This document shows positions 1-64,000 of a stretch of 64,000 bases of DNA, one piece after another. Both the position numbers and the translations under genes were made by a program. Source of the stretch: Selenomonadales bacterium (GTDB lineage: Bacteria; Bacillota; Negativicutes; Sporomusales; UBA7701); the NCBI GenBank assembly GCA_018434945.1, contig JAHDOI010000007.1, positions 1 through 64,000 on the forward strand, given 5' to 3'. The notes beneath the pieces are model-generated. The model did no database searches. It was not told the origin of the DNA and was given only the letters and a program-made list of their open reading frames with translations. Numbering within the stretch: the stretch's first letter is position 1; each line of letters opens with the position of its first letter.

Positions 1-26
1 AAAAAAGCCAGCCCCTTTAGGGGCTG
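1..26 (-). terminator. Rho-independent terminator, reverse strand
   Basis: Read on the minus strand, CAGCCCC and GGGGCTG (stem 9-15 with 20-26, loop 16-19) are followed by GGCTTTTTT. This is a good intrinsic terminator and could end the marR transcript. Confidence 0.7.
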
Positions 27-60
27 ACTGAGAACGCTATGCGGTTGGCAAACTTTCAGT

Positions 61-129
61 GAGTCTTGAGACTCAGCTAGTATAATGCCCTTTCAGGGCT
101 AACCCAAGCCACCCGTTTAACGGGTGGCT
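61..129. other. Cluster of small hairpins next to the window edge
   Basis: Three more palindromes follow the terminator: GAGTCTTGAGACTC at 61-74, GCCCT-TTC-AGGGC at 87-99 and AGCCACCCG..CGGGTGGCT at 107-129. The last has no T-run, so it is not an ordinary terminator. Small hairpins of this kind occur at the ends of IS200/IS605-type elements. No transposase is visible, so an element end or remnant extending leftwards is only a possibility. Confidence 0.3.
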
Positions 130-144
130 CCGTGACTGCGCTAT

Positions 145-570
145 TTACAGGGTGGCGAAGATGCGCCTGAGGACACGGCGGAAGGCGTCGATTTCCTCGG
201 GACTGCAGCCGCCGGTCATCGTTTCTTCGACCTGGGCCATGGTTTTGCAGATGGCGGGCTCGAGGGCGCGGGCTTTGTCGGTGAGGAAGATGTTGTAGCA
301 GCGGCGGTCTTCCGGCGTGGCCGCCCGGTAGACAAGCTCGAGCTTTTCGAGACGGTCGATGAGACCGGTGAGGGTGGAGTTGTCGAGGAAGATCTTTTTG
401 CCGAGTTCGGTGATGGCGATGCCGTCGCCTTTGAAAAGGGTATAGAGGAGCATCATCTGGCCGGGCGTTATGCCGAGGCCGTTTTCGCTGAGAAGTTTCT
501 TGGTATAAAGGTAATGCTTCTGCTCGGCTTTGGCCAGAAGGACGCAGGTGCTGTCGAAAATATCCAGCAT
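145..570 (-). CDS. MarR-family transcriptional regulator
   Basis: A 141-residue winged-helix protein of normal MarR length. The N-terminal dimerisation helix is followed by a helix-turn-helix (about residues 48-72, with ITELGKKIFLDNSTLTGLID) and a wing carrying the characteristic PEDRR turn near residue 88. MarR proteins are dimeric DNA-binding repressors or activators, often sensing small aromatic or oxidative signals; the ligand cannot be read from sequence. ATG at 570 has GGGGTG upstream. It is transcribed divergently from the HD-GYP gene, from a good promoter at 612-640. A 9-bp palindrome (CTAGTCTAG, 610-618) overlaps the -10 and might be an operator for autoregulation. Confidence 0.85.
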   Translation of the reverse strand: MLDIFDSTCVLLAKAEQKHYLYTKKLLSENGLGITPGQMMLLYTLFKGDGIAITELGKKIFLDNSTLTGLIDRLEKLELVYRAATPEDRRCYNIFLTDKARALEPAICKTMAQVEETMTGGCSPEEIDAFRRVLRRIFATL

Positions 571-611
571 GGTTTCACCCCGTGTTTGTCGCTTGCGCGC
601 TGTTCTTTTCT

Positions 612-640
612 AGTCTAGGCCAGCTAATGCCTGTTGTCAA
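612..640 (-). promoter_or_regulatory. Sigma-A-type promoter of marR
   Basis: On the minus strand TTGACA (640-635) is followed by 17 bp and TAGACT (617-612), about 40 bp before the marR start. Confidence 0.7.
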
Positions 641-723
641 TAGCGAGATGGAAAAGGTCACGCACCCGCGGCGTCTAGTAAACATAAAATATAAAGCGAG
701 TATGGTTATAAGGGGATGTGGCC

Positions 724-1821
724 ATGAACAACCGTGCATGGAAAAAGCCGCTGGTTATCGGCGCTATAACGCTTCTCACCGTGGGGGTGAACGATCTGTT
801 CGTCGCGCTCGTGCGGTGGGAGGGGTACGGGTCGGCCGGGTATGTCGTCCATCTGGCGGCCTTCGCCGTTATCGCCGCGTGTTTCGTATGTCTGCGGCAG
901 AGGCTGGCTGACACGGCCCGCCGCCTGGAGCTGTGCCGCCGCGCTTTCCGGGGGATGCCGTGCGCGCTGGTCATCGCCCGTGGAGGGGTGATCGAGGAGC
1001 TTTGCGGCGGCGACGAGCTGCTCGACCTGGCCGGGCTGACGCAGGGGACGGAGCACCGACCCGCCGGAGAAGCGGTGCGGACGGAGGAGTACGCCGGCCG
1101 GGACGGGGCGGTGAGGGTGGTCGAACGGCGCCTGGTGCCGCTGGCGGAGGGTGGCGACGGCAGCTTCGCGGCCGAGCTTTTGTACGATATCACCGACTGT
1201 GCAAAGCGGGCGGCCGCGCGTGAGGGACAGTATGTGAGGATGCTGAAGATTCTCGTGAATATGTTCGAGATGAAGGACCCTTACAGCAACGGCCATTCGG
1301 ACGCGGTGAGCAATCTCTCCCAGGACCTGGCGCGGGCGCTGGGGCTGTCCGCGCCCGCGGTGGAGACGGTGACGAGGGCGGCGCTGCTGCACGATATCGG
1401 CAAGATCGTCATCCCGCCGGGGATTCTCACCAGCGATTGCCCGCTGACGCCGGAGGAGTACCGGGCGGTGCAGGCTCACGCTGCGGTGGGTGCTGATATC
1501 CTCGCGAGCTTCGATGTCTTCCGGGAGGAGGCGGAACTCGTCCGCCACCATCACGAGCGCTATGACGGCCATGGTTACCCGGGCGGACTGCGGGGCGGGG
1601 AGATTCCGCTGGGGGCGAGGATTATGGCGGTGGCCGATGCTTTCGACGCGATGACTTCGGGCCGGTCGGCGCACGGCCGGCGGGAGGTCGCGGCCGCTCT
1701 GGCGGTCATCGAGGCCGGGAAGGGCGGACAGTTCGACCCGGCGGTGGCCGGGGCGTTCGTGAGGCTGGTGAGGGAGGGGCGGGCAGGGCTTCCTGCTGAA
1801 AGGGGCAGTCTGATGAGATAA
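724..1821 (+). CDS. Membrane-anchored HD-GYP domain phosphodiesterase
   Basis: A 365-residue protein with two hydrophobic segments (about residues 9-29 and 38-57), a poorly conserved PAS-like middle, and a C-terminal HD-GYP domain. Visible metal/catalytic motifs are HDIGK near residue 222 and HHERYDGHGYPGG near 276, followed by ARIMAVADAFDAM. Intact HD-GYP domains hydrolyse cyclic di-GMP (some also cGAMP). The protein should sense something through its membrane or middle region and lower c-di-GMP at the inner face of the membrane. ATG 724 was chosen over GTG 718 because AGGGG at 711-715 is 8 nt upstream. It is one of three c-di-GMP-related genes in the window. Confidence 0.85.
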   Translation: MNNRAWKKPLVIGAITLLTVGVNDLFVALVRWEGYGSAGYVVHLAAFAVIAACFVCLRQRLADTARRLELCRRAFRGMPCALVIARGGVIEELCGGDELLDLAGLTQGTEHRPAGEAVRTEEYAGRDGAVRVVERRLVPLAEGGDGSFAAELLYDITDCAKRAAAREGQYVRMLKILVNMFEMKDPYSNGHSDAVSNLSQDLARALGLSAPAVETVTRAALLHDIGKIVIPPGILTSDCPLTPEEYRAVQAHAAVGADILASFDVFREEAELVRHHHERYDGHGYPGGLRGGEIPLGARIMAVADAFDAMTSGRSAHGRREVAAALAVIEAGKGGQFDPAVAGAFVRLVREGRAGLPAERGSLMR

Positions 1822-1830
1822 TCTGTTTCA

Positions 1831-1859
1831 TTGACAGGAAATTATTAGTAAATTATAAT
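1831..1859 (+). promoter_or_regulatory. Consensus sigma-A promoter
   Basis: TTGACA at 1831-1836, 17-bp spacer, TATAAT at 1854-1859: a perfect consensus in a short AT-rich gap. It drives the small gene at 1940. Confidence 0.85.
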
Positions 1860-1939
1860 TATATTTATCAAGTATATTAATAACGGATTGATGCTGGGTG
1901 GCGAAGCGGCGGGGCGACGCTAGGCATGGGAGGTTTGAT

Positions 1940-2233
1940 GTGGATTACAGTTACCTGGAAACCGTGGATTGGGGGATCATCAGGCGGCAGTGGATCGGCG
2001 ACGACCCGGATTACACGGTTGTGCTGGAAAAGCACGAGGAGGACCGGTACACTGTGAAGATCACGCACAAGCATGCCGATCTCGAGTATTATTCTTACTG
2101 GCGAGCGAGCGGGCAGCTGACGTTCGGCTCGCTGTCCGAAGCTCAGGCTTTTGCCGCCGAGAGGCTGTCCAGGATGAAAGACGGGGACTATACCCATTGC
2201 ACCGGGGACGCGGCCGCCGCCGCGGACAGGTAA
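1940..2233 (+). CDS. Small protein of unknown function (97 aa)
   Basis: GTG start at 1940, placed 6 nt after GGGAGG (1928-1933). The product is a soluble, charged protein with many aromatic residues in its first two thirds and an alanine-rich tail; no signal peptide or membrane segment is visible. I do not recognise a family. A perfect consensus promoter upstream and a terminator downstream make it a monocistronic, probably well-expressed gene, which argues that it is real. An upstream in-frame GTG (1898) would add 14 residues but lacks a Shine-Dalgarno sequence. Confidence 0.65.
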   Translation: MDYSYLETVDWGIIRRQWIGDDPDYTVVLEKHEEDRYTVKITHKHADLEYYSYWRASGQLTFGSLSEAQAFAAERLSRMKDGDYTHCTGDAAAAADR

Positions 2234-2243
2234 ACAGAAAGAG

Positions 2244-2275
2244 GGCTGCCGGAGGCGGAAGCCTTCTTTATTTTT
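2244..2275 (+). terminator. Rho-independent terminator
   Basis: GGCT-g-CCG (2244-2251) pairs with CGG-a-AGCC (2256-2263) and is followed by TTCTTTATTTTT. It ends the gene at 1940. Confidence 0.65.
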
Positions 2276-2365
2276 CTCTTGGCGCCTTGTCGCGGACCGC
2301 GGACGCGGGGGTCGCCTGGGCGCTCACAGCTTTTCCGAGGAAATATTATTTTGCAGAAGGATTAT

Positions 2366-2374
2366 TGGTATAAT
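2366..2374 (+). promoter_or_regulatory. Extended -10 promoter of the histidine kinase
   Basis: TGGTATAAT (TGn plus a consensus -10) lies 41 bp before the start codon. No convincing -35 is present at the usual distance, as is common for extended -10 promoters. Confidence 0.5.
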
Positions 2375-2414
2375 GAACAAATTATGTATTTAGTGTCGAT
2401 TTTTGGAGGATAAT

Positions 2415-4259
2415 ATGGGTATCTTGCCCTGCGGAGCTGAACAGGGAAAGGGTTGGGTATACGCCATTATGGCGGCGGTGACGCTGGCGGCGGCCGGCTA
2501 TGCGGGAATGACTAATTTCCTGGCGTTTCATGCCGTCGCCGAAGGGATCACCATTGCCATCGCCTTTTCCATCGTGCTCATCGTTCTCAACACATACCAC
2601 AACATGAAAGACGATCTCATTCCTCTCATCGGGATCGCATATGCGTTCGCCGGCTGTTTCGATATCGCCCATACCCTGACTTACACGGGGATGGCGGTGT
2701 TCCCCGCCGTGGACAGCAATCTGCCGGCCCAGCTGTGGCTCGTCGCGAGGTACTTCGACAGCGCCGGGATGCTGCTGGCGGGGATGGCAATCGGCCGGGG
2801 CTGGCGGCATTCATACGTGCTGGCCGGGTATGCCGCCGCCGCTGCCGCTGCCGCTCTCGCCCTTTACGGGGACGTTTTCCCGGTGGCGTTCGTGGACGGG
2901 CAGGGTTTGACACCGTTTAAGGTATACAGCGAATATGCCATCAGCGCCGTTCTGGCGGCGAGCGTGGTTACGCTTGTCCTGAAGCGGGACCGTGTCGGAC
3001 CGCGCGTGTACCGGCCGCTGCTGGCTTTTTTCATCTTTTCCGTGGCCACCGAGCTGTCGCTGACCATGTATAAGTTCGGCGGCGATCTGGTGAACGTGAT
3101 CGGCCACCTGCTGAAGGTGACGGCATTCTTTTTCCTTTATCGGGCGGTGGTGGCGACCAGCCTGCAGGTGCCGTACGAGCGGATGAACGAGAAGGCCGCC
3201 GAGCTGGCCGCGGCCGACCGTCGGATGACGGAGACGCTGGCGAGCATATCGGACGGTTTCTTTGTCGTCGATAACGACTGGCGGGTGGTGTACGCCAACC
3301 CCGCGGCCATCGAGAGGTTTTGTTTCAAAGGGTTCGACGGACAGACAGGCAGAGGTCTCTGGGATATCTACCCTGACTCGCAGCCGTTTTACGATCAGTA
3401 CCACAAGGCCAAACGGGAAAACGCGGCCGCGTATTTCGAGGCTGTTTCTCCCGATACCGGCCGCTGGGTCGAGGTGCACGCTTACCCGTCGCCCGAGGGC
3501 TTGTCCGTTTATATCAGGGATATCGGCGAACAGAGGATATTCGAGGCCGAGCTGGCGCGGCTCGACAGGTTGAACACGGTGGGCGAGCTGGCGGCCGGCA
3601 TCGGCCATGAGATCAGGAATCCGCTGACGACGGTGCGGGGCTATCTGCAGCTGTTCGCGAGCAAAGGTAAATACGCCGAACATCGTGAGCAGTTCGCAAC
3701 GATGATCGAGGAGCTGGACCGGGCAAACGCGATTATTTCGGAGTATCTTTCGCTGGCGCGGACGAAGGCCGCGGAGCCGGGGCACGGCGACCTCAACGGC
3801 GTGCTGAAGGCGCTTTATCCGCTGCTTGAGGCGGACGCCGTCCGCGCCGGGCATACGCTGGCGCTGGCGAGGGGCGATATCCCCGCCGTCAGGTTCGACG
3901 ACCGCGAGATAAGACAGCTGGTGCTGAATCTGGCCCGCAACGGTCTGGAGGCCATGGAGCCGGGCGGGCGGCTGACGATCAGAACTTTTTGCGACAAGGA
4001 CGGCGCGGTGCTAGCCGTGAGCGATTCAGGCGGCGGGATTCCTCAGGAGGTGCTGGACAAGCTGGGGACGCCGTTTATGACGACCAAGGAGCACGGCACG
4101 GGGCTGGGGCTGGCGGTCTGCCGCCGGATAGCCGACAGGCACGGCGCGAAGTTGGAGGTCAGCACCTCGCCGGCGGGGACGACGTTTTTTCTGCGTTTCG
4201 GGCGCGGCGATTCCGCCGGGCGCGAAGATGCGGCAGACAGGTTTTTATCGACAGTCTGA
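2415..4259 (+). CDS. MASE3-PAS sensor histidine kinase
   Basis: A 614-residue membrane sensor kinase. Residues about 1-245 form a multi-helix MASE3-type sensory domain, with the characteristic HTLTYTGMAVFP segment near residue 96. A linker and PAS domain (about 260-385) follow, then the HisKA box with phosphoacceptor His in GHEIRNPLTTV (about 398). The HATPase domain shows N box NLARNGLEAM, G1 DSGGGIP and G2 GTGLGLAV. It should autophosphorylate in response to an unknown signal. No response regulator is adjacent, so it is an orphan kinase here and may feed a phosphorelay such as sporulation initiation; that is inference. ATG 2415 is preceded by GGAGGA. Confidence 0.88.
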   Translation: MGILPCGAEQGKGWVYAIMAAVTLAAAGYAGMTNFLAFHAVAEGITIAIAFSIVLIVLNTYHNMKDDLIPLIGIAYAFAGCFDIAHTLTYTGMAVFPAVDSNLPAQLWLVARYFDSAGMLLAGMAIGRGWRHSYVLAGYAAAAAAAALALYGDVFPVAFVDGQGLTPFKVYSEYAISAVLAASVVTLVLKRDRVGPRVYRPLLAFFIFSVATELSLTMYKFGGDLVNVIGHLLKVTAFFFLYRAVVATSLQVPYERMNEKAAELAAADRRMTETLASISDGFFVVDNDWRVVYANPAAIERFCFKGFDGQTGRGLWDIYPDSQPFYDQYHKAKRENAAAYFEAVSPDTGRWVEVHAYPSPEGLSVYIRDIGEQRIFEAELARLDRLNTVGELAAGIGHEIRNPLTTVRGYLQLFASKGKYAEHREQFATMIEELDRANAIISEYLSLARTKAAEPGHGDLNGVLKALYPLLEADAVRAGHTLALARGDIPAVRFDDREIRQLVLNLARNGLEAMEPGGRLTIRTFCDKDGAVLAVSDSGGGIPQEVLDKLGTPFMTTKEHGTGLGLAVCRRIADRHGAKLEVSTSPAGTTFFLRFGRGDSAGREDAADRFLSTV

Positions 4260-4291
4260 GGGATGCCGGTTGCCGGTATCCCTCTCTTGCG

Positions 4292-5212
4292 TTAACTATG
4301 CCGGGTTTTGGCGGGCGGGCTATCGCCGGCGGCTAATGATGCCAGGATGATTTTTTCGAGGGCAGCCAGTGCGGGCGAAAGCCATTTTTCGCGATGGAAA
4401 AGCATCAGAGCCTGAATTTCGATCGGAGTATCCGTCCAATTGAGGTTTATCAATTCGCCGCGCTTGATGTCTTCTTCAACGACGATTTTCGGCAGAAGCG
4501 ATATGCCAAGCCCGCTTTTGACACAGTGCTTTATTGCCTCGAGGCTGCCGAACTCCATGATGGTGCCGGTCTTGACGCCTTCCCTCGCCAGCAGTGTTTT
4601 CAGGTCGAGCGGGTAGCCGCTGTTTCCGTCCGGCAGGAGGAGGGTATGGCCGGCAAGGCTTAGGGGGGTCAGTACCGGATTTGCCGCCAGTTCGTGATCA
4701 GGTGAGGCAATAAACAGGGTTTCGCCGCGGAACAGGTGGATTTGCCGCAGCTGCTGCTGCACGGAGTTATTGTTGAGGCTAAACGCCACGTCGATGATGT
4801 TTTGCTGCAGCCACAGCGGAAAGTCCGTGCAGGTGCCTGTTTTGATGTTGAGGTGCACTTTCGGGTGGTTTAGGCGGTATTCCTTCAGCAGCGGCGGCAG
4901 CCAGAAGGCGCAGAGCGATTCGGAGGCGCCGATATTCAGGCAGCCGGAAAGCACGTCGGTTTCCTTGAATAACCCTTTTATTGCCTCGGCGTCTCTTACC
5001 AGGCTCTCGGCGAGCGGCAGGAGCTTTTGCCCTTTCCCGGTGAGGAAGACCTTTTTGCCGAGGCGCTCGAATAGTATTGCGCCGAGGTCTTCTTCAAGTA
5101 TATGGATATGCTCGGATACCGTCGACTGGGAATAGTTGAGCGCCTGGGCGGCTGCGCTGAAGTTCAGCAGGCGGGCTACGGAGAGAAAGGTTTGCAGGTG
5201 CTTCACGTACAT
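4292..5212 (-). CDS. LysR-family transcriptional regulator
   Basis: A 306-residue protein, normal for LysR regulators. The N-terminal winged HTH (about residues 1-60, containing SAAAQALNYSQSTVSEHIH) is followed by a periplasmic-binding-protein-like effector domain (about 90-295). ATG 5212 is chosen because it starts the HTH as in other family members; the open frame runs 55 codons further upstream through the promoter and operator. Its Shine-Dalgarno sequence is weak. It is divergent from an ACT-domain gene, with a long inverted repeat between them, which makes that gene the likely target. The effector is unknown. Confidence 0.88.
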   Translation of the reverse strand: MYVKHLQTFLSVARLLNFSAAAQALNYSQSTVSEHIHILEEDLGAILFERLGKKVFLTGKGQKLLPLAESLVRDAEAIKGLFKETDVLSGCLNIGASESLCAFWLPPLLKEYRLNHPKVHLNIKTGTCTDFPLWLQQNIIDVAFSLNNNSVQQQLRQIHLFRGETLFIASPDHELAANPVLTPLSLAGHTLLLPDGNSGYPLDLKTLLAREGVKTGTIMEFGSLEAIKHCVKSGLGISLLPKIVVEEDIKRGELINLNWTDTPIEIQALMLFHREKWLSPALAALEKIILASLAAGDSPPAKTRHS

Positions 5213-5234
5213 GTTGCCACATCCATCGGTTAAG

Positions 5235-5260
5235 CCGATTATTATGATCTTAATAATCGG
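5235..5260. promoter_or_regulatory. Probable LysR operator (26-bp inverted repeat)
   Basis: CCGATTATTA (5235-5244) and TAATAATCGG (5251-5260) are perfect 10-bp arms around a 6-bp centre, ending just before the -35 of the ACT-domain gene. This is the usual geometry for a LysR activator site and also covers the LysR gene's own upstream region. Confidence 0.7.
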
Positions 5261-5261
5261 T

Positions 5262-5291
5262 TTAACAAAAGTTCTAACGCCATGATAGAAT
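5262..5291 (+). promoter_or_regulatory. Promoter of the ACT-domain gene
   Basis: TTAACA (5262-5267), 18-bp spacer, TAGAAT (5286-5291). The near-consensus boxes directly abut the inverted repeat, consistent with an activator-dependent promoter. Confidence 0.5.
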
Positions 5292-5370
5292 GGAATCAGC
5301 AAAGATGCAAGCATTTTCCGGACGGCGTTTAGCCGGTGTGTTTGCAGATGGAAGAGGAGGCTAATGTAAA

Positions 5371-5787
5371 ATGGCATTGGATTTAAAAAGAGTTGAATAC
5401 TACAACATAACGGTCGATGGTCATGCCGGCGAAGGTTCTAAACTGCTGGCGGCGGTGGCCGGTTTTGGCGTCAATCTGCTGGCCTTCAGGACGGTCGCCG
5501 CGGAGGGCGTTCGCACCCGGTTCTCGCTTTTCCCTGACGACGGCCTAAAGCTGAGGGTCGGAGCGGAAAAGACGGGACTTTATATGGAGGGTCCTTATGC
5601 CGCATTGCTGCTCAAAGGTTACGACGATGAGGCGGGAGCGTTAGCGGATATATACGGGAAGCTTTCGCAGGCAGGTGTCGGTGTTTACGAATCCAGCGGC
5701 ATAGCCAACATAAAGGGAGGCTACGGTGTCGTGCTTTATTTGCCGCAGGAAGATTGCGAGAAGGTTGTGGCGGTTTTAAAAAGCTGA
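5371..5787 (+). CDS. ACT-domain protein, probable LysR target
   Basis: A 138-residue protein that looks like one or two ACT-type ligand-binding folds and nothing else: N-terminal strand-helix-strand (about residues 8-65) and a second, more typical ACT segment (about 73-135). Free-standing ACT proteins usually bind amino acids or other small molecules and regulate a partner enzyme. The start is fixed by AGAGGAGG 10 nt upstream. Its gene is divergent from a LysR regulator with a shared operator, so its expression is probably controlled by the LysR ligand. The assignment to the ACT fold is from sequence pattern only. Confidence 0.6.
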   Translation: MALDLKRVEYYNITVDGHAGEGSKLLAAVAGFGVNLLAFRTVAAEGVRTRFSLFPDDGLKLRVGAEKTGLYMEGPYAALLLKGYDDEAGALADIYGKLSQAGVGVYESSGIANIKGGYGVVLYLPQEDCEKVVAVLKS

Positions 5788-5835
5788 TTTTGACTGGAGA
5801 TACGGTGACATGCGGCAATCACAATACACACTTAG

Positions 5836-5860
5836 GGGATGCCGAGGGGCATCCCTTTTT
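5836..5860 (+). terminator. Rho-independent terminator (repeat copy 1)
   Basis: GGGATGCC (5836-5843) pairs with GGCATCCC (5848-5855), then TTTTT. Near-identical hairpins recur at 7163 and 8111, each followed by the same gene 3' end. Confidence 0.85.
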
Positions 5861-5868
5861 CACGGGGG

Positions 5869-5964
5869 TTATAGTGTTTTCACCCACTCTTCCAGTTTGG
5901 CCATTATCTCCTGGCGGGCTTCGTCAACGCTGCCGCCGTGCCATTCATGGCACGGCCGTCAATA
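5869..5964 (-). pseudogene. 3' remnant, copy 1, of the unknown gene at 8145-8537
   Basis: Reading leftwards from 5946, 25 codons (EWHGGSVDEARQEIMAKLEE then WVKTL and stop) are identical in protein to the last 25 residues of the intact gene at 8145-8537. The DNA differs only at synonymous positions. Upstream of that point the frame is broken by TGA, although a short IDGRA stretch still resembles the intact gene's IDADT in another frame. The junction lies in a perfect palindrome (GCCGTGCCAT..ATGGCACGGC). No start or promoter is left. Confidence 0.7.
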
Positions 5965-6139
5965 GTAGTGAATAGAGCGGAGAAATAAACTGGTATTATT
6001 TGGGTCAGCATTTTATAGTGAGTGCTGGCCTTCTAAATGCAGGGAAAAAATGGATTTTGTGTAATTTGTTGCAATAAAGGAATCCTTCTCCTGATAATCG
6101 GAGACCCAGATAATGTTGGCTTGAGCGATGGAGGCCAAG

Positions 6140-6451
6140 ATGACACTAACCCAGCTAAATGATTTGGATTCGCTTGTTAGATTAGGGGCGTTGGTCATCA
6201 TTGGCGTAACCGTCTACTTATGGAAAACAAAAAGAGTTATTGGTTATAATACAGCGCAAGTGTTGATTATTACCGCTTCTTTGCTAACTGGGATTACTGG
6301 TGCCATGCTTGTGGGAGGGCAATTTTCTGCGGGAGTGACTATTTTGCAGACTTCGCTTCTGTATTATGTTTTTAGAATCATGCATAAACGCTGGCAAAAG
6401 ATACAAGAATACGAGAAAATCGATGCCAATATCAAGGAGCGAATAAAATAA
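6140..6451 (+). CDS. Small membrane protein of unknown function (103 aa)
   Basis: The protein has two or three hydrophobic helices (about residues 16-32, 39-62 and possibly 67-80) and a basic C-terminal tail. ATG 6140 follows GGAGG (6130-6134) by 5 nt; an ATG 12 nt upstream is also possible. Codon use is AT-rich, unlike the GC-rich genes on both sides, which suggests acquisition by transfer. I do not recognise a family. It is the first of three AT-rich genes lying between two copies of a gene 3' end. Confidence 0.55.
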   Translation: MTLTQLNDLDSLVRLGALVIIGVTVYLWKTKRVIGYNTAQVLIITASLLTGITGAMLVGGQFSAGVTILQTSLLYYVFRIMHKRWQKIQEYEKIDANIKERIK

Positions 6452-6500
6452 AGGATAAGCGGTAAATGAATAATCTAGGTATACGAGAGGTGGGGCTGTT

Positions 6501-6836
6501 TTGGATGTCGACTTTAAAGGGAATCAATTATTATTAGATGGGCATTTCATTGACTTTCCGGGTTCAATAAAGAGTATCAAAATATTTAAAGACTTAGTTC
6601 TAGTCATGCTAACTGTTCCCAAGGGAATTATTAACAATCAAAATGTATATGCTGTAAGTGTTAATAACAAAAAAGTTATATGGAGAATCCAAGAGCCCGA
6701 TTTAATATATGATAATAGTCCTTATATGAATTTTTATGATGCCGCTGATGCCATTATTGTTGGCAATTGGAACGGAATTGCCTATACAATAAATGAATAT
6801 GACGGCACGAGGATTCAAGGTGTTCAAACTAAATGA
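6501..6836 (+). CDS. Small soluble protein, possible orphan immunity protein (111 aa)
   Basis: TTG start at 6501 with GAGAGGTGGGG shortly upstream. The protein looks all-beta: strands such as LLLDGHFIDF, LVLVMLTV and VIWRIQ, and a C-terminal IINEYDG-like turn, suggest a small beta-propeller-blade or beta-sandwich fold. Short, AT-rich single-domain genes of this appearance are frequent as immunity or orphan immunity genes of polymorphic toxins in Firmicutes, but no toxin is next to it, so the role is inference. Its stop overlaps the open frame of the next gene. Confidence 0.55.
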   Translation: MDVDFKGNQLLLDGHFIDFPGSIKSIKIFKDLVLVMLTVPKGIINNQNVYAVSVNNKKVIWRIQEPDLIYDNSPYMNFYDAADAIIVGNWNGIAYTINEYDGTRIQGVQTK

Positions 6837-6880
6837 ATTTAACTTTCCATCGGATAATGGGTAAGTACGTGGAGGTAAAA

Positions 6881-7117
6881 ATGACGGTAAAATGTCATTG
6901 TGAAGATACTTCTAAGATTACTAATTCCCTTGAGATTAGGGATATGATAGACAGTTACCTAATTGAGCTTGATATTAACGGTAATACATGGGACACACTT
7001 TATAAGTGTAAATCTTGCGGTGCGTACTGGGAGGAACGATATACCGGTGGGAGATGGGATGGCTGGCCGGAGTTATATAAGGTCACTGCGGACTATGTAA
7101 ATGAGAAGTGGGAATAG
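6881..7117 (+). CDS. Small zinc-knuckle-like protein, possible immunity protein (78 aa)
   Basis: ATG 6881 has GGAGG (6871-6875) at 5-nt spacing; an upstream ATG (6833, overlapping the previous stop) would give 94 residues but lacks a Shine-Dalgarno sequence. The protein carries Cys-His-Cys near its start (KCHCED) and a CKSCGAYWEERY motif in the middle, suggesting a small metal-bound or knuckle fold, then GGRWDGWPELYKV. A CxxCGxYWE core with a following WPE is reminiscent of small immunity proteins, but I cannot assign a family. AT-rich like its neighbours. Confidence 0.55.
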   Translation: MTVKCHCEDTSKITNSLEIRDMIDSYLIELDINGNTWDTLYKCKSCGAYWEERYTGGRWDGWPELYKVTADYVNEKWE

Positions 7118-7162
7118 AGATGATAATAAACGGGCTGACATACATATTCTTAGCATAATAAA

Positions 7163-7187
7163 GGGATGCCCTAGGGCATCCCTTTTT
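7163..7187 (+). terminator. Rho-independent terminator (repeat copy 2)
   Basis: GGGATGCCC (7163-7171) pairs with GGGCATCCC (7174-7182), then TTTTT. It ends the AT-rich gene trio and is the second copy of the terminator found at 5836 and 8111. Confidence 0.85.
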
Positions 7188-7195
7188 GGTGGCTA

Positions 7196-7291
7196 TCACA
7201 TCGTTTTGAGCCACGTCTCCAGTTTCTCCATTATCTCATCCCGAGTCACATTGATAATTTCGCCGTACCATTCATGGCACGTCCGTCAATG
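7196..7291 (-). pseudogene. 3' remnant, copy 2, of a paralogue of the gene at 8145-8537
   Basis: Reading leftwards from 7273, 25 codons (EWYGEIINVTRDEIMEKLET, WLKTM, stop) match the C-terminus of the gene at 8145-8537 with substitutions. It therefore derives from a diverged paralogue. The break point (GACGGNCGTGCCATGAATGG on the minus strand) is the same as in copy 1, and similarity between copies 1 and 2 continues loosely about 100 bp beyond it. There is no start codon or intact N-terminal region. Confidence 0.65.
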
Positions 7292-7582
7292 AAAGTGATA
7301 GCGGTGAGATGTTAATGGTAGGTTAGCATCAGACTAAGGTGCTGCCTTGCGCTTGCAGGGAAATATTGTAAAATGACGAATCTAGTAGATAGGCTACTTG
7401 GTCTTTCATCTCGTAGCATAGAAGGGGCGCAGGGAGATAGGACGATACAAATGGTAGGAGGAGTTGCCGTGGATAAGTTATACGCGACGCTGGCGGAAGC
7501 AGTGTCCGACCCGGCGATGCAAGATTAAGCAGAAGACGATAATTGTTAAATAGAAGATTGTCAGCAGACCGGAGGAAATGGT
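7292..7582. other. 291-bp gap with gene debris
   Basis: No full gene is visible. The left part continues the loose similarity to sequence after copy 1 (about 5965-6060). A 19-codon open frame lies at 7469-7528, and the Shine-Dalgarno sequence of the next gene is at 7571-7576. Composition is mixed, as expected for recombination debris. Confidence 0.5.
7469..7528 (+). pseudogene. 19-codon open frame with strong ribosome site, probable 5' remnant
   Basis: GTG at 7469 follows TAGGAGGAG at good spacing and encodes MDKLYATLAEAVSDPAMQD before TAA. The strong start, GC-rich codons and abrupt stop look like the preserved beginning of a lost gene. It could also be a genuine tiny peptide; nothing else supports a function. 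Confidence 0.35.
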
Positions 7583-8044
7583 GTGGGCGGAACGCGATGG
7601 TATTACTTGTATATTGCTATAATTGTTATCTTGCTTTCTGCTGTCTTGCTGATAAATCCGAAGCACTATGGTGTTGTTTCGGAGCCCAATCCAAGGGACG
7701 TAGCAGTTCAAAAAACGTTGCTCAGCGAGTTTGAACGGCTGAAGCCTTTACCCGGTGCTATTTTGTCCGGCCCGGACCAGATTATCAGGGAGGGAAGAGG
7801 CATAATAGCTCTGGGCTTTTTCTCGGAAATGGACGATGCCGATGTACTCGCGCATTATGATATACAATTCAAGGATAACGGATGGTCCTTTCAAGAGGAC
7901 GAAGCGGTGAAATATTTAGGATTCGATACTGGTGAAAGAAGTGTCATATACACAAAGAACCAATACCTTGCGGTGATTGATTACCATTACAAAGATGAGA
8001 AAAGTGGGAAAAACAGGTTTAAACTTAGCATTATCAAAAAGTAG
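7583..8044 (+). CDS. Membrane-anchored extracytoplasmic protein of unknown function (153 aa)
   Basis: GTG 7583 is preceded by GGAGGA at 6-nt spacing. One N-terminal transmembrane segment (about residues 7-24) is followed by a soluble domain outside the cytoplasm. The domain contains LAHYDIQFKDNGWSF, a pattern seen in small lipoprotein-like or membrane immunity proteins (a YD..FK.NGW helix followed by beta strands); that link is tentative. AT-richer than the housekeeping genes and flanked by the second and third copies of the terminator repeat, so it is probably part of the same acquired patch. Confidence 0.6.
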   Translation: MGGTRWYYLYIAIIVILLSAVLLINPKHYGVVSEPNPRDVAVQKTLLSEFERLKPLPGAILSGPDQIIREGRGIIALGFFSEMDDADVLAHYDIQFKDNGWSFQEDEAVKYLGFDTGERSVIYTKNQYLAVIDYHYKDEKSGKNRFKLSIIKK

Positions 8045-8110
8045 CTTCAGGGAGTATATAAATTTTCTTTGTTTAAATACATAAAAAGGTATACGCGCCA
8101 GCACACTAAA

Positions 8111-8137
8111 GGGATGCCCTGGGAGGCATCCCTTTTT
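8111..8137 (+). terminator. Rho-independent terminator (repeat copy 3)
   Basis: GGGATGCC (8111-8118) pairs with GGCATCCC (8125-8132), then TTTTT. It lies between the convergent genes at 7583 and 8145. Confidence 0.85.
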
Positions 8138-8144
8138 CACGGGG

Positions 8145-8537
8145 TTATAGCGTTTTCACCCACTCTTCCAGTTTGGCCATGATTTCTTGGCGGGCCTCGT
8201 CAACGCTGCCGCCGTGCCATTCCTGGCCGGTGTCGGCGTCGATCCAGGTGTCTTTGGCGGCGTAGGCGTGGGTGGGGAAGAGTTTTTCGCGGGCGGCGGC
8301 GCATACGCCGTCGAGCATGCTCTGTTTTACTGTTTTGCGGACGGTGGCGGATACCGTCCGCTCGGTTACTTCTACCCGGGGGCCTTCGTCGCCGGCGACG
8401 ATTTCGATGTGGCTGACGAGTTTGCCGCGCCGCGCGGCGGCGGCTACGGCCTCGCGGGCCAGGGTGGCGGCTTCCAGCCGGTCGAGGGCGTCGTCTTCGA
8501 CCGTGACTCTGACGTTGCCGATGATGAGTTTATACAT
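8145..8537 (-). CDS. Conserved protein of unknown function, donor of the 3' remnants (130 aa)
   Basis: A soluble, charged 130-residue protein with an alanine-rich helix in the N-terminal half and a C-terminal segment WIDADTGQEWHGGSVDEARQ followed by a helix. The start is unambiguous: TAAGGAGGTG sits just upstream of the ATG. I do not recognise a family. Codon use is GC-rich like the chromosome core, so this is probably the resident gene. Two 3' fragments at 5869-5964 and 7196-7291, each with the same downstream terminator, show that the gene was duplicated and partly deleted more than once. Confidence 0.7.
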   Translation of the reverse strand: MYKLIIGNVRVTVEDDALDRLEAATLAREAVAAAARRGKLVSHIEIVAGDEGPRVEVTERTVSATVRKTVKQSMLDGVCAAAREKLFPTHAYAAKDTWIDADTGQEWHGGSVDEARQEIMAKLEEWVKTL

Positions 8538-8634
8538 CGGTGCACCTCCTTACAGGCAATCTTATGTCGCGGCGGCGGAAATTAGAACAACCCCCGCCGG
8601 AAGGCGGCCCGGGCCGCGATACGGCGCCGCCAAG

Positions 8635-8664
8635 TTGACTTTTGGCGCGGGGGTACTATATAAT
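8635..8664 (+). promoter_or_regulatory. Promoter of the leuS T-box transcript
   Basis: TTGACT (8635-8640), 18-bp spacer, TATAAT (8659-8664), directly before the T-box leader. Confidence 0.75.
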
Positions 8665-8669
8665 GGTAT

Positions 8670-8905
8670 CTGTAAATCCAGCGAAGCAGACCAGTACGCC
8701 GTGGCCGCGGCCCCAGAAAGTTGGCGGATGATGCGAGCCAACCCCGGCAGGCCGAACTCGCTGCGGAGGTGCGGCTGCGAACCGAGTAGCAGCCGACGCC
8801 GGACCGGCGTTAAGGGTCGCGAGAGGACGGCGCGCGGCCGTCAATCAGGGTGGTACCGCGGGTGTTGCTCGTCCCTGGCTGCTGGCCGGGGCTTTTTGGT
8901 TACTA
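8670..8905 (+). promoter_or_regulatory. T-box riboswitch (tRNA-Leu) upstream of leuS
   Basis: About 230 nt of structured leader containing the T-box motif AGGGTGGTACCGCGGG at 8847-8862. A terminator hairpin follows (CCCTGGC with GCCGGGG, about 8873-8895) and then CTTTTT. Uncharged tRNA should stabilise the antiterminator and allow leuS transcription. The UGGU in the T-box fits a tRNA acceptor end with A73, as in tRNA-Leu. A CTC at 8757-8759 is a candidate specifier codon, but I could not fold stem I with certainty. Confidence 0.9.
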
Positions 8906-8926
8906 GGCGATATGGGAGGACTGGCA

Positions 8927-11413
8927 TTGAACGAGAGGTACATAGCAAGCGAAATCGAAGCCAAGTGGCAGAAGGTCTGGGCGGAGCAGAACGCGTTCGG
9001 CTCGGAGATCAACCGCCAGAAGCCGGAATACTATGTGTTGGAGATGTTTCCTTACCCGTCCGGTAAACTCCATATGGGCCATGTCCGCAATTATTCCATC
9101 GGCGACGTGTTCGCCAGGTTCAAAAAGATGCAGGGTTACAATGTTCTCCATCCGATGGGCTGGGACGCTTTCGGCATGCCGGCCGAGAACGCGGCGATCA
9201 AGAACGGTATCCACCCGGCGAAGTGGACGGCTGAGAATATAGCGAATATGCGGCGCCAGCAGCAGGAGATGGGCCTTTCTTACGATTGGGAGCGCGAGGT
9301 GACGACCTGCAGCCCCGATTATTATAAGTGGACCGAGTGGCTGTTCCTGCTGTTTTACGATATGGGTCTTGCTTATAAGAAGAAGGCGGCCGTGAACTGG
9401 TGCACCGAGTGCAACACGGTGCTCGCCAACGAGCAGGTGGAGGACGGGCGCTGCTGGCGGTGCGATTCGCCGGTGGTGAAGAAGGAGCTGGAGCAGTGGT
9501 TCCTTAAGATCACCCAGTACGCGGACAGGCTGCTGGCCGATCTTGGCGAGCTGAAGGGCTGGCCGGAGCGCGTGAAGGTGATGCAGGAGAACTGGATCGG
9601 CCGCAGCGTGGGCGCCGAGTTCAGCTTCGACGCGCCGGAGATCGGCGAGAAGATCGCCGTGTATACGACCCGTCATGATACGATTTTCGGGGTGACATAT
9701 GTGGTGCTCGCCCCCGAGCATCCCTTCGTGGCCAAGCTGACGGCCGGCAAACCGGAGGAGACGGCGGTGAGCGCGTTCGTGGAACGGGTGCGCAATCTGA
9801 GTGAGATCAACCGCACGTCGACGGAGACGGAGAAAGAGGGTATTTTCACCGGCGCGTACGCCGTGCACCCCATCACCGGCGAGAAGGTGCCGATCTGGGT
9901 GGCGAACTATGTGTTGCTGGAGTACGGCACAGGAGCGGTTATGGGCGTTCCGGCCCACGACCAGCGCGACTGGGAGTTCGCCAAGAAGTACAATTTGCCC
10001 ATCCGCCAGGTCATCGCGCCGCAGGGCGGGCATGAGACGGATTTCGCGAAGTGGACGGCCGCCTATGACGGTCCCGGTGTGATGGTCAATTCGGGTAAGT
10101 TCGACGGCTTAAACGGCGAGACCGGCAAGGAGAAGGTGGCCGACTGGCTGGAGAAGCACAAGGTCGGCAAGCGCCGCGTCACGTACCGCCTGCGTGACTG
10201 GCTGATTTCCCGCCAGCGGTACTGGGGCGCGCCTATCCCGATAATTTATTGCGATAAGTGCGGGACGGTGCCGGTGCCGAAGAAGGAGCTGCCGGTGCTG
10301 CTGCCCGAGAATGTGCGCTTCGACGGCGGCGCGGTTTCGCCGCTGGCCGAGGTTGAGGAGTTCATCAACTGCACTTGCCCGAAGTGCGGCGGCAAGGCCC
10401 GGCGGGAGACGGATACGATGGATACGTTCATCTGTTCGTCGTGGTATTACTACCGTTTCACGGACGCCAAGAATGCCAACGAGCCGTTCGATACGGCCAA
10501 GGTTAACTACTGGGCGCCGGTGGACCATTATATCGGCGGCATCGAGCACGCTATCCTGCATCTCTTGTATTCGCGGTTTTTCACCAAGGTGCTGAAGGAC
10601 GCAGGCATGCTTAATGTGAGCGAGCCGTTCAAGAACCTCGTGACTCAGGGGATGGTGATCAAGGACGGCGCCAAGATGTCGAAGTCGAAGGGCAACGTGG
10701 TGTCGCCGGAGGAGATCATCGCCAAGTACGGCGCCGATACCGCCCGCCTGTTCATCCTGTTCGCCGCTCCGCCGGAGCGCGATCTGGAGTGGAGCGACCA
10801 GGGGGTGGAGGGGGCGTCCCGCTTCCTCGCGAGGTTGTGGCGGATCGTCGGGCATTACGCGCCGACCGTCAAAGCGGCCGAGAAGGGCTACGACCCCGGC
10901 TCGCTGACCAAGGCGGAGCGCGAGCTGCGGCGGGCGCTGCACGCGACGATCAGGAAGGTCACTGACGATGTGGGCGTCAGGTTCAATTTCAATACCGCGA
11001 TCAGTGCGATCATGGAGCTCGTCAACGCTATGTACCTGTTCCGCGAGCAGGTGGCCCAGCCCAACCCCGGCCTGATCCGCGAGACGGTGTCCGGGCTCTT
11101 GAAGCTGCTGGCGCCGTTCGCGCCGCATATCACCGAGGAGCTGTGGAACGAGACGATCGCCGAGGGCAGCGTCCACCAGCAGACGTGGCCGTCGTTCGAC
11201 GCCGAGGCGATCCAGGTCGAGGAGTGCGAGGTCGTGCTGCAGATCAACGGCAAGGTGCGCGACAAGATCGTGGTGCCGGTGGGCCTGAACGCGAAGGAGC
11301 TTGAGGCCAAGGCTTTCGAGCAGGAGCGGGTGAAGGCGCTGACCGCCGGCAAACAGGTGGTGAAGGTGATCTGCGTGCCGCAGAAGCTTGTGAATATCGT
11401 GGTGAAAGAGTAG
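8927..11413 (+). CDS. leuS: Leucyl-tRNA synthetase
   Basis: A class Ia synthetase of 828 residues, normal bacterial length. HIGH-type motif in [10 protein letters not shown] near residue 47, the CP1 editing domain (about 220-420), a zinc-binding-like insert with CDKCG and CPKCG, the KMSKS loop MSKSKGNVV near 583, and C-terminal anticodon-binding and LeuS-specific domains. It charges tRNA-Leu in the cytoplasm and hydrolyses misacylated products. TTG 8927 is the probable start, because GGGAGGA (8914-8920) lies 6 nt upstream; an ATG at 8912 sits before this Shine-Dalgarno sequence. Controlled by the T-box leader. Confidence 0.97.
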
Positions 11414-11419
11414 AAAACG

Positions 11420-11450
11420 GAACCGGCCTCATTGGCCGGTTCTCTTTTTT
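11420..11450 (+). terminator. Rho-independent terminator of leuS
   Basis: GAACCGGCC (11420-11428) and GGCCGGTTC (11434-11442) form a perfect 9-bp stem, followed by TCTTTTTT. Confidence 0.9.
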
Positions 11451-11519
11451 GGGGCGCTTGTAGGAACATCGGGGATTTTGGCGAAGTATATACGAGATTA
11501 ACCGGGGGAGGGACGGATT

Positions 11520-12083
11520 TTGGGCGCTTTGAGGCGGCACTGGCTGATTATCCTTGTGCTGGCGGCGGTGATCGTGGCCGGCAGTTTCTATGACCAGTGG
11601 CAAAAATTCGTCGTGCCGGAGAAGACGGCGAGCGTGGTGCCGGCGAGCCAGTCGCCCGCTGCCCGCGACAACAGGCCGGTTGTGTATGTGACCGGCGCGG
11701 TTAGCAAGCCGGGCGTGTATAAGGTCGGGCCGGAGAGCCGGGTGATTGATGTGATTAACGCCGCCGGCGGCCTGGCGCATGGCGCGGATGCGAACAAGGT
11801 CAACCTGGCTCAGGCGGTGAAGGACGGTATGCAGGTCCATGTGCCGATCAGCGGGGTGCCCGGTTCAGCGGCCGCGGCGGCGACCGATTCCGGACGGGTG
11901 AGCATCAACGCCGCCGACAAGGCCGCGCTGGAGAAGCTGCCGGGCATCGGCGCGGTGCTGGCCGGCCGCATCGTGGAGTATCGCAAGGTAAACGGCCCCT
12001 TCCGCGATATAACGGAGATCAAGAAAGTAAACGGTATCGGCGAGAGCAAGTTCAAGGAAATCAAGGACAAGATCACCCTGTAG
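11520..12083 (+). CDS. comEA: ComEA-like DNA receptor (SLBB plus helix-hairpin-helix)
   Basis: A 187-residue membrane-anchored protein. One N-terminal transmembrane helix (about residues 8-22), then an SLBB domain (about 57-105; VYVTGAVSKPGVYKV), and a C-terminal double helix-hairpin-helix domain (about 122-187; ISINAADKAALEKLPGIG-like and VNGIGESKFKEIKDKITL). ComEA binds incoming double-stranded DNA during natural transformation and hands it to ComEC, whose gene lies two genes downstream. TTG start with GGGGGAGGG upstream. An HD-GYP gene is inserted between the two competence genes. Confidence 0.9.
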   Translation: MGALRRHWLIILVLAAVIVAGSFYDQWQKFVVPEKTASVVPASQSPAARDNRPVVYVTGAVSKPGVYKVGPESRVIDVINAAGGLAHGADANKVNLAQAVKDGMQVHVPISGVPGSAAAAATDSGRVSINAADKAALEKLPGIGAVLAGRIVEYRKVNGPFRDITEIKKVNGIGESKFKEIKDKITL

Positions 12084-12138
12084 GCCGTAAAGCTGGCGTT
12101 TACGGGGGTGGCCCCGGACGCGATAACGGGGGTGCTGG

Positions 12139-13284
12139 ATGTTACGGCTGGCGCTTGAGTATATCCGCCCCGGCACTGTTTTGGGCAAGGAAGTGTTCGA
12201 TGTCGACGGCAGGACGCTGCTGGCGGCGGGAGCGGCTCTGACGGAGAAGAACCTCGAGGTGCTTAGGCAGCGAGGGGTCGCTTATCTGTTCGTGCGCAAC
12301 CCGCAGATCCAGCTGCCGCCTGTCGAGGAGGTCATCGAGGAGTCGGTGCGCCTCAAGACGGTGAAGGCTGTGAAGAAGGTTTACGAGGATGTGGCCAAGA
12401 AAGGGGTTTTCGATTTACCTGACGAGAGCCGGAAGCTGGTCGGCACGATAATCAGGGACCTGATGGCCGACCGGTCGGTGGTCCTCCATCTTGCCCATAT
12501 CGACCGCCATCAGGACGATCTTTTCGCCCATTCGGTCAATGTCGCGATCCTGTCGACGATGACCGCGGTGTCGCTCGGCCAGTACGCCTCTCACGACTTA
12601 TACAAGATAGCGATCGGCGCCGTCTTCCACGATATCGGCTACAGCTTGATGCCGAAGCGGACCGCGGGGACGGCCGCGCCGTCGGCCAAGGATGCCGAGG
12701 AGCTAAAGGCCCATGCGACTTACGGCTTCGAGCTGCTGCGGCGGGTGAGGGAGTTTCCGCTGCTGGCGGCCCATATCGCCCTGCAGCATCACGAGAGGGC
12801 CGACGGGACGGGCTTCCCGCGCAAGCTCAAAGGCGACGGCATTCACCCGTTTTCCCGGATCGTGGCGCTGGCCAACGAATACGACAATCTGGTGACAGGC
12901 AGGTTCAACAAGCGCGGGATGGCGGCCCACGCCGCATACGAGCAGATCGTTGCGATGAGCACCACCCTTTTCGACCCGGAGGTGGCCGAGGCGTTTCTGG
13001 CGAAGATCGCCCTGTATCCCACCGGTGCGTTCGTGCGCCTGACTAACGGGGACGTCGGCGTGGTGACCGGGGTGACGCCCAGGATCCAGCACCGGCCGAA
13101 GCTTAGGATCGTCAAGAGCGCCCGGGGCTTCGTCGGCGGGGAATCAGTCGAAATCGACCTGTCGCGCCAGGAGAATCTGACGCTGTTCGTCGATGCGGTG
13201 CTGAGCGACGGAGAGGTGGCCGCGCTGCTGGAAGCGGCCGCGCGGAGCGGAAAAGGCGCGAGTCCGGGGACGGGGATACGCTAG
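12139..13284 (+). CDS. HD-GYP domain protein
   Basis: A 381-residue cytoplasmic protein with no membrane segment. The N-terminal about 120 residues are a DUF3391-like or unassigned region, followed by an HD-GYP domain (about 125-290) with HDIGYSLMP and HHERADGTGFPRKLKGDGI then SRIVALANEYDNL. These retain the metal-binding His and Asp residues and the GYP-like loop, here GTGFP, so c-di-GMP phosphodiesterase activity is plausible. The C-terminus (about 300-380) resembles the small beta domain seen at the end of many Firmicute HD-GYP proteins. It lies between comEA and comEC; any role in competence is inference. Confidence 0.85.
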   Translation: MLRLALEYIRPGTVLGKEVFDVDGRTLLAAGAALTEKNLEVLRQRGVAYLFVRNPQIQLPPVEEVIEESVRLKTVKAVKKVYEDVAKKGVFDLPDESRKLVGTIIRDLMADRSVVLHLAHIDRHQDDLFAHSVNVAILSTMTAVSLGQYASHDLYKIAIGAVFHDIGYSLMPKRTAGTAAPSAKDAEELKAHATYGFELLRRVREFPLLAAHIALQHHERADGTGFPRKLKGDGIHPFSRIVALANEYDNLVTGRFNKRGMAAHAAYEQIVAMSTTLFDPEVAEAFLAKIALYPTGAFVRLTNGDVGVVTGVTPRIQHRPKLRIVKSARGFVGGESVEIDLSRQENLTLFVDAVLSDGEVAALLEAAARSGKGASPGTGIR

Positions 13285-13296
13285 GCCGGGAGAGAT

Positions 13297-13323
13297 AAAG
13301 AGCCGATTGTTTCGGCTCTTTTG
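13297..13323 (+). terminator. Rho-independent terminator
   Basis: AAAGAGCCG (13297-13305) pairs with CGGCTCTTT (13313-13321) and runs into TTTT. It ends the HD-GYP gene. Confidence 0.75.
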
Positions 13324-13406
13324 CCATTTTTTGGAGGAATTTGCCTTTTTATGGGGAAATAGGGTGAAAAGAGACCGAGGATCGAATGTCAGGTGGCTGA
13401 TGGGTT

Positions 13407-15767
13407 ATGTCTGCTGTTCTCCCCGTGCTGGCGGCGGCTTTCGCCGGCGGAGTGTGGTTGGCCGCGGCGGTGGACGTGGCGGCGGCGGTGCTGGGCGCGC
13501 TGGCGGCCGGGCTGATGCTCGCCGCCCTCGTGCAGGTGTTTCGGGGGGCGCGGACGGTCGCGGTTACCGCCGCGGCGCTGTTTTTCGTCGTCGGCATGCT
13601 CCGCTACGGCGGGGCGGAGGTCGTTTCGCCGTATGATGTGAGCCGCTTTGCCGGGCAGAGGGTGACGCTCCATGGGACGGTGGCCGAGCTGCCCCGCTGG
13701 GATGACGTGGACCACGAGGCGGTGAGGGTCAGGTATATCGTGGCCGCCGCGGCGGTGGACGCAGGACGGACAGGCCTGGAGCCGGCCGGCGGCAAGGTTG
13801 TCGTCAGCCTTCGTCAGCCTCGCCAGACGGCTGTCGCCTCCTATGGCGACAGGGTAAGCATCCGCGGCCGGGTGGAGCTGCTGCACGGCTACGGCAACCC
13901 CGGACAGGCAGATGTGGCGGCCGCTTACCGCCTGGGCGGCGTGACGGCCCGCATGTCGGCCCGGGCGGAGGATTTCCGGGCTGCGCCGGGCGGTGACAAC
14001 TCGCCGGGGGCGATGCTCGCCGCCTGGCGCCGGGAGATGACGGCTTTTATCCGTGCCACGGTCGCACCGGGCGACGCGGCGGTGATAAACGGCGTGCTGT
14101 TCGGCGGCTATGCCGGCATCAAGCGCGAGGTGGTGCGGGATTTCGCCGCGACCGGCCTGGTGCATATCTTGTCGGTGTCGGGCGCGCATATCGCGCTGGT
14201 GGCCGGGGCGGTGCTGTGGCTGGGTGCGCGGCTCGGGCTGCGGCGGGCGAGGAACGCCGTCCTCGCGGCCGCGGCTGTGGTGGTTTATGCGTTGCTGGCG
14301 GGGCTCACGCCGCCGGTTGTGCGGTCGACGGTCATGGGGCTGGCGGCGCTGGCGGCGGTGGTACTGGGGCGGGACAGGGACACGCTGGCGGCGCTGGCGC
14401 TGGCCGCTCTGGGCATGCTGGCCTGGCAGCCGGCCCTGTTGTTCGATATCAGTTTTCAGCTGTCGTTCGGCGCGGCTCTCGGGCTGGTGCTGCTATATCC
14501 GCCGACTGCGGCCGCGCTGGCGTTCCTGCCGCCGTGGCTGGCCGGCCCGCTGGCGGTGACGGCTGCCGCCCAACTTGGCGTACTGCCGTTTCTGCTGTGG
14601 TATTTCGGCAGCTTGCCGCCCGCCTCGTTAGTGGCCAACCTCGTCGTCCTGCCGGTCGTCGAGGCGGTGGTGGTCGTCGGCCTGGCGGCCGTGCTGGCAG
14701 CCTCGGCCGTCCCGCTGCTGGGCAAGCTGCTGCTGATGGTCTGCGCCCAGTTGGTCGGCGTTGCCGTAAAGCTGGCTGCCTGGCTGGCGGCCGTGCCGGG
14801 GGCTACCCTGTATTTTCCGGCGATGGGGCTGACGGCCGGGGCCGCTTATTACCTTGTGCTGGCGTGGGCGTACGGCCTGCTGCCGCGCCTGCCGGGGCCG
14901 GCGGCCGTCTTCAGGCGCTGGCCGCGGCACGCCGCCGCCGTGCTCGCCGTGCTGATGGCGGCGTATTTCGGCTACGCCCATTACCCGCGGCCGGTGGCCG
15001 TCCATTTCATCGATGTCGGCCAGGGCGATGCGACGCTGATTGTTACGCCTCACCGGCGCGCGGTGCTGGTGGATGCCGGCGGCGGGAGGGAGTACAGCGA
15101 TTTCGACGTGGGCGAGCGGGTGGTGGTGCCTTATCTTCGCCACTATGGCGTTACGGCGCTCGATTACCTTGTGGCGACCCACGGCCACCAGGATCATGCC
15201 GGCGGCGCGGCCGCCGTCATCGCCGCCATGCCGGTGCGCACGGTGCTGCTGCCGCAGGGCGAGCCGACGGCGCCGCTAAGGGCGGTGCTGCGGGCCACCG
15301 GCGGCCGGGGGACTGTGCCGGCTTACGCCGGGCAGAGCATGATGCTCGACGGCGTCACCTTCCGCGTCGTCCAGGCTCCTGGCGAGGATAAGGCCGGACG
15401 GGGCGAGGAGTCGACGGTGGTGCTGGTGGAGTACGGGCACCACCGCTTTCTGGTGACAGGCGACCTGGGGAGCCGCGAGGAACGCATGCTGGCCGCCCGC
15501 GTGACCGGTGGCGGCGGGGTGCTGAAGGTCAGCCATCATGGGGCGGGGACGGCGACGACGCCTGAACTGCTGGCGGCCTTCCGGCCGGAGTACGCCGTCA
15601 TTTCCGCCGGCCATGCCAACAGGTTCGGGCATCCCCACCCCGCGGTGCTGGAGCGCCTGGCGGCGCAGGGGGTGAGGGTATACCGCACCGACCGCGACGG
15701 GGCGGTGGTTTTCCGCAGCGACGGCGAGGCGCTGAGCGTGGCGACGCACAGGGGCGGGCGGCAATAG
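13407..15767 (+). CDS. comEC: ComEC/Rec2-type DNA uptake channel
   Basis: A 786-residue polytopic membrane protein, full length for the family. An N-terminal hydrophobic and DUF4131-like (OB-like) region (about 1-200), the competence channel domain with about seven to eight helices (about 210-510), and a C-terminal metallo-beta-lactamase domain (about 530-780) with THGHQDHAGG near residue 590. It transports single-stranded DNA across the inner membrane during transformation; the MBL domain may be the nuclease that degrades the other strand. ATG 13407 has only a weak ribosome site (AGGTGG at longer spacing). The family partner ComEA is encoded just upstream. Confidence 0.93.
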   Translation: MSAVLPVLAAAFAGGVWLAAAVDVAAAVLGALAAGLMLAALVQVFRGARTVAVTAAALFFVVGMLRYGGAEVVSPYDVSRFAGQRVTLHGTVAELPRWDDVDHEAVRVRYIVAAAAVDAGRTGLEPAGGKVVVSLRQPRQTAVASYGDRVSIRGRVELLHGYGNPGQADVAAAYRLGGVTARMSARAEDFRAAPGGDNSPGAMLAAWRREMTAFIRATVAPGDAAVINGVLFGGYAGIKREVVRDFAATGLVHILSVSGAHIALVAGAVLWLGARLGLRRARNAVLAAAAVVVYALLAGLTPPVVRSTVMGLAALAAVVLGRDRDTLAALALAALGMLAWQPALLFDISFQLSFGAALGLVLLYPPTAAALAFLPPWLAGPLAVTAAAQLGVLPFLLWYFGSLPPASLVANLVVLPVVEAVVVVGLAAVLAASAVPLLGKLLLMVCAQLVGVAVKLAAWLAAVPGATLYFPAMGLTAGAAYYLVLAWAYGLLPRLPGPAAVFRRWPRHAAAVLAVLMAAYFGYAHYPRPVAVHFIDVGQGDATLIVTPHRRAVLVDAGGGREYSDFDVGERVVVPYLRHYGVTALDYLVATHGHQDHAGGAAAVIAAMPVRTVLLPQGEPTAPLRAVLRATGGRGTVPAYAGQSMMLDGVTFRVVQAPGEDKAGRGEESTVVLVEYGHHRFLVTGDLGSREERMLAARVTGGGGVLKVSHHGAGTATTPELLAAFRPEYAVISAGHANRFGHPHPAVLERLAAQGVRVYRTDRDGAVVFRSDGEALSVATHRGGRQ

Positions 15768-15835
15768 AGGATTTTGCCAAAAAAGGGCAAATTATCAGAG
15801 TATATGTCGGACTGCTTGGGCAGGGGGGTGATGCG

Positions 15836-17005
15836 ATGGTTGCGGCGACTATGGGGAAGAAAGCGATTTTGACCGTGCTGCTGGCGGGCTGCCTGCTGCT
15901 GGCGGTTATGTCGCCGGCGGCGGCCGAGGCCGATCTCGCCCGGCTCGTCAGGGAGGTGGAACCGGCTGTCCTGTTCATCGTCATGTTCGACCGGGACGGG
16001 GACCAGTACGGTCTCGGCAGCGGCTTTTTCGTCAGCCCGGAGGGCGAGTTTCTGACCAACCGCCATGTGATGAAGGACGCCTTTTCCGCGGTGGTGTTTT
16101 CGCCGAACGGCAAGCGGTATCCGGTGACGAAGATCACCGCCATCCACCCCGAGGCCGACCTTGTCAAGGGGACGGTCGGGAATGTGAGCGCACCTGTGCC
16201 TTTTTTGCGGATCAGCCGGGAAGAGGTGGTCAAGGGGCAGCGGGTCTATGTGTTCGGCAACCCGAAGGGGCTGAGTTTTACGGTGTCGGATGGCATCGTG
16301 TCCGCATTCCGGGCGCTTCCGGAGTTCGGCGAAGTATTTCAGATGACGGCCCCCATCTCCGGCGGTTCGAGCGGCGGGCCGGTGGTCAACGAACGTGGCG
16401 AGGTTGTCGGTATTTCTGTGGCGGGGCTTGATACTGGACAAAACCTGAATTTCGCGGTTCGGGCCAAATGCATCGGCGAGCTGGTGACGCCGAGCGGCGG
16501 GCCGCTGGTGCTGAACCCGCCGGGCGACCAGCCGCGCAAGTCGGCGGCCCAGGCTCCGAAGTGCCCGACCGAGGATCCGCGGCGATATCTGTTCGTCGCG
16601 TCGTACCCCGAGTACGACGCCTACATCGATTTGAGCACGCTCATGCTCGTCCACAACAAGGACGCCGATAAGTACCGGGCCGAGTTCTGGGTGAAGAGCT
16701 CCTACAAGCCACCCGGCAAGGCGAAGATGATCGAGACGCAGGCCAAACAGGGCCGGGGCGAGAAATTCTTCAACTTCAGCGCGACATTGACCCATATAAG
16801 GTTCAATCTCGATTCAGGCAAGTTTTCCCTCCGGCGGCTCATCCACTACGACGACCGGGGCAAGATTATCGAGACGGTCGATTTCAAGGGACTGCCGGTA
16901 CGCGAGGAGACGCCGCCGCCGGGGACGCTGATCGAGAAGGCGATCAAGCTGGCGCTGTGGACGATCAAGGAGTATCCCGACGCGGTCATAATTGTGAGCG
17001 AGTAA
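15836..17005 (+). CDS. Secreted trypsin-like serine protease with adhesin-E-like tail
   Basis: A 389-residue exported protein. The signal peptide (about residues 1-31) ends at AAAEA. A trypsin-like domain follows (about 32-225) with catalytic His in NRHVM (about 76), Asp in PEADLV (about 107) and Ser in GGSSGGPV (about 178), as in DegP-type proteases, but no PDZ domain is present. The C-terminal about 140 residues contain a short FVASYPEYDAYIDLSTL / AEFWVKSSY pattern also found twice in the next protein. It probably cleaves or checks proteins in the cell envelope. GGGGGG lies about 7 nt before ATG 15836. Confidence 0.85.
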   Translation: MVAATMGKKAILTVLLAGCLLLAVMSPAAAEADLARLVREVEPAVLFIVMFDRDGDQYGLGSGFFVSPEGEFLTNRHVMKDAFSAVVFSPNGKRYPVTKITAIHPEADLVKGTVGNVSAPVPFLRISREEVVKGQRVYVFGNPKGLSFTVSDGIVSAFRALPEFGEVFQMTAPISGGSSGGPVVNERGEVVGISVAGLDTGQNLNFAVRAKCIGELVTPSGGPLVLNPPGDQPRKSAAQAPKCPTEDPRRYLFVASYPEYDAYIDLSTLMLVHNKDADKYRAEFWVKSSYKPPGKAKMIETQAKQGRGEKFFNFSATLTHIRFNLDSGKFSLRRLIHYDDRGKIIETVDFKGLPVREETPPPGTLIEKAIKLALWTIKEYPDAVIIVSE

Positions 17006-17027
17006 GCGGCGAAGGAGGCGCGGGATC

Positions 17028-17939
17028 ATGAGGGGCGCGATGTTGAGGCTGGCGGCCGCGGCCGCCGTTTGCGCGGCGCTGCTTGCCGGGCCTTCACCCG
17101 CGGCGGCGGAGTATCAGCTGGTGGGGTTTATCAGTCAGCAGCACGTTTATATGGATACCGACAGCCTGCAATATTACATCGACCCGCAGGGCAACCGGCC
17201 GTACTACGATGTGTGGACGAAGAACGTTTTCAGCGAGGAAGGCCGGACGGAGATGATCAGGAAGGCTAAGGCGGCGGGCAATTACAGCCCGGAGTGGGAG
17301 AATCTGCATTATACGCTGGTGCACAAGTATTTTCGTCTGGACAAGGCCAGTTATAAGATTGTCGGCGCCGTGGCGATGACCAGGGACGACCGCATTCTGG
17401 AGCTGGGCGAGGCCCCGCCGGAGAAAATCCCCTGGGAAGCCATCGCTCCCAAGACGGTGGACGACGATATCTATAAGCGGATCAAGCTGTACGAGGATGC
17501 GTTCCGGGAGAAGATGGTGGAGCGCTCGCTGCGCGGCCGCTATCAGGTTATCGGCAACAATATCCGGATGACGGCGTCGGTCGATACGGCCAACGCGAGA
17601 TTTTTCCGCGACCCATACAGCGGCAAGATGCTGGCCGAGGTCTGGGTCCGCATCGATTTCAGCCGGGAGGAGGCGGCCGCGATGCTGGCCTCCCGCCGCA
17701 AGCAGGGGCTTTCGCTCAGGGGCTGGGAGCACCTCGGCTATATGATCGACAAGGCTTATTACGATTTCGACCAGAAACGGCTGCTGCGTTACGGCATGCT
17801 TTTTTACACCCACCAGGGGGCGCTGCTTGAGAAACTCGAAGATAAGGTGGAGAACCGCACCGACTGGGAGCAGCCCATCCCCGAGTCGTGGGGGGAGTAT
17901 ATTTTCATCCAGGTGAAGAGGCTGATGACCGGCGAGTGA
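17028..17939 (+). CDS. Secreted protein with two adhesin-E-like repeats, unknown function
   Basis: A 303-residue exported protein with a signal peptide (about 1-27, ending AAAEY). Two similar units follow: YQLVGFISQQHVYMDTDSLQ with VWTKNVFSEEG in the first half, and YQVIGNNIRMTASVDTANAR with VWVRIDFSREE in the second. Each has the layout of surface-adhesin-E-like (PF16747-type) domains: a 'D-S/T at a strand end, then VW.K/R' pattern. The same unit occurs once at the C-terminus of the upstream protease. It probably works outside the inner membrane with that protease, since the genes are adjacent (22-bp gap) and share a domain. AAGGAGG fixes the start. Confidence 0.7.
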   Translation: MRGAMLRLAAAAAVCAALLAGPSPAAAEYQLVGFISQQHVYMDTDSLQYYIDPQGNRPYYDVWTKNVFSEEGRTEMIRKAKAAGNYSPEWENLHYTLVHKYFRLDKASYKIVGAVAMTRDDRILELGEAPPEKIPWEAIAPKTVDDDIYKRIKLYEDAFREKMVERSLRGRYQVIGNNIRMTASVDTANARFFRDPYSGKMLAEVWVRIDFSREEAAAMLASRRKQGLSLRGWEHLGYMIDKAYYDFDQKRLLRYGMLFYTHQGALLEKLEDKVENRTDWEQPIPESWGEYIFIQVKRLMTGE

Positions 17940-18055
17940 CCGGGTGCAAACGGGCGGCAGGCTTTCGGGCCGGGCCGCCTTTCGTGTTCCCGAATGAAGG
18001 GTATCGCCGCCGGGCCGCCGAAATATTAAAGCTAGTACTACCTAGGCGGTGCAGC

Positions 18056-19078
18056 ATGGATTATAACGAAGCGATTGCGGAGATAAAGAGGGGCCGGGTG
18101 CGCCAGGTGTATCTCATCCACGGTGAGGAGACTTATCTGGCCCGCCGCCTGGAGAAGGCGGCGGTGGAGGCGCTGCTGCCGCCGGAGGAGCGCGACATGG
18201 GCCTGGCGGTGCTGGACCGCGACCCGCCGCTGGCCGAGCTGGCGAATTTCATCGAGACGGTGCCCTTCATGGGGGGCAAGAATGTGATCGTCATCCGCGG
18301 CACGAACTTATTCCGCTCTTCGAAAGGCGAGGAGGGGGAGGGCGGCGGCGACGAGCGCCTGCTGGCGCTGCTGGAGGCGATGCCCGATTACAGCCACGTG
18401 ATTTTCGCGACGACCGACGCGGCCGACAAGCGGCGCAAGCTGTATAAGTGCGTGGAGCGGGTCGGGGCGGCGGTGGATGTGAGCCCGCTGAAGGCGAAGG
18501 ATATCAGGCCGTGGCTGACGGCCAAGCTGGCCGAATTGGGCCGCAGGCTGGCGCCCGATGCGGCCGAGGAGCTGCTGGCGGCGTTCAGTATGATGCCGCA
18601 GCTGTCCCTGGGGCTGATCGATAACGAGCTCGACAAGATCGCCCTGTACGCGCGCGGGCAGACGATAACCCGCCAGGATGTGCTGGCGGCGATGTCGGCG
18701 GTGCCGGAGGTGTCGGTGTTCGCGATGATTGACGCGGTGAGCCAGAAGCAGGCCGGCAAGGCGCTGAAGCTGCTGGCCGAGCAGCTGGCCGCGGGAGAGA
18801 ATGCCCTCCGGCTGCTGGCGCTTTTGACCCGCCAGGTTCGGATGCTGTGGCGGGGCAAGGAGCTGGCCGACGGCGGGGCGGGCAGCCGCGAGGTGGCGGA
18901 GGAGCTCGGGGTGCCGCCGTTCGTGGGCGAGAAGCTGCTGCGCCAGGGACGGGGGTTTTCGGCGGCGGCGCTGCGGCGAACGCTGGTGGCGCTGGCCGAG
19001 GCCGACCGGGATCTGAAGAACGGCCGGGCGGACAAGTATGTGCTGGAGCGGATTATCATCGAGATGTGCGCGAAATAA
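18056..19078 (+). CDS. holA: DNA polymerase III subunit delta
   Basis: A 340-residue protein matching HolA: an N-terminal AAA-like domain beginning VYLIHGEETYLARRLEKA, a middle domain with FIETVPFMGGKNVIVIRG, and the C-terminal helical collar domain (about 210-335). Delta opens the beta sliding clamp within the clamp-loader complex. ATG 18056 with AGGCGGTG upstream is chosen; the frame continues 56 codons further upstream but overlaps the previous gene. It is followed by a terminator shared with the convergent rpsT, an arrangement common in Firmicutes. Confidence 0.93.
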   Translation: MDYNEAIAEIKRGRVRQVYLIHGEETYLARRLEKAAVEALLPPEERDMGLAVLDRDPPLAELANFIETVPFMGGKNVIVIRGTNLFRSSKGEEGEGGGDERLLALLEAMPDYSHVIFATTDAADKRRKLYKCVERVGAAVDVSPLKAKDIRPWLTAKLAELGRRLAPDAAEELLAAFSMMPQLSLGLIDNELDKIALYARGQTITRQDVLAAMSAVPEVSVFAMIDAVSQKQAGKALKLLAEQLAAGENALRLLALLTRQVRMLWRGKELADGGAGSREVAEELGVPPFVGEKLLRQGRGFSAAALRRTLVALAEADRDLKNGRADKYVLERIIIEMCAK

Positions 19079-19080
19079 AA

Positions 19081-19108
19081 AACGCCTGTCCAACGGACAG
19101 GCGTTTTT
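19081..19108. terminator. Bidirectional terminator between holA and rpsT
   Basis: AACGCCTGTCC (19081-19091) and GGACAGGCGTT (19095-19105) form a perfect 11-bp stem, with T-runs on both strands (TTTTT to the right, AAAAAA to the left). Confidence 0.92.
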
Positions 19109-19117
19109 GCGCGCTTT

Positions 19118-19387
19118 TTACTTGCTTTCGATGGCGTTGATTTTCTTCGCCAGACGGGATTTCTTCCGCGCGGCGGCATTTTTATGGATAACGCCTTTGG
19201 CGGCCGCTTTGTCAATCACGCTGCTAGCTTTGGTCAGGAGGGCCTTGGCGTCGTCGGCTTTTCCGGCCGTGACCGTGTCGGCCACTTTGCGGGTGGCGGT
19301 CTTCACCGCGGATTTGACGGAGAAATTCTGGGCGCGCCGGGAAGCGTCGGTTTTAACGCTGCGTTCCGAAGATTTGATGTTCGGCAA
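19118..19387 (-). CDS. rpsT: 30S ribosomal protein S20
   Basis: An 89-residue, lysine- and alanine-rich helical protein starting PNIKSSERSV and ending with the usual RLAKKINAIESK; length is normal for S20. It binds 16S rRNA in the body of the 30S subunit. The start is TTG (19387), clearly positioned after AAAGGAGGTG; the longer open frame upstream runs through the promoter. The TTG start may keep translation modest and is a known feature of some rpsT genes. It is transcribed against its neighbours from its own promoter at 19422-19450. Confidence 0.95.
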   Translation of the reverse strand: MPNIKSSERSVKTDASRRAQNFSVKSAVKTATRKVADTVTAGKADDAKALLTKASSVIDKAAAKGVIHKNAAARKKSRLAKKINAIESK

Positions 19388-19421
19388 GTGGTTCACCTCC
19401 TTTGACCTCTTTACACAAATA

Positions 19422-19450
19422 ATTTTAGCACGGTGAGTCATAAAATGCAA
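19422..19450 (-). promoter_or_regulatory. Sigma-A promoter of rpsT
   Basis: On the minus strand TTGCAT (19450-19445), 17 bp, TAAAAT (19427-19422), 35 bp before the TTG start. Confidence 0.75.
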
Positions 19451-19457
19451 GGTTTTC

Positions 19458-19724
19458 CGTCTGCGAATCATTTTACAGGGAAACGGGGTGCCAACTATGC
19501 AGCACGAGGAACAGGAAACCAATCAAAGCCGCGGAGCGGCTTCCATCGTCTGCGAATCATTTTACAGGGAAACGGGGTGCCAACTATGCAGCACGAGGAA
19601 CAGGAAACCGATCAAAGCCGCGGAGCGGCTTCCATCGTCTGCGAATCATTTTACAGGGAAACGGGGTGCCAACTATGCAGCACGAGGAACAGGAAACCGA
19701 TCAAAGCCGCGGAGCGGCTTCCAT
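19458..19724 (+). repeat. Three perfect-length tandem repeats of 89 bp
   Basis: Units start at 19458, 19547 and 19636 with an exact 89-bp period and only one or two base differences. Each unit contains a ribosome-site-like GGGGTG, an ATG seven bases later (19497, 19586, 19675) and a hairpin AAGCCGC-GGA-GCGGCTT near its end. Because 89 is not a multiple of three, each ATG opens a different overlapping frame. The array lies between the divergent rpsT promoter and gpr. Confidence 0.95.
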
Positions 19725-19818
19725 ATTTCCACAAGCGGAAACATCCGAATATGGGCTGAAAAACCCGGTTAAGATAGTTTCGTCTATCGACGCGAAATTA
19801 TGCTACGGACAGGAGTGA
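19675..19818 (+). CDS. Short open frame leading into gpr (47 aa), unknown
   Basis: This frame starts in the third 89-bp unit (GGGGTG 7 nt before ATG) and runs on through unique sequence to a TGA at 19816-19818. It stops just within the Shine-Dalgarno sequence of gpr (AGGAGTGA), 5 nt before the gpr ATG. The predicted peptide begins MQHEEQETDQ and ends AKLCYGQE; no known family, no membrane segment. The tight spacing suggests translational coupling with gpr if it is translated. The same first residues are repeated, out of frame, by units 1 and 2. Could be fortuitous. Confidence 0.4.
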   Translation: MQHEEQETDQSRGAASIFPQAETSEYGLKNPVKIVSSIDAKLCYGQE

Positions 19819-19823
19819 CGGCT

Positions 19824-20792
19824 ATGAACGAGTACAGTACCCCGCGCACCGACCTGGCGCTGGAGGCGCGGGAAGCGCTGACCCGCAGGACGCGGGAGGA
19901 TATCCCGGGGGTGATGGTGGAGACGGCCGAGGACGAGGAGATCCTGATAACGAGGGTGAGTATCGCCACCCCTGAGGCCGAGAGGATGATGGGCAAGCTG
20001 CAGGGCCGCTATGTGACGATCGAGGCCCGGGGGCTGCGGGATAAGAATACCCCCTTGCAGGAGAAGGTGATGAAGTTTTTGGCCGACGAGCTGGTCAGCT
20101 TGGCGAAGCTGCCGCCGCAGGCGGTTATCCTGGTGGTGGGGCTCGGCAACTGGAACATTACCCCGGATGCTTTGGGACCGCGGGCGGTGGACAAGATCGT
20201 CGTGACCCGCCATCTCCAGGGGATGCTGTCGCCGGAGCTGAAGGGCGGCGTGCGCTCGGTGTGCGCGATTGCGCCCGGCGTCCTGGGCATCACGGGGATG
20301 GAGACGGCGGAGATCGTCCAGGGGATCGTGGGCAAGATCAGGCCGGATCTGGTTATCGCCGTGGATGCGTTGGCCGCCGCGTCCAGTCATCGGGTGATCA
20401 CGACCGTGCAGTTGGCCGATACGGGGATAAGTCCCGGGTCGGGCGTCGGCAACAAGCGGTTCGGTCTCAACAAGCAGTCGCTGGGCGTGCCGGTCATCGC
20501 CGTCGGCGTGCCGACCGTCGTTCACGCTTCGACGATCGCCATGGACACGATCAATACGCTGCAGCAGCACGCGGCGTTCGCGCGCTATTTCAAGAGTATG
20601 GAGGACCTGAGCGACCAGGACCGCCATATGATCGTCCGCCAGGTGCTGCCGGAGACGCTGGGTGATCTGATGGTGACGCCCAAGGAGGTGGACCGCCTGA
20701 TCGAGGATATTGCCGATGTGGTCGCCGGCGGCATCAACCAGGCGATGCACCCGAACATTGATTACGAGAATATCCATATGTATCTGCATTAA
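19824..20792 (+). CDS. gpr: Germination protease GPR
   Basis: A 322-residue protein matching the A25 family spore protease: a short propeptide region with YSTPRTDLALEAREAL, then VVGLGNWNITPDALGPRAVD and KIRPDLVIAVDALAAASSHRV-type motifs, and the characteristic IQLADTGISPGSGVGN-like segment. GPR degrades small acid-soluble spore proteins at germination and is self-processed late in sporulation; it is made in the forespore. ATG 19824 is preceded by AGGAGTG at 6-nt spacing. With spoIIP next to it, this is direct evidence for an endospore-former. Confidence 0.95.
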   Translation: MNEYSTPRTDLALEAREALTRRTREDIPGVMVETAEDEEILITRVSIATPEAERMMGKLQGRYVTIEARGLRDKNTPLQEKVMKFLADELVSLAKLPPQAVILVVGLGNWNITPDALGPRAVDKIVVTRHLQGMLSPELKGGVRSVCAIAPGVLGITGMETAEIVQGIVGKIRPDLVIAVDALAAASSHRVITTVQLADTGISPGSGVGNKRFGLNKQSLGVPVIAVGVPTVVHASTIAMDTINTLQQHAAFARYFKSMEDLSDQDRHMIVRQVLPETLGDLMVTPKEVDRLIEDIADVVAGGINQAMHPNIDYENIHMYLH

Positions 20793-20810
20793 AGAAAAAA
20801 TGAACTGCCG

Positions 20811-20934
20811 GAAGCCGGCATAAAAGCTCCAGATGCAAGGCGCACCGGAGGGCGACTAGCGCAGGCGTACTTGGGTGGTACGCTGAGCGGTCGCCCGAGG
20901 AGCAACGCCGCAGATGGACTTTTAGGCCGGCTTC
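20811..20934 (-). repeat. Intergenic hairpin element, copy A (124 bp)
   Basis: Outer stem GAAGCCGGC with GCCGGCTTC (20811-20819 / 20926-20934), inner core CCAGATGCAAGGCG ... CAACGCCGCAGATGG, middle stem GGGCGAC/GTCGCCC and apical GCGTAC..GTACGC. It lies between gpr and spoIIP. Orientation 'reverse' by the convention used for all copies here (reverse = begins CCAGATGC on the plus strand). Confidence 0.9.
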
Positions 20935-20938
20935 TTAT

Positions 20939-20970
20939 GCATATTAGCCGCCATCCAAAGCATATACATT
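20939..20970 (+). promoter_or_regulatory. Candidate sigma-E promoter of spoIIP
   Basis: GCATATT (20939-20945) and CATATACATT (20961-20970) resemble the sigma-E -35 (ATATT) and -10 (CATAcaAT) elements with 15 bp between. spoIIP belongs to the mother-cell sigma-E regulon in Bacillus, which supports the call. Confidence 0.45.
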
Positions 20971-21008
20971 GTATGTAAACCAAACGGGTGTACATGCAGG
21001 AGGCGGCG

Positions 21009-22055
21009 ATGGTTACAAGACGGGAGCGCAAGCAACGCGAAAGGAAGAAGGTATTGCTGACCATGGTGGCGGTCGCTGTCGTCGCCGCGATGGTTTCGGG
21101 TTTGTATTGCCTGGTGTTCGCCCAGGGGACGGCGGGTGACGGCGATTCCCGGCAGGATGGGCAGCTGCCGCCATTCCTCGTGCCGTGGCGTGAGGTTTTG
21201 TCGTCCGGGATACCCGGCTTTGGCGCGGGCGGCGATGCTTCGCCGGTGAGGGTGAAGGAGCTGGTGACGGCGCATTCGCTTATCCGCGGGGCGATTTTGT
21301 TCGCGACTGGGGTCGATATCAAGGATATGCGGTCGGTGCTGCGGGCGGAGATTCCGTTCATGGGGGTGTTCAAGCCCGGGGCGCCTGCCGTGAGCGCTAT
21401 TTCCCTGCCCAACTTCCCCAAGTTCGAATTCAAGGGCGTTACTCCGGCCGGCAAACCGCTGGTCGGCATTTATCATACCCATACGGCCGAGTCGTTTATC
21501 CCGTCTTCAGGGGTATCACACCGGCCGGGCGGCCAGCGGGGCGAGATCGTCGAGGTCGGCGAGGCCCTGAAGGCGCGGCTGGAGCGGCACGGCATCGCGG
21601 CGTTACACAGCAGGGCCATCCACGATTTCCCGAGCTTCATGAAGGCTTACGGGCCGTCGGAGAACACCGTCAGGAAGATGCTCGGCGATAACCCGTCGAT
21701 CCAGATGGTGTTCGATATCCACCGCGACGCCGACAAGCGGGATAACTCGACGGTGATGGTCAACGGTGTGGCGATGGCGCGTATCACGCTGGTGGTGGGT
21801 ATGGGCCAGCAGGATCTGGTACAGCCGCACTGGCAGCAGAACCACGCGTTCGCCAAACTGCTCGACGCCAGGATCAGCCAGCACTTCCCCGGCCTGTCGC
21901 GCGGCATCCAGCTGGTGGAATGGCGCTATAATCAGCACCTTCACCCGCGGGCGCTGCTTGTCGAGGTGGGCTGCCAGGAGAACAGCAAGGAGGAGGCGGT
22001 CCGCAGCATCGAGCTGGTGGGCGATGTGGTGGCGGAGATTTTGTCCGAGTCGTAG
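21009..22055 (+). CDS. spoIIP: Stage II sporulation protein P
   Basis: A 348-residue membrane-anchored protein: basic N-terminus, one transmembrane helix (about 15-38), a linker, and a SpoIIP hydrolase domain (about 150-345) with GIYHTHTAESFIP, MVFDIHRDADKRD and LLVEVGCQENSKEEA. The conserved His and Glu residues fit a zinc-dependent amidase/endopeptidase. With SpoIID and SpoIIM it thins septal peptidoglycan to drive engulfment of the forespore. ATG 21009 has AGGAGG 5 nt upstream. Copies of the hairpin element lie on both sides. Confidence 0.94.
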   Translation: MVTRRERKQRERKKVLLTMVAVAVVAAMVSGLYCLVFAQGTAGDGDSRQDGQLPPFLVPWREVLSSGIPGFGAGGDASPVRVKELVTAHSLIRGAILFATGVDIKDMRSVLRAEIPFMGVFKPGAPAVSAISLPNFPKFEFKGVTPAGKPLVGIYHTHTAESFIPSSGVSHRPGGQRGEIVEVGEALKARLERHGIAALHSRAIHDFPSFMKAYGPSENTVRKMLGDNPSIQMVFDIHRDADKRDNSTVMVNGVAMARITLVVGMGQQDLVQPHWQQNHAFAKLLDARISQHFPGLSRGIQLVEWRYNQHLHPRALLVEVGCQENSKEEAVRSIELVGDVVAEILSES

Positions 22056-22088
22056 GAAGGCTGTTGATAATAAGGATATTGGAGAGCC

Positions 22089-22266
22089 GGGACCGTTCAG
22101 AAGCCCCCAGATGCAAGACAGGTCGAGGAAGCGCTGCGCCGCGTACTTGGGCGTACGCAAGCAAGCTCCCGCAGACCTAAGTGCGCAAATTCTTGGCGCT
22201 TCAGCGCCTAGAATTGCGGCCTACCCTTTACGGGTACGCCGCAGATGGGGGCTTATCAACGGCCCC
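22089..22266 (-). repeat. Intergenic hairpin element, copy B with an internal insertion (178 bp)
   Basis: Outer stem GGGACCGTT/AACGGCCCC and the core ends CCAGATGCAAG and CGCCGCAGATGG are present. The 3' half is expanded by about 55 bp that contains its own hairpin (CGCAAaTTCTtGGCGCT..AGCGCC..AGAATTGCG, 22184-22217). It lies between spoIIP and the next gene. Confidence 0.85.
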
Positions 22267-22319
22267 AAAGTATAAAAGACAAGCCGTTGCTGGATAATAT
22301 AGGGAGGAGGTGCCCCCGT

Positions 22320-22769
22320 ATGCTTCTCAGACTGTCTGCGGCTGATGCGCGCGTGATTAGCCGCGGCATCGCTGTCCTGTGCGTCGCGATCGCCGTGGGC
22401 GTGGTGGCGGTGGACAACCAGCTGAACCGCCTGACGGCGCGGCACGAATTCGGCCAGGTGCTGAATGTCCGCCGGGAGGCGTCCGGTTATTACCGCGCGT
22501 ATGTTTTCGGGCAGAGCTGGGGCGTCAGGGCGGTGTATCCGGTGGGGTCGATCACGAACAGCGACGGGGCGATCACTCTTGAGGTGGGCGGGCGGAGGCT
22601 GACGGTGCCGACGGCGGCGAGGGTGGAGCTCGACCGGGCGGCGTACTGGCTGGAGGTGTGGCGCGGGCAGTTCGTGTCCGCCGCGGTCAGGACCAAGCTG
22701 GAGCTGGCCGCTTATTGGGACGAGCTTAGGCGCCTCGTCCGCGGGCTTATGGACGATGTGAAGCGGTGA
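22320..22769 (+). CDS. Single-pass membrane protein of unknown function (149 aa)
   Basis: ATG 22320 follows GGGAGGAGG (22302-22310). The protein has one transmembrane segment (about residues 15-33) followed by an extracytoplasmic or cytoplasmic soluble part. The soluble part holds a beta-rich stretch (FGQSWGVRAVYPVGSITNSD) and a C-terminal amphipathic helix. I recognise no family. It sits between spoIIP and lepA, where sporulation-related small membrane genes are common, but there is no direct evidence of a spore function. Hairpin elements B and C flank the gene. Confidence 0.6.
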   Translation: MLLRLSAADARVISRGIAVLCVAIAVGVVAVDNQLNRLTARHEFGQVLNVRREASGYYRAYVFGQSWGVRAVYPVGSITNSDGAITLEVGGRRLTVPTAARVELDRAAYWLEVWRGQFVSAAVRTKLELAAYWDELRRLVRGLMDDVKR

Positions 22770-22808
22770 CGCTTGCGGGGGAAATGACCTAATGCTATAA
22801 TTATGTAT

Positions 22809-22864
22809 CAGGCCGTTGATAAAGCCCCATCTGCGTTTGCATCTGGGGCTTTCTGAACGGCCTG
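22809..22864 (+). repeat. Intergenic hairpin element, copy C, internal deletion form (56 bp)
   Basis: CAGGCCGTT ... AACGGCCTG outer stem with AAAGCCCC/GGGGCTTT, but the whole middle and apical part is missing: CCCCATCTGCG joins directly to TTTGCATCTGGGG. It is a minimal derivative of the element in forward orientation, just upstream of lepA. Confidence 0.9.
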
Positions 22865-22894
22865 GTAAAAAGTGTCTTGTGAGGTAGACTAACT

Positions 22895-24691
22895 ATGGCT
22901 ACGGCCCACATCCGCAATTTCTGCATCATCGCCCATATCGACCACGGCAAGTCGACTCTCGCCGACCGCCTGCTGGAGTATACGGGCACGCTGACCGCCC
23001 GCGAGATGTCGGAGCAGGTGCTGGACAAGATGGACCTGGAACGCGAACGCGGCATCACCATCAAGGCCCAGGCCGTCAGGCTGGAGTACACCGCCCGCGA
23101 CGGCGAGAAGTATATGCTCAACCTTATCGACACCCCGGGGCACGTCGATTTCACTTACGAGGTGTCCCGCAGCCTCGCCGCCTGCGAGGGGGCGCTGCTG
23201 GTCGTCGACGCCGCCCAGGGCATCGAGGCGCAGACGCTCGCCAACGTTTACCTGGCCCTTGAGCATGACCTGGAGATCATTCCGGTCATCAATAAGATCG
23301 ATTTGCCGAGCGCCGACCCCGACAAGGTGAAACATGAGATCGAGGAGGTCATCGGCCTCGACGCGTCGGACGCCGTGCTGGTGAGCGCCAAGACGGGCGC
23401 CGGCATCGAGGATGTCCTCGAGGCGATCGTCAAGAAGATCCCACCGCCTGTAGGCGACGCCGACGCGACTCTTAAGGCGCTGATTTTCGATTCGCATTTC
23501 GACCCCTATAAAGGGGTTATCGTTTACGTGCGCGTGATGGATGGACGCATAGCCCCGGGAATGAAGATCAAAATGATGGCCACCGAGAAGGTTTTCGAGG
23601 TCGACGAGGTGGGCATTTTCCGCCCGTACCCGGCCAAGGTGGATGCGCTCGAACCGGGGCATGTCGGCTTTCTGGCCGCGAGCATCAAGAATGTGAAGGA
23701 TACGCGGGTGGGGGATACCGTGACTGACGCCGCCAAGCCCGCGAGCGCGCCGCTGCCCGGCTACCGCAGAGTGACGCCGATGGTTTACTGCGGCCTTTAC
23801 CCGGTGGAGACGTCGGACTACGACAACCTGCGCGACGCGCTGGAGAAGCTGCAGCTCAACGACGCTTCCCTGGTGTTCGAGCCCGAGACGTCGGTGGCGC
23901 TGGGCTTCGGTTTCCGCTGCGGTTTTCTGGGGCTGCTGCACATGGATATCGTCAAGGAGCGGCTGGAGCGCGAATACAACCTGGCGCTGATAACGACCGC
24001 GCCCAACGTTATTTATAAGGTTTTCAAGACCGACGGCGAGGTTTACGAGATCGAGAACCCGTCGAAGCTACCGGTGCCGCAGGAGATCGAACATGTTGAG
24101 GAGCCGTACGTGAAGGCGACGATCATTGTGCCCAACGATTTCGTCGGCAGCGTGATGGAGCTCTCGCAGGAGAAGCGCGGCGATTACAAGGATATGAAGT
24201 ATCTGGACGTCACCAGGGTTATGATCACCTATGAGCTACCGCTCAGCGAGATCATTTACGATTATTTCGACCGCCTGAAATCGTCGACACGCGGCTACGC
24301 GTCGCTCGATTACGAGCTTGTCGGCTACAAGGATTCCGACCTCGTCAAGCTGGATATCATGCTCAACGGCGAGGTGGTGGACGCGCTGAGTGCCATCGTC
24401 CACCGCGACCGGTCCACCCAGCGCGGCCGCCAGCTGGTGGAGAAGCTCAGAGGCATCATCCCCCGCCAGATGTTCGAGATCCCCATCCAGGCCGCCATCG
24501 GCAACAAGGTTATTGCCCGGGAAACTGTGCGGGCGATGCGCAAGGACGTGCTGGCCAAGTGCTACGGCGGCGATATCACCCGCAAGCGCAAATTGCTGGA
24601 GAAGCAGAAGGAAGGCAAGAAGCGCATGAAGCAGGTGGGGAGCGTAGAGCTGCCGCAGGAGGCTTTCATGGCCGTCCTGAAGATGGACTAG
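22895..24691 (+). CDS. lepA: Elongation factor 4 (LepA)
   Basis: A 598-residue translational GTPase. G1 AHIDHGKST at residues about 13-21, G2/G3 region GITIKAQ and DTPGHVDF, G4 NKIDLPSA, then EF-G-like domains and the LepA-specific C-terminal domain ending in [22 protein letters not shown]4 acts on ribosomes, affecting initiation and back-translocation under stress. The length is typical. It is followed 21 bp later by hemW, the usual lepA-hemW order found upstream of hrcA in Firmicutes. Confidence 0.97.
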
Positions 24692-24712
24692 AGTCTCGGG
24701 GAGAGCTTTGTC

Positions 24713-25849
24713 ATGAGCATCGGTCTTTATATCCACATTCCGTTTTGCCAACAGAAGTGTCTGTACTGCGACTTCCCCTCCGTGGCGGGAGGCGCCGAAC
24801 TGTACGCGGATTATACAGCCGCCTTGTGCCGGGAGATCGCCGGCAGGGGCGGCCTTTTGTCGGCCGCGGCGGTCGATACGGTGTATATCGGCGGCGGTAC
24901 GCCGACGGTGCTGCCGGCCGGGTGCCTGGAGGAGATCGGCCGCTGCCTGCGGGCGAACGCGGCGGTGGCGGCGGAGGCCGAGTTCACCGTCGAGGCCAAC
25001 CCCGGCACGCTGGACGGGGATAAACTGGCCGTGCTGCGGGTGATCGGCGTCAATCGCGTCAGTCTCGGGGTGCAGGCGTTCGACGACGGGGTGTTGGCGG
25101 CCGCCGGCCGCATCCACACCGCCGCCCAGGCGGCGGAAGCGGTGGCGGCGGTGAGCGCCGCCGGCTTCAGGCGCATAAGCATCGACCTGATGTACGGACT
25201 GCCGGGGCAGACGGCGGCAAGTTTCCGTGCCGGGCTTGAAATGGCGGCGGCGATGCCTGTGGAGCATATTTCGGTTTACGGACTGAAGGTGGAGGAGGGC
25301 ACGCCGTTCGCCCGTATGGCGGCCGCCGGAAGCCTGGCGCTGCCGGACGAGGCCGAGGAAGAGGCGATGTACGACCTGGCGGCCGATTTTCTGCCGGCGC
25401 GCGGGTTCGCCCGCTACGAGATATCGAATTATGCCAGGCCGGGGGCGGAGTGCCGCCACAATCTCAGGTACTGGCGCTATGAGCCTTATATCGGCGTGGG
25501 GGCGGCAGCCCACTCCTTCTGGCAGGGGGAGCGGCTGGCCAATACCGCAAACGTGAGCGAATATATCGCCAGGGCGATGGCCGGCGAGACGCCGCTGGCC
25601 AGCCGCGAGGCGCCCGGGGAGGCGGTGGCGATGGCCGAATATACCTTCCTTGCCCTGCGCACGGCGGCGGGCGTTGCCTACGCGGACTTTTCGGTCCGCT
25701 TCGGCCGCGAGTTCCCGCTGCTCTATGGCGCCGCCACGGAAAGGCTGGCCCGGCAGGGGCTGCTGGCTGTCGGGACGGACGGCGTGCGGCTCACCGCGAA
25801 AGGGCAAAAATACGGCAATATCGTGTTCGGCGCGTTCCTTCCCGATTAG
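24713..25849 (+). CDS. hemW: HemW-type radical SAM heme chaperone
   Basis: A 378-residue radical SAM protein with the cluster-binding motif C12-x3-C16-x2-C19 (FCQQKCLYC), a TIM-barrel core with YIGGGTPTVLP, and the HemN C-terminal domain. HemW proteins resemble oxygen-independent coproporphyrinogen oxidase but lack its activity in tested cases and instead insert heme into client proteins; annotation as HemN would be the alternative. It lies directly downstream of lepA and upstream of the heat-shock operon. Confidence 0.92.
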   Translation: MSIGLYIHIPFCQQKCLYCDFPSVAGGAELYADYTAALCREIAGRGGLLSAAAVDTVYIGGGTPTVLPAGCLEEIGRCLRANAAVAAEAEFTVEANPGTLDGDKLAVLRVIGVNRVSLGVQAFDDGVLAAAGRIHTAAQAAEAVAAVSAAGFRRISIDLMYGLPGQTAASFRAGLEMAAAMPVEHISVYGLKVEEGTPFARMAAAGSLALPDEAEEEAMYDLAADFLPARGFARYEISNYARPGAECRHNLRYWRYEPYIGVGAAAHSFWQGERLANTANVSEYIARAMAGETPLASREAPGEAVAMAEYTFLALRTAAGVAYADFSVRFGREFPLLYGAATERLARQGLLAVGTDGVRLTAKGQKYGNIVFGAFLPD

Positions 25850-25894
25850 GCTGCGAAAAGTTGCCCGATGGGGCGGGAAACAGCGCTAATAATC

Positions 25895-25924
25895 TTGACA
25901 TTGACGGGCGGGAAATGGTATTTT
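25895..25924 (+). promoter_or_regulatory. Sigma-A promoter of the hrcA operon
   Basis: TTGACA (25895-25900), 18-bp spacer, TATTTT (25919-25924), with the CIRCE operator starting 11 bp downstream so that HrcA would cover the start of transcription. Confidence 0.75.
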
Positions 25925-25935
25925 TTTAATAGGTG

Positions 25936-25962
25936 TTAGCACTCTATTGAGAAGAGTGCTAA
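25936..25962 (+). promoter_or_regulatory. CIRCE operator (HrcA binding site)
   Basis: TTAGCACTC (25936-25944), 9-bp spacer, GAGTGCTAA (25954-25962): a perfect match to the CIRCE consensus. It lies between the promoter and hrcA, implying autoregulated heat-shock control of the whole operon including the chaperonin. Confidence 0.97.
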
Positions 25963-26007
25963 CAAGAAGGCGAAGGGTTATTTATACGGCAAAGGGAGGG
26001 ATGGCCG

Positions 26008-27039
26008 ATGCTCGATGAACGCAAACGCAGGATTCTCCAGACGATCGTGGACGATTATGTGAGCACCGCCGAACCGGTCGGGTCGCGGACGCTTGCCCGC
26101 AAGTACTCGCTCGGCCTCAGCCCGGCGACCATCCGTAACGAGATGTCCGACCTCGAGGTGCTGGGTTTTCTGGAGCAGCCCCATACTTCGGCCGGCCGCA
26201 TCCCGTCGCCGCAGGGTTATCGTTTCTATGTCGACTGCCTGCTGGCGCCGCCGAAGATATCGGAGCACGATGTCGGCGTGATCACGAACTGGTACGAGAC
26301 GAGGGTCCGCAGCATCGAGGAGGTCTTCCAGGAGACGGCGAAGATCATCTCCCGCATGACCCGCAGCGTTTCGCTGGTAACCGCGCCGCAGCTTTCAAAG
26401 TCGCTGTTCAAGTATCTGCAGTTCCTGCCGCTCGACGAGCGGCGGGCGATCGTCGTGGTGGTCACCGACGCGGGGTTCGTCGAGAACAAAGTCATCGATA
26501 TTCCCGAAGGCACCTCTTTCCAGGATCTCCAGCAGATCGCGGCCAACATCAACGAACGGCTGGCCGGCCTGAGCTTCGATGAGATCAAGCATTCGCTGCT
26601 CAGGGAGATCAGGAACGATATCCTCACAAACCCGGCGCTGTTCGAGACGGCGCTGGCGATACTGCGCCAGGCGCTGGCGGTGGAGCGGGCCGAGAAGGTT
26701 TACCTCGGCGGCACGACCCAGCTTTTGGACCAGCCGGAGTTCCGCGATGTGGAGAAGATCCGCGACCTGCTCGCGATGCTGGAGGAGGAGAAACTGCTGT
26801 CCGATATCCTCCATATGCAGGACGGCGAAGGCGTCGTCGTGACTATCGGCCAGGAGAACAAGTACAGCGGCATCAAGAACTGCAGCGTGGTGCAGGCGAC
26901 TTACCGCGTCGAGGGCCAGGTGATCGGCACGCTGGCTGTGCTCGGCCCCACCCGCATGGAGTACGGCAAGACGATGGCCGTGCTGGAGTTCATGCATCGC
27001 CACCTCGGCGAGACGCTGAAGAAGTTCAAGGTTTACTGA
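26008..27039 (+). CDS. hrcA: Heat-shock repressor HrcA
   Basis: A 343-residue repressor: N-terminal winged HTH (about 1-75; STAEPVGSRTLARKY, LSPATIRNEMSDLE, SAGRIPSPQGYRFYVD) and a GAF-like C-terminal dimerisation domain. HrcA binds CIRCE and is released when chaperonin becomes limiting on heat shock. In most species its folding partner is GroEL. Here the next gene is a group III chaperonin, so that protein could be the sensor partner (inference). AGGGAGG fixes ATG 26008. Confidence 0.97.
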   Translation: MLDERKRRILQTIVDDYVSTAEPVGSRTLARKYSLGLSPATIRNEMSDLEVLGFLEQPHTSAGRIPSPQGYRFYVDCLLAPPKISEHDVGVITNWYETRVRSIEEVFQETAKIISRMTRSVSLVTAPQLSKSLFKYLQFLPLDERRAIVVVVTDAGFVENKVIDIPEGTSFQDLQQIAANINERLAGLSFDEIKHSLLREIRNDILTNPALFETALAILRQALAVERAEKVYLGGTTQLLDQPEFRDVEKIRDLLAMLEEEKLLSDILHMQDGEGVVVTIGQENKYSGIKNCSVVQATYRVEGQVIGTLAVLGPTRMEYGKTMAVLEFMHRHLGETLKKFKVY

Positions 27040-27046
27040 CCGCGGG

Positions 27047-27080
27047 CAACCGGGCAGGCTCAGACGAGCCTGCCCGGTTG
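27047..27080 (+). other. Perfect 15-bp hairpin without T-run between hrcA and the chaperonin
   Basis: CAACCGGGCAGGCTC (27047-27061) and GAGCCTGCCCGGTTG (27066-27080) form a perfect stem with an AGAC loop. No T-run follows, so it is not a normal terminator. It may be an mRNA processing or stabilising structure that sets different levels of hrcA and chaperonin. Confidence 0.75.
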
Positions 27081-27141
27081 CGGCGGCTGTCATACATAAT
27101 GAAGCAACAGTTAAGAATAAGTATATAGCAGGAGGAATCGT

Positions 27142-28725
27142 ATGAACCTGAAACAAGCGGGCAGCGGCGCCGAGGTGGACGAACGCCTGGCGGCCCTGCT
27201 CACCAACGCCGGCGCCGTCAGGGCCATCACGGCCTCGGTGGAAGGCACGATCGGTCCTAAAGGCCTCGATACGATGCTGGTGGACCGCTTCGGCGAGGTT
27301 ATCATCACCAATGACGGCGTGACTATTCTCGATAAGATGGATGTCAACCATCCCGCCGCCAAGATGCTGATAAATATAGCCAAGGCTCAGCAGGCCGAGG
27401 TGGGCGACGGCACGACGACCGCCACCATCATGGCCGGAGGGCTGGTGGCCGAGGGTGTCAACCAGGTCATCCGCGGCGTACCGGTGGCGCGGGTTATCGA
27501 GGGCGTCAGGCACGGCATCGCCGTGGCCCTGGATGCCGTAAAGGAACGCGCCCGCCAGGTGAGTTCGGTCGATGACCCGGTGCTTACGAATATCGCCGTC
27601 ATCGCCGGCCGCGAACACCGCGATATCGCCGAGCTCGTGGTCGCCGCCGCCCGGCTTATCGGTCTGGAGAAGCTCCAGGAAGCCAACTTCAAGCTGTCGG
27701 ATATCGTGACCGCCGAGGAAGGCGCTGAGAACGAGGTTTTCATGGGCGTCATCGTCGATAAGGAGCGGATGAGCAAGGATATGCCGCAGACGGTCGAGGG
27801 CGCCAGGATGTTGCTGGTGGACGATGCGCTGGAGCCGGAGGAGATCGAGGACGGCGCGCTCGGCACCGAGGCGGGTTTCAAGCGCTACATAGAGCTCCAG
27901 GAGGAGTTCAAGGGCAATGTCCGCAAGTTGGCGGCCATGGGCGTCAAGGCGGTGCTGGTCGACCGCGGCGTCCACGATGCGGCGGAGGAGATCCTCTCCG
28001 ATGCCGGCATCATGGTGGTGCAGCGGGTGTCGAACAAGGATATGCGGCGGGTGGCCGAACATTGCGGCGCGCGCGCCATCAAGCGCACCGGGCTTAAGAA
28101 GGATCCGGCCGAGATCGAGAAATACCTCGGTTTCGCGGATAAGGTCTATGAGGACGAAAAACTGGAGCAGATCCGTATCCTCGGCGGCAAAGGCAAGCCG
28201 ATGGCCACCATCCTGGTGGGCGCGGCCACGGAAGAGGTGGTCGGCGAGCGGGAGCGCATCGCCAAGGACGCCGCTTCGAGCCTGCAGGCCGCGGTCAAGG
28301 GCGGCTGCGTGCCGGGAGGCGGCGCGGTGGAGGTCGCCATAGCCCGCCAGGTCGAGAAGGCGCGGGAGAATATCAAGGGGATGGCCGCCTACGGCGTGGA
28401 TTGCGTGGCAAGCGCGCTCAGGCGTCCCCTTTCCCAGATCGTGGAGAACGCCGGCTTCAATCCCCTGGAGAAGGTGGAGGAGGTCATGGCGGCTCAGGCG
28501 GCGCAGGGCTCGGATTCGCTCGCGGTGGACTGCGACAGCGGTGAGATCGCCGATATGCTGGCGCGCGGCGTGGTCGACCCGGTGCCTGTCAAGCTGCACG
28601 CCATCAAAGCTGCCGGCGAGGTGGCGGTGGCGATTCTCCGCATCGATACGATCATCAAGAAGAAGGAAGAAGGCCCCAACGCCGCCAAGCAGGCGGCGGG
28701 CGACGCGGGACTGCCGGATTTTTAG
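27142..28725 (+). CDS. Group III (archaeal-type) chaperonin in the dnaK operon
   Basis: A 527-residue chaperonin that follows the thermosome/CCT pattern rather than GroEL: early [34 protein letters not shown], ATPase motif [13 protein letters not shown] near residue 87, and C-terminal [17 protein letters not shown]. The apical domain is the lid-forming type, so no GroES partner is expected. Such 'group III' chaperonins are known in a few Firmicutes (first studied in Carboxydothermus), typically inside the hsp70 operon as here. It should fold proteins as a double ring in the cytoplasm. GGAGGAATCGT precedes the ATG. The tail lacks the GGM repeat of GroEL. A GroEL may exist elsewhere in the genome. 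Confidence 0.93.
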
Positions 28726-28782
28726 CCGGCGCCTGCGCCCCGGTGTGGGCCGATTGAATACGTGCGAGGTGATATTGTTTAT

Positions 28783-29349
28783 ATGGAGGAACGGTATAAG
28801 GCCGACAAACAGCAAGGCGCGGCTGCGCCGGGATCTGATGCGCCGCAGGGCGAACCGGGCGGGCAGGTGTGCTTCGATGGCGCCGAGATGAAGGAAATGA
28901 TGGAGTCGCTCGACGGCAAGAACCGCGAACTGGACGAACTGAACAACCGGCTTCTGAGGCTGCAGGCTGACTTCGACAACTTCCGCCGCCGCAGCCGGCA
29001 GGAGAAGGAGGAGCTTTCCCAGGTCGTGGCTTACGGCATATTCAAGGAATTGCTGCCTGTCCTCGACAATTTTGAGCGGGCCCTCGCCGCCCCCGGACAG
29101 GACGCCGCCCAGATCCGCACCGGGGTGGAGCTTGTTTACCGCCAGCTCGGCGGGAGCCTGGAGCGGTTCGGCGTGAAGCCGATCGCCGCGGTTGGCAACC
29201 CGTTCGATCCGGCCTTCCACGAGGCCGTGATGCGGGTGGAGGACGTCTGCCAGGCCGACGGCCTGATCGTCGAGGAGCTGCAGAAGGGTTACGAGATGGG
29301 CGGAAAGGTATTGCGTCCCAGTATGGTAAAAGTCGTCAGCAATAGCTAA
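28783..29349 (+). CDS. grpE: Nucleotide exchange factor GrpE
   Basis: A 188-residue protein: an acidic N-terminal part, a long coiled coil (about 40-90) with LQADFDNFRRRSRQEKEE, and the C-terminal beta domain with GVKPIAAVGNPFDPAFHEAV and GYEMGGKVLRPSMVKV. GrpE releases ADP from DnaK. ATG 28783 is chosen (GAGGTGAT upstream); a GTG seven codons earlier is the longer alternative. It lies 57 bp after the chaperonin and 35 bp before dnaK. Confidence 0.96.
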   Translation: MEERYKADKQQGAAAPGSDAPQGEPGGQVCFDGAEMKEMMESLDGKNRELDELNNRLLRLQADFDNFRRRSRQEKEELSQVVAYGIFKELLPVLDNFERALAAPGQDAAQIRTGVELVYRQLGGSLERFGVKPIAAVGNPFDPAFHEAVMRVEDVCQADGLIVEELQKGYEMGGKVLRPSMVKVVSNS

Positions 29350-29384
29350 GCTTATTATAGATTCATTCTAAGGAGGAAGAAAGC

Positions 29385-31229
29385 ATGGCAAAAGTCATCG
29401 GTATAGACCTCGGTACGACCAATTCGGTGGTCGCCTTCATGGAGGGCGGCGAGCCGGTGGTTATCGCCAACGCGGAAGGCAGCCGCCTAACGGCGTCGGT
29501 GGTCGGTTTCTCCAAGACGGGCGAGCGGCTGGTGGGCCAGCTGGCCAAACGGCAGGCCGTTTCCAACCCCGACCGCACCATAAGCTCGATCAAGCGCCAT
29601 ATGGGCACGAATTACACGGTGCGGATCGATGATAAGGACTACACTCCCCAGGAAATATCGGCGATGATCCTCCAGAAGATGAAGACCGACGCCGAAGCCT
29701 ACCTGGGTGAAAAGATAACGAAAGCGGTCATCACCGTGCCCGCTTATTTCACCGACAGTCAGCGCCAGGCTACCAAGGACGCCGGCGCCATCGCCGGCCT
29801 GGAAGTGCTGCGCATCATCAACGAGCCGACGGCGGCCGCTCTGGCCTACGGCCTCGACAAAGGCGAGGATCATACCATCCTGGTGTTCGACCTCGGGGGC
29901 GGCACATTCGACGTATCCATCCTCGAACTGGGCGACGGCGTTTTCGAGGTTAAGTCCACAAGTGGCAACGGCCGCCTGGGCGGCGACGACTTCGACGACC
30001 GGGTGATGAACTGGCTGGTGGCCGAGTTCAAGAAGGAGAGCGGCATCGACCTGACCAAGGACCGCATGGCGATGCAGCGCCTCAAGGAGGCGGCCGAGAA
30101 GGCGAAGATCGAGCTGTCGGGCGTGCTGACGACCAACGTTAACCTGCCGTTCATCACCGCCGACCAGTCGGGGCCGAAGCATCTCGACGTCAACCTGACC
30201 CGCGCCAAATTCGAGGAGCTGACCGCCGATCTTGTCGAAGCGACGATGGGCCCCACCCGTCAGGCGCTGTCCGACGCCGGCCTCGCTCCCAAGGACATCG
30301 ACAAGGTCATCCTCGTGGGCGGTTCGACCCGTATTCCGGCCGTGCAGGAGGCGATCAAAAAGTTCCTCGGCAAGGAGCCGCATCGCGGCATCAACCCCGA
30401 CGAGTGCGTGGCCGTGGGCGCCGCTATCCAGGCCGGCGTGCTGGTGGGCGAGGTCAAGGATGTGCTGCTGCTCGACGTCACGCCGCTGTCGCTGGGCATC
30501 GAGACGCTGGGCGGCGTGTTCACGAAGATCATCGACCGCAATACCACCATCCCGACGTCGAAGAGCCAGGTGTTTTCGACCGCGTCCGACAACCAGCCGT
30601 CGGTGGATATCCACGTGCTGCAGGGCGAGCGCGAGATGGCTTCTTATAACAAGACGCTGGGACGCTTCGAGCTGTCCGGCATCCCGCCGGCGCCGCGGGG
30701 CGTGCCGCGCATCGAGGTCACGTTCGACATCGACGCCAACGGCATCGTTCACGTATCCGCCAAGGATCTCGGCACCGGCAAGGAGCAGAAGATCACTATC
30801 ACCGCTTCCGGCGGCCTGGCCAAGGACGAGGTGGAGCGGATGGTGAAGGAGGCCGAGTCCCACGCCGCCGAGGACAAGAAGCGCCGCGAGGAGATCGAGA
30901 CGCGCAACAGCGCCGATTCGCTCGTTTACCAGGCGGAGAAGACGATCAAGGAGCTGGGCGATAAGGCCGACAAGGCGCTGGTGGAGAAGGTCCAGCAGGC
31001 GGCCGACAAGCTGAAGGAAACCCTCAAGGGCACCGATATCGAGAAGATAAAGGCCGATACCGAGGAACTGACCAAGCCGCTGTACGAACTGACTTCCTCG
31101 GTCTATAACCAGGCCGGCCCGCAGGGCGCGGCCGGGCCGGAAGCGGCTCCGGGCGGCGAGGAAGCCCCGAAGGACGAGAAGGTCGTCGACGCGGATTATA
31201 AAGTGATGGACGACGATAAGAAGAAGTAA
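29385..31229 (+). CDS. dnaK: Molecular chaperone DnaK (Hsp70)
   Basis: A 614-residue Hsp70 of normal length: [12 protein letters not shown] at the start, [14 protein letters not shown] and [11 protein letters not shown] in the ATPase domain (about 1-355), the hydrophobic linker [15 protein letters not shown], the substrate-binding domain and a C-terminal lid ending in an acidic tail. It folds and protects proteins with DnaJ and GrpE. AAGGAGG gives a strong ribosome site. A hairpin element separates it from dnaJ, which could reduce dnaJ expression relative to dnaK. Confidence 0.98.
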
Positions 31230-31249
31230 AAATCCTCAGCATTTACATG

Positions 31250-31373
31250 GGGACTGCCTAGAAAGTCCATCTGCGGCGTTGTTCCTCAGAGCGTTTGCTA
31301 GCGTACGCACCAAGTACGCGTCGCGGCGCGCTCTTCCGGTACGCCTTGCATCTGGAGCTTTCTAGACAGTCCC
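31250..31373 (+). repeat. Intergenic hairpin element, copy D (124 bp)
   Basis: Forward orientation (CCATCTGCGGCGTTG ... CGCCTTGCATCTGG). The outer stem is GGGACTG/CAGTCCC with CTAGAAAG/CTTTCTAG, different in sequence from the common GGCCGTT type but still complementary. The middle stem is AGAGCG/CGCTCT. It lies between dnaK and dnaJ inside the heat-shock operon. Confidence 0.9.
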
Positions 31374-31433
31374 GGCATTCCTTCTAGTTTTGAGATTTTT
31401 CGGCTGTATTGCCGGCTTATGGGATGGTGTGGA

Positions 31434-32573
31434 GTGAGCAAAAAAGACTATTACGAGGCGCTCGGGGTGTCCAAGTCGGCCTCGGACGATGAGATAAAAA
31501 AGGCGTTCCGCAAGCTGGCCCGCCAGTACCATCCTGACGTCAACCGCGACGACCCCAAGGCGGCGGAGGCGAAGTTCAAGGAGATCAACGAGGCTTACGA
31601 GGTACTGTCCGACCCCGAGAAGCGCCGCCAGTACGACCAGTTCGGTCACGCCGCTTTCGACGCGGCGTCGGGCGGCGGTCCTGGCGGCTTCGGCGGCTTT
31701 GGCGGCGGGGCGGGCGGCTTTGGGGATATCTTCGATATGTTTTTCGGTCAGTCAGGCTTCGGCGGCGGGCGTCCCGCCGGACCCGAGCGTGGTTCGGACC
31801 TGCGCTACGACATGGAGGTAACCTTCGAGCAGGCCGCCTTCGGGCTGGAAACCGAGATCCAGGTGCCGAGGACGGAGGAGTGCCCGACGTGCCGCGGCAC
31901 CGGCGCCGCCGCCGGCACCCACCCCGAGACGTGCCCCAACTGCCGCGGTACCGGCCAGACACAGGTGGTGCAGAACACCCCGTTCGGCCGCATGGTCAAC
32001 GTCAAGACGTGCGAACGCTGCCGGGGCGAGGGCAAGTTCGTCCGCACCCCCTGCAACGAGTGCAACGGACGCGGCAAGGTCAGGAACCGGCGCCGCATCA
32101 AGATCAAGATTCCGGCCGGGGTCGACACCGGTTCGCGGCTGCGCGTCGCCCACGAGGGCGAGGCCGGGGAGCGCGGCGGCCCGCCCGGCGACCTGTATGT
32201 TTATATTTTCGTGAAACAGCACAAGCTGTTTACGCGCGAGAACGACGACGTGATCTGCGAGGTGCCGATAAGCATCGTGCAGGCTTCCCTCGGCGACGAG
32301 ATCGAGGTGCCAACCCTCGACGGGCAGGTGAAAGTGCGCATCCCGGAGGGTACCCAGTCGGGCACGACTCTGCGGCTGAAGGACAAGGGCATCCCCCACC
32401 TCAGGGGCCACGGACGCGGCGATCAGCATATCCGTGTCAAGGTGGTCACCCCCAAAAAGCTCACCGACCGCCAGCGCGAGCTGCTGACGGAGTTCGCCCG
32501 TCTTGGCGGCGAAGACGTTAACCCGGAGGAGAAGGGTTTCTTCAAAAAGGTGAAGGACGCGTTCGGGGTGTAA
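31434..32573 (+). CDS. dnaJ: Co-chaperone DnaJ
   Basis: A 379-residue type I J-protein: J domain (about 1-68) with the HPD tripeptide in QYHPDVN near residue 33, a G/F-rich stretch (about 77-105), four CxxCxGxG zinc repeats (about 149-215), and the C-terminal substrate-binding domains. It delivers substrates to DnaK and stimulates its ATPase. GTG 31434 gives the usual [12 protein letters not shown] beginning; an ATG five codons upstream is the alternative, and neither has a strong ribosome site. Confidence 0.96.
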
Positions 32574-32598
32574 CTGTATCGAGAGGGGCGAGGCGTGC

Positions 32599-33537
32599 AT
32601 GAAGTGGGCCGAGATCAGTATCCAGACCACCCATGAGGCCACCGAAGCGGTGGCCGATATTTTTCACGGGCTGGGCGCCAGCGGCGTGGTAATCGAGGAC
32701 CCGGAGCTGGTCAATTCCTATAAGCGTTCGGGAACGTGGGATTACTGCGATATCCCGGAGGCGGAGGACGACAGCGTCGTGACCGTCAAGGCGTATCTGC
32801 CGGTGGATGACCAACTGGACGATAAGCTGCGGCTGTTCGAGCAGCGGGTCAACGAGCTGGCGAGGCACGATATCGACAAGGGCAGCGGCCTCATTCGCCT
32901 GCGCGAGGTGCGCGAGGAGGACTGGGCCAACGCATGGAAGAAGTATTACCACTCCATCAGGGTGGGCGAGCGCCTGGTTGTCAAGCCGTCCTGGCAGGAG
33001 TACCCCGCGGCGGCGGGCGATGTCGTTGTCGAGCTCGACCCCGGCATGGCGTTCGGCACCGGCACGCATCACACGACGGCGATGTGCCTGGCGCTGCTGG
33101 AAGAGGCGATGAAGCCGGGCGACACCGTGTTCGATGTCGGCACAGGCTCGGGCATCCTGGCGGTGGCTGCCGCCAAGCTGGGGGCGGGCGAGGTGCGGGC
33201 GGTGGACAACGATCCGCAGGCGGTCAGGATCGCCGGCGAGAATGTGGCCGCGAACGGCACGGGCGATACGGTTACGGTGGCCGAGGGCGACTTGCTGACC
33301 GGCCTTTCAGGGCAGGCCGACCTCATCATCGCCAATATCATCGCCGACGTCATCATCCGCATGGCGCCGTCCGTGCCGCAGAGACTCAGGGACGGTGGGC
33401 TTTTCCTGGCCGGCGGCGTGATCGCCGACCGGCTGGGCGATGTGACCGACGCCATCCTCACCGCCGGCCTCGGGGTCGAGAAGGTGCTGGAGGAGGGCGG
33501 GTGGGCGACCATCCTGGCCCGCAAGGGGGGCGAGTGA
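32599..33537 (+). CDS. prmA: Ribosomal protein L11 methyltransferase
   Basis: A 312-residue SAM-dependent methyltransferase of the PrmA family: an N-terminal substrate-recognition domain with WANAWKKYYHSIRVG, then the Rossmann domain with LDPGMAFGTGTHHTTAMCL, VFDVGTGSGILAVAAAKLG and DLIIANIIADVI. It trimethylates lysines of ribosomal protein L11. Position downstream of dnaJ and 1 bp before rsmE is the normal Firmicute order. Confidence 0.96.
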   Translation: MKWAEISIQTTHEATEAVADIFHGLGASGVVIEDPELVNSYKRSGTWDYCDIPEAEDDSVVTVKAYLPVDDQLDDKLRLFEQRVNELARHDIDKGSGLIRLREVREEDWANAWKKYYHSIRVGERLVVKPSWQEYPAAAGDVVVELDPGMAFGTGTHHTTAMCLALLEEAMKPGDTVFDVGTGSGILAVAAAKLGAGEVRAVDNDPQAVRIAGENVAANGTGDTVTVAEGDLLTGLSGQADLIIANIIADVIIRMAPSVPQRLRDGGLFLAGGVIADRLGDVTDAILTAGLGVEKVLEEGGWATILARKGGE

Positions 33538-33538
33538 G

Positions 33539-34276
33539 GTGCGCCGCTTTTTCATACCCGGCAAGCTGTCCGACAGGCTGACGATCACCGGGTCGGACGC
33601 CCGCCATATCGGCAGGGTGCTGCGCCTGGGACCGGGGGCGGAGATAGTCGTGGCGGACGGGACCGGCAGCGCCGCCCGCGCGGAGATTACCGCCGTGGAG
33701 GCGGGCGTCGTCCATGCGGCGGTGCGCGAGGTGCTGGCCGGGGGCCACGAGCCGCCGGTGGCCGTTACGCTGGCGCAGGGGCTGCCGAAAGGGGATAAGT
33801 TCGAGTACATCGTCCAGAAGGCGGTGGAGCTCGGCGCGGCGGCAATCTGGCCGCTGGCGTGCGAGAACTGCACGGTGCGCTACGACGCGGCCAAGCAGGG
33901 CAGCCGCCGGGAGAGGTGGCAGAAGATTGCCGCCGAGGCCGCCAAGCAATGCGGCCGTGACGCCGTGCCCGCCGTGGCCCCGGTGCGGGCGCCGGCGGCG
34001 GCGTTGGCCGAGGCCGGGGCTGAAACGGAGCTAATCATGCTGTACGAGGGGCGGGGCGGAGAGCCGCTGCGGGAGATACTGGCCGGCAGCGGGGCTTCGT
34101 CGTACCTGTTATTTATCGGCCCGGAAGGCGGCTTCAGCCCGGCGGAGGTCGAGCTGTGCCGCGCGCGCGGCGCGCGCGTCGCCACCCTCGGCCCGCGCAT
34201 TCTGCGCACCGAGACGGCGGCGCTGGCGGCGCTGGCGATTGTGATGTATGAAAAGGGCGATCTGGGCAGCCTTTGA
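33539..34276 (+). CDS. rsmE: 16S rRNA (uracil-1498-N3)-methyltransferase
   Basis: A 245-residue SPOUT-class methyltransferase: N-terminal PUA-like domain beginning MRRFFIPGKLSDRLTI with DARHIGRVLRLGPG, then the knotted C-terminal domain with LPKGDKFEYIVQKAVELG and FIGPEGGFSPAEVEL. It methylates U1498 of 16S rRNA in the assembled 30S subunit. GTG start, with the ribosome site inside the end of prmA; the two genes are translationally coupled. Confidence 0.95.
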   Translation: MRRFFIPGKLSDRLTITGSDARHIGRVLRLGPGAEIVVADGTGSAARAEITAVEAGVVHAAVREVLAGGHEPPVAVTLAQGLPKGDKFEYIVQKAVELGAAAIWPLACENCTVRYDAAKQGSRRERWQKIAAEAAKQCGRDAVPAVAPVRAPAAALAEAGAETELIMLYEGRGGEPLREILAGSGASSYLLFIGPEGGFSPAEVELCRARGARVATLGPRILRTETAALAALAIVMYEKGDLGSL

Positions 34277-34282
34277 CATAGT

Positions 34283-34407
34283 CGGCCGTTGATAAGCGCC
34301 CATCTGCGGCGTTGCTCCTCGGATGGCCCACTCGACGTACGCAACCAAGTACGCCGTCGCGGGCCATCCTCCGGTGCGCCTTGCATCTGGGCACTTCTGA
34401 ACGGCCG
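34283..34407 (+). repeat. Intergenic hairpin element, copy E (125 bp)
   Basis: Forward orientation: CGGCCGTT ... AACGGCCG outer stem, TAAG/CTTC, CCATCTGCGGCGTTG ... CGCCTTGCATCTGG core. The middle stem GGATGGCCC/GGGCCATCC is perfect and different in sequence from the other copies. Lies between rsmE and mtaB. Confidence 0.92.
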
Positions 34408-34439
34408 GTTGCCAATTGGGTAAGTTGGGGGTCAAGCGA

Positions 34440-35738
34440 GTGCCGAAAGTGGCGTTTACGACATTGGGCTGCAAAGTCAATCAGTTCGAGACGGAAACGA
34501 TGGAAGGGCTGTTCAAGGCGCGCGGCTATGAGGTCGTGGCTTTCGACCAGCCTGCCGATGTCTATGTGGTCAATACCTGTTCGGTTACCCACCTGGGCGA
34601 GCGCAAGTCGCGTCAGCTCATCCGCCGCGCGACCCGCACGAGCCCCGGCGCCACGGTGGTGGTCACCGGCTGCTACGCCCAGGTGTCGCCCGGCGAGGTT
34701 GAGGCCATCCCCGGGGTGGACGTGATTGTCGGCACCCAAGACCGCCAGCGGATCGTCGACCTGGCCGAAGAGGCGGCGGCAAGCCGCCGGCAGATCAGTG
34801 CGGTCGGCGATATAATGGCTGCCGGGGAATTCGAGGATATCCCGCTGTTCGCCGCCCCCGGCCGCACCCGCGCCTTTCTGAAGATTCAGGAGGGCTGCGC
34901 CAATTTCTGCACATATTGCATTATCCCGTACGCCCGCGGTCCGCTGCGTTCCCGTCCTTTGCCCAGCATCGAGCGGGAGGCGGCGAAGTTCGTCGCCGCC
35001 GGCTTCCGGGAGATCGTCCTGACGGGCATCCATCTTGGCGCGTACGGTCAGGATACGGGTGGCGCGACAACGCTTACCGACGCGGTGCGGCAGGTGCTGG
35101 CCGTGCCTGGGGTGGCGAGGCTGCGGTTAGGGTCGCTGGAGTCGATCGAGGTTTCGGGCGCGCTTATCGACGTGATGCGGGAGGACGAGCGCCTCTGCCC
35201 CCATCTGCACCTGCCGCTCCAGGCGGGCGACGATGCCGTGCTGGCGGCGATGAACCGCCACTACACCACGGCTGAATTCCGCGATCTCGTCCGCGGCATC
35301 CAGGACCGCGTGCCGGATATCGCGGTAACGACGGATATCATCGTCGGCTTCCCCGGCGAGACGGAGGAGCAGTTTGCCAATACGCTCGCGTTCGCGGCCG
35401 GCATGAACTTTGCCCGCATCCATGTTTTCCCGTATTCGCGCCGTAAGGGGACACCGGCGGCCGGCTTCCCCGGGCAGGTGGGCGAGAGGGAGAAAAAGAG
35501 GCGGGCTGCGGCGCTGCAAGACCTCGCCGACCGGCAGGCGGCATCTTTCCACGAACGCTTCCTGGGCCGCGAGCTGAAGGTGTTGTTCGAGCCGGCGGCC
35601 GACGGGGGCGTCGAGGGGCTGACAGGCAATTATCTGCGCGTGTATACGGACGGCGACGGCAGCCTGGCGCGCGAGCTCCGCCCTGTCAGGCTTGTGCGGC
35701 TTTACAAGGACGGGTTGTGGGGTGAAATCGTCGGCTAA
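34440..35738 (+). CDS. mtaB: tRNA t6A37 methylthiotransferase MtaB
   Basis: A 432-residue methylthiotransferase: UPF0004 domain beginning KVAFTTLGCKVNQFETE, radical SAM domain with the cluster motif CANFCTYC near residue 153-160, HLPLQAGDDAVLAAMNR, and a C-terminal TRAM-like domain. It converts t6A to ms2t6A at position 37 of tRNAs reading ANN codons. GTG 34440 after GGGGGTC is the probable start; in-frame TTG codons up to eight codons earlier are alternatives. Confidence 0.94.
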   Translation: MPKVAFTTLGCKVNQFETETMEGLFKARGYEVVAFDQPADVYVVNTCSVTHLGERKSRQLIRRATRTSPGATVVVTGCYAQVSPGEVEAIPGVDVIVGTQDRQRIVDLAEEAAASRRQISAVGDIMAAGEFEDIPLFAAPGRTRAFLKIQEGCANFCTYCIIPYARGPLRSRPLPSIEREAAKFVAAGFREIVLTGIHLGAYGQDTGGATTLTDAVRQVLAVPGVARLRLGSLESIEVSGALIDVMREDERLCPHLHLPLQAGDDAVLAAMNRHYTTAEFRDLVRGIQDRVPDIAVTTDIIVGFPGETEEQFANTLAFAAGMNFARIHVFPYSRRKGTPAAGFPGQVGEREKKRRAAALQDLADRQAASFHERFLGRELKVLFEPAADGGVEGLTGNYLRVYTDGDGSLARELRPVRLVRLYKDGLWGEIVG

Positions 35739-35848
35739 TTTTTCCCTGCCGGTCTTGGGTGGCAGGATATCAAAGAAAAAGGCAGAATATTTTCCTAAAA
35801 ACGCGTATACTACTAAGCGGTGAAGCGCGGCGGAGAGGAAGAGCATTT

Positions 35849-36199
35849 GTGAAGCAGGAAGACTGTATTTTCTGCAAGATCGCGGCCAAAGAGATTCCCG
35901 CAAAGATTATTTATGAGGATGAGCATGTCGTCGCTTTCCCCGATATCAAGCCGGCGGCTCCCGTTCATGTCCTCGTTGTGCCCAAACGCCATATCCCGCA
36001 CATCTGCGAGACCTGCGAGGGCGATATCCCCCTCCTGGGGCATATCATGACCGTCATCCCCAAGGTCGCCGCCCAGCTCGGGCTGGCGGAGGAGGGCTTC
36101 CGCACGGTGGTAAACACCAAGGATAACGGCGGCCAGACGGTTTATCACATCCATTGGCATATTCTCGGCGGGCGGTTCATGAGTTGGCCTCCGGGCTAA
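35849..36199 (+). CDS. HIT-family nucleotide-binding protein
   Basis: A 116-residue histidine-triad protein: CIFCKIAAKEIPAKIIYEDE at the start and the catalytic triad YHIHWHILGG near residues 98-107. It also contains GQTVYH, as in HinT-type proteins, which hydrolyse adenosine phosphoramidates or similar. The GTG start follows GGAGAGGAAGAG; the open frame extends further upstream without a ribosome site. It is usual downstream of mtaB in Firmicutes. Confidence 0.93.
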   Translation: MKQEDCIFCKIAAKEIPAKIIYEDEHVVAFPDIKPAAPVHVLVVPKRHIPHICETCEGDIPLLGHIMTVIPKVAAQLGLAEEGFRTVVNTKDNGGQTVYHIHWHILGGRFMSWPPG

Positions 36200-36201
36200 T
36201 A

Positions 36202-36231
36202 TTGACAGTGCTTGTCGTTATCGTGTATAAT
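36202..36231 (+). promoter_or_regulatory. Consensus sigma-A promoter of rpsU-yqeY
   Basis: TTGACA (36202-36207), 18-bp spacer, TATAAT (36226-36231): both boxes are perfect matches to consensus. Confidence 0.88.
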
Positions 36232-36288
36232 TTTGTGGTGAATGTATAAGTAATCTTCCCCAGGTCTGTAGTGGAGGGAGGGAGATAT

Positions 36289-36468
36289 ATGTCAGAAGTC
36301 AAAGTGGGAAAAAACGAAACACTGGACAGCGCACTCCGCAGATTTAAACGTACCTGCCAAAAAGCGGGCGTTCTTTCCGAAGTGAGAAAACGCGAGCACT
36401 ACGAAAAACCGAGCGTTAAGCGGAAGAAGAAATCCGAAGCGGCGCGCAAACGGAAATTCAAGAGCTAA
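36289..36468 (+). CDS. rpsU: 30S ribosomal protein S21
   Basis: A 59-residue basic protein starting [20 protein letters not shown] and ending in the usual Lys/Arg-rich tail. S21 binds near the anti-Shine-Dalgarno region of 16S rRNA and helps initiation. ATG 36289 has a run of GGAGGGAGGGAG just upstream; the first ATG of the open frame lies before this ribosome site. A perfect promoter drives it together with yqeY. Confidence 0.96.
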
Positions 36469-36524
36469 ACCGCCACAGGCAATCGCAGGCGCGCGGACCC
36501 ATACAAGTTCCGGAGGTTTCCGCC

Positions 36525-36977
36525 ATGTCGATCAAGGAAAGACTAAATGAAGACATGAAACAGGCGATGAAGGATAAGGAGGCCGGCAAGCTGCGCCTCT
36601 CCGTCATCCGTATGGTGCGCGCCAGCGTCAAGAATGTCGAGATCGACCGCAAAAAGGAACTCGGCGACGAGGATGTGCTGGACGTTTTGGCCAAAGAGGT
36701 CAAGATGCGGCGCGACTCGCTCGAGGAGTTCAAGAAGGGCAACCGGCCTGATTTGGTTGCCGGCCTCGAGCAGGAGATCGACATTCTGATGGGCTATCTC
36801 CCCCAACAGCTCAGCGACGAGGAAGTCCGCGCCCTTGTGGCCGAGGCCGTCGCCCAGACCGGCGCCGCCGGACCGAAGGATATGGGCAAGGTTATGTCCG
36901 CCCTGATGCCGAAGGTCAAGGGCAGAGCCGACGGCAAGACGGTCAACGCCATGGTCAAGGACGCGCTGAACAGGTAA
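36525..36977 (+). CDS. yqeY: YqeY/GatB-domain-containing protein
   Basis: A 150-residue helical protein of the YqeY family: MSIKERLNEDMKQAMKDKEA at the start, LSVIRMVRASVKN, and GYLPQQLSDEEVRALV in the C-terminal part that resembles the tail of GatB. It probably binds tRNA, but its function is not established. It follows rpsU in many Firmicutes; GGAGG 8 nt upstream fixes the start. A strong terminator follows. Confidence 0.93.
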   Translation: MSIKERLNEDMKQAMKDKEAGKLRLSVIRMVRASVKNVEIDRKKELGDEDVLDVLAKEVKMRRDSLEEFKKGNRPDLVAGLEQEIDILMGYLPQQLSDEEVRALVAEAVAQTGAAGPKDMGKVMSALMPKVKGRADGKTVNAMVKDALNR

Positions 36978-36985
36978 ATGAGATG

Positions 36986-37020
36986 AAAAGCCGGTATCCG
37001 CAAGGATACCGGCTTTTGTT
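36986..37020 (+). terminator. Rho-independent terminator of rpsU-yqeY
   Basis: AAAAGCCGGTATCC (36986-36999) and GGATACCGGCTTTT (37004-37017) pair perfectly around GCAA, followed by GTTTTG. Confidence 0.93.
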
Positions 37021-37045
37021 TTGTTGATATTTTATACAAGCATAA

Positions 37046-37232
37046 GGCCGTTCAGAAAGCCCCAGATGCTAGGAAGGGCAAGGACGCGACCGGAGGCGTA
37101 CTCGGATGTACGCCGAGGGAGCGGCTCGTGCACTGATCGTTGCAGACGGTATGCATCAGGCATAATGCGCTGATGGAGTTCCGGACACAGAACGCCAGAA
37201 CTGACAACGCAGATGGGGCTTTATCAACGGCC
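37046..37232 (-). repeat. Intergenic hairpin element, copy F with extra sequence (187 bp)
   Basis: Reverse orientation: GGCCGTTCAGAAAGCCCCAGATGCTAGG ... ACAACGCAGATGGGGCTTTATCAACGGCC, with apical GGCGTAC..GTACGCC. About 65 bp of unrelated sequence are inserted on the 3' side (around 37128-37205). It lies between the yqeY terminator and the candidate small RNA. Confidence 0.85.
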
Positions 37233-37249
37233 GGGAATGTGAGGGAATG

Positions 37250-37275
37250 AAAAAAGGCAGGTCTTTCGACCTGCC
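37250..37275 (-). terminator. Rho-independent terminator, reverse strand
   Basis: On the minus strand GGCAGGTC-GAAA-GACCTGCC followed by TTTTTT; an excellent intrinsic terminator facing left. It has no coding gene to serve except the candidate small RNA. Confidence 0.88.
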
Positions 37276-37447
37276 CAACTTGTAATGTGAAGCGGCGTAT
37301 GTTGCTGCGTCTGCTGCTGCGAAAAGGCTGCGGCTGTGAGATGTATGGTGCGGTGGCGGGTGGTGCGATGAGGGGGCGATAGTTGCTGCGGTCATTGCCG
37401 TCTGAAAAAGAAAAAGGTTGGTGCGATTGTTTGCTTCACTATTACGC
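37250..37447 (-). ncRNA. Candidate small RNA, about 198 nt, reverse strand
   Basis: On the minus strand, a good promoter (37482-37454) is followed about 200 nt later by a terminator (stem 37275-37268 / 37263-37256, then TTTTTT). No coding frame with a ribosome site lies between them. The one ATG frame (from 37395) has a T-rich, Shine-Dalgarno-free upstream region and runs through the terminator. The transcript has C-rich, unpaired-looking stretches (CGCCCCCTCATCG and repeated CACC) of the type that base-pair with ribosome sites in Firmicute regulatory RNAs. I cannot match it to a known RNA family. Confidence 0.5.
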
Positions 37448-37453
37448 TCCTAG

Positions 37454-37482
37454 AAGATATCATATATAAAGTAAAAGGTCAA
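37454..37482 (-). promoter_or_regulatory. Sigma-A promoter, reverse strand
   Basis: On the minus strand TTGACC (37482-37477), exactly 17 bp, TATCTT (37459-37454) in an AT-rich island. It points away from nfeD, into the 200-nt non-coding stretch. Confidence 0.65.
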
Positions 37483-37638
37483 GCTTCCTTTAAAAAATAA
37501 AAATGTTTGAAAGAGTTGCAAAATTTTAAAAATATACCGCCGGGGTGATCGTTGCGCGCTTTGCCTTTCACGCAAGAGAGGAATGGCGCAGGCGGATGCC
37601 GAATACACTAAGGCAATAATATACCTGGGAGGATAGTT
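37483..37638. other. Gap before nfeD
   Basis: About 155 bp, AT-rich at its left end. It should hold the nfeD promoter, but no convincing -35/-10 pair stands out; the ribosome site of nfeD (GGGAGG) is at the right end. Confidence 0.4.
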
Positions 37639-38937
37639 ATGCGCCGGTTCGCATTTTTGCTGGCACTGGCCCTGCTCGTTACCCTGGCCGCCGCTCCGGC
37701 GGCCCACGGCGACGCCGGCGGGCCGGTGATCGTCATCAATATCAAGGGCGAGATCGACGGCGGACAGGCCGCCCTCGTCCATAAGGCGATGACCGAGGCC
37801 AAGACGAAGAACGCCCGGGCCGTCCTGGTGGAGATCGATACTTTCGGCGGTCTGGTGGACGCGGCTACCGTCATCCGCGACAAGATCAGCGAAGCTCCTG
37901 TAGAGACCATCTGCCATATCAAGAACAGGGCATGGTCGGCGGGCGCGCTGATCGCCATCGCCCACAAGAAGATCGCGATCGCTCCCGGCGGCAGCATCGG
38001 GGCGGCCGAGCCCATCCCGGCGACCGAGAAGACGATCGCCGCTCTCAAGGCCGAGTTTGCCGCGACCGCCAACAAGTCGGGCCGCAACCCCAGGGTGGCG
38101 GAGGCGATGGTCGACAAGACGCTCGGGCTGCCGGGCTACGCCGAGCCAGGGCAGATCCTCGCCCTGACCGATTATCAGGCTGTTAAGGTGGGATACGCCG
38201 ACCTGGTGGCCGCGGAGCGGGCCGATGTGCTGGCCCATTTCGGGCTGGCCGGCGCGCCGGTGGTGGAATATCACCAGGGGTGGGCGGAAAAACTGGCCGG
38301 CTGGCTTTCGAACCCGGTGGTCAAGTCGGCGCTGCTTTCGCTCATATTCCTGGCGATCATGACGGAGATCAAGACCGCCGGCCTGGGTGTGGCCGCTCTC
38401 GTCGGCCTGGGCGCGGTGCTGCTGTTCTTCGCCAGTCAGTGGCTTAGCGGCCTGGCGGGCTGGGTGGAGATCGCGCTGTTTATCGCCGGCGCGGTGCTGA
38501 TTGTTATCGAGATATATACGCCGGGGATGGGTGTTTTCGGCCTGGGCGGCATCCTCTGCATCCTGGCGAGCTTTTTCCTGACGCTGGGCGGCGATCTTTC
38601 CGCCCTCAACCTGATGGCGGTCAGCCTGGTCATCGCTATCGGCGTTTTCCTGCTGATCGTGAAAAAGCTGCCTTCCAGCAGGCTGTGGGCGCGGCTGGTC
38701 CTAAAAGACGCCGAGACCACGACCGCGGGCTTCGTTTCGGGCGACGATTACCAGGGCTACCTCGGCCGGACGGGGGTCGTACTGACCATCCTGCGGCCGG
38801 CCGGGGTTATCGATATCGACGGCACTCACCTGGATGTGGTGTCGGAAGGACAGTACATTGTAGCCGGAACCAAGGTCAAGGTGGTGAGCGTCAGCGGCAA
38901 CCGCATCGTCGTTCGCCCGGTAGCAGACCAAGAATAG
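37639..38937 (+). CDS. NfeD-family membrane-bound ClpP-class serine protease
   Basis: A 432-residue protein: signal peptide (about 1-23, ending AHGDA), a ClpP/crotonase-like protease domain (about 28-210) with the probable catalytic serine in [13 protein letters not shown] near residue 100, four to five membrane helices (about 230-350), and a C-terminal OB-fold NfeD domain (about 365-432). NfeD proteins act with flotillin or stomatin-like proteins in membrane quality control; floA follows 19 bp later, as in Bacillus yqeZ-floA. GGGAGG upstream fixes the ATG. Confidence 0.93.
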
Positions 38938-38956
38938 TATCGGAGGAGAGTGTCTA

Positions 38957-39955
38957 ATGGCGACTTTAATCAGCAGCGTGTTCGTACTGGTTCTGTTTAT
39001 CATCGGTCTGGCCCTGTTCCTGCATTTCGTTCCCCTGGGCCTGTGGATTTCGGCCATCGCCGCCGGTGTCCATGTGGGGATTTTTACCCTCATCGGCATG
39101 CGGCTGCGACGCGTGCCCCCGTCCCAGATCGTGCTGCCGCTCATCAAGGCCAATAAGGCGGGCCTGAATGTCAATGTCAATCAGCTCGAGGCTCACTTTC
39201 TGGCCGGCGGCAACGTCGACCGCGTTATCGACGCCCTGATCGCCGCCCACCGGGCGCAGATCGCCCTGCCGTTCGAGCGTTCGGCGGCTATCGATCTGGC
39301 CGGCCGCAATGTGCTGGAGGCGGTGCAGATGAGCGTCAATCCCAAGGTAATCGAGACACCGTTCGTTTCCGCGGTGGCCAAGAACGGCATCGAGCTCAAG
39401 GTCAAGGCCCGGGTTACTGTCCGCGCCAACATCGACCGCTTGGTGGGCGGCGCCGGCGAGCAGACGATCATCGCCCGCGTCGGCGAGGGCATTGTCACCA
39501 GCGTCGGTTCGGCGACCGACCACAAGGATGTGCTGGAGAACCCCGACCATATTTCGCGAACAGTGTTGGCGAAAGGCCTCGACGCCGGGACGGCGTTCGA
39601 GATTCTGTCGATCGATATCGCCGACGTGGATGTGGGCCGCAACATCGGCGCCGAGCTGATGACCGACCAGGCCGAGGCCGAGAAGCGCGTGGCGCAGGCG
39701 AAGGCCGAGGAGCGGCGGGCGATGGCGGTGGCCAAGGAACAGGAGATGAAGGCCTTCACCCAGGAGATGCAGGCCAAGGTCGTCGAGGCCCAGGCCGACG
39801 TGCCGAAGGCGCTGTCCGTGGCTCTCAAGGAGGGCCGCCTCGGGGTGATGGATTACTATAATATGAACAATATCCTGGCCGACACCCAGATGCGGGAGAC
39901 GATCAGCAAGGCCGGGCCGGCGTCGCCGTCGATCAAGCCTGAAGAGAAGAAATAG
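38957..39955 (+). CDS. floA: Flotillin-like protein FloA
   Basis: A 332-residue protein: an N-terminal membrane hairpin (about 5-48), then a PHB/SPFH-like domain with [21 protein letters not shown] and a charged coiled-coil region (about 225-280; [20 protein letters not shown]). FloA scaffolds functional membrane microdomains and, with NfeD, influences membrane fluidity and secretion. The gene order nfeD-floA-small membrane gene implies an operon. RBS GGAGGAGAG precedes the ATG. Confidence 0.95.
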
Positions 39956-39964
39956 GCGGCCGTC

Positions 39965-40426
39965 ATGTGGGATATTATCGTACCCCTTATTTTGATGGCC
40001 ATATTCTACCTGCTGCCGGAAATCCTCAAGAGGAAGCGGCGCCAGGAGGAATATAAATATCCGGAGATTCCCGGCGAGGTGCCGCCGCCGGTCGAAACGA
40101 GGCCGCCGGCCGAAGAGCGGCGGCCGGCGGAAAGGCCGCTGCCCCAGCCGGCGCCGGCCCGTGTGCCGATGCCCGATATCGTGCTGCCGCCGGCGGATGA
40201 GGAACGCCCCCGGCCGGTCTTCGTCCACCGGCCGCCGGAGCCCAACCCCAAGCCAGTGGAGCCGAACTATATGCCGAAGGAGACGCCGGTCGCGGCGGCT
40301 GCGGACGAGGCCTGCCCGTGGGACGGACGTCTCGATCAGGCGGCGGTGGTCAACGGCATCATTTTCGCGGAGATCATCCAGCCGCCGCGGTGCAAGCGGC
40401 CGCTGCACAGTCCTTTTCAACGCTGA
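39965..40426 (+). CDS. Small membrane-anchored proline-rich protein, unknown function
   Basis: A 153-residue protein with one N-terminal transmembrane helix (about 3-18), a long proline- and charge-rich, probably disordered stretch (about 30-115), and a short C-terminal motif WDGRLDQAAVVNGIIFAEII followed by PPR. The C-terminal motif looks conserved in outline and may be a docking peptide. It is 9 bp after floA and before a terminator, so it probably belongs to the NfeD-FloA operon. I do not recognise a named family. Confidence 0.75.
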   Translation: MWDIIVPLILMAIFYLLPEILKRKRRQEEYKYPEIPGEVPPPVETRPPAEERRPAERPLPQPAPARVPMPDIVLPPADEERPRPVFVHRPPEPNPKPVEPNYMPKETPVAAAADEACPWDGRLDQAAVVNGIIFAEIIQPPRCKRPLHSPFQR

Positions 40427-40434
40427 GCTTTTCA

Positions 40435-40469
40435 GGAACCGCCGGGAAGATCCCGGCGGTTCCTTTTTT
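40435..40469 (+). terminator. Rho-independent terminator of the nfeD-floA operon
   Basis: GGAACCGCCGGGA (40435-40447) pairs with TCCCGGCGGTTCC (40451-40463), then TTTTTT. Confidence 0.93.
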
Positions 40470-40554
40470 GTGCGACTGGCGGCGGCAGGAATGATTTGAA
40501 CGAATGTCGAAATATTGAATAAATTGCCAGGTTCAGTGATGATGAGGTGTAGCT

Positions 40555-41742
40555 ATGGATGCAACAGTTTTCGTTGAACCGGATTCGCTATTGGAATTGC
40601 GCAAGTTCGTAGCCCCGGAGTTCGTGTTCGGCCTGGAGGCCCGCAAGCTTGTCGGCCGCTACGCCCAGAATGTCGGCGCCAGGAAGGTTTTGCTGGTTAC
40701 CGACAGGATTCTCCACGCCACGACGCCATGGGTGAAGGAGACGGCGGCGACACTGGCGGAGTACGGCGTCCCCTGCGTTGTTTTCGATGCTGTGAGCCCC
40801 AATCCCCGGTCCGCGGAGGTGACGGCCGGAGCCGCCCTCTATGAGCGCGAGCGCTGCAACGCGGTGGTGGCGGTGGGCGGCGGCAGCGTGATGGACTGCG
40901 CCAAGGGGATCGGCATCGTTTGTTCGAACGGCGGCAGTATCCTCGATTTCGAGGGCGTGGACCGCATCGGCCGCCCGATGCCGCCGCTGATTTGCGTGCC
41001 CACTACCAGCGGCACCGCTTCGGAGGTTTCCCAGTTTACCATCATTCTCGACGAGAGCCGCAAAACGAAGATCGCGATCGTCAGCAAGGCGACGGTGCCA
41101 GATATCGGCCTTGTCGATCCGGCCACTACCACGACAATGTCCCCTTATCTCACCGCCTGCACTGGCATGGATGCACTCACTCATGCCGTGGAGGCTTTCG
41201 TGTCCAACGCGAGTTCGCCGATAACCGACCTGCACGCTCTGGAGGCCATCCGCCTTATCCACGGGGCTTTGCCGGAGGTTATCGCCCGCCCGGACGATAT
41301 CGCCTGGCGCGGCCGGATGATGCTGGGCAGCCTGCAGGCCGGACTGGCGTTTTCGAACGCCATCCTCGGGGCGGTACACGCCATGGCCCACAGTCTCGGC
41401 GGCTTTCTCGACCTGCCTCACGGCGAATGCAACGCCATCCTCCTGGGGCCGGTGATCGCCGGCAATTACGGGGCCGCGAGGGAGAAATACGCGGCGGTGG
41501 GGAGGGTCTTCGGTCTGGCTCTTGCCGGCATGACCGACGAAGCGGCCGCGACCGCGCTGAGGGATGCGGTGGAATCTTTCCGGCGCAGGGTGGGGATAAC
41601 GGCGACGCTGGCCAGCCTTGGGGTGGAAAAGTCGGCGGTGCCGACTTTGGCCGCGCTGGCCCTCAAGGACGCCTGCATGGCGACAAACCCCCGTATACTG
41701 TCGCTGCGCGATACGGAGGCCATTTATGAAAGCGCCTTCTGA
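40555..41742 (+). CDS. Iron-containing alcohol dehydrogenase
   Basis: A 395-residue type III dehydrogenase: NAD(P)-binding VVAVGGGSVMDCAKG near residue 103-117, PTTSGTASEVSQFTII, and the metal-binding HAVEAFVS, HAMAHSLGG and DLPHGECNAILL region. Such enzymes reduce aldehydes or oxidise primary alcohols or diols in the cytoplasm; the substrate cannot be read from sequence. The gene end overlaps the start of a c-di-GMP signalling gene by 17 bp. A weak GAGGTG precedes ATG 40555. Confidence 0.93.
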   Translation: MDATVFVEPDSLLELRKFVAPEFVFGLEARKLVGRYAQNVGARKVLLVTDRILHATTPWVKETAATLAEYGVPCVVFDAVSPNPRSAEVTAGAALYERERCNAVVAVGGGSVMDCAKGIGIVCSNGGSILDFEGVDRIGRPMPPLICVPTTSGTASEVSQFTIILDESRKTKIAIVSKATVPDIGLVDPATTTTMSPYLTACTGMDALTHAVEAFVSNASSPITDLHALEAIRLIHGALPEVIARPDDIAWRGRMMLGSLQAGLAFSNAILGAVHAMAHSLGGFLDLPHGECNAILLGPVIAGNYGAAREKYAAVGRVFGLALAGMTDEAAATALRDAVESFRRRVGITATLASLGVEKSAVPTLAALALKDACMATNPRILSLRDTEAIYESAF

Positions 41743-44002
41743 TAAAGAACCGACGAAGAATTTTACCCGCGAGATGCTCATCGGCATGGGCGAGGCTTCG
41801 GTCCGTAAGAGCTATTATCCGGAGCTGCAGCAGCGCATGGTCGAGCTGGAGCGGTTCCGCCTGTTGCTCGACCAGGCCCGTGACCCGATCTTTCTCGTCG
41901 ATCTGGCGGACGGACTGATCGTGGACGCCAACGCGGCGGCACGCCGCTGCGTCGGCTGGAAGCAGGGCGGGGTGCCGGCGGCCGGTATCCGGGAGGAGCT
42001 GGGGTTCGACCCGCTCGCGGCGCTCGCGGACGGGGACGGGGCCGAGGAGCGTACCCTGAGCTGCAACGACGGGCGCAGATTGACTGTGGAGCTGTCGTGC
42101 AGCCGGGCCGATATCGACGGCGGCAGCTACGGCATCATCGTCGCCCGCGATATCGGCGAGCGGAAAGAGGCCCAGGAGCGGTTGCGTTCGGCTCACGACC
42201 AGCTGCAGGCCAATTATCTCGAGCTTGAGGAATTGTACGGCCAACTGGCCGCCGCCGATGATGCGCTGAAGATGAAGATGGCGGAACTCGAGGCCAGCAA
42301 CAAAGCGCTCGCCGCGAGCGAAACCCGTTACCGGCTGGCGGTGGAGGGTGCGAATGACGGAATCTGGGACTGGGATGTTATCAGCAACAGGCTGACGGTT
42401 TCGGCGGCCTGGTCAGGTATTTCCGGCCTGCCTGCCGTCGCTGTCGAACAGGACGCCAATCTCTGGTGGGAGCGCATCCACCCCGAGGATATCGTCCGCG
42501 CCGAGGCGGCTCTCGACCGGCATCTCGCCGGTAAGTCGAGTTATTACGAGGTCGAGTACCGCTTTCTCATAACCGCCGGCCGCTGGATATGGGTGCTGGC
42601 AAAGGGCAAGGCGCTGTTCGAGGACGGCCGGGCGGTGAGGGTCGCCGGGTCGCTGACCGATATCACCCCGCGTAAGGAGACGGAGGAACGCATCCGTTAC
42701 ATGGCCTTCAACGACCCGCAGACCGAGCTTTTGAACCGGGCCGGGTTTAACGAAGCGCTGGCGGGGATGATCGCCGCCGCCCGGGCGGAGGCCAGGAGCG
42801 GCGCAGTGTTCCTGCTCGATATCGATAATTTCAAGATGGTGAACGACTCCCGCGGCCATGCCTTCGGCGACGAGGTGCTGCTCGATATCGCCGCGCGCCT
42901 GAAGGCTTCTCTGCCGCCTGAGGCGGCCGTCGCCCGACCCGGCGGCGACGAGTTTTTGGCGGCGTTTTTTATGAGCGAGCCGAACCAGTACCTGTACTGG
43001 GCGGAGCGGATTATGCAGGTATTCGACCGGCCGGCGTTCGTACGCGGGACACAGGTCATGGTGTCCTGCAGCCTCGGCATCGCCCCGCTGTCGGGCAGAT
43101 CGCTGCCCGGCGAGCTGCTGCGCAAGGCCGACACGGCGATGCACAGCGCCAAAGCGGCGGGTAAGAGGACCTGGCGGTTGTTCGAACAGTACATGGAGGA
43201 TGCGATCCAGCGGCGCATGCGGATCGAGGCCGAGCTGCACCGTGCGCTGGCGGCCGACGAGTTCCGGCTGCACTATCAGCCGCAGCTCTGTCTGGCCACC
43301 GGCCGGGTCATCGGGTTCGAGGCGCTGATCCGCTGGGCTCGGGGCGGGGAGGAGCTTGTCAACCCGCTCGATTTCATCCCGGTGGCGGAGGAGACGGGCC
43401 TGATCGTGCCGATCGGCGAGTGGGTGCTGAGGGCCGCATGCAGGTTCGGGCACCTCGCCGCGAAGTCGCTCGGCGAACCGGTCCGTATCGCGGTCAACGT
43501 TTCGCCCCGCCAGATCGGCCAGGCCAATTTCGTCGACCGTGTCTGCCGGATTCTCGCCGAGGAGGCTTTCCCGCCCGAACGTCTGGAGGTCGAGATAACG
43601 GAGTCGGCGATGATCGAATCGTTCGAGCTTTCGGTGGAGAAGCTGCGCAGCCTCCGTGCGCAGGGGATCCGTGTGGCGCTCGACGATTTCGGCACAGGGT
43701 ATTCGTCGCTGACGTACCTCAGCCGGCTGCCCGCGGATGTCCTCAAGATCGACCGGAGCTTTTTGCGCGAGGCGGGCGCCGACCCGGCGTCGGATGCGAT
43801 CGTCGGCACGATCATCAAGCTGGCCCACCAGATGAAGCTGTCGGTTACGGCGGAGGGGGTGGAAAACGAGCAGCAGCAGAAAATGCTGGCGACGTTGGGT
43901 TGCGACTGCGGGCAGGGGTTTCACTTCAGCCGTCCGGTGGCGGGCGAGCAGGCGATGGCCTGGTTGCTGGCTAGGGTGGGAGCTGAGGATAGGCAGGGTT
44001 GA
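41726..44002 (+). CDS. PAS-PAS-GGDEF-EAL c-di-GMP signalling protein
   Basis: A 758-residue cytoplasmic protein: PAS (about 40-150), a short coiled coil (about 155-200), a second PAS/PAC (about 200-325), GGDEF (about 330-490; intact RPGGDEFLAAF near 405, no RxxD inhibitory site before it) and EAL (about 500-750; FEALIRW, EITESAM, LDDFGTGYSSLTYL, KIDRSFL, TAEGVEN). Both catalytic domains keep their signature residues, so it may make or degrade c-di-GMP depending on the PAS signal. ATG 41726 has ACGGAGG upstream and overlaps the dehydrogenase stop, implying co-translation. It is the longest signalling protein in the window. Confidence 0.9.
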   Translation: MKAPSDKEPTKNFTREMLIGMGEASVRKSYYPELQQRMVELERFRLLLDQARDPIFLVDLADGLIVDANAAARRCVGWKQGGVPAAGIREELGFDPLAALADGDGAEERTLSCNDGRRLTVELSCSRADIDGGSYGIIVARDIGERKEAQERLRSAHDQLQANYLELEELYGQLAAADDALKMKMAELEASNKALAASETRYRLAVEGANDGIWDWDVISNRLTVSAAWSGISGLPAVAVEQDANLWWERIHPEDIVRAEAALDRHLAGKSSYYEVEYRFLITAGRWIWVLAKGKALFEDGRAVRVAGSLTDITPRKETEERIRYMAFNDPQTELLNRAGFNEALAGMIAAARAEARSGAVFLLDIDNFKMVNDSRGHAFGDEVLLDIAARLKASLPPEAAVARPGGDEFLAAFFMSEPNQYLYWAERIMQVFDRPAFVRGTQVMVSCSLGIAPLSGRSLPGELLRKADTAMHSAKAAGKRTWRLFEQYMEDAIQRRMRIEAELHRALAADEFRLHYQPQLCLATGRVIGFEALIRWARGGEELVNPLDFIPVAEETGLIVPIGEWVLRAACRFGHLAAKSLGEPVRIAVNVSPRQIGQANFVDRVCRILAEEAFPPERLEVEITESAMIESFELSVEKLRSLRAQGIRVALDDFGTGYSSLTYLSRLPADVLKIDRSFLREAGADPASDAIVGTIIKLAHQMKLSVTAEGVENEQQQKMLATLGCDCGQGFHFSRPVAGEQAMAWLLARVGAEDRQG

Positions 44003-44321
44003 TATTAATGTCTTTGCCAAGTTTAAAGCCCGGCATAGAGCCGGGCGGGTGTAGGGGCCGTGGCAGCGGGCTGCGGCCGGCGGTCCCCTCGGTATAGGAT
44101 ATGCGCCGGATACGCCGCAAGTTGCTCGCCGGGAGGTTGTTATTTTCATGTTATGAGGTGCGGCCGCCGCGGAAAACGACAGGCAAATCCGGCCGATAAA
44201 GGCTGTAATAGTAAAAAAGCGGTGATACAGGGCGTAAATAATCCCTGTTTTTTTTGTTGCCCCGCCGCGCACAATAAAAAGTGTCGGCACATTTTCCGCG
44301 GCAGCGAAAGGGGGCATGCGC
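44003..44321 (+). promoter_or_regulatory. Structured non-coding leader before the HerA-like ATPase
   Basis: About 320 bp with no gene. It holds several inverted repeats (GCCCGGC/GCCGGGC at 44032-44049; GGGGCCG..CGGTCCCC around 44053-44093), and ends with an intrinsic terminator at 44227-44256 about 65 bp before the start codon. A weak promoter-like pair (TTGATA around 43999, TTTAAA about 17 bp later) precedes it. The layout suits an attenuated leader or a small RNA; I match it to no riboswitch class with confidence. Confidence 0.4.
44227..44256 (+). terminator. Rho-independent terminator in the leader of the ATPase gene
   Basis: ACAGGG (44227-44232) pairs with CCCTGT (44243-44248) across a 10-nt loop, followed by eight T. 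Short stem but a strong T-run. Confidence 0.7.
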
Positions 44322-45827
44322 GTGAGCGATTACAAGGGCCGGCTTATTTACGCCAAGGGCACCTATGTCGAGTTTGTCGTAGCCCCGGGGCAGGATGTGG
44401 ATTTCGGCGATATCCTGGTGGTGGAGGGCAAGAGCGGCGACCGGTTCTATATCCGGGCATATGACTTCAAGGTGAAGTCGCGCTGGTCGGGGATCAACAA
44501 TGTGGGCTACCTGATGAACAAGCTCGACGGCGAGGGCAAGGTGGAAAACCAGGAGGAACTGGAGTTTTACCTCGGCGGCAACCATACCGTGAAGATCGGG
44601 ATGGCCGAGCAGCTCTGTTACGCCGACGGCGAGAACCGCCTGTTCAACCCCAAGACCTGCCCCGATTTTTTCTGCGAGGTGCGCGGTCTCAGCGACGCCG
44701 ACACCGCGCTGCTGGCCGAGATGAAGGGCGACCTGGAGATCGGCTTTCTTAAAAGCGGTCGCGGCGTTCTCGAGTTGCCGGTCGGCATTTACGGCTCAAA
44801 GGCGATCACCGAGCATATCGGTATTTTCGGCACGACCGGGTCGGGCAAGAGCAATCTGGTGAAGGTGCTGGCCGGCTCGGTCATCGACAACGGCAACTAC
44901 GGCATGCTGGTTTTCGACGTCCACAACGAATATTACCGCGATCTGGCCCGCCACCCGGGGGTGAAGGAACGCCTCGCTGTCTATAACGCCAATCCCCAGG
45001 GGGATTATGCCCGCCGGCTGACGGTGAGCTACAGCGAGGTCGGGCCGGAGGATATCACGGCCTGTGCCACGTTCACCGAGCCGCAGTTCGACGCCATTTA
45101 CAAGCTGTCGTCCGTGCTGGCCGACAATTGGGTGCGGGATGTGCTCAAGTACGACACCGCCGATCTCGTCGACGAGCTGAAGGCCAGCACCGGGCAGAAG
45201 TTTCAGTCGCCGACGATCAGCAAGATCAAGAGCATCTGCTGGAATGTGAAGAACGAGCTCAATATCGAGGAAGGCGCGCCGTCGATCGTGGGCGATATGA
45301 TGGGCGAGCTCGAACGGGGTAAGGTTGTGCTGGTCGAGCTTAAGAATGTGTCGCCGGTGGGCGAGCTGGCGCTGTCCACGCTGTTGTCGAAGAAGCTGCT
45401 CACCCATTACGCGGGCAAGACGGAGGAAGACCGCCGCGCCGTCAGGCCGATCCTGATCGTGCTCGAGGAGGCCCACCGGTTCCTGGGCAGGAAGGAGCAC
45501 GGCAGCAACAATGTGTTCGCCCGCCTGGTGAGCGAGGCGCGCAAGTTCAACCTCGGACTGTGCGTGGTCGACCAGCAGCCGCGTCTGCTCGCCGACAAGG
45601 TGCTGTCGCAGCTCAATACGCTGTTCATCCTCGGGCTGGCGTCGAAGGCCGACCGGGGCAAGCTGGAGGCGATGTGCCGCAAGGATATCCTTCAGCAGCG
45701 CAACGAGATCAAGAATCTCGACTGCGGCGAGATGGTGGTGGCGACGAATTACATGCGGTTCGCGGCACCGGTCAAGGTGCACAAGTTCGAGGATTACCTC
45801 GGGCGCCGCCACGGGGTGGTGGGGTAG
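44322..45827 (+). CDS. HerA-like hexameric ATPase (HAS-barrel plus DUF87)
   Basis: A 501-residue ATPase: an N-terminal HAS-barrel-type beta domain (about 1-110), Walker A FGTTGSGKSN near residue 170, a DUF87-like insert, Walker B LIVLEEAHRF near 383, and an arginine-finger region EARKFNLGLCVVDQQPRLL. HerA-type ATPases pump or translocate DNA, usually with a NurA nuclease or another effector; neither is encoded nearby. GTG 44322 is preferred over ATG 44316 because GGGGG is 8 nt upstream of GTG and only 2 nt upstream of ATG. It stands alone between a signalling gene and the sporulation cluster; role unknown. Confidence 0.85.
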   Translation: MSDYKGRLIYAKGTYVEFVVAPGQDVDFGDILVVEGKSGDRFYIRAYDFKVKSRWSGINNVGYLMNKLDGEGKVENQEELEFYLGGNHTVKIGMAEQLCYADGENRLFNPKTCPDFFCEVRGLSDADTALLAEMKGDLEIGFLKSGRGVLELPVGIYGSKAITEHIGIFGTTGSGKSNLVKVLAGSVIDNGNYGMLVFDVHNEYYRDLARHPGVKERLAVYNANPQGDYARRLTVSYSEVGPEDITACATFTEPQFDAIYKLSSVLADNWVRDVLKYDTADLVDELKASTGQKFQSPTISKIKSICWNVKNELNIEEGAPSIVGDMMGELERGKVVLVELKNVSPVGELALSTLLSKKLLTHYAGKTEEDRRAVRPILIVLEEAHRFLGRKEHGSNNVFARLVSEARKFNLGLCVVDQQPRLLADKVLSQLNTLFILGLASKADRGKLEAMCRKDILQQRNEIKNLDCGEMVVATNYMRFAAPVKVHKFEDYLGRRHGVVG

Positions 45828-45837
45828 AGGGTAGCCG

Positions 45838-45958
45838 AGGCCGTTCAGAAAGCCCCAGATGCTAGGCGGATCCAAGGGCGCGCCGCGCAGCGTACTCGAT
45901 TGTACGTAAGCAAGCGCCCGCAGGACCAACGACGCAGATGGGGCTTTATCAACGGCCT
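45838..45958 (-). repeat. Intergenic hairpin element, copy G (121 bp)
   Basis: Reverse orientation: AGGCCGTTCAGAAAGCCCCAG ... GCAGATGGGGCTTTATC AACGGCCT, with GCGTACTCG..TTGTACG apical hairpin. Between the ATPase gene and yqfC. Confidence 0.92.
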
Positions 45959-46014
45959 ATATTGTACTAAACCTCCAGCCACAGCAATAAATTTGTGGTA
46001 TGGGGGTGAGTCTG

Positions 46015-46293
46015 ATGCAACGCCGCCGCAAGGGCAATCTGCAGAGGCTGGCCGGACTGCTTGAGATCCCGGCCGATATTGTGCTCGACCTGCCGCGGAT
46101 CACGATGCTGGGCAACAAGCAATTGTTGGTCGAGAACCATAAGGGGATTATCGAGTACACCGGCGCCCTCGTACGCATCAAGCTCAGCCAGGGGGAGCTG
46201 AACGTGGCCGGCGCCGAGCTGACTATCGGCAATTTCCAGGCCGAGCAACTGCTCGTGGAGGGCACCGTGACGGAAATCAAGTATGAGACTTGA
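46015..46293 (+). CDS. yqfC: Sporulation protein YqfC
   Basis: A 92-residue protein of the YabP/YqfC family: IPADIVLDLPRITMLGNKQL, VENHKGIIEYT and LSQGELNVAGAELTI are the family segments. In Bacillus, YqfC is made in the mother cell under sigma-E; its molecular function is not established. ATG 46015 follows GGGGGTGA; a more distal ATG at 46000 is possible. It forms an operon with yqfD, phoH, yqfF and ybeY in the conserved order. Confidence 0.93.
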   Translation: MQRRRKGNLQRLAGLLEIPADIVLDLPRITMLGNKQLLVENHKGIIEYTGALVRIKLSQGELNVAGAELTIGNFQAEQLLVEGTVTEIKYET

Positions 46294-46304
46294 GGTGGTC
46301 CGAG

Positions 46305-47525
46305 ATGCTGACATTGCGGCTGACCAACTATCTGCACGGCACCGTGAGGGTGAAGATCAGCGGCGCCATCCCGGAGCGGTTTATCAATCTATGCCTGGCA
46401 CGGGGCATTTTTTTATGGGGGATAAACAAACATAACGACGATGTGTACGCAAGCCTTAGGCTGCCCGATTTTTTCCGGATCAGGCCGCTCGCCAGGCGGA
46501 GCCACAACAGGGTGGAGGCGGTGGGACACGCAGGTTTCCCCTTCACGCTCAAGCGGGTGCGGCGGCGCAAGATGCTGGTTGTCGGGGCGGTGCTGTTTTT
46601 CGTTTTTCTCAATCTGCTCACAGCCAGGATATGGTTCGTCGATGTCAGCGGCCATAAGGAGGTGGCTGCCGAGAGGATTACGGGCGCCGCGGCAGCGCAC
46701 GGCCTGCGGCCGGGGATCGCCAAGGCCGACGTCGATCTGAAGGCGGTGGAGAAGGAGATGCTGCTGGCGTTGCCGGAGCTGGCCTGGGTTGGCGTCAACC
46801 TCACCGGCACGAGGGCGCTTATCGAGGTTGTGGAAAAGACGCTGCCCAAGGCCGGGGACAAGTCGCCGGCCCACATCGTGGCCGGCAAGGACGGTGTGAT
46901 AACCGAGGTGATCGCCATAGCCGGACAGCCGGCGGTGAAGAAGGGTGACACGGTAAAACGCGGCGATCTGCTTATCAAAGGCTTCGCCGCCGATCCGCCG
47001 CCGGCCGCCAGGGACCAGACGCCGATCATCACGCTGCCGGCCAGTTATGTCCGTGCCGCCGGAATCGTCAAGGCCCGTGTCTGGTACGAGAGTTACGGCG
47101 AGGCTGGGCTCGCCCAGGAGGTGCTCCGGCGCACCGGCCGGAAGGCGGTGGCGGTTTCGCTGCGGGCCGACGGCCACGAGCTGGCGCTGAAGAGGGTCGC
47201 CGACCAGCCCTTCACCCGCTTCGAGACCGAGGTGGTCCACAAAAAGCTGTCCGGGGGCAGGAATAGCAACTTTGCTGTCGAATCTATCATAAATATCTTT
47301 CACGAATTGGTTGCCGAGAGGTATGAGATAACGGTCGAGCAAGCCCGCGACATCGCCAGGGGCAAGGCGCTGGCCGCCGTCCAGGACCGCATCCCCGAGG
47401 GGGCCCAGGTGCTGACCCGCGAGGTCACGACGCTGCAGACGGCGGAGCCCCGGTTTGTCCGTGTGAAGGTGATGGTGGAAACCGTCGAGGAAATCGGGCA
47501 GACTATGAACATCAACCTGCAATAG
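46305..47525 (+). CDS. yqfD: Sporulation protein YqfD
   Basis: A 406-residue membrane protein of the YqfD family: cytoplasmic N-terminus with RFINLCLARGIFLWGI, one transmembrane helix (about 90-110), then an extracytoplasmic part with a POTRA/FtsQ-like beginning (IWFVDVSGHKEVAAERI) and a C-terminal domain. In Bacillus and Clostridium it is required for spore formation at or after engulfment and has been linked to the forespore-mother cell channel. ATG 46305 has GAGGTGG upstream; the yqfC stop overlaps the longer open frame. Confidence 0.93.
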   Translation: MLTLRLTNYLHGTVRVKISGAIPERFINLCLARGIFLWGINKHNDDVYASLRLPDFFRIRPLARRSHNRVEAVGHAGFPFTLKRVRRRKMLVVGAVLFFVFLNLLTARIWFVDVSGHKEVAAERITGAAAAHGLRPGIAKADVDLKAVEKEMLLALPELAWVGVNLTGTRALIEVVEKTLPKAGDKSPAHIVAGKDGVITEVIAIAGQPAVKKGDTVKRGDLLIKGFAADPPPAARDQTPIITLPASYVRAAGIVKARVWYESYGEAGLAQEVLRRTGRKAVAVSLRADGHELALKRVADQPFTRFETEVVHKKLSGGRNSNFAVESIINIFHELVAERYEITVEQARDIARGKALAAVQDRIPEGAQVLTREVTTLQTAEPRFVRVKVMVETVEEIGQTMNINLQ

Positions 47526-47540
47526 GGAGGCATACAGTCT

Positions 47541-48515
47541 TTGCCTAACGAGCACGAGGAGAGGCGGATCAGGCTTTCCGACGCCCAGGCGGCGGTGGCC
47601 ATCCTCGGCCACAGTGACGAGCACCTGCGCATAATCGGCGAGAATTTCGCCAGCCGCATCGTTTCCCGCGGCGATGAAGTCGTCATCACCGGCAGTAAGG
47701 CCGAGGTCGAGCTGTTGACCAAGCTTTTTCACGAGTTGTTGTTCCTTTACCGTCAGGGCAACCAGATTACGGCGCACGATGTGCGCTACAGCGTGCGCAT
47801 GGTCAAGGAGGGACGGGAGGATAACCTGCACCAGATGTTCGCCGATACGGTACTCGTGACCGCCCGCGGCCGCCACATCAAGCCCAAAACGCTTGGCCAG
47901 CGCCTGTACCTTGAGGCGATCCGCAACAGCTTCATCACGATCGGAATAGGTCCGGCCGGAACCGGGAAGACTTATCTTGCCGTCGCGATGGCAGTTTTTT
48001 CCTTGAAGAACAAGGAGGTCGAACGGATCATCCTCACCCGTCCGGCTGTCGAGGCGGGGGAGAAGCTGGGCTTTCTGCCCGGCGACCTCCAGGAGAAGGT
48101 CGACCCGTATCTGCGCCCTCTTTACGACGCCATGTACGACATCCTTGGCGTCGATACCGTCCAGAAATACATGGCCAAGAATATTATCGAGGTGGCGCCG
48201 CTGGCTTATATGCGGGGCCGTACTCTCGACGACTCCTTCATTATTCTCGACGAGGCGCAGAATACAACCCCCGAGCAGATGAAAATGTTCCTTACCAGGC
48301 TGGGCTTCGGGTCGAAGATGGTTGTCACCGGGGATATCACCCAGGTGGACTTGCCGCAGGGCAACTCGTCCGGGCTGAAGCACGCCCAGGCCGTGCTGGC
48401 CGGCACCAGCGGCATCGAGGCCATTTTCCTGAACGAGAGCGATGTCGTGCGGCACGAGATCGTAGGCCGCATCATCAAGGCCTACGAGCGTTATGAGGCT
48501 TCAAATCCGGGTTAG
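47541..48515 (+). CDS. phoH: PhoH-family ATPase
   Basis: A 324-residue PhoH protein: Walker A GPAGTGKT at residues 137-144, RIILTRPAVEAGEKLGFLPGD-type motif, and FIILDEAQNTTPEQMKMFL (Walker B). PhoH proteins are P-loop NTPases with suggested RNA helicase roles; here it is next to the endoribonuclease gene ybeY, as in most bacteria. The start is TTG after GGGAGG. Confidence 0.94.
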   Translation: MPNEHEERRIRLSDAQAAVAILGHSDEHLRIIGENFASRIVSRGDEVVITGSKAEVELLTKLFHELLFLYRQGNQITAHDVRYSVRMVKEGREDNLHQMFADTVLVTARGRHIKPKTLGQRLYLEAIRNSFITIGIGPAGTGKTYLAVAMAVFSLKNKEVERIILTRPAVEAGEKLGFLPGDLQEKVDPYLRPLYDAMYDILGVDTVQKYMAKNIIEVAPLAYMRGRTLDDSFIILDEAQNTTPEQMKMFLTRLGFGSKMVVTGDITQVDLPQGNSSGLKHAQAVLAGTSGIEAIFLNESDVVRHEIVGRIIKAYERYEASNPG

Positions 48516-48547
48516 GGTACGCCCCGGCCAGTGGAGTTGAAAAAAGA

Positions 48548-50731
48548 ATGTCATCCCTTCAGAATAAACTCCGGGAATTATTTTCCCAGCCCAACAGTAT
48601 GCATGCCAGACCTCTTGCGCGCCGTATCGTGCTGTTTATGGCGTTTTTTTCGCTGTATATGATAATCTTGTCCGCCGATTTTATCGCGGACAAGATTTCC
48701 TTCCAGGTCGGCCAGGTGAGCGACCGCGACGTCGTCGCCCCCCGGTCGGTTTCTTATGTCGACCAGATCAAGACCAAGAAGCTCGAGGCGGAGGTACTGG
48801 CCAGCGTGGCCAGTGTCTACGATTTCGACGTGACGGTGGCCTCGAAGGCCGAAGAGAGCGCAAGCGCCGTCTTCCGCGCCGCCAAGGCCGTAGCTGTCGA
48901 CAAGGCGTTGACCGAGCCCGGCCAGAGGGCCGAAAAGCTTAAGATCACCCTGCCCCTGTCGCTGCCGTCTGCGGCCGTCGACGGGCTGGCTACCCTTGGC
49001 GAGGCCGACCTGGTCAAAACCGAGGAGCATACGAAGAACGTTTTGCGCAAATATCTCCAGCGCGGCATCCGCGACGACGATCTCGACGCCGCCCGCAAGA
49101 ACATCGCCCTCGACGCGGAAGGTCTCGGCCTGGGCAAGGACGCCGAGGCGGTGGTGGCCGGGCTGGCCCAGGCGCTGGTCAAACCCAATTTTGTCCTCAA
49201 CGTGCGTGAGACCGATAAGCGCAAGCAGGCCGCTCTTGCCAGCACCGAGCCTGTGCGGGAGACGGTGAAGAAGGGCCAGGTGCTTGTGCGGCGGGGCGAT
49301 ATCGTGACCGCCGAGCAGATCTACGCTATGGAGGAGCTGGGCCTGCACCGCGGGCATATCAGCGAAGTGCGCATTTTCGGCCTGGCGATCTTCGTGCTTG
49401 TGGTCATGGGCCTGGTTATCGGCTACCTGTACAAGTTTTCCCCCGAGGTATACGGCAACGACCTCCATATGGTGCTGCTCGGGCTGATCATTCTCCTGAC
49501 GCTGGTGCTCGGCAAGGCGGCCCACATATACTCGGATTTTATCGCCCCAATTGCGGCCGGCGCGTTGCTTACCGCCATTCTGATCGATACCCGTCTGGGT
49601 ATTTTCATCAGTATCGCTCTGTCGGTGATGTTCGGGGTGATCGTGGAAAACGACCTCAGGGCGGTGGCGGTGGCCCTGATCGGCAGCCTGACCGGCGTTT
49701 ACAGTGTTTCCAAGTTCAGCCACGGCTACAGTCTGACAAGGACCGGCCTGTGGATCGCGGCGATGAATTTCATCACCGTCGGCTCCACCGGATTCCTGGA
49801 GCAGATCAACGGCACGCAGATCATGCTGCAGGGCATACACGGCGCGGTGAGCGGCATCGCGTCGGCGGTAATAACCATCGGGTTCCTGCCCTATCTCGAA
49901 AGCACGTTCAACATCACCACCCCCGTGAAGCTGATGGAGCTGGCAAATCCCAGCAACCCTCTGCTGCAGCGTCTGCTGCTCGATGCTCCCGGCACTTATC
50001 ATCACAGCCTGCTGGTGGGCAACCTCGCCGAGACGGCCGCCGGCCATGTCGGCGCCGATCCGGTGACTGTAAGGGTGGGGGCGTATTACCACGATATCGG
50101 CAAGATCAAGCGGCCGTATTTCTTTATCGAAAACCAGACGGACAGCGAGAATCCCCACGATAAGATCGCCCCGTCTTTGAGCACGCTGATCGTGACCTCG
50201 CATATCAAGGACGGGCTCGACCTGTGCCGCGATTACAAGCTGCCGCAGCCGATCGTCGACATCGTGCAGCAGCACCACGGCACGACGCTCGTGTCTTACT
50301 TTTACCGGCGGGCCACCGAGAACGAGCACGGCGAGTGCATCATTGAGGCCGATTTCCGCTACGAGGGGCCGCGCCCCCAGAGCAAGGAGGCGGCGCTGGT
50401 GATGCTGGCCGACGCCTGCGAGGCGGCGGTGCGTTCGCTGTCGCGCCCCAACGTCAACCGGATCGAGTCCACCGTCCGCAAGGTAATCCGTGAGCGGCTC
50501 CATGACGGGCAGCTCGACGACTGCAATCTCACCCTCAAGGATCTTAACATTATCGGCGATGTGTTCACCCGGGTGCTGTCGAGCATGTTCCACTCGCGGA
50601 TCGAATACCCCGACGCGCTGAAGGAACTTGAGAGGAAGAAGGCGAAGAATGGAAATAGTGCTAAGCAGTGTCCCGGAAAAGAGGGAGCCGGCTCCGAAGG
50701 TGAGGGAGACGGTGACGACCGTCCTAACTGA
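48548..50731 (+). CDS. yqfF: 7TM-HD (7TMR-HDED) c-di-AMP phosphodiesterase-like protein
   Basis: A 727-residue membrane protein: a first membrane helix (about 25-45), a large extracytoplasmic 7TMR-HDED domain (about 50-265), seven membrane helices (about 275-465), and a cytoplasmic HD domain with YHHSLLVGNLAETAA, HDIGKIKRP near residue 515 and QQHHGTTLVSYFY. Relatives (PgpH) hydrolyse cyclic di-AMP to pApA. The last about 80 bp overlap the start of ybeY in another frame, so the C-terminal tail (about residues 700-727) is probably of low functional importance. Confidence 0.93.
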   Translation: MSSLQNKLRELFSQPNSMHARPLARRIVLFMAFFSLYMIILSADFIADKISFQVGQVSDRDVVAPRSVSYVDQIKTKKLEAEVLASVASVYDFDVTVASKAEESASAVFRAAKAVAVDKALTEPGQRAEKLKITLPLSLPSAAVDGLATLGEADLVKTEEHTKNVLRKYLQRGIRDDDLDAARKNIALDAEGLGLGKDAEAVVAGLAQALVKPNFVLNVRETDKRKQAALASTEPVRETVKKGQVLVRRGDIVTAEQIYAMEELGLHRGHISEVRIFGLAIFVLVVMGLVIGYLYKFSPEVYGNDLHMVLLGLIILLTLVLGKAAHIYSDFIAPIAAGALLTAILIDTRLGIFISIALSVMFGVIVENDLRAVAVALIGSLTGVYSVSKFSHGYSLTRTGLWIAAMNFITVGSTGFLEQINGTQIMLQGIHGAVSGIASAVITIGFLPYLESTFNITTPVKLMELANPSNPLLQRLLLDAPGTYHHSLLVGNLAETAAGHVGADPVTVRVGAYYHDIGKIKRPYFFIENQTDSENPHDKIAPSLSTLIVTSHIKDGLDLCRDYKLPQPIVDIVQQHHGTTLVSYFYRRATENEHGECIIEADFRYEGPRPQSKEAALVMLADACEAAVRSLSRPNVNRIESTVRKVIRERLHDGQLDDCNLTLKDLNIIGDVFTRVLSSMFHSRIEYPDALKELERKKAKNGNSAKQCPGKEGAGSEGEGDGDDRPN

Positions 50732-51119
50732 GGCGGCTAAGGTGCTGGGCATATCGCCCCAGGCCGAGGTGGGCGTCGTGTTCGCCGACGACGCCTATAT
50801 CCGCGAGCTTAACCGCGATTACCGGGGGATCGACGCGGCTACCGACGTGCTGTCCTTCGCTCTTGACGAGGGGGAGGAGCCGGCGGTGCAGGGCGGCCCC
50901 GAGGAGGCGCTGCTGGGCGATATCGTCATTTCCCTGGATACCGCCGAACGCCAGGCGGCGGAATTCGGTCACAGCCTGGAGCGGGAGATGGCTTATCTGA
51001 CCGTCCACGGCATGCTGCACCTCGTGGGTTACGACCACGAGGAGGAAACAGGCAAAGCCGCGATGCGCGAGCGTGAGGAGCACATCCTCGCCGCCCTCGG
51101 CATCGTCCGCGAGGGATAA
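50649..51119 (+). CDS. ybeY: Endoribonuclease YbeY
   Basis: A 156-residue metalloprotein with the zinc-binding motif H120-x3-H124-x5-H130 (HGMLHLVGYDH) and DVLSFALD near residue 66. YbeY is a single-strand endoribonuclease needed for 16S rRNA 3'-end maturation and ribosome quality control. The start ATG 50649 lies 83 bp inside the end of yqfF, an unusually long overlap. The first residues MEIVLSSVPEK fit the family. Confidence 0.94.
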   Translation: MEIVLSSVPEKREPAPKVRETVTTVLTEAAKVLGISPQAEVGVVFADDAYIRELNRDYRGIDAATDVLSFALDEGEEPAVQGGPEEALLGDIVISLDTAERQAAEFGHSLEREMAYLTVHGMLHLVGYDHEEETGKAAMREREEHILAALGIVREG

Positions 51120-51413
51120 ATGATGACAGATGACGTCCGCGGAACGGTCCTGAGAGAGTTCAGGCGCATTCCCGGTGTCGGCCCGAGAATCGCCGAGGAC
51201 TTATGGGACCTCGGCCTTCGTTCTGTAGGGGAACTCAAGGGGCGCGACCCGGAGGAGCTTTACGCCCGCCTGTGCGAGACGGCCGGGTGCAAGGTGGACC
51301 GTTGCATGCTGTATGTATTTCGCTGCGCGGTGTATTACGCCACCGCTGACCTGCCCGATCCCGAGCGGCTGAAATGGTGGAACTGGCATGATAAAAAGAT
51401 CGGCAGAGGGTAA
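51120..51413 (+). CDS. Helix-hairpin-helix (Cdd1-like) protein
   Basis: A 97-residue protein containing a helix-hairpin-helix motif (RRIPGVGPRIAEDLWDLGLR, about residues 15-35) and a 'DPEELYARLCETAG..VDRCMLYVFRCAVY' region typical of the Cdd1 / 'pathogenicity locus' family. Such small HhH proteins probably bind DNA or another macromolecule; function unknown. It lies immediately downstream of ybeY and overlaps the start of dgkA by 26 bp, so all three are cotranslated. Confidence 0.75.
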   Translation: MMTDDVRGTVLREFRRIPGVGPRIAEDLWDLGLRSVGELKGRDPEELYARLCETAGCKVDRCMLYVFRCAVYYATADLPDPERLKWWNWHDKKIGRG

Positions 51414-51777
51414 TTTCCTGGCCGGCCTGCTGCGGTCGTTCCGGTACGCCGCGGACGGGGTGGCCTACTGCTTCCGTACGCAGCGCAATCTGAGAATCCA
51501 CGCCGTCGCCGCGGTGCTGGCGATGGCCGCCGGTTTCCGCCTCGGCCTGTCGGGGGCGGAGCTGGGGGTTCTCGCGCTGACGATCGCCGCCGTGCTGGTG
51601 GCGGAGATGTTTAATACGGCGGTGGAGGCGCTGGTGGATATCGTGTCCCCCGGGTACCATCCGCTGGCCAAGGTGGCGAAGGATGTCGCCGCCGGCGGCG
51701 TGCTTGTCACCGCGCTGGTGTCGCTGGTGGTGGCGTATCTGTTGTTCGCGCCGCGTATCTTGGAACTCGGCCGTTGA
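51388..51777 (+). CDS. dgkA: Undecaprenol/diacylglycerol kinase (DgkA family)
   Basis: A 129-residue membrane kinase with three hydrophobic helices and the family motifs RNLRIHAVAAVLAMAAG, EMFNTAVEALVD and HPLAKVAKDVAAGGVL. Gram-positive members phosphorylate undecaprenol to recycle the lipid carrier for wall and envelope polymers. The last codons (LGR then TGA) come from hairpin element H, so this element supplies the stop codon. The start overlaps the HhH gene. Usual order ybeY-dgkA-cdd-era. Confidence 0.93.
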   Translation: MIKRSAEGNFLAGLLRSFRYAADGVAYCFRTQRNLRIHAVAAVLAMAAGFRLGLSGAELGVLALTIAAVLVAEMFNTAVEALVDIVSPGYHPLAKVAKDVAAGGVLVTALVSLVVAYLLFAPRILELGR

Positions 51778-51886
51778 TAAGCGCCCATCTGCGGCGTTGG
51801 TCCTGCGGGCGCTTGCTAGCGTACTACCGTGTACGCGTCGCTACGCGTCCTCGGAGCCGCCTTGCATCCGGGGTGGTCTGAACGGA
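51769..51886 (+). repeat. Intergenic hairpin element, copy H (118 bp), overlapping the end of dgkA
   Basis: Forward orientation: GGCCGTTGATAAGCGCCCATC ... CCTTGCATCCGGGGTGGTCTGAACGGAC. The arms are less perfectly paired than in other copies. The TGA of dgkA is inside the left arm (GGC CGT TGA). Between dgkA and cdd. Confidence 0.88.
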
Positions 51887-51908
51887 CTTTTGCTAGAGGA
51901 GAAAAAGT

Positions 51909-52298
51909 ATGGAAGAACTGATTAGTGCTGCGCTGATCGCCCGCGGGAGCGCGTACGCGCCTTATTCCCGGTTCGCCGTAGGCGCCGCCGTGCGGGGCGG
52001 GAGCGGTCGCATCTACGGCGGCAGCAACATCGAAAACGCTTCGTACGGTCTGACGATGTGCGCCGAACGGGTGGCGATTTTCAAGGCTGTTTCCGAAGGG
52101 GAGAAGGAGATCGCCGCTCTGGCGGTGGCGGCCGACACGCCTTCGCCGGCCTCGCCGTGCGGCGCCTGCCGCCAGGTCATGGCCGAGTTCGGTATAAACG
52201 AGGTCGTGATGTGCAATACCAAGGGTGAGAGGCGGACGGTGACGCTGGCGGAGCTGTTGCCGTACGCCTTCGATAAAGCAGATTTGCCGGGGGAATGA
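51909..52298 (+). CDS. cdd: Cytidine deaminase
   Basis: A 129-residue zinc enzyme: C51-A-E53 in TMCAERVAIFKA and PC84GAC87RQ supply the catalytic Glu and three zinc Cys ligands. It deaminates cytidine and deoxycytidine to uridine nucleosides in pyrimidine salvage and is a homotetramer. GAGGAG precedes ATG 51909. It lies 3 bp before era. Confidence 0.96.
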   Translation: MEELISAALIARGSAYAPYSRFAVGAAVRGGSGRIYGGSNIENASYGLTMCAERVAIFKAVSEGEKEIAALAVAADTPSPASPCGACRQVMAEFGINEVVMCNTKGERRTVTLAELLPYAFDKADLPGE

Positions 52299-52301
52299 TT
52301 C

Positions 52302-53204
52302 GTGCCAATGAATGATGACAAGAATTTCAAATCAGGGTTCGTCGCCGTCGTCGGACGGCCGAACGTGGGCAAGTCCACTCTGGTCAACAGCCTCATCGGC
52401 CAGAAGATCGCCATCATGTCCGACAAGCCCCAGACGACGCGCAACAAGATTCTCTGCATCCTCAACCTGCCGGACGCCCAAATGCTGTTCATCGATACGC
52501 CGGGTATCCACAAACCGCGCCATAAGCTGGGCGAATACATGGTGCGCACGGCCGAGAACACGCTGCGGGAAGTGGATGTGGTGCTGTTTGTCACCGATGC
52601 CACCGAGGAGCCGGGACCGGGAGAGGAGTATATTCTCGAGCGGCTGGCGGCGGTGGCGACGCCGGTCATCCTGGTGATCAACAAGATCGACAAGCTGTCC
52701 CGCGCCCAGGTGCTGCCGATCATCGAACGCTACGCTTCAAAACGCGATTTCACGGCCATCGTGCCGGTGTCGGCCCTTGTCCGCACAAATCTCGACAGTC
52801 TGACGGGGGAGATCAAGAAGCACCTCGCCCCCGGGCCGAAATACTACCCCGACGACATGGTCACCGACCAGCCCGAGCGGCTGCTGATCGCCGAACTCAT
52901 CCGCGAGAAGGTGCTGCAGCTGACCCGCGAGGAGGTGCCGCATAGCATCGCCGTCGATATCGAGGAGGTGGCGACGCGGGATAACGGCGATCTCTACGTG
53001 CGGGCGGTGATTTACGTGGAGCGCGATTCGCAGAAGGGGATCGTCATCGGGGCCGGCGGGGCGGTGCTCAAGGAGGCCGGCCGCCTGGCCCGCATCGACG
53101 TGGAGAATCTGCTGGGGTCGAAGACGTATCTCGATTTGTGGGTCAAGGTGAAGAAGGATTGGCGGAATAGAAAAGGCGTACTTAAATCCCTCGGGTATGA
53201 GTAG
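52302..53204 (+). CDS. era: GTPase Era
   Basis: A 300-residue GTPase: G1 GRPNVGKS at about 18-25, G2/G3 with DKPQTTRNKI and DTPGIHKPRH, G4 NKIDKLSR, and a C-terminal KH RNA-binding domain with GIVIGAGGAVLKEAGRLAR. Era binds the 3' end of 16S rRNA in 30S assembly. GTG 52302 is preferred to ATG two codons later because GGGGGAA is at suitable distance. Confidence 0.97.
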   Translation: MPMNDDKNFKSGFVAVVGRPNVGKSTLVNSLIGQKIAIMSDKPQTTRNKILCILNLPDAQMLFIDTPGIHKPRHKLGEYMVRTAENTLREVDVVLFVTDATEEPGPGEEYILERLAAVATPVILVINKIDKLSRAQVLPIIERYASKRDFTAIVPVSALVRTNLDSLTGEIKKHLAPGPKYYPDDMVTDQPERLLIAELIREKVLQLTREEVPHSIAVDIEEVATRDNGDLYVRAVIYVERDSQKGIVIGAGGAVLKEAGRLARIDVENLLGSKTYLDLWVKVKKDWRNRKGVLKSLGYE

Positions 53205-53224
53205 AAGGAACTAGTGAAATAGAA

Positions 53225-53347
53225 GCGGCCGTTCAGAAGCCCCCAGATGCTAGGCGGCTCCGAGGACGCGAAGCGACGCGTACTCGGGCGTACGCTAGCA
53301 AGCGCCCGGAGGACCAACAACGCAGATGGGGGCTTATCAACGGCCGC
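53225..53347 (-). repeat. Intergenic hairpin element, copy I (123 bp)
   Basis: Reverse orientation: GCGGCCGTTCAGAAGCCCCC ... GGGGGCTTATCAACGGCCGC outer stem is nearly perfect, with CCAGATGCTAGG ... CAACAACGCAGATGG inside and apical GCGTACTCGGGCGTACGC. Between era and the MgtE-N/CBS gene. Confidence 0.93.
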
Positions 53348-53368
53348 CCTGGTATGGGAGGAGAGACC

Positions 53369-54631
53369 ATGCAGCCTTTTACGGAGGTCTTTGTCAGCCA
53401 ACTGATCGATAAGCTCGTCATCGACAAGGTCGGCAACCGCGTGGGCCGGGTGGGCGACGTGCTGATAAGGCCGGAGGCCGGGTTTCCGAAGGTGTGCGGA
53501 GTCGAGGTCAAGCGCCGCTGGGAGACGGTGGTCGTCGGCGACGATCATATCGCGATGCTGAACAAGCAGATCGTGTCGCTCAATATCGTCCGCGATGAGG
53601 TCAGGGCCGGCAATTTTTCCGGCGATGAGCTCTATCTGCGTCGCGATCTGCTCGATCGCCAGATCGTCGATACCGACGGCGCCAGGGTGGTCCGGGTCAA
53701 CGATCTGAAGATCACGCAGGTGAACAACGAATTCCGCCTGGTGGCTGTCGATATAGGTTTCCGCGGCCTGGTGCGCCGTCTGGGAGCCGAGAGGGCCATG
53801 CGGCGGGTGGCGGAGATGCTGGGCCGCAGTGTGCCGGAGAAGCTTATCTCGTGGGGTGACGTCGACCTTATCACTCCCGATCTGTCGGCGATCAAGCTGT
53901 CGGTATCCCAGGGGAAGCTGGCCGCGCTCCACCCGTACGATATCGCCCAGATCGTAGGCGATCTCGGCACCCAGGAACGGTCCGCCATCTTCCAGACGCT
54001 TGACAACGAGCGGGCCGCCGAGACGCTGGCCGAGATGGAAACTGAGATGCAGGCTTCGATCCTTGAGGGCATGAGCAAGGACCGGGCGGCCGATATCCTG
54101 GAGATGATGGCGTCCGACGACGCGGCCGACGTCCTCAACGAACTGCCGGACGACACGGCCGAGGAACTCCTCGATCTGATGGAGCACGAGGAAGCGGCCG
54201 AGGTCAAGGAGCTGCGCGAGTACGAGGAGAAAGAGGCCGGCAGTCTGATGACAACCGAGTATATCGCCCTGCCCGAGAACCTGACCGCCGACGAGACCAT
54301 CAACGAGCTCAGACGGCTGGCACCCGAAGCGGAGACGATCTATTATATCTATGTGGTCGACGCCGAGGAGCACCTGGCGGGCGTGCTGTCGCTCAGGGAG
54401 CTGATCATCGCCAAACCCGACACCAAGCTGGCCGAAATCATGCGGACCCGCATCATCACCGTGGGCGATGAGGCGCCGATCGACGACGCCGTCAGCATTA
54501 TCCGCAAGTACGACCTGCTGGCCGTGCCGGTGACGGACGGCGACAATCGGCTTGTGGGCATCATCACCGTCGACGATGTGATCGACGCGGTGATCCCGCC
54601 GCGCAAGAGAAATGTGTTGAATTTCAGCTGA
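53369..54631 (+). CDS. PRC-barrel / MgtE-N / CBS protein without a membrane domain
   Basis: A 420-residue soluble protein: two PRC-barrel-like beta units (about 10-75 and 88-165; VIDKVGNRVGRVGDV and IVDTDGARVVRVNDLKI), a helical MgtE N-terminal domain of repeated acidic helices (about 180-290; DRAADILEMMASDDAADVL), and two CBS domains (about 295-415). In MgtE magnesium transporters this cytoplasmic part senses Mg2+ and gates a membrane channel; here the channel is absent, so it is probably a free sensor/regulator. GGGAGGAGAG fixes the start. Confidence 0.85.
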   Translation: MQPFTEVFVSQLIDKLVIDKVGNRVGRVGDVLIRPEAGFPKVCGVEVKRRWETVVVGDDHIAMLNKQIVSLNIVRDEVRAGNFSGDELYLRRDLLDRQIVDTDGARVVRVNDLKITQVNNEFRLVAVDIGFRGLVRRLGAERAMRRVAEMLGRSVPEKLISWGDVDLITPDLSAIKLSVSQGKLAALHPYDIAQIVGDLGTQERSAIFQTLDNERAAETLAEMETEMQASILEGMSKDRAADILEMMASDDAADVLNELPDDTAEELLDLMEHEEAAEVKELREYEEKEAGSLMTTEYIALPENLTADETINELRRLAPEAETIYYIYVVDAEEHLAGVLSLRELIIAKPDTKLAEIMRTRIITVGDEAPIDDAVSIIRKYDLLAVPVTDGDNRLVGIITVDDVIDAVIPPRKRNVLNFS

Positions 54632-54637
54632 TGTAAT

Positions 54638-54669
54638 GGGCTGCCGTATGGCGGTCCTTTAATTTTATT
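54638..54669 (+). terminator. Rho-independent terminator
   Basis: GGGCTGCC (54638-54645) pairs with GGCGGTCC (54650-54657) with two G-T pairs, then TTTAATTTTATT. It ends the MgtE-N/CBS gene. Confidence 0.65.
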
Positions 54670-54696
54670 GACCGCGATAATTGCCAATGTTATGAT
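54668..54696 (+). promoter_or_regulatory. Sigma-A promoter of the DUF502 gene
   Basis: TTGACC (54668-54673), exactly 17 bp, TATGAT (54691-54696), 18 bp before the start codon. Confidence 0.7.
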
Positions 54697-54714
54697 GGGT
54701 CTAAGGGGTGAATT

Positions 54715-55302
54715 ATGAAAAACCTGTCCAAATACTTTATCAACGGTCTGATTGTCATCGTGCCGATGGCGATTACCTTTTTCGTCGTCGTTCAGATACT
54801 CGATCTTACCGAAAAGATCCTCGGCCGCCATCTGCCGATCAAGTTCCCCGGCCTCGGCCTGATCGCCGTCGTTGCGATCATCCTGGTGGTGGGCTGGCTG
54901 TCTTCCCACTGGATCATGCGCCGGGTCATCGACCTGGGGGAACGGATGCTGTCGAAGATCCCGTTCCTCAAGTTCATCTACAACAGCGTCAAACAGCTGT
55001 CGACCGCGGTGTTCGAGTCCCAGAACATGTTCAAGCAGGCTGTGCTGGTGCCTTTTCCCCATCCGGGGGCCAAGGCGCTCGGCTTCGTCATGACCGACCT
55101 GTCGGCGCCGATCGCCCGCCACATGTGCGAGGAATGCGTCTGTGTCTTCATTCCCATGAGTCTCAACATGACTGCCGGCTTTAATATTATCGTGCCGAAG
55201 CGGGATATAATACCCATAGACGTGACCAGCGAAAGCGCGCTGCAATACATCCTGACCGCCGGCACCGTGATGCCGCGCGGCGGCGAAGCGACCAAACCCT
55301 AG
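54715..55302 (+). CDS. DUF502 family membrane protein
   Basis: A 195-residue protein with two transmembrane helices (about 8-28 and 45-65) and a conserved cytoplasmic domain containing KIPFLKFIYNSVKQLSTAV and a GF-[IV]M-T segment. DUF502 proteins are widespread in bacteria and plants (LAZ1/COV-like) and of unknown function. ATG 54715 has GGGGTGA upstream. A CNNM/CBS transporter-like gene follows 13 bp later; a joint function is inference. Confidence 0.85.
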   Translation: MKNLSKYFINGLIVIVPMAITFFVVVQILDLTEKILGRHLPIKFPGLGLIAVVAIILVVGWLSSHWIMRRVIDLGERMLSKIPFLKFIYNSVKQLSTAVFESQNMFKQAVLVPFPHPGAKALGFVMTDLSAPIARHMCEECVCVFIPMSLNMTAGFNIIVPKRDIIPIDVTSESALQYILTAGTVMPRGGEATKP

Positions 55303-55315
55303 GGAGAGATGCGCT

Positions 55316-56677
55316 ATCGACTCGTCTATCAATAGCCTCGTTGCCCTCGCGGCCGCCTTGCTGCTCGTGCTCTTGAACGGCTTTTTCGTCGTCGCCGAAT
55401 TCGCCCTCGTGAAGATCCGCCGCACCCGCCTGGAGGAACTCGTCCTTCAGGGCAACAGCCGCGCCAAGCTGGCGCTGAAAATCGTTTCATCCTTCGACAC
55501 TTACCTTGGCGCCACCCAGCTCGGCATAACGTTGGCTTCGCTGGGCCTGGGCTGGCTGGGCGAACCGGCCGTCGCGTCGCTGATCGCGCCGCTGATTTTC
55601 GAGTATCTGCCGGGAGCGACATGGCTGGTGCATACTATCAGCGTCGCCCTGGGCTTCACAGTCATCACTTTCATGCATATCGTGCTGGGCGAGCTCGTGC
55701 CCAAGGCTCTGGCCATCCAGCGCGCCGAGGCGCTGGCGCTTTTTTGCGCCTGGCCGCTGTTTTTCTTCCACAAGATCGGTTATCCCGTTATCGTGCTGTT
55801 CAACAAGGCGGCCCGCGCCATTATGGGCCTGCTGGGCATCAAGCCGCTGAGCGAGGCCGAGGTGGCCCACTCGGAGGAAGAGCTCAGGATGATCGTCAAC
55901 GCCAGCCACCGCGGCGGCGTGCTCGACCAGATGGAGAGCGAGCTTATCGACAATGTCTTCGATTTCGCCGACCGCCTGGCGAGAGAGGTTATGGTGCCGC
56001 GCCAGGATATGGTGTGCCTGTTCACCGACGACCCGTTCGAGGAGAATATGCGGGCGGTGAGGGAAACCGGCCACACCCGCTATCCTCTGTGCGTCGAGGA
56101 CAAGGATCACGTCATCGGCATGGTGCATATCCGCGACCTGATGGATCTGGATATGTGCGGGCCAGGCAATAAGGATCTGCGCACCGTGATGCGCGAGATC
56201 CTCGTCGTTCCGGAAGGCATGTCGGTGGCCAGGCTGCTGCAGGCGATGCGCCGCAAGCGCATCCATATGGCGGTGGTGGCCGACGAGTACGGCGGCACGG
56301 CGGGGCTGGTGGCCCTGCAGGATGTGCTGGAGGAGATCGTCGGCGATATCCAGGACGAGCACGACACGGTCGGCGAGGCGGAAATCCAGCGCCTCGAGGA
56401 CGGCGCCTACGAGTTTGACGGCCGGGTGCTGCTCGACGATGTGTCGGAACTGCTCAATATCCGCCTCGAGGAGCACGAGGAAGACACGCTCGGCGGTTAT
56501 ATCTTCGGCCTTCTCGGCCGGCGCCCCGAGCTGGGCGACGAAGTGAATATCGGCGATTACCGTTTTTCCGTTCTTCAGGTCAACGGCTTCCGGGTCGTGA
56601 GGGTGAAGGCCGTACCGCTGAAGAATGCGAATGACGAGGACCCCGGGGAGGACGACGGCAGGGGCAGCCTGCCATAG
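55316..56677 (+). CDS. CNNM/CBS-domain (CorC/HlyC) membrane protein, probable non-standard start
   Basis: About 453 residues: an N-terminal CNNM membrane domain with three to four helices (about 8-185), a pair of CBS domains (about 215-335; DDPFEENMRAVRETGHTRYP) and a C-terminal CorC/HlyC domain (about 350-440). Such proteins export Mg2+/Co2+ or are 'hemolysin-like'. No ATG, GTG or TTG with a ribosome site begins the frame. The AGGGAGAG at 55301-55308 is ideally spaced for ATC at 55316, giving MDSSINSLVALAAALLLVLL, a good family N-terminus. The alternative is TTG 55358, which lacks a ribosome site and cuts the first helix. Confidence 0.75.
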   Translation: MDSSINSLVALAAALLLVLLNGFFVVAEFALVKIRRTRLEELVLQGNSRAKLALKIVSSFDTYLGATQLGITLASLGLGWLGEPAVASLIAPLIFEYLPGATWLVHTISVALGFTVITFMHIVLGELVPKALAIQRAEALALFCAWPLFFFHKIGYPVIVLFNKAARAIMGLLGIKPLSEAEVAHSEEELRMIVNASHRGGVLDQMESELIDNVFDFADRLAREVMVPRQDMVCLFTDDPFEENMRAVRETGHTRYPLCVEDKDHVIGMVHIRDLMDLDMCGPGNKDLRTVMREILVVPEGMSVARLLQAMRRKRIHMAVVADEYGGTAGLVALQDVLEEIVGDIQDEHDTVGEAEIQRLEDGAYEFDGRVLLDDVSELLNIRLEEHEEDTLGGYIFGLLGRRPELGDEVNIGDYRFSVLQVNGFRVVRVKAVPLKNANDEDPGEDDGRGSLP

Positions 56678-56722
56678 CCGGCGAAATCCCGCTGCGCAAA
56701 ACACCGAAGGGATGTGCGCGTA

Positions 56723-56839
56723 TTGCTAAGGGAACTGATGTGGGAAATCTTCCTCAGCACCGGTGATATCAGGTCGTATCTGCTCTACCGGCACTGCGGC
56801 GACCGTCCGGCCGATTCCGGCCGGTCCGGCCGGGAGTAG
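56723..56839 (+). CDS. yqzL: YqzL-like small protein (38 aa)
   Basis: A 38-residue product starting TTG and reading MLRELMWEIFLSTGDIRSYL then LLYRH; the pattern W-E-[IV]-F-x-x-TGD-I-x-x-YLLY is that of the tiny YqzL proteins encoded just before recO in Firmicutes. AAGGGA is about 10 nt upstream. Function unknown. The tail (GDRPADSGRSGRE) is not conserved in the family and may be drift. Its stop overlaps the region of the recO ribosome site. Confidence 0.75.
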   Translation: MLRELMWEIFLSTGDIRSYLLYRHCGDRPADSGRSGRE

Positions 56840-56846
56840 TACCGGC

Positions 56847-57608
56847 ATGGGGACATACAATTGCGAGGCCATCCTGCTGGCGGTGAGGGACTATGACGCC
56901 ACCAGCCGGATGGTGACTTTATTTTCGCGCGAACACGGCAAGCTTTCGGCTTTGGCCTACGGGGCCCGCCGACCGCGCAACGAACTGGCCGGCTGCGTCC
57001 AGCCCTTCGCCCACGTGGAGCTGGCGCTGGCGACGGGGAAGAATATCGAGGCACTCAAACAGTGTGCCACGAGGCGGTCGTTCCGCGAGCTGCGGGAAGA
57101 TTTGGACAGGATGGCGTATGCTACCATGCTGGCCGAACTGGTGGCCGAGCTGTGGCCTGAGCGCGAGCCGGAGCCGGCGGCTTTCGACCTGCTGCTGTCG
57201 TCTTTTGCCCTGCTTGTGAGCCGCAACGTCAGGGTGGCCGCGCTGGCTGCCGCGCTGCAGCTTATGTCGCTGGCCGGATTCCGTCCGGAGTACGAACACT
57301 GCGTGGTATGCGGCGGGGAGCTGACGCTGCCGGCCCGGTTCGACGCCTCGGCCGGCGGCGCTGTCTGCGCAGCCTGCTCCGAGCCCCATCTGCCGCCTTT
57401 CGGCGTCGAGGGCAGGGATTTTCTCGCCCGCATGCTCGACCTCGACCTCGCGGATCCGGGCCATTTTTCGGTGACCGGCGCCGTGTTGATGGATACCGAG
57501 CGCCTGTTGGGCGAGTTTCTCACCTGGCGGCTCGATAAACCGCTGCGGTCGCTGGCGTTCATCGCGACGCTGGCGCGGGATAAAACGGGCGGCGGACGGG
57601 GACAATAA
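56847..57608 (+). CDS. recO: DNA repair protein RecO
   Basis: A 253-residue protein: an N-terminal OB fold (YNCEAILLAVRDYDATSRMV), a helical middle, and a four-cysteine zinc motif (CVVCGGEL and GAVCAACSE). RecO anneals ssDNA and loads RecA in the RecF pathway. ATG 56847 is chosen; the open frame extends upstream over yqzL. It follows yqzL by 7 bp. Confidence 0.94.
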   Translation: MGTYNCEAILLAVRDYDATSRMVTLFSREHGKLSALAYGARRPRNELAGCVQPFAHVELALATGKNIEALKQCATRRSFRELREDLDRMAYATMLAELVAELWPEREPEPAAFDLLLSSFALLVSRNVRVAALAAALQLMSLAGFRPEYEHCVVCGGELTLPARFDASAGGAVCAACSEPHLPPFGVEGRDFLARMLDLDLADPGHFSVTGAVLMDTERLLGEFLTWRLDKPLRSLAFIATLARDKTGGGRGQ

Positions 57609-57633
57609 GCGAAACGGCACAGGAGGGAAAACG

Positions 57634-58071
57634 ATGGAAGAGATTACCCTCGAAAAGATCGATATAATCCGCGAGCGTACCGGGGTTTCCTACCGGGAGG
57701 CCAAGGATGCGCTGGAGCGCGCCGGCGGCAATGTCCTTGACGCGCTGGTGGACCTGGAGGCCAAGAAGCCGGGCGGCTGGACGGAAGAGTTCTCGGTGAA
57801 GTCCGGCGAGGTGGTGGATAAGGTCAAGGAGCTCATCCATCAGGGCAACGTCACCAAGATCCGCGTAAAGCAGGACGGCAAGACGCTGGTGGAGATACCC
57901 GTGACGCTGGGAGCGATCAGCGCCGTGTTTCTGCCGCAGCTGGCGGCTTTAGGCGTGCTGGTGGCCGTGTTCAAGCGTTGCACCATCGAGGTTGTCCGGG
58001 AGGGCGGCGCCAGCGAGGAGACGGAAGTGCGGCCGGCCGATGACCGGGATGGGCCGCGCGGCAGTTTATAA
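57634..58071 (+). CDS. UBA-like / DUF4342 protein
   Basis: A 145-residue protein: an N-terminal UBA-like three-helix region (about 1-45; IRERTGVSYREAKDALERAG, as in EF-Ts-type UBA domains) and a DUF4342 domain with one membrane helix (about 90-112; VTLGAISAVFLPQLAALGVL). The C-terminal tail is charged. Function unknown; found near glyQS in many Firmicutes. AGGAGGG precedes the ATG. Confidence 0.85.
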   Translation: MEEITLEKIDIIRERTGVSYREAKDALERAGGNVLDALVDLEAKKPGGWTEEFSVKSGEVVDKVKELIHQGNVTKIRVKQDGKTLVEIPVTLGAISAVFLPQLAALGVLVAVFKRCTIEVVREGGASEETEVRPADDRDGPRGSL

Positions 58072-58072
58072 G

Positions 58073-58101
58073 TTGACAGGATAGGGCAAATTTGCTATAT
58101 T
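58073..58101 (+). promoter_or_regulatory. Sigma-A promoter of the glyQS T-box transcript
   Basis: TTGACA (58073-58078), 17 bp, TATATT (58096-58101), at the beginning of the T-box leader and overlapping the end of the upstream gene. Confidence 0.88.
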
Positions 58102-58372
58102 ATTATAGCAACATAAGGCGATGAAGGAAAATAGTAGCCAGCCGTAAGAAGCGAGCCGGGGAGGGTGCGAGCCCGGCACAGGCGGGCGAAGGCGTTCCCG
58201 AGCCGCGGGAGGAAATCCTGTTAGCCTGGGGCCGTTGGCGAAGACCGGGCCGGGAGGAGAGTAAACCCCGCTATAAATAAAGGTGGGCCTCAGGGCCAAT
58301 CAGGGTGGAACCGCGGGAAGCAAGCTCCCGTCCCTGTAACGACAAGTTACGGGACGGGAGTTTTTATTTTGA
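58102..58372 (+). promoter_or_regulatory. T-box riboswitch (tRNA-Gly) upstream of glyQS
   Basis: A structured leader of about 270 nt with the T-box AGGGTGGAACCGCGGG at 58302-58317, followed by a terminator: CTCCCGTCCC (58325-58334) with GGGACGGGAG (58351-58360) and TTTTTATTTT. The UGGA in the T-box fits an acceptor end with U73, as in tRNA-Gly. Uncharged tRNA-Gly should allow transcription of glyQS. Confidence 0.92.
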
Positions 58373-58390
58373 TTTTCAGGAGGCGATGAC

Positions 58391-59266
58391 ATGACTTTTC
58401 AGGAGATAATCCTGACCCTGGAGAACTTCTGGGCTGGGCAGAAGTGCATCATCCAGCAGCCTTACGATGTGGAGAAGGGCGCCGGTACGATGAACCCGGC
58501 CACCTTCCTGCGCGCACTCGGACCCGAGCCGTGGAACGTGGCCTATGTGGAGCCTTCCCGCCGTCCGGCCGACGGCCGCTACGGCGACAATCCCAACCGC
58601 CTGTTCCAGCATCACCAGTACCAGGTTATCATGAAGCCCTCGCCCGCCAACATCCAGGATCTGTACCTGGCGAGCCTGGCCAAGCTGGGCATCGACCCCG
58701 ACAAGCACGATATCCGTTTCGTGGAGGACAACTGGGAGTCGCCGACCCTCGGCGCTTGGGGCCTGGGCTGGGAAGTGTGGCTGGACGGCATGGAGATAAC
58801 CCAGTTCACTTATTTCCAGCAGGTGGGCAGCATCGACGTCAAGCCGGTGTCGGTGGAGATCACCTACGGTCTCGAACGCCTGGCGATGTATATCCAGGGC
58901 AAGGAGAACGTTTTCGATGTCGAGTGGGTGGCTGGCATCACTTACGGCGACGTTTTCCACCGCAACGAGGTGGAGCAGTCGACCTACAATTTCGAGCTTT
59001 CCGACGCTTCCATGCTGTTCACGCTTTTCGATATGTACGAGAAGGAAGCCATCCGCGTCGTCAACCTCGGCTATGTTCTGCCGGCGTACGACTATGTGCT
59101 GAAATGCTCCCACGCATTCAATCTGCTCGACGCCCGCGGCGCGATCAGTGTCAGCGAACGCACCGCCTTCATCGGCAGGGTCCGCAATCTGGCCCGCCTT
59201 TGCGCCCAGGGGTACCTGGAACAGCGCGAGAAACTCGGCTACCCGCTTCTGAAAGGGGGTAAATAA
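58391..59266 (+). CDS. glyQ: Glycyl-tRNA synthetase alpha subunit
   Basis: A 291-residue class II synthetase alpha chain of the bacterial alpha2-beta2 type: [52 protein letters not shown] and the motif-2/3 regions are all present. It charges tRNA-Gly together with GlyS. CAGGAGG precedes the ATG; the next gene begins 1 bp after its stop. Controlled by the T-box leader. Confidence 0.97.
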
Positions 59267-59267
59267 C

Positions 59268-61331
59268 ATGGCCAAGGATTTGCTTCTGGAAATCGGCAGC
59301 GAGGAGATACCCGCAAAATTCATGCCGGCCGCGCTTGCCCAACTGGCCTATATCGCCAGGGCTAAGCTCGCCGAGCGCCGCATCGCCTGCGGCGAGGTGC
59401 AGACTTTCGGCACGCCCCGCCGCCTGGTGTTGGTGGTAAGAGGGCTGGCCGAGCTGCAGGCCGACCGCAACAGCGAGAATAAAGGCCCGGCCGTGAAGAT
59501 CGCCTTCGACGACAGCGGCGCTCCGACCAAGGCGGCCCAGGGCTTCGCCCGCGGCCAGGGCGTGGATGTGAAGGATCTTGTCGTCAAGGACGGCTATGTG
59601 TACGCCGTGGTCCACGAGGCAGGCCAGCCGGTCGCCGGCATCCTGCCCGCACTGCTGCCGGAGATCGTCACCGCGCTCAACTTCCCCAAGAGCATGCGCT
59701 GGGGCGATCTCGACATAAGATTCGCGCGCCCCATCCGCTGGCTGGTGGCCCTTTACGGCCGCGACGTCGTGCCTTTCACCCTCGCCGAGGTCACCGCCGG
59801 CAACGTCAGCCACGGCCACCGCTTCCTGAGCAAGGGGCCGGTCACGCTGGCGTCGGCTGACGAGTATTTCGTCAAGATGACGGACAATCACGTCATGGTC
59901 GACCAGAATCTCCGCCGCCAGATCATCCGCGAGCAGGTCGAGAAGCTCGCCGTTCAGCAGGGCGGGACGGCGGTCATCGACGAGGATCTCCTGGAGGAGG
60001 TCACCTACCTGGTGGAGTATCCGACCGCGCTGTGCGGGCGGTTCGAGGAGAAGTACCTCGCCCTGCCGGCGGAGGCGGTCATCACGCCGATGCGCGAACA
60101 TCAGCGCTATTTCCCGGTTTTCTCGGCCGACGGCAGGTTGCTGCCGGTGTTCGTCACCGTCCGCAACGGCGGCCAGGACCACATCGATATCGTCCGTCAC
60201 GGCAACGAGCGGGTGCTGAAAGCCCGTCTGGCCGACGCGCGCTTCTTCTTCGAGGAGGATAAGAAGGTGCCGCTGGCCGAAAGGGTGGAGAAGCTCAAGA
60301 CGATCGTCTTCCAGGAAGGCCTGGGGACGATGTACGATAAGACGGTGCGCCTTCAGAAGCTGGCGGCCGCCATCGCCAAGGCGGCCGGCCTGCCGAAGGA
60401 GGAGCTGCCCAGGATCGAACGCGGCGCCCGCCTCGCCAAGGCCGATCTCGTCACCGGCATGGTGTGCGAGTTTACCGAGCTGCAGGGCGTGATGGGCCGC
60501 GAGTACGCGAAGCTGGGCGGCGAGGAGCCGGCGGTGGCCGAGGCGGTGTTCGAGCATTACCTGCCGCGGTTTGCGGGCGACGTTCTTCCCGCGACGCCGG
60601 CCGGCCGCATGGTCAGTATCGCCGACAAGCTGGACAATATCGTGTCCACGTTCAGCCGCGGCCTCATCCCCACCGGCTCACAGGACCCGTATGCCCTCCG
60701 CCGTCAGGCTCTGGGCATCGTGAACATTCTGATCGGCGCCCGCTACCACGTGTCGCTGCGGCAGCTCGCCGCCGCCGCCATGGATTTGCTCGCCATCACC
60801 GGCGAGGAACGTCGCGCCGGGCTCAGCGAGGATATCGCCGAGTTTTTCCGGCTGCGTATGAAAAATGTGCTGGCCGACGAAGGCGTGCGCTACGATATGG
60901 TCGACGCCGTGCTGGCGTCCGACACCGACGATGTTTACGACGTCTGGCTGCGGGCCAAGGCGCTCGCCGAGGGCGGCGCGACCGAGGCCATGCAGCGGGC
61001 CGTCCAGGCGCTGACCCGGGCCGGCAACCTGGCCAAGAACGCCGGCGAAGGCGCCATCGACCCGGCGTTGTTCGCCAGCGACGGCGAGAAGGAACTGTAC
61101 GCCGCCCTGGAGAGCGCCCGCAAGGAGATCGCCGCGCTGACAGCCGCCAGGGATTATGCCGGCGTGCTGAAGGTGGTAGCCGGGCTGACCGACCCCATCG
61201 ACGCTTTCTTCACCCAGGTGATGGTCATGGTCGACGATGAGGCCGTACGCAACAACCGGCTCGCCCTGCTGAAGGGCATCACCGCGCTGACCGCCAGATT
61301 CGCCGATCTGAGCAAGATAGTTGCCGCATAG
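59268..61331 (+). CDS. glyS: Glycyl-tRNA synthetase beta subunit
   Basis: A 687-residue beta chain of normal length: GSEEIPAKFMPAALAQL at the start, FPKSMRWGD, GHRFLS, MREHQRYFPV, and a C-terminal anticodon-binding-like part. It works as a heterotetramer with GlyQ. The start is 1 bp after the glyQ stop, so translation is coupled. A terminator and hairpin element J follow. Confidence 0.97.
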   Translation: MAKDLLLEIGSEEIPAKFMPAALAQLAYIARAKLAERRIACGEVQTFGTPRRLVLVVRGLAELQADRNSENKGPAVKIAFDDSGAPTKAAQGFARGQGVDVKDLVVKDGYVYAVVHEAGQPVAGILPALLPEIVTALNFPKSMRWGDLDIRFARPIRWLVALYGRDVVPFTLAEVTAGNVSHGHRFLSKGPVTLASADEYFVKMTDNHVMVDQNLRRQIIREQVEKLAVQQGGTAVIDEDLLEEVTYLVEYPTALCGRFEEKYLALPAEAVITPMREHQRYFPVFSADGRLLPVFVTVRNGGQDHIDIVRHGNERVLKARLADARFFFEEDKKVPLAERVEKLKTIVFQEGLGTMYDKTVRLQKLAAAIAKAAGLPKEELPRIERGARLAKADLVTGMVCEFTELQGVMGREYAKLGGEEPAVAEAVFEHYLPRFAGDVLPATPAGRMVSIADKLDNIVSTFSRGLIPTGSQDPYALRRQALGIVNILIGARYHVSLRQLAAAAMDLLAITGEERRAGLSEDIAEFFRLRMKNVLADEGVRYDMVDAVLASDTDDVYDVWLRAKALAEGGATEAMQRAVQALTRAGNLAKNAGEGAIDPALFASDGEKELYAALESARKEIAALTAARDYAGVLKVVAGLTDPIDAFFTQVMVMVDDEAVRNNRLALLKGITALTARFADLSKIVAA

Positions 61332-61343
61332 CACCGCTTGCAC

Positions 61344-61386
61344 GCCCCCGAGGAGAAAGGGTATAATAACTCGGGGGCCTTTTTTA
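61344..61386 (+). terminator. Rho-independent terminator of glyQS
   Basis: GCCCCCGAG (61344-61352) pairs with CTCGGGGGC (61370-61378) across a 17-nt loop, followed by CTTTTTTATT. Confidence 0.85.
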
Positions 61387-61392
61387 TTCTTC

Positions 61393-61512
61393 GGTCCGTT
61401 GATAAGCCCCCATCTGCGGCGTTGGCCCTGCGCGCGCTTGCTTGCGTACGTTCCGAGTACGCAGCGCGGCGCGTGCTCGTTCCGCCTTGCATCTGGGGGC
61501 TTCTGAACGGCC
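61393..61512 (+). repeat. Intergenic hairpin element, copy J (120 bp)
   Basis: Forward orientation: GGTCCGTTGATAAGCCCCC ... GGGGGCTTCTGAACGGCC, core CATCTGCGGCGTTGG ... CGCCTTGCATCTGG and GCGTACG..GAGTACGC apical hairpin. Immediately after the glyQS terminator and before the regulator gene. Confidence 0.92.
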
Positions 61513-61535
61513 CTCTGTCAGGAGGTATTTTTATT

Positions 61536-62372
61536 ATGCAACAAGAGATAATCTACGCCCTCTCCGATTCCATCGGCGAGACGGCCGAGCTGGTGGCCCG
61601 CGCCACCGCGAGCCAGTTCGACCTCAGCCGGTTCGATATCGTCCGTGTGCCGTATATCAATTCCGTGAGCCAGATCGAGGAGGTGCTCGAGGCTGCGGCC
61701 GAAACGGGGAGCGTCGTCTGCCACACCCTGGTGTCGCCTCAACTGCGGGCGGCGGTGGTGGAGCTGGCGAAGGTGCACGGCGTCCATACCATCGATATCA
61801 TGGGGCCGATGATCCAGGCGGTCCAGCAGGCGACTTCGCTGACACCCAAGCTGAAACCCGGCCTGATGCACAAGCTAGACCAGGAGTACTTCCGGCGGGT
61901 GGAGGCGGTGGAGTTCGCCGTCAAGTACGACGACGGCAAGAACCCCTGGGGCATACCCAAGGCCGATATAATTCTCATCGGCGTGTCCCGCACCTCCAAG
62001 ACGCCTCTGAGCATGTATCTGGCCCATAAGCGGGTCAAGGTGGCCAATGTGCCGTTGGTGCCGGAGGTGCCGCCGCCGCAGGAACTTTTCCAGGTGCCCG
62101 CCCACCGCATAGTGGGGCTGGTGATCAACCCTTACAAGCTCAACGAGATCCGTGCCGAACGACTGCGGACGATGGGCCTGGGCTCGGATGCCAGCTACGC
62201 CAACATCGACCGCATAACCGAGGAGCTCGAGCACGCGAAAAGCCTGATGCGCAAATTGCAGTGCCCGATCATCGACGTTTCCAACAAGGCCATCGAAGAG
62301 ACGGCCAACAAGATCCTGGAAATCGTCCAGAAAGGCGGCCCCAAGGGAGGTCATAATGAATACCGTGCGTGA
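61536..62372 (+). CDS. Pyruvate phosphate dikinase / PEP synthase regulatory protein
   Basis: A 278-residue DUF299 protein: ALSDSIGETAELVARA, DPKLKPGLMHKLDQEYFRR-type segment, KADIILIGVSRTSKTPLSMYLA (P-loop-like) and the C-terminal region. The family is a bifunctional ADP-dependent kinase and phosphate-dependent phosphorylase that switches PPDK or PEP synthase off and on. ATG 61536 is preceded by AGGAGG; the open frame runs upstream through element J but without a start signal. The end overlaps the signal peptidase gene by 17 bp. Confidence 0.94.
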   Translation: MQQEIIYALSDSIGETAELVARATASQFDLSRFDIVRVPYINSVSQIEEVLEAAAETGSVVCHTLVSPQLRAAVVELAKVHGVHTIDIMGPMIQAVQQATSLTPKLKPGLMHKLDQEYFRRVEAVEFAVKYDDGKNPWGIPKADIILIGVSRTSKTPLSMYLAHKRVKVANVPLVPEVPPPQELFQVPAHRIVGLVINPYKLNEIRAERLRTMGLGSDASYANIDRITEELEHAKSLMRKLQCPIIDVSNKAIEETANKILEIVQKGGPKGGHNEYRA

Positions 62373-62913
62373 AGCCGGCGAATGGCTGCAGAGTTTTGTC
62401 CTCGCGGCCGCGATCGCTCTGGTTATCAACGTTTTCGTCTTTCAACCCACCGCAGTGATGGGACAGTCGATGGAGCCGACTTTCCACGAAGGCGAGCGGA
62501 TCTATCTCTCCAAGGTGGCCCATACCCTGGGCAAGCTGCCCGGTTACGGCGACATTGTGGTGCTCGACAGCCGCGTCGACCGCACCCGCAGATTAGCCGA
62601 CGACGTTACCGAGCCGGTGAACAACGTGGTGACGTTCGTCAGGGGCGGCGTGCCGGCAAAACATATCTGGGTGAAGCGGGTGATCGGCCTGCCGGGCGAT
62701 GTGCTTGAATTCAGGAACGGCAAGGTTTACCGCAACGGCAAGGCGCTTGCCGAGGATTACGTCAAGGAACCGATGCGCTATTCCTCGCCCGGCAAGGTGA
62801 CTGTGCCGGCCGGACATGTTTTCGTGATGGGCGACAACCGCAACAATTCCAGCGACAGCCGCTTTATCGGCAGCATCCCCGCCGGCCATATCCTGGGGGT
62901 CATGCTGTTTTAG
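62356..62913 (+). CDS. lepB: Type I signal peptidase
   Basis: A 185-residue S26 signal peptidase: an N-terminal transmembrane helix (about 10-30), catalytic Ser38 in MGQSMEPTF, catalytic Lys107 in VKRVIGLPGD, and GDNRNNSSDSR. It removes signal peptides outside the cytoplasmic membrane. GGAGG is upstream and the start lies within the end of the regulator gene. Whether it is the only signal peptidase in the genome cannot be seen here. Confidence 0.96.
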   Translation: MNTVREAGEWLQSFVLAAAIALVINVFVFQPTAVMGQSMEPTFHEGERIYLSKVAHTLGKLPGYGDIVVLDSRVDRTRRLADDVTEPVNNVVTFVRGGVPAKHIWVKRVIGLPGDVLEFRNGKVYRNGKALAEDYVKEPMRYSSPGKVTVPAGHVFVMGDNRNNSSDSRFIGSIPAGHILGVMLF

Positions 62914-62941
62914 CTCCGGGGCCAGGATCAGGCAATAAAAG

Positions 62942-62965
62942 AACCCCCGGCGCCCGCCGGGGGTT
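62942..62965 (-). terminator. Rho-independent terminator of the LptA-like gene
   Basis: AACCCCCGGC (62942-62951) pairs with GCCGGGGGTT (62956-62965); the T-rich run (TTCTTTTATT) is on the minus strand, so it mainly ends the leftward gene. It may also slow rightward transcription past lepB. Confidence 0.8.
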
Positions 62966-62980
62966 AGTTGTCAGGATTTA

Positions 62981-63496
62981 TTAGCCGCCGCCCGCCGTTA
63001 TCGGGATGGTCGGCTGGACAATTGTGTTGGTTTCGACGTTGTAGGTCACTCTGTCCGCGGTCCAGGTTTTGTCGTTCTGGGTCACCTGGACGTTGCCGCT
63101 GAAGACGCCGAGTTTGCTGTTCCAGTTGAATTCGACCCGGTCGGCGGTCACGCACAGGCCGGTGCGTTTGAAGGTGACGCCGCCGTCGATCTTGGCCCGG
63201 TCCTGCATGCCGAATACGTAGACGTCATGGCCGGTGAAGTAGATGTCGCCCTGGGTGACGGTGACGCCGCCGGTGCCCCAGACCTCCAGCGAGGCCACGC
63301 TGACCCTGGCCATGCCGGCGGTGATGATCCGGTCCTTCACTTCTATGTAGACGTTGCCTTTGAGGACATAGAGCCCGGTATTGATATCGAAATAGGTTTT
63401 GTCGGCTTTGATGACAGGTTTAGCCGGGGCGGCGCAGGCGATGCCGGTGAGCAGGAAAAGGGCCAGGAGGGTGACGAACATAGTTTTTGGTCGCAT
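62981..63496 (-). CDS. Secreted LptA/OstA-like protein
   Basis: A 171-residue exported protein with a signal peptide (about 1-22, ending ACAAP) and a beta-rich body of the OstA/LptA type: KADKTYFDINTGLYVLKGNV, RIITAGMARVSV and a second ADRVEFNW / GNVQVTQNDKTWTADRVTYN repeat. LptA carries lipopolysaccharide across the periplasm. In a Firmicute this implies an outer membrane, as in Negativicutes, or a related envelope role. Shorter than some two-domain members but normal for LptA. The ATG has AAAGGCGGG upstream. Confidence 0.85.
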   Translation of the reverse strand: MRPKTMFVTLLALFLLTGIACAAPAKPVIKADKTYFDINTGLYVLKGNVYIEVKDRIITAGMARVSVASLEVWGTGGVTVTQGDIYFTGHDVYVFGMQDRAKIDGGVTFKRTGLCVTADRVEFNWNSKLGVFSGNVQVTQNDKTWTADRVTYNVETNTIVQPTIPITAGGG

Positions 63497-63520
63497 TGTT
63501 AACCCGCCTTTCTATATAAA

Positions 63521-63529
63521 ATTATAGCA
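63521..63529 (-). promoter_or_regulatory. Extended -10 promoter of the LptA-like gene
   Basis: On the minus strand TGCTATAAT (TGn plus consensus -10) lies about 25 bp before the start codon; the -35 region is weak. Confidence 0.55.
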
Positions 63530-63631
63530 GTGGCGCCGAAAAAATGATATTGTAAATATATGTAAACTGGATGGGCTGTCTTATACCGGGACAAGAATCT
63601 CTTATCGCCGGGAGCGAATGGAGGATTGGCC

Positions 63632-64000
63632 GTGGGGCTTCATAATTATCTCGTCTTTGTGCGCAAGCTCAACAATATGGGCCGGTGGGCCACCGAGTTC
63701 ATGCACCAGCGGACGACGGTGAGCGAGCATTCCTTCCTCGTTGCCCAGATCGGCCAGATGCTGGCCCTGATCGAGGAGGAAAACGGCGGCAAAGTCGACT
63801 GGGGCCGGCTGTTCCGCAAGCTCATCAATCACGATGTCATCGAGTCGATCACCGGCGATATCCTCAGTACGACGAAGTATAAGAACCCCGAGCTGTCGGC
63901 GGCTCTGACCATCATCGAGAAGGAGCTGGCTGAGGAGACGCTTTTCGCCGAGATGGAGCAGCCTTACCGCGACCTATACCGCGAGCTGCTGTTCGACGGC
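63632..64000 (+). CDS. HD-domain phosphohydrolase (YfbR-like), cut by the window end
   Basis: A partial gene: 123 codons are present and the frame is open at the edge. The protein starts MGLHNYLVFVRKLNNMGRWA and contains SEHSFLVAQIGQML and NHDVIESITGDIL, the HD-type metal ligands of YfbR-like 5'-nucleotidases that dephosphorylate deoxyribonucleotide monophosphates. GTG 63632 follows GGAGGA by 5 nt. The remaining part and the exact function cannot be judged. Confidence 0.8.
   Translation, partial: MGLHNYLVFVRKLNNMGRWATEFMHQRTTVSEHSFLVAQIGQMLALIEEENGGKVDWGRLFRKLINHDVIESITGDILSTTKYKNPELSAALTIIEKELAEETLFAEMEQPYRDLYRELLFDG

Follow-up and report, generated by a model that had tools for sequence, protein, structure and literature searches.

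The Carboxydothermus hydrogenoformans chaperonin, Ch-CPN, forms a 16-mer that uses ATP to refold proteins. The HrcA/CIRCE regulon of Bacillus subtilis comprises the hrcA-grpE-dnaK-dnaJ and groESL operons, each preceded by a CIRCE operator, and the mRNA of its dnaK operon is processed directly after hrcA. Ch-CPN (PDB 5X9U, 5X9V) belongs to the Group III chaperonins, for which a location in the DnaK operon is the rule; An et al. counted 195 of them in 2017, in the DnaK operon in all but one case, and described a nucleotide-sensing loop shorter by six residues and a shorter lid as features of the group (PMC5635000). Co-regulation of the Group III chaperonin with DnaK was proposed earlier (PMC5220055). 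The solved structure closest by sequence to the protein described below is that of ACIII, an ancestral Group III chaperonin (PDB 9RWQ), which, unlike the gene product considered here, is a reconstructed protein and does not stem from a natural gene; the best extant match of ACIII is from Thermosinus carboxydivorans (PMC12696368). For Bacillus, Chlamydia and Campylobacter, GroE is reported to stimulate HrcA (PMC8533110 and papers cited there).

The window, i.e. the whole stretch of 64,000 nucleotides that was analysed (contig JAHDOI010000007.1 of the Selenomonadales bacterium assembly GCA_018434945.1), carries on its forward strand, at positions 27142-28725, a gene with an ATG start whose product of 527 amino acids is a genuine bacterial Group III (archaeal-like) chaperonin, as assigned from profile matches, a tree and an alignment. 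The thermosome/CCT-type motifs that the sequence-only reading had quoted for this gene occur exactly in the translation of the 527-residue open reading frame. The Pfam family Cpn60_TCP1 spans the full length of the protein (381 bits), and NCBIfam thermosome models score 321 bits versus at most 175 bits for the GroEL models; the protein stays below all curated cut-offs of the thermosome and GroEL models alike, as is expected for a third chaperonin group. The top PDB matches were 9rwq (684 bits) and then 5x9u (Ch-CPN, 484 bits), with archaeal thermosome structures matching at 253 bits or less. (Note that the PDB molecule name of 9RWQ is ACII, yet PMC12696368 assigns this entry to ACIII; the sequence match found here agrees with the ACIII label.)

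In the alignment, the nucleotide-sensing loop shows a six-residue gap relative to thermosomes and an IAGRE motif; the arginine at the loop position of Ch-CPN Arg155 is present, and R157 is invariant. A predicted built-in lid segment is there but shorter than in Group II, with deletions of 3+1 residues that Ch-CPN has as well; GroEL is without most of this segment. The ATP-binding and catalytic motifs NDGVTI and GDGTTT and the catalytic Asp are intact. The short nucleotide-sensing loop, the shortened lid and the ATPase motifs are common to this protein and Ch-CPN, which falls into the same clade but is more divergent, with a long branch in the tree. No functional difference between the two is known. 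Archaeal Group II thermosomes have the built-in type of lid and TCP-1-like motifs in common with the protein but keep the longer nucleotide-sensing loop and form a separate clade. A variant of the near-universal NDGVTI motif, NAGVTI, was seen in two other Group III chaperonins (L022 and L024, from genomes G096 and G017), which pair in the tree with a support of 99/96.

A maximum-likelihood tree was inferred from 52 chaperonins (25 Group III, 18 archaeal and 9 GroEL, the latter including the GroEL of this genome). Three clades separate, and the protein falls within the Group III clade (99/98 support, present in 98% of the bootstrap trees), as the earlier assignment to Group III had anticipated. 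A placement in the GroEL group (group I) was rejected, as the tree sets the protein apart from all nine GroEL rows. One might still read it as a divergent GroEL or as a recently acquired archaeal thermosome, given that a single Pfam family covers all chaperonins. This reading has next to no chance of being correct: the tree placement, in a strongly supported clade apart from both the 18 archaeal and the 9 GroEL rows, refutes it, and identity reaches 82% with chaperonins from other families of the same order and about 70% with others in the phylum, versus 31-37% with archaeal thermosomes.

The Group III chaperonin gene is the second gene of the order hrcA-cpn-grpE-dnaK-dnaJ, all on one strand, so that its reported position between hrcA and grpE holds and its location in the hsp70 (dnaK) operon is that of the group. 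The first gene, hrcA (26008-27039), was identified by profile matches and encodes a full-length heat-inducible transcription repressor (TIGR00331, 337 bits; cut-off 197). Downstream of the chaperonin gene lie grpE (28762-29349; profile matches, with the GTG start as listed, although the true start may differ), dnaK (29385-31229; identified by its translation, which as a tblastn query matches relatives) and dnaJ (31419-32573), whose translation shows a J domain, a G/F region and CxxCxGxG repeats. A CIRCE operator, TTAGCACTC-N9-GAGTGCTAA, was found by pattern scan at positions 25936-25962 of the forward strand and also occurs in relatives; it is a perfect inverted repeat with a 9-nt spacer (0 mismatches, 0 expected by chance) and ends 45 nt upstream of the hrcA start. 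Directly upstream of it, a consensus scan found a promoter-like site, TTGACA-18-TATTTT (25895-25924, forward strand), for which position alone argues, since one such site was found and 1.1 were expected in shuffles. The same scan found no separate promoter for the chaperonin gene. The perfect CIRCE at the promoter and the full-length repressor of the HrcA family support the predicted CIRCE control of this operon. As in B. subtilis, hrcA is the first gene and a CIRCE lies upstream of both the hrcA and the groE operon; the two differ in that here the Group III gene is inserted between hrcA and grpE and a third CIRCE precedes a second dnaK.

The arrangement is common among relatives. Besides the genome of the window, 52 of the 149 genomes in a sample of the phylum contain a Group III gene, as do 52 of 120 in a sample of the class, in which the genome itself is counted. 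The order CIRCE-hrcA-cpn-grpE-dnaK was found in 28 of 29 loci of the phylum sample (L009-L037), the exception (L010) having no hrcA within the 570 bases up to the locus end, in all nine loci from closer relatives (L118-L126) and, as far as the contigs reach, in 10 of 11 loci from a genome collection, including Paenibacillus, Aneurinibacillus and Peptococcaceae (L045 is cut by a contig end, and the chaperonin frame of L073 is broken). The statement in the sequence-only reading that Group III chaperonins have been described in few bacteria is thus out of date, given the 195 members published in 2017 (PMC5635000) and the 52/149 genomes of the phylum found here. Some 200 bacteria with this arrangement have been published, and it is widespread in the phylum; the gene is thus an ordinary addition to a published family and ordinary for its lineage.

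Two further Group III genes depart from the usual form. One, in a metagenome-assembled genome of an uncultured bacterium (L038, 4977-6557), lies outside the hsp70 operon next to murI-like and rph-like genes (named by eye from their translations) with no CIRCE nearby, and would by this context be a natural exception to HrcA control. The other (G015:C1:1799374-1800880) is split into two adjacent open frames and is either a pseudogene or the product of a sequencing error.

The genome, a draft in 100 contigs, was searched by protein family and by pattern. A canonical groES-groEL pair is present with its own perfect CIRCE. In all, the pattern search yielded three perfect CIRCE sites: one precedes hrcA, one groES-groEL and one a second dnaK, which is followed by a dnaJ-like gene. 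The third site is located at L006 3652-3678 (G000:C3), with the second dnaK and the dnaJ-like gene at 3980-6895. A gene for a large serine recombinase (L006 1365-3260, minus strand) adjoins this site and the second dnaK, which suggests a mobile element near the second dnaK operon. In the phylum sample, each of the 52 genomes with a Group III gene also had at least one GroEL; none was without it. For the 26 genomes with listed CIRCE positions, which were compared by eye (the Group III site of G070 being taken from L035), the Group III operon and every groEL were each preceded, at the distance expected, by a CIRCE with 0-2 mismatches; no groEL operon without a CIRCE was found among these 26.

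These observations bear on the regulatory link to HrcA suggested by the sequence-only reading, spelled out here as the proposal that the Group III chaperonin, together with or instead of GroEL, helps HrcA to fold or to bind CIRCE. The proposal draws on the position of the chaperonin gene next to hrcA, seen in nearly all of the Group III loci that were compared, which probably places the two on the same mRNA, and on the stimulation of HrcA by GroE reported elsewhere (PMC8533110); no paper containing both CIRCE and a Group III chaperonin was found in the literature searched. We nevertheless consider it improbable. GroEL is kept in 52/52 genomes that carry a Group III gene and is preceded by a CIRCE in all cases that could be checked, the adjacency of the genes is equally well explained by co-regulation with DnaK, and no sequence feature points to a contact with HrcA. 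Because groES-groEL has its own perfect CIRCE here and GroEL occurs in every Group III genome sampled, the usual HrcA-GroEL loop appears intact and the sequence does not require a Group III sensor. By analogy, the GroEL-HrcA loop reported for Bacillus, Chlamydia and Campylobacter can operate unchanged in this organism, and nothing read from these genomes makes a link between the Group III chaperonin and HrcA more likely than mere co-expression with DnaK.

Between hrcA and the chaperonin gene, just past the hrcA stop codon, lies a perfect 16-bp hairpin with a 4-nt loop (27046-27081, forward strand; z = -6.2 against shuffles). It is kept, with sequence changes, in members of the genus (L118-L120): in L119 an A-U pair is replaced by G-C and a U-A pair by C-G, and the hairpins of L118 and L119 have one inner mismatch each. 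Compared with shuffles, the L120 hairpin and the shorter ones of L123 and L126 stand out less (z -1.3 to -2.1). Hairpins also occur in several more distant loci with a long gap between hrcA and the chaperonin gene (L014, L030, L033), but most of the more distant loci have a gap of <50 nt and no hairpin. A search of Rfam at this position revealed no credible RNA family, with one miRNA family far under the cut-off. An intrinsic terminator was set aside, because no T-run follows the hairpin, which is therefore not a typical terminator. It is possibly an element of mRNA processing or stability and may decouple the expression of the repressor from that of the chaperones; by analogy with the processing in B. 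subtilis, it may shield the chaperone-coding segment of the mRNA as the hrcA segment is degraded.

Very probably, the gene encodes a standard Group III chaperonin made together with DnaK under HrcA/CIRCE, with HrcA most likely tuned by GroEL. As the second gene of the hrcA-cpn-grpE-dnaK-dnaJ operon it would be controlled by CIRCE and HrcA; judging from homologues, HrcA would repress this operon, the groESL operon and the second dnaK operon, and heat stress would lift the repression, so that the chaperonin would be made alongside the DnaK machine. Clients, perhaps handed over by DnaK (a speculative step), would most likely be folded by ATP-driven closing of the built-in lid, and the activity of HrcA would most likely still be tuned by canonical GroEL, both as in homologous systems. 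Points against this explanation are the draft state of the genome and the hairpin, which could uncouple chaperonin expression from hrcA.

If the Group III chaperonin did act on HrcA, an archaeal-like chaperonin would have become part of the feedback that controls a bacterial heat-shock response. The matter bears on the division of labor between two chaperonin types under one repressor and on whether HrcA responds to one or to both of them, a question that, since GroEL was present in all Group III bacteria sampled here, can only be asked in organisms with both types.
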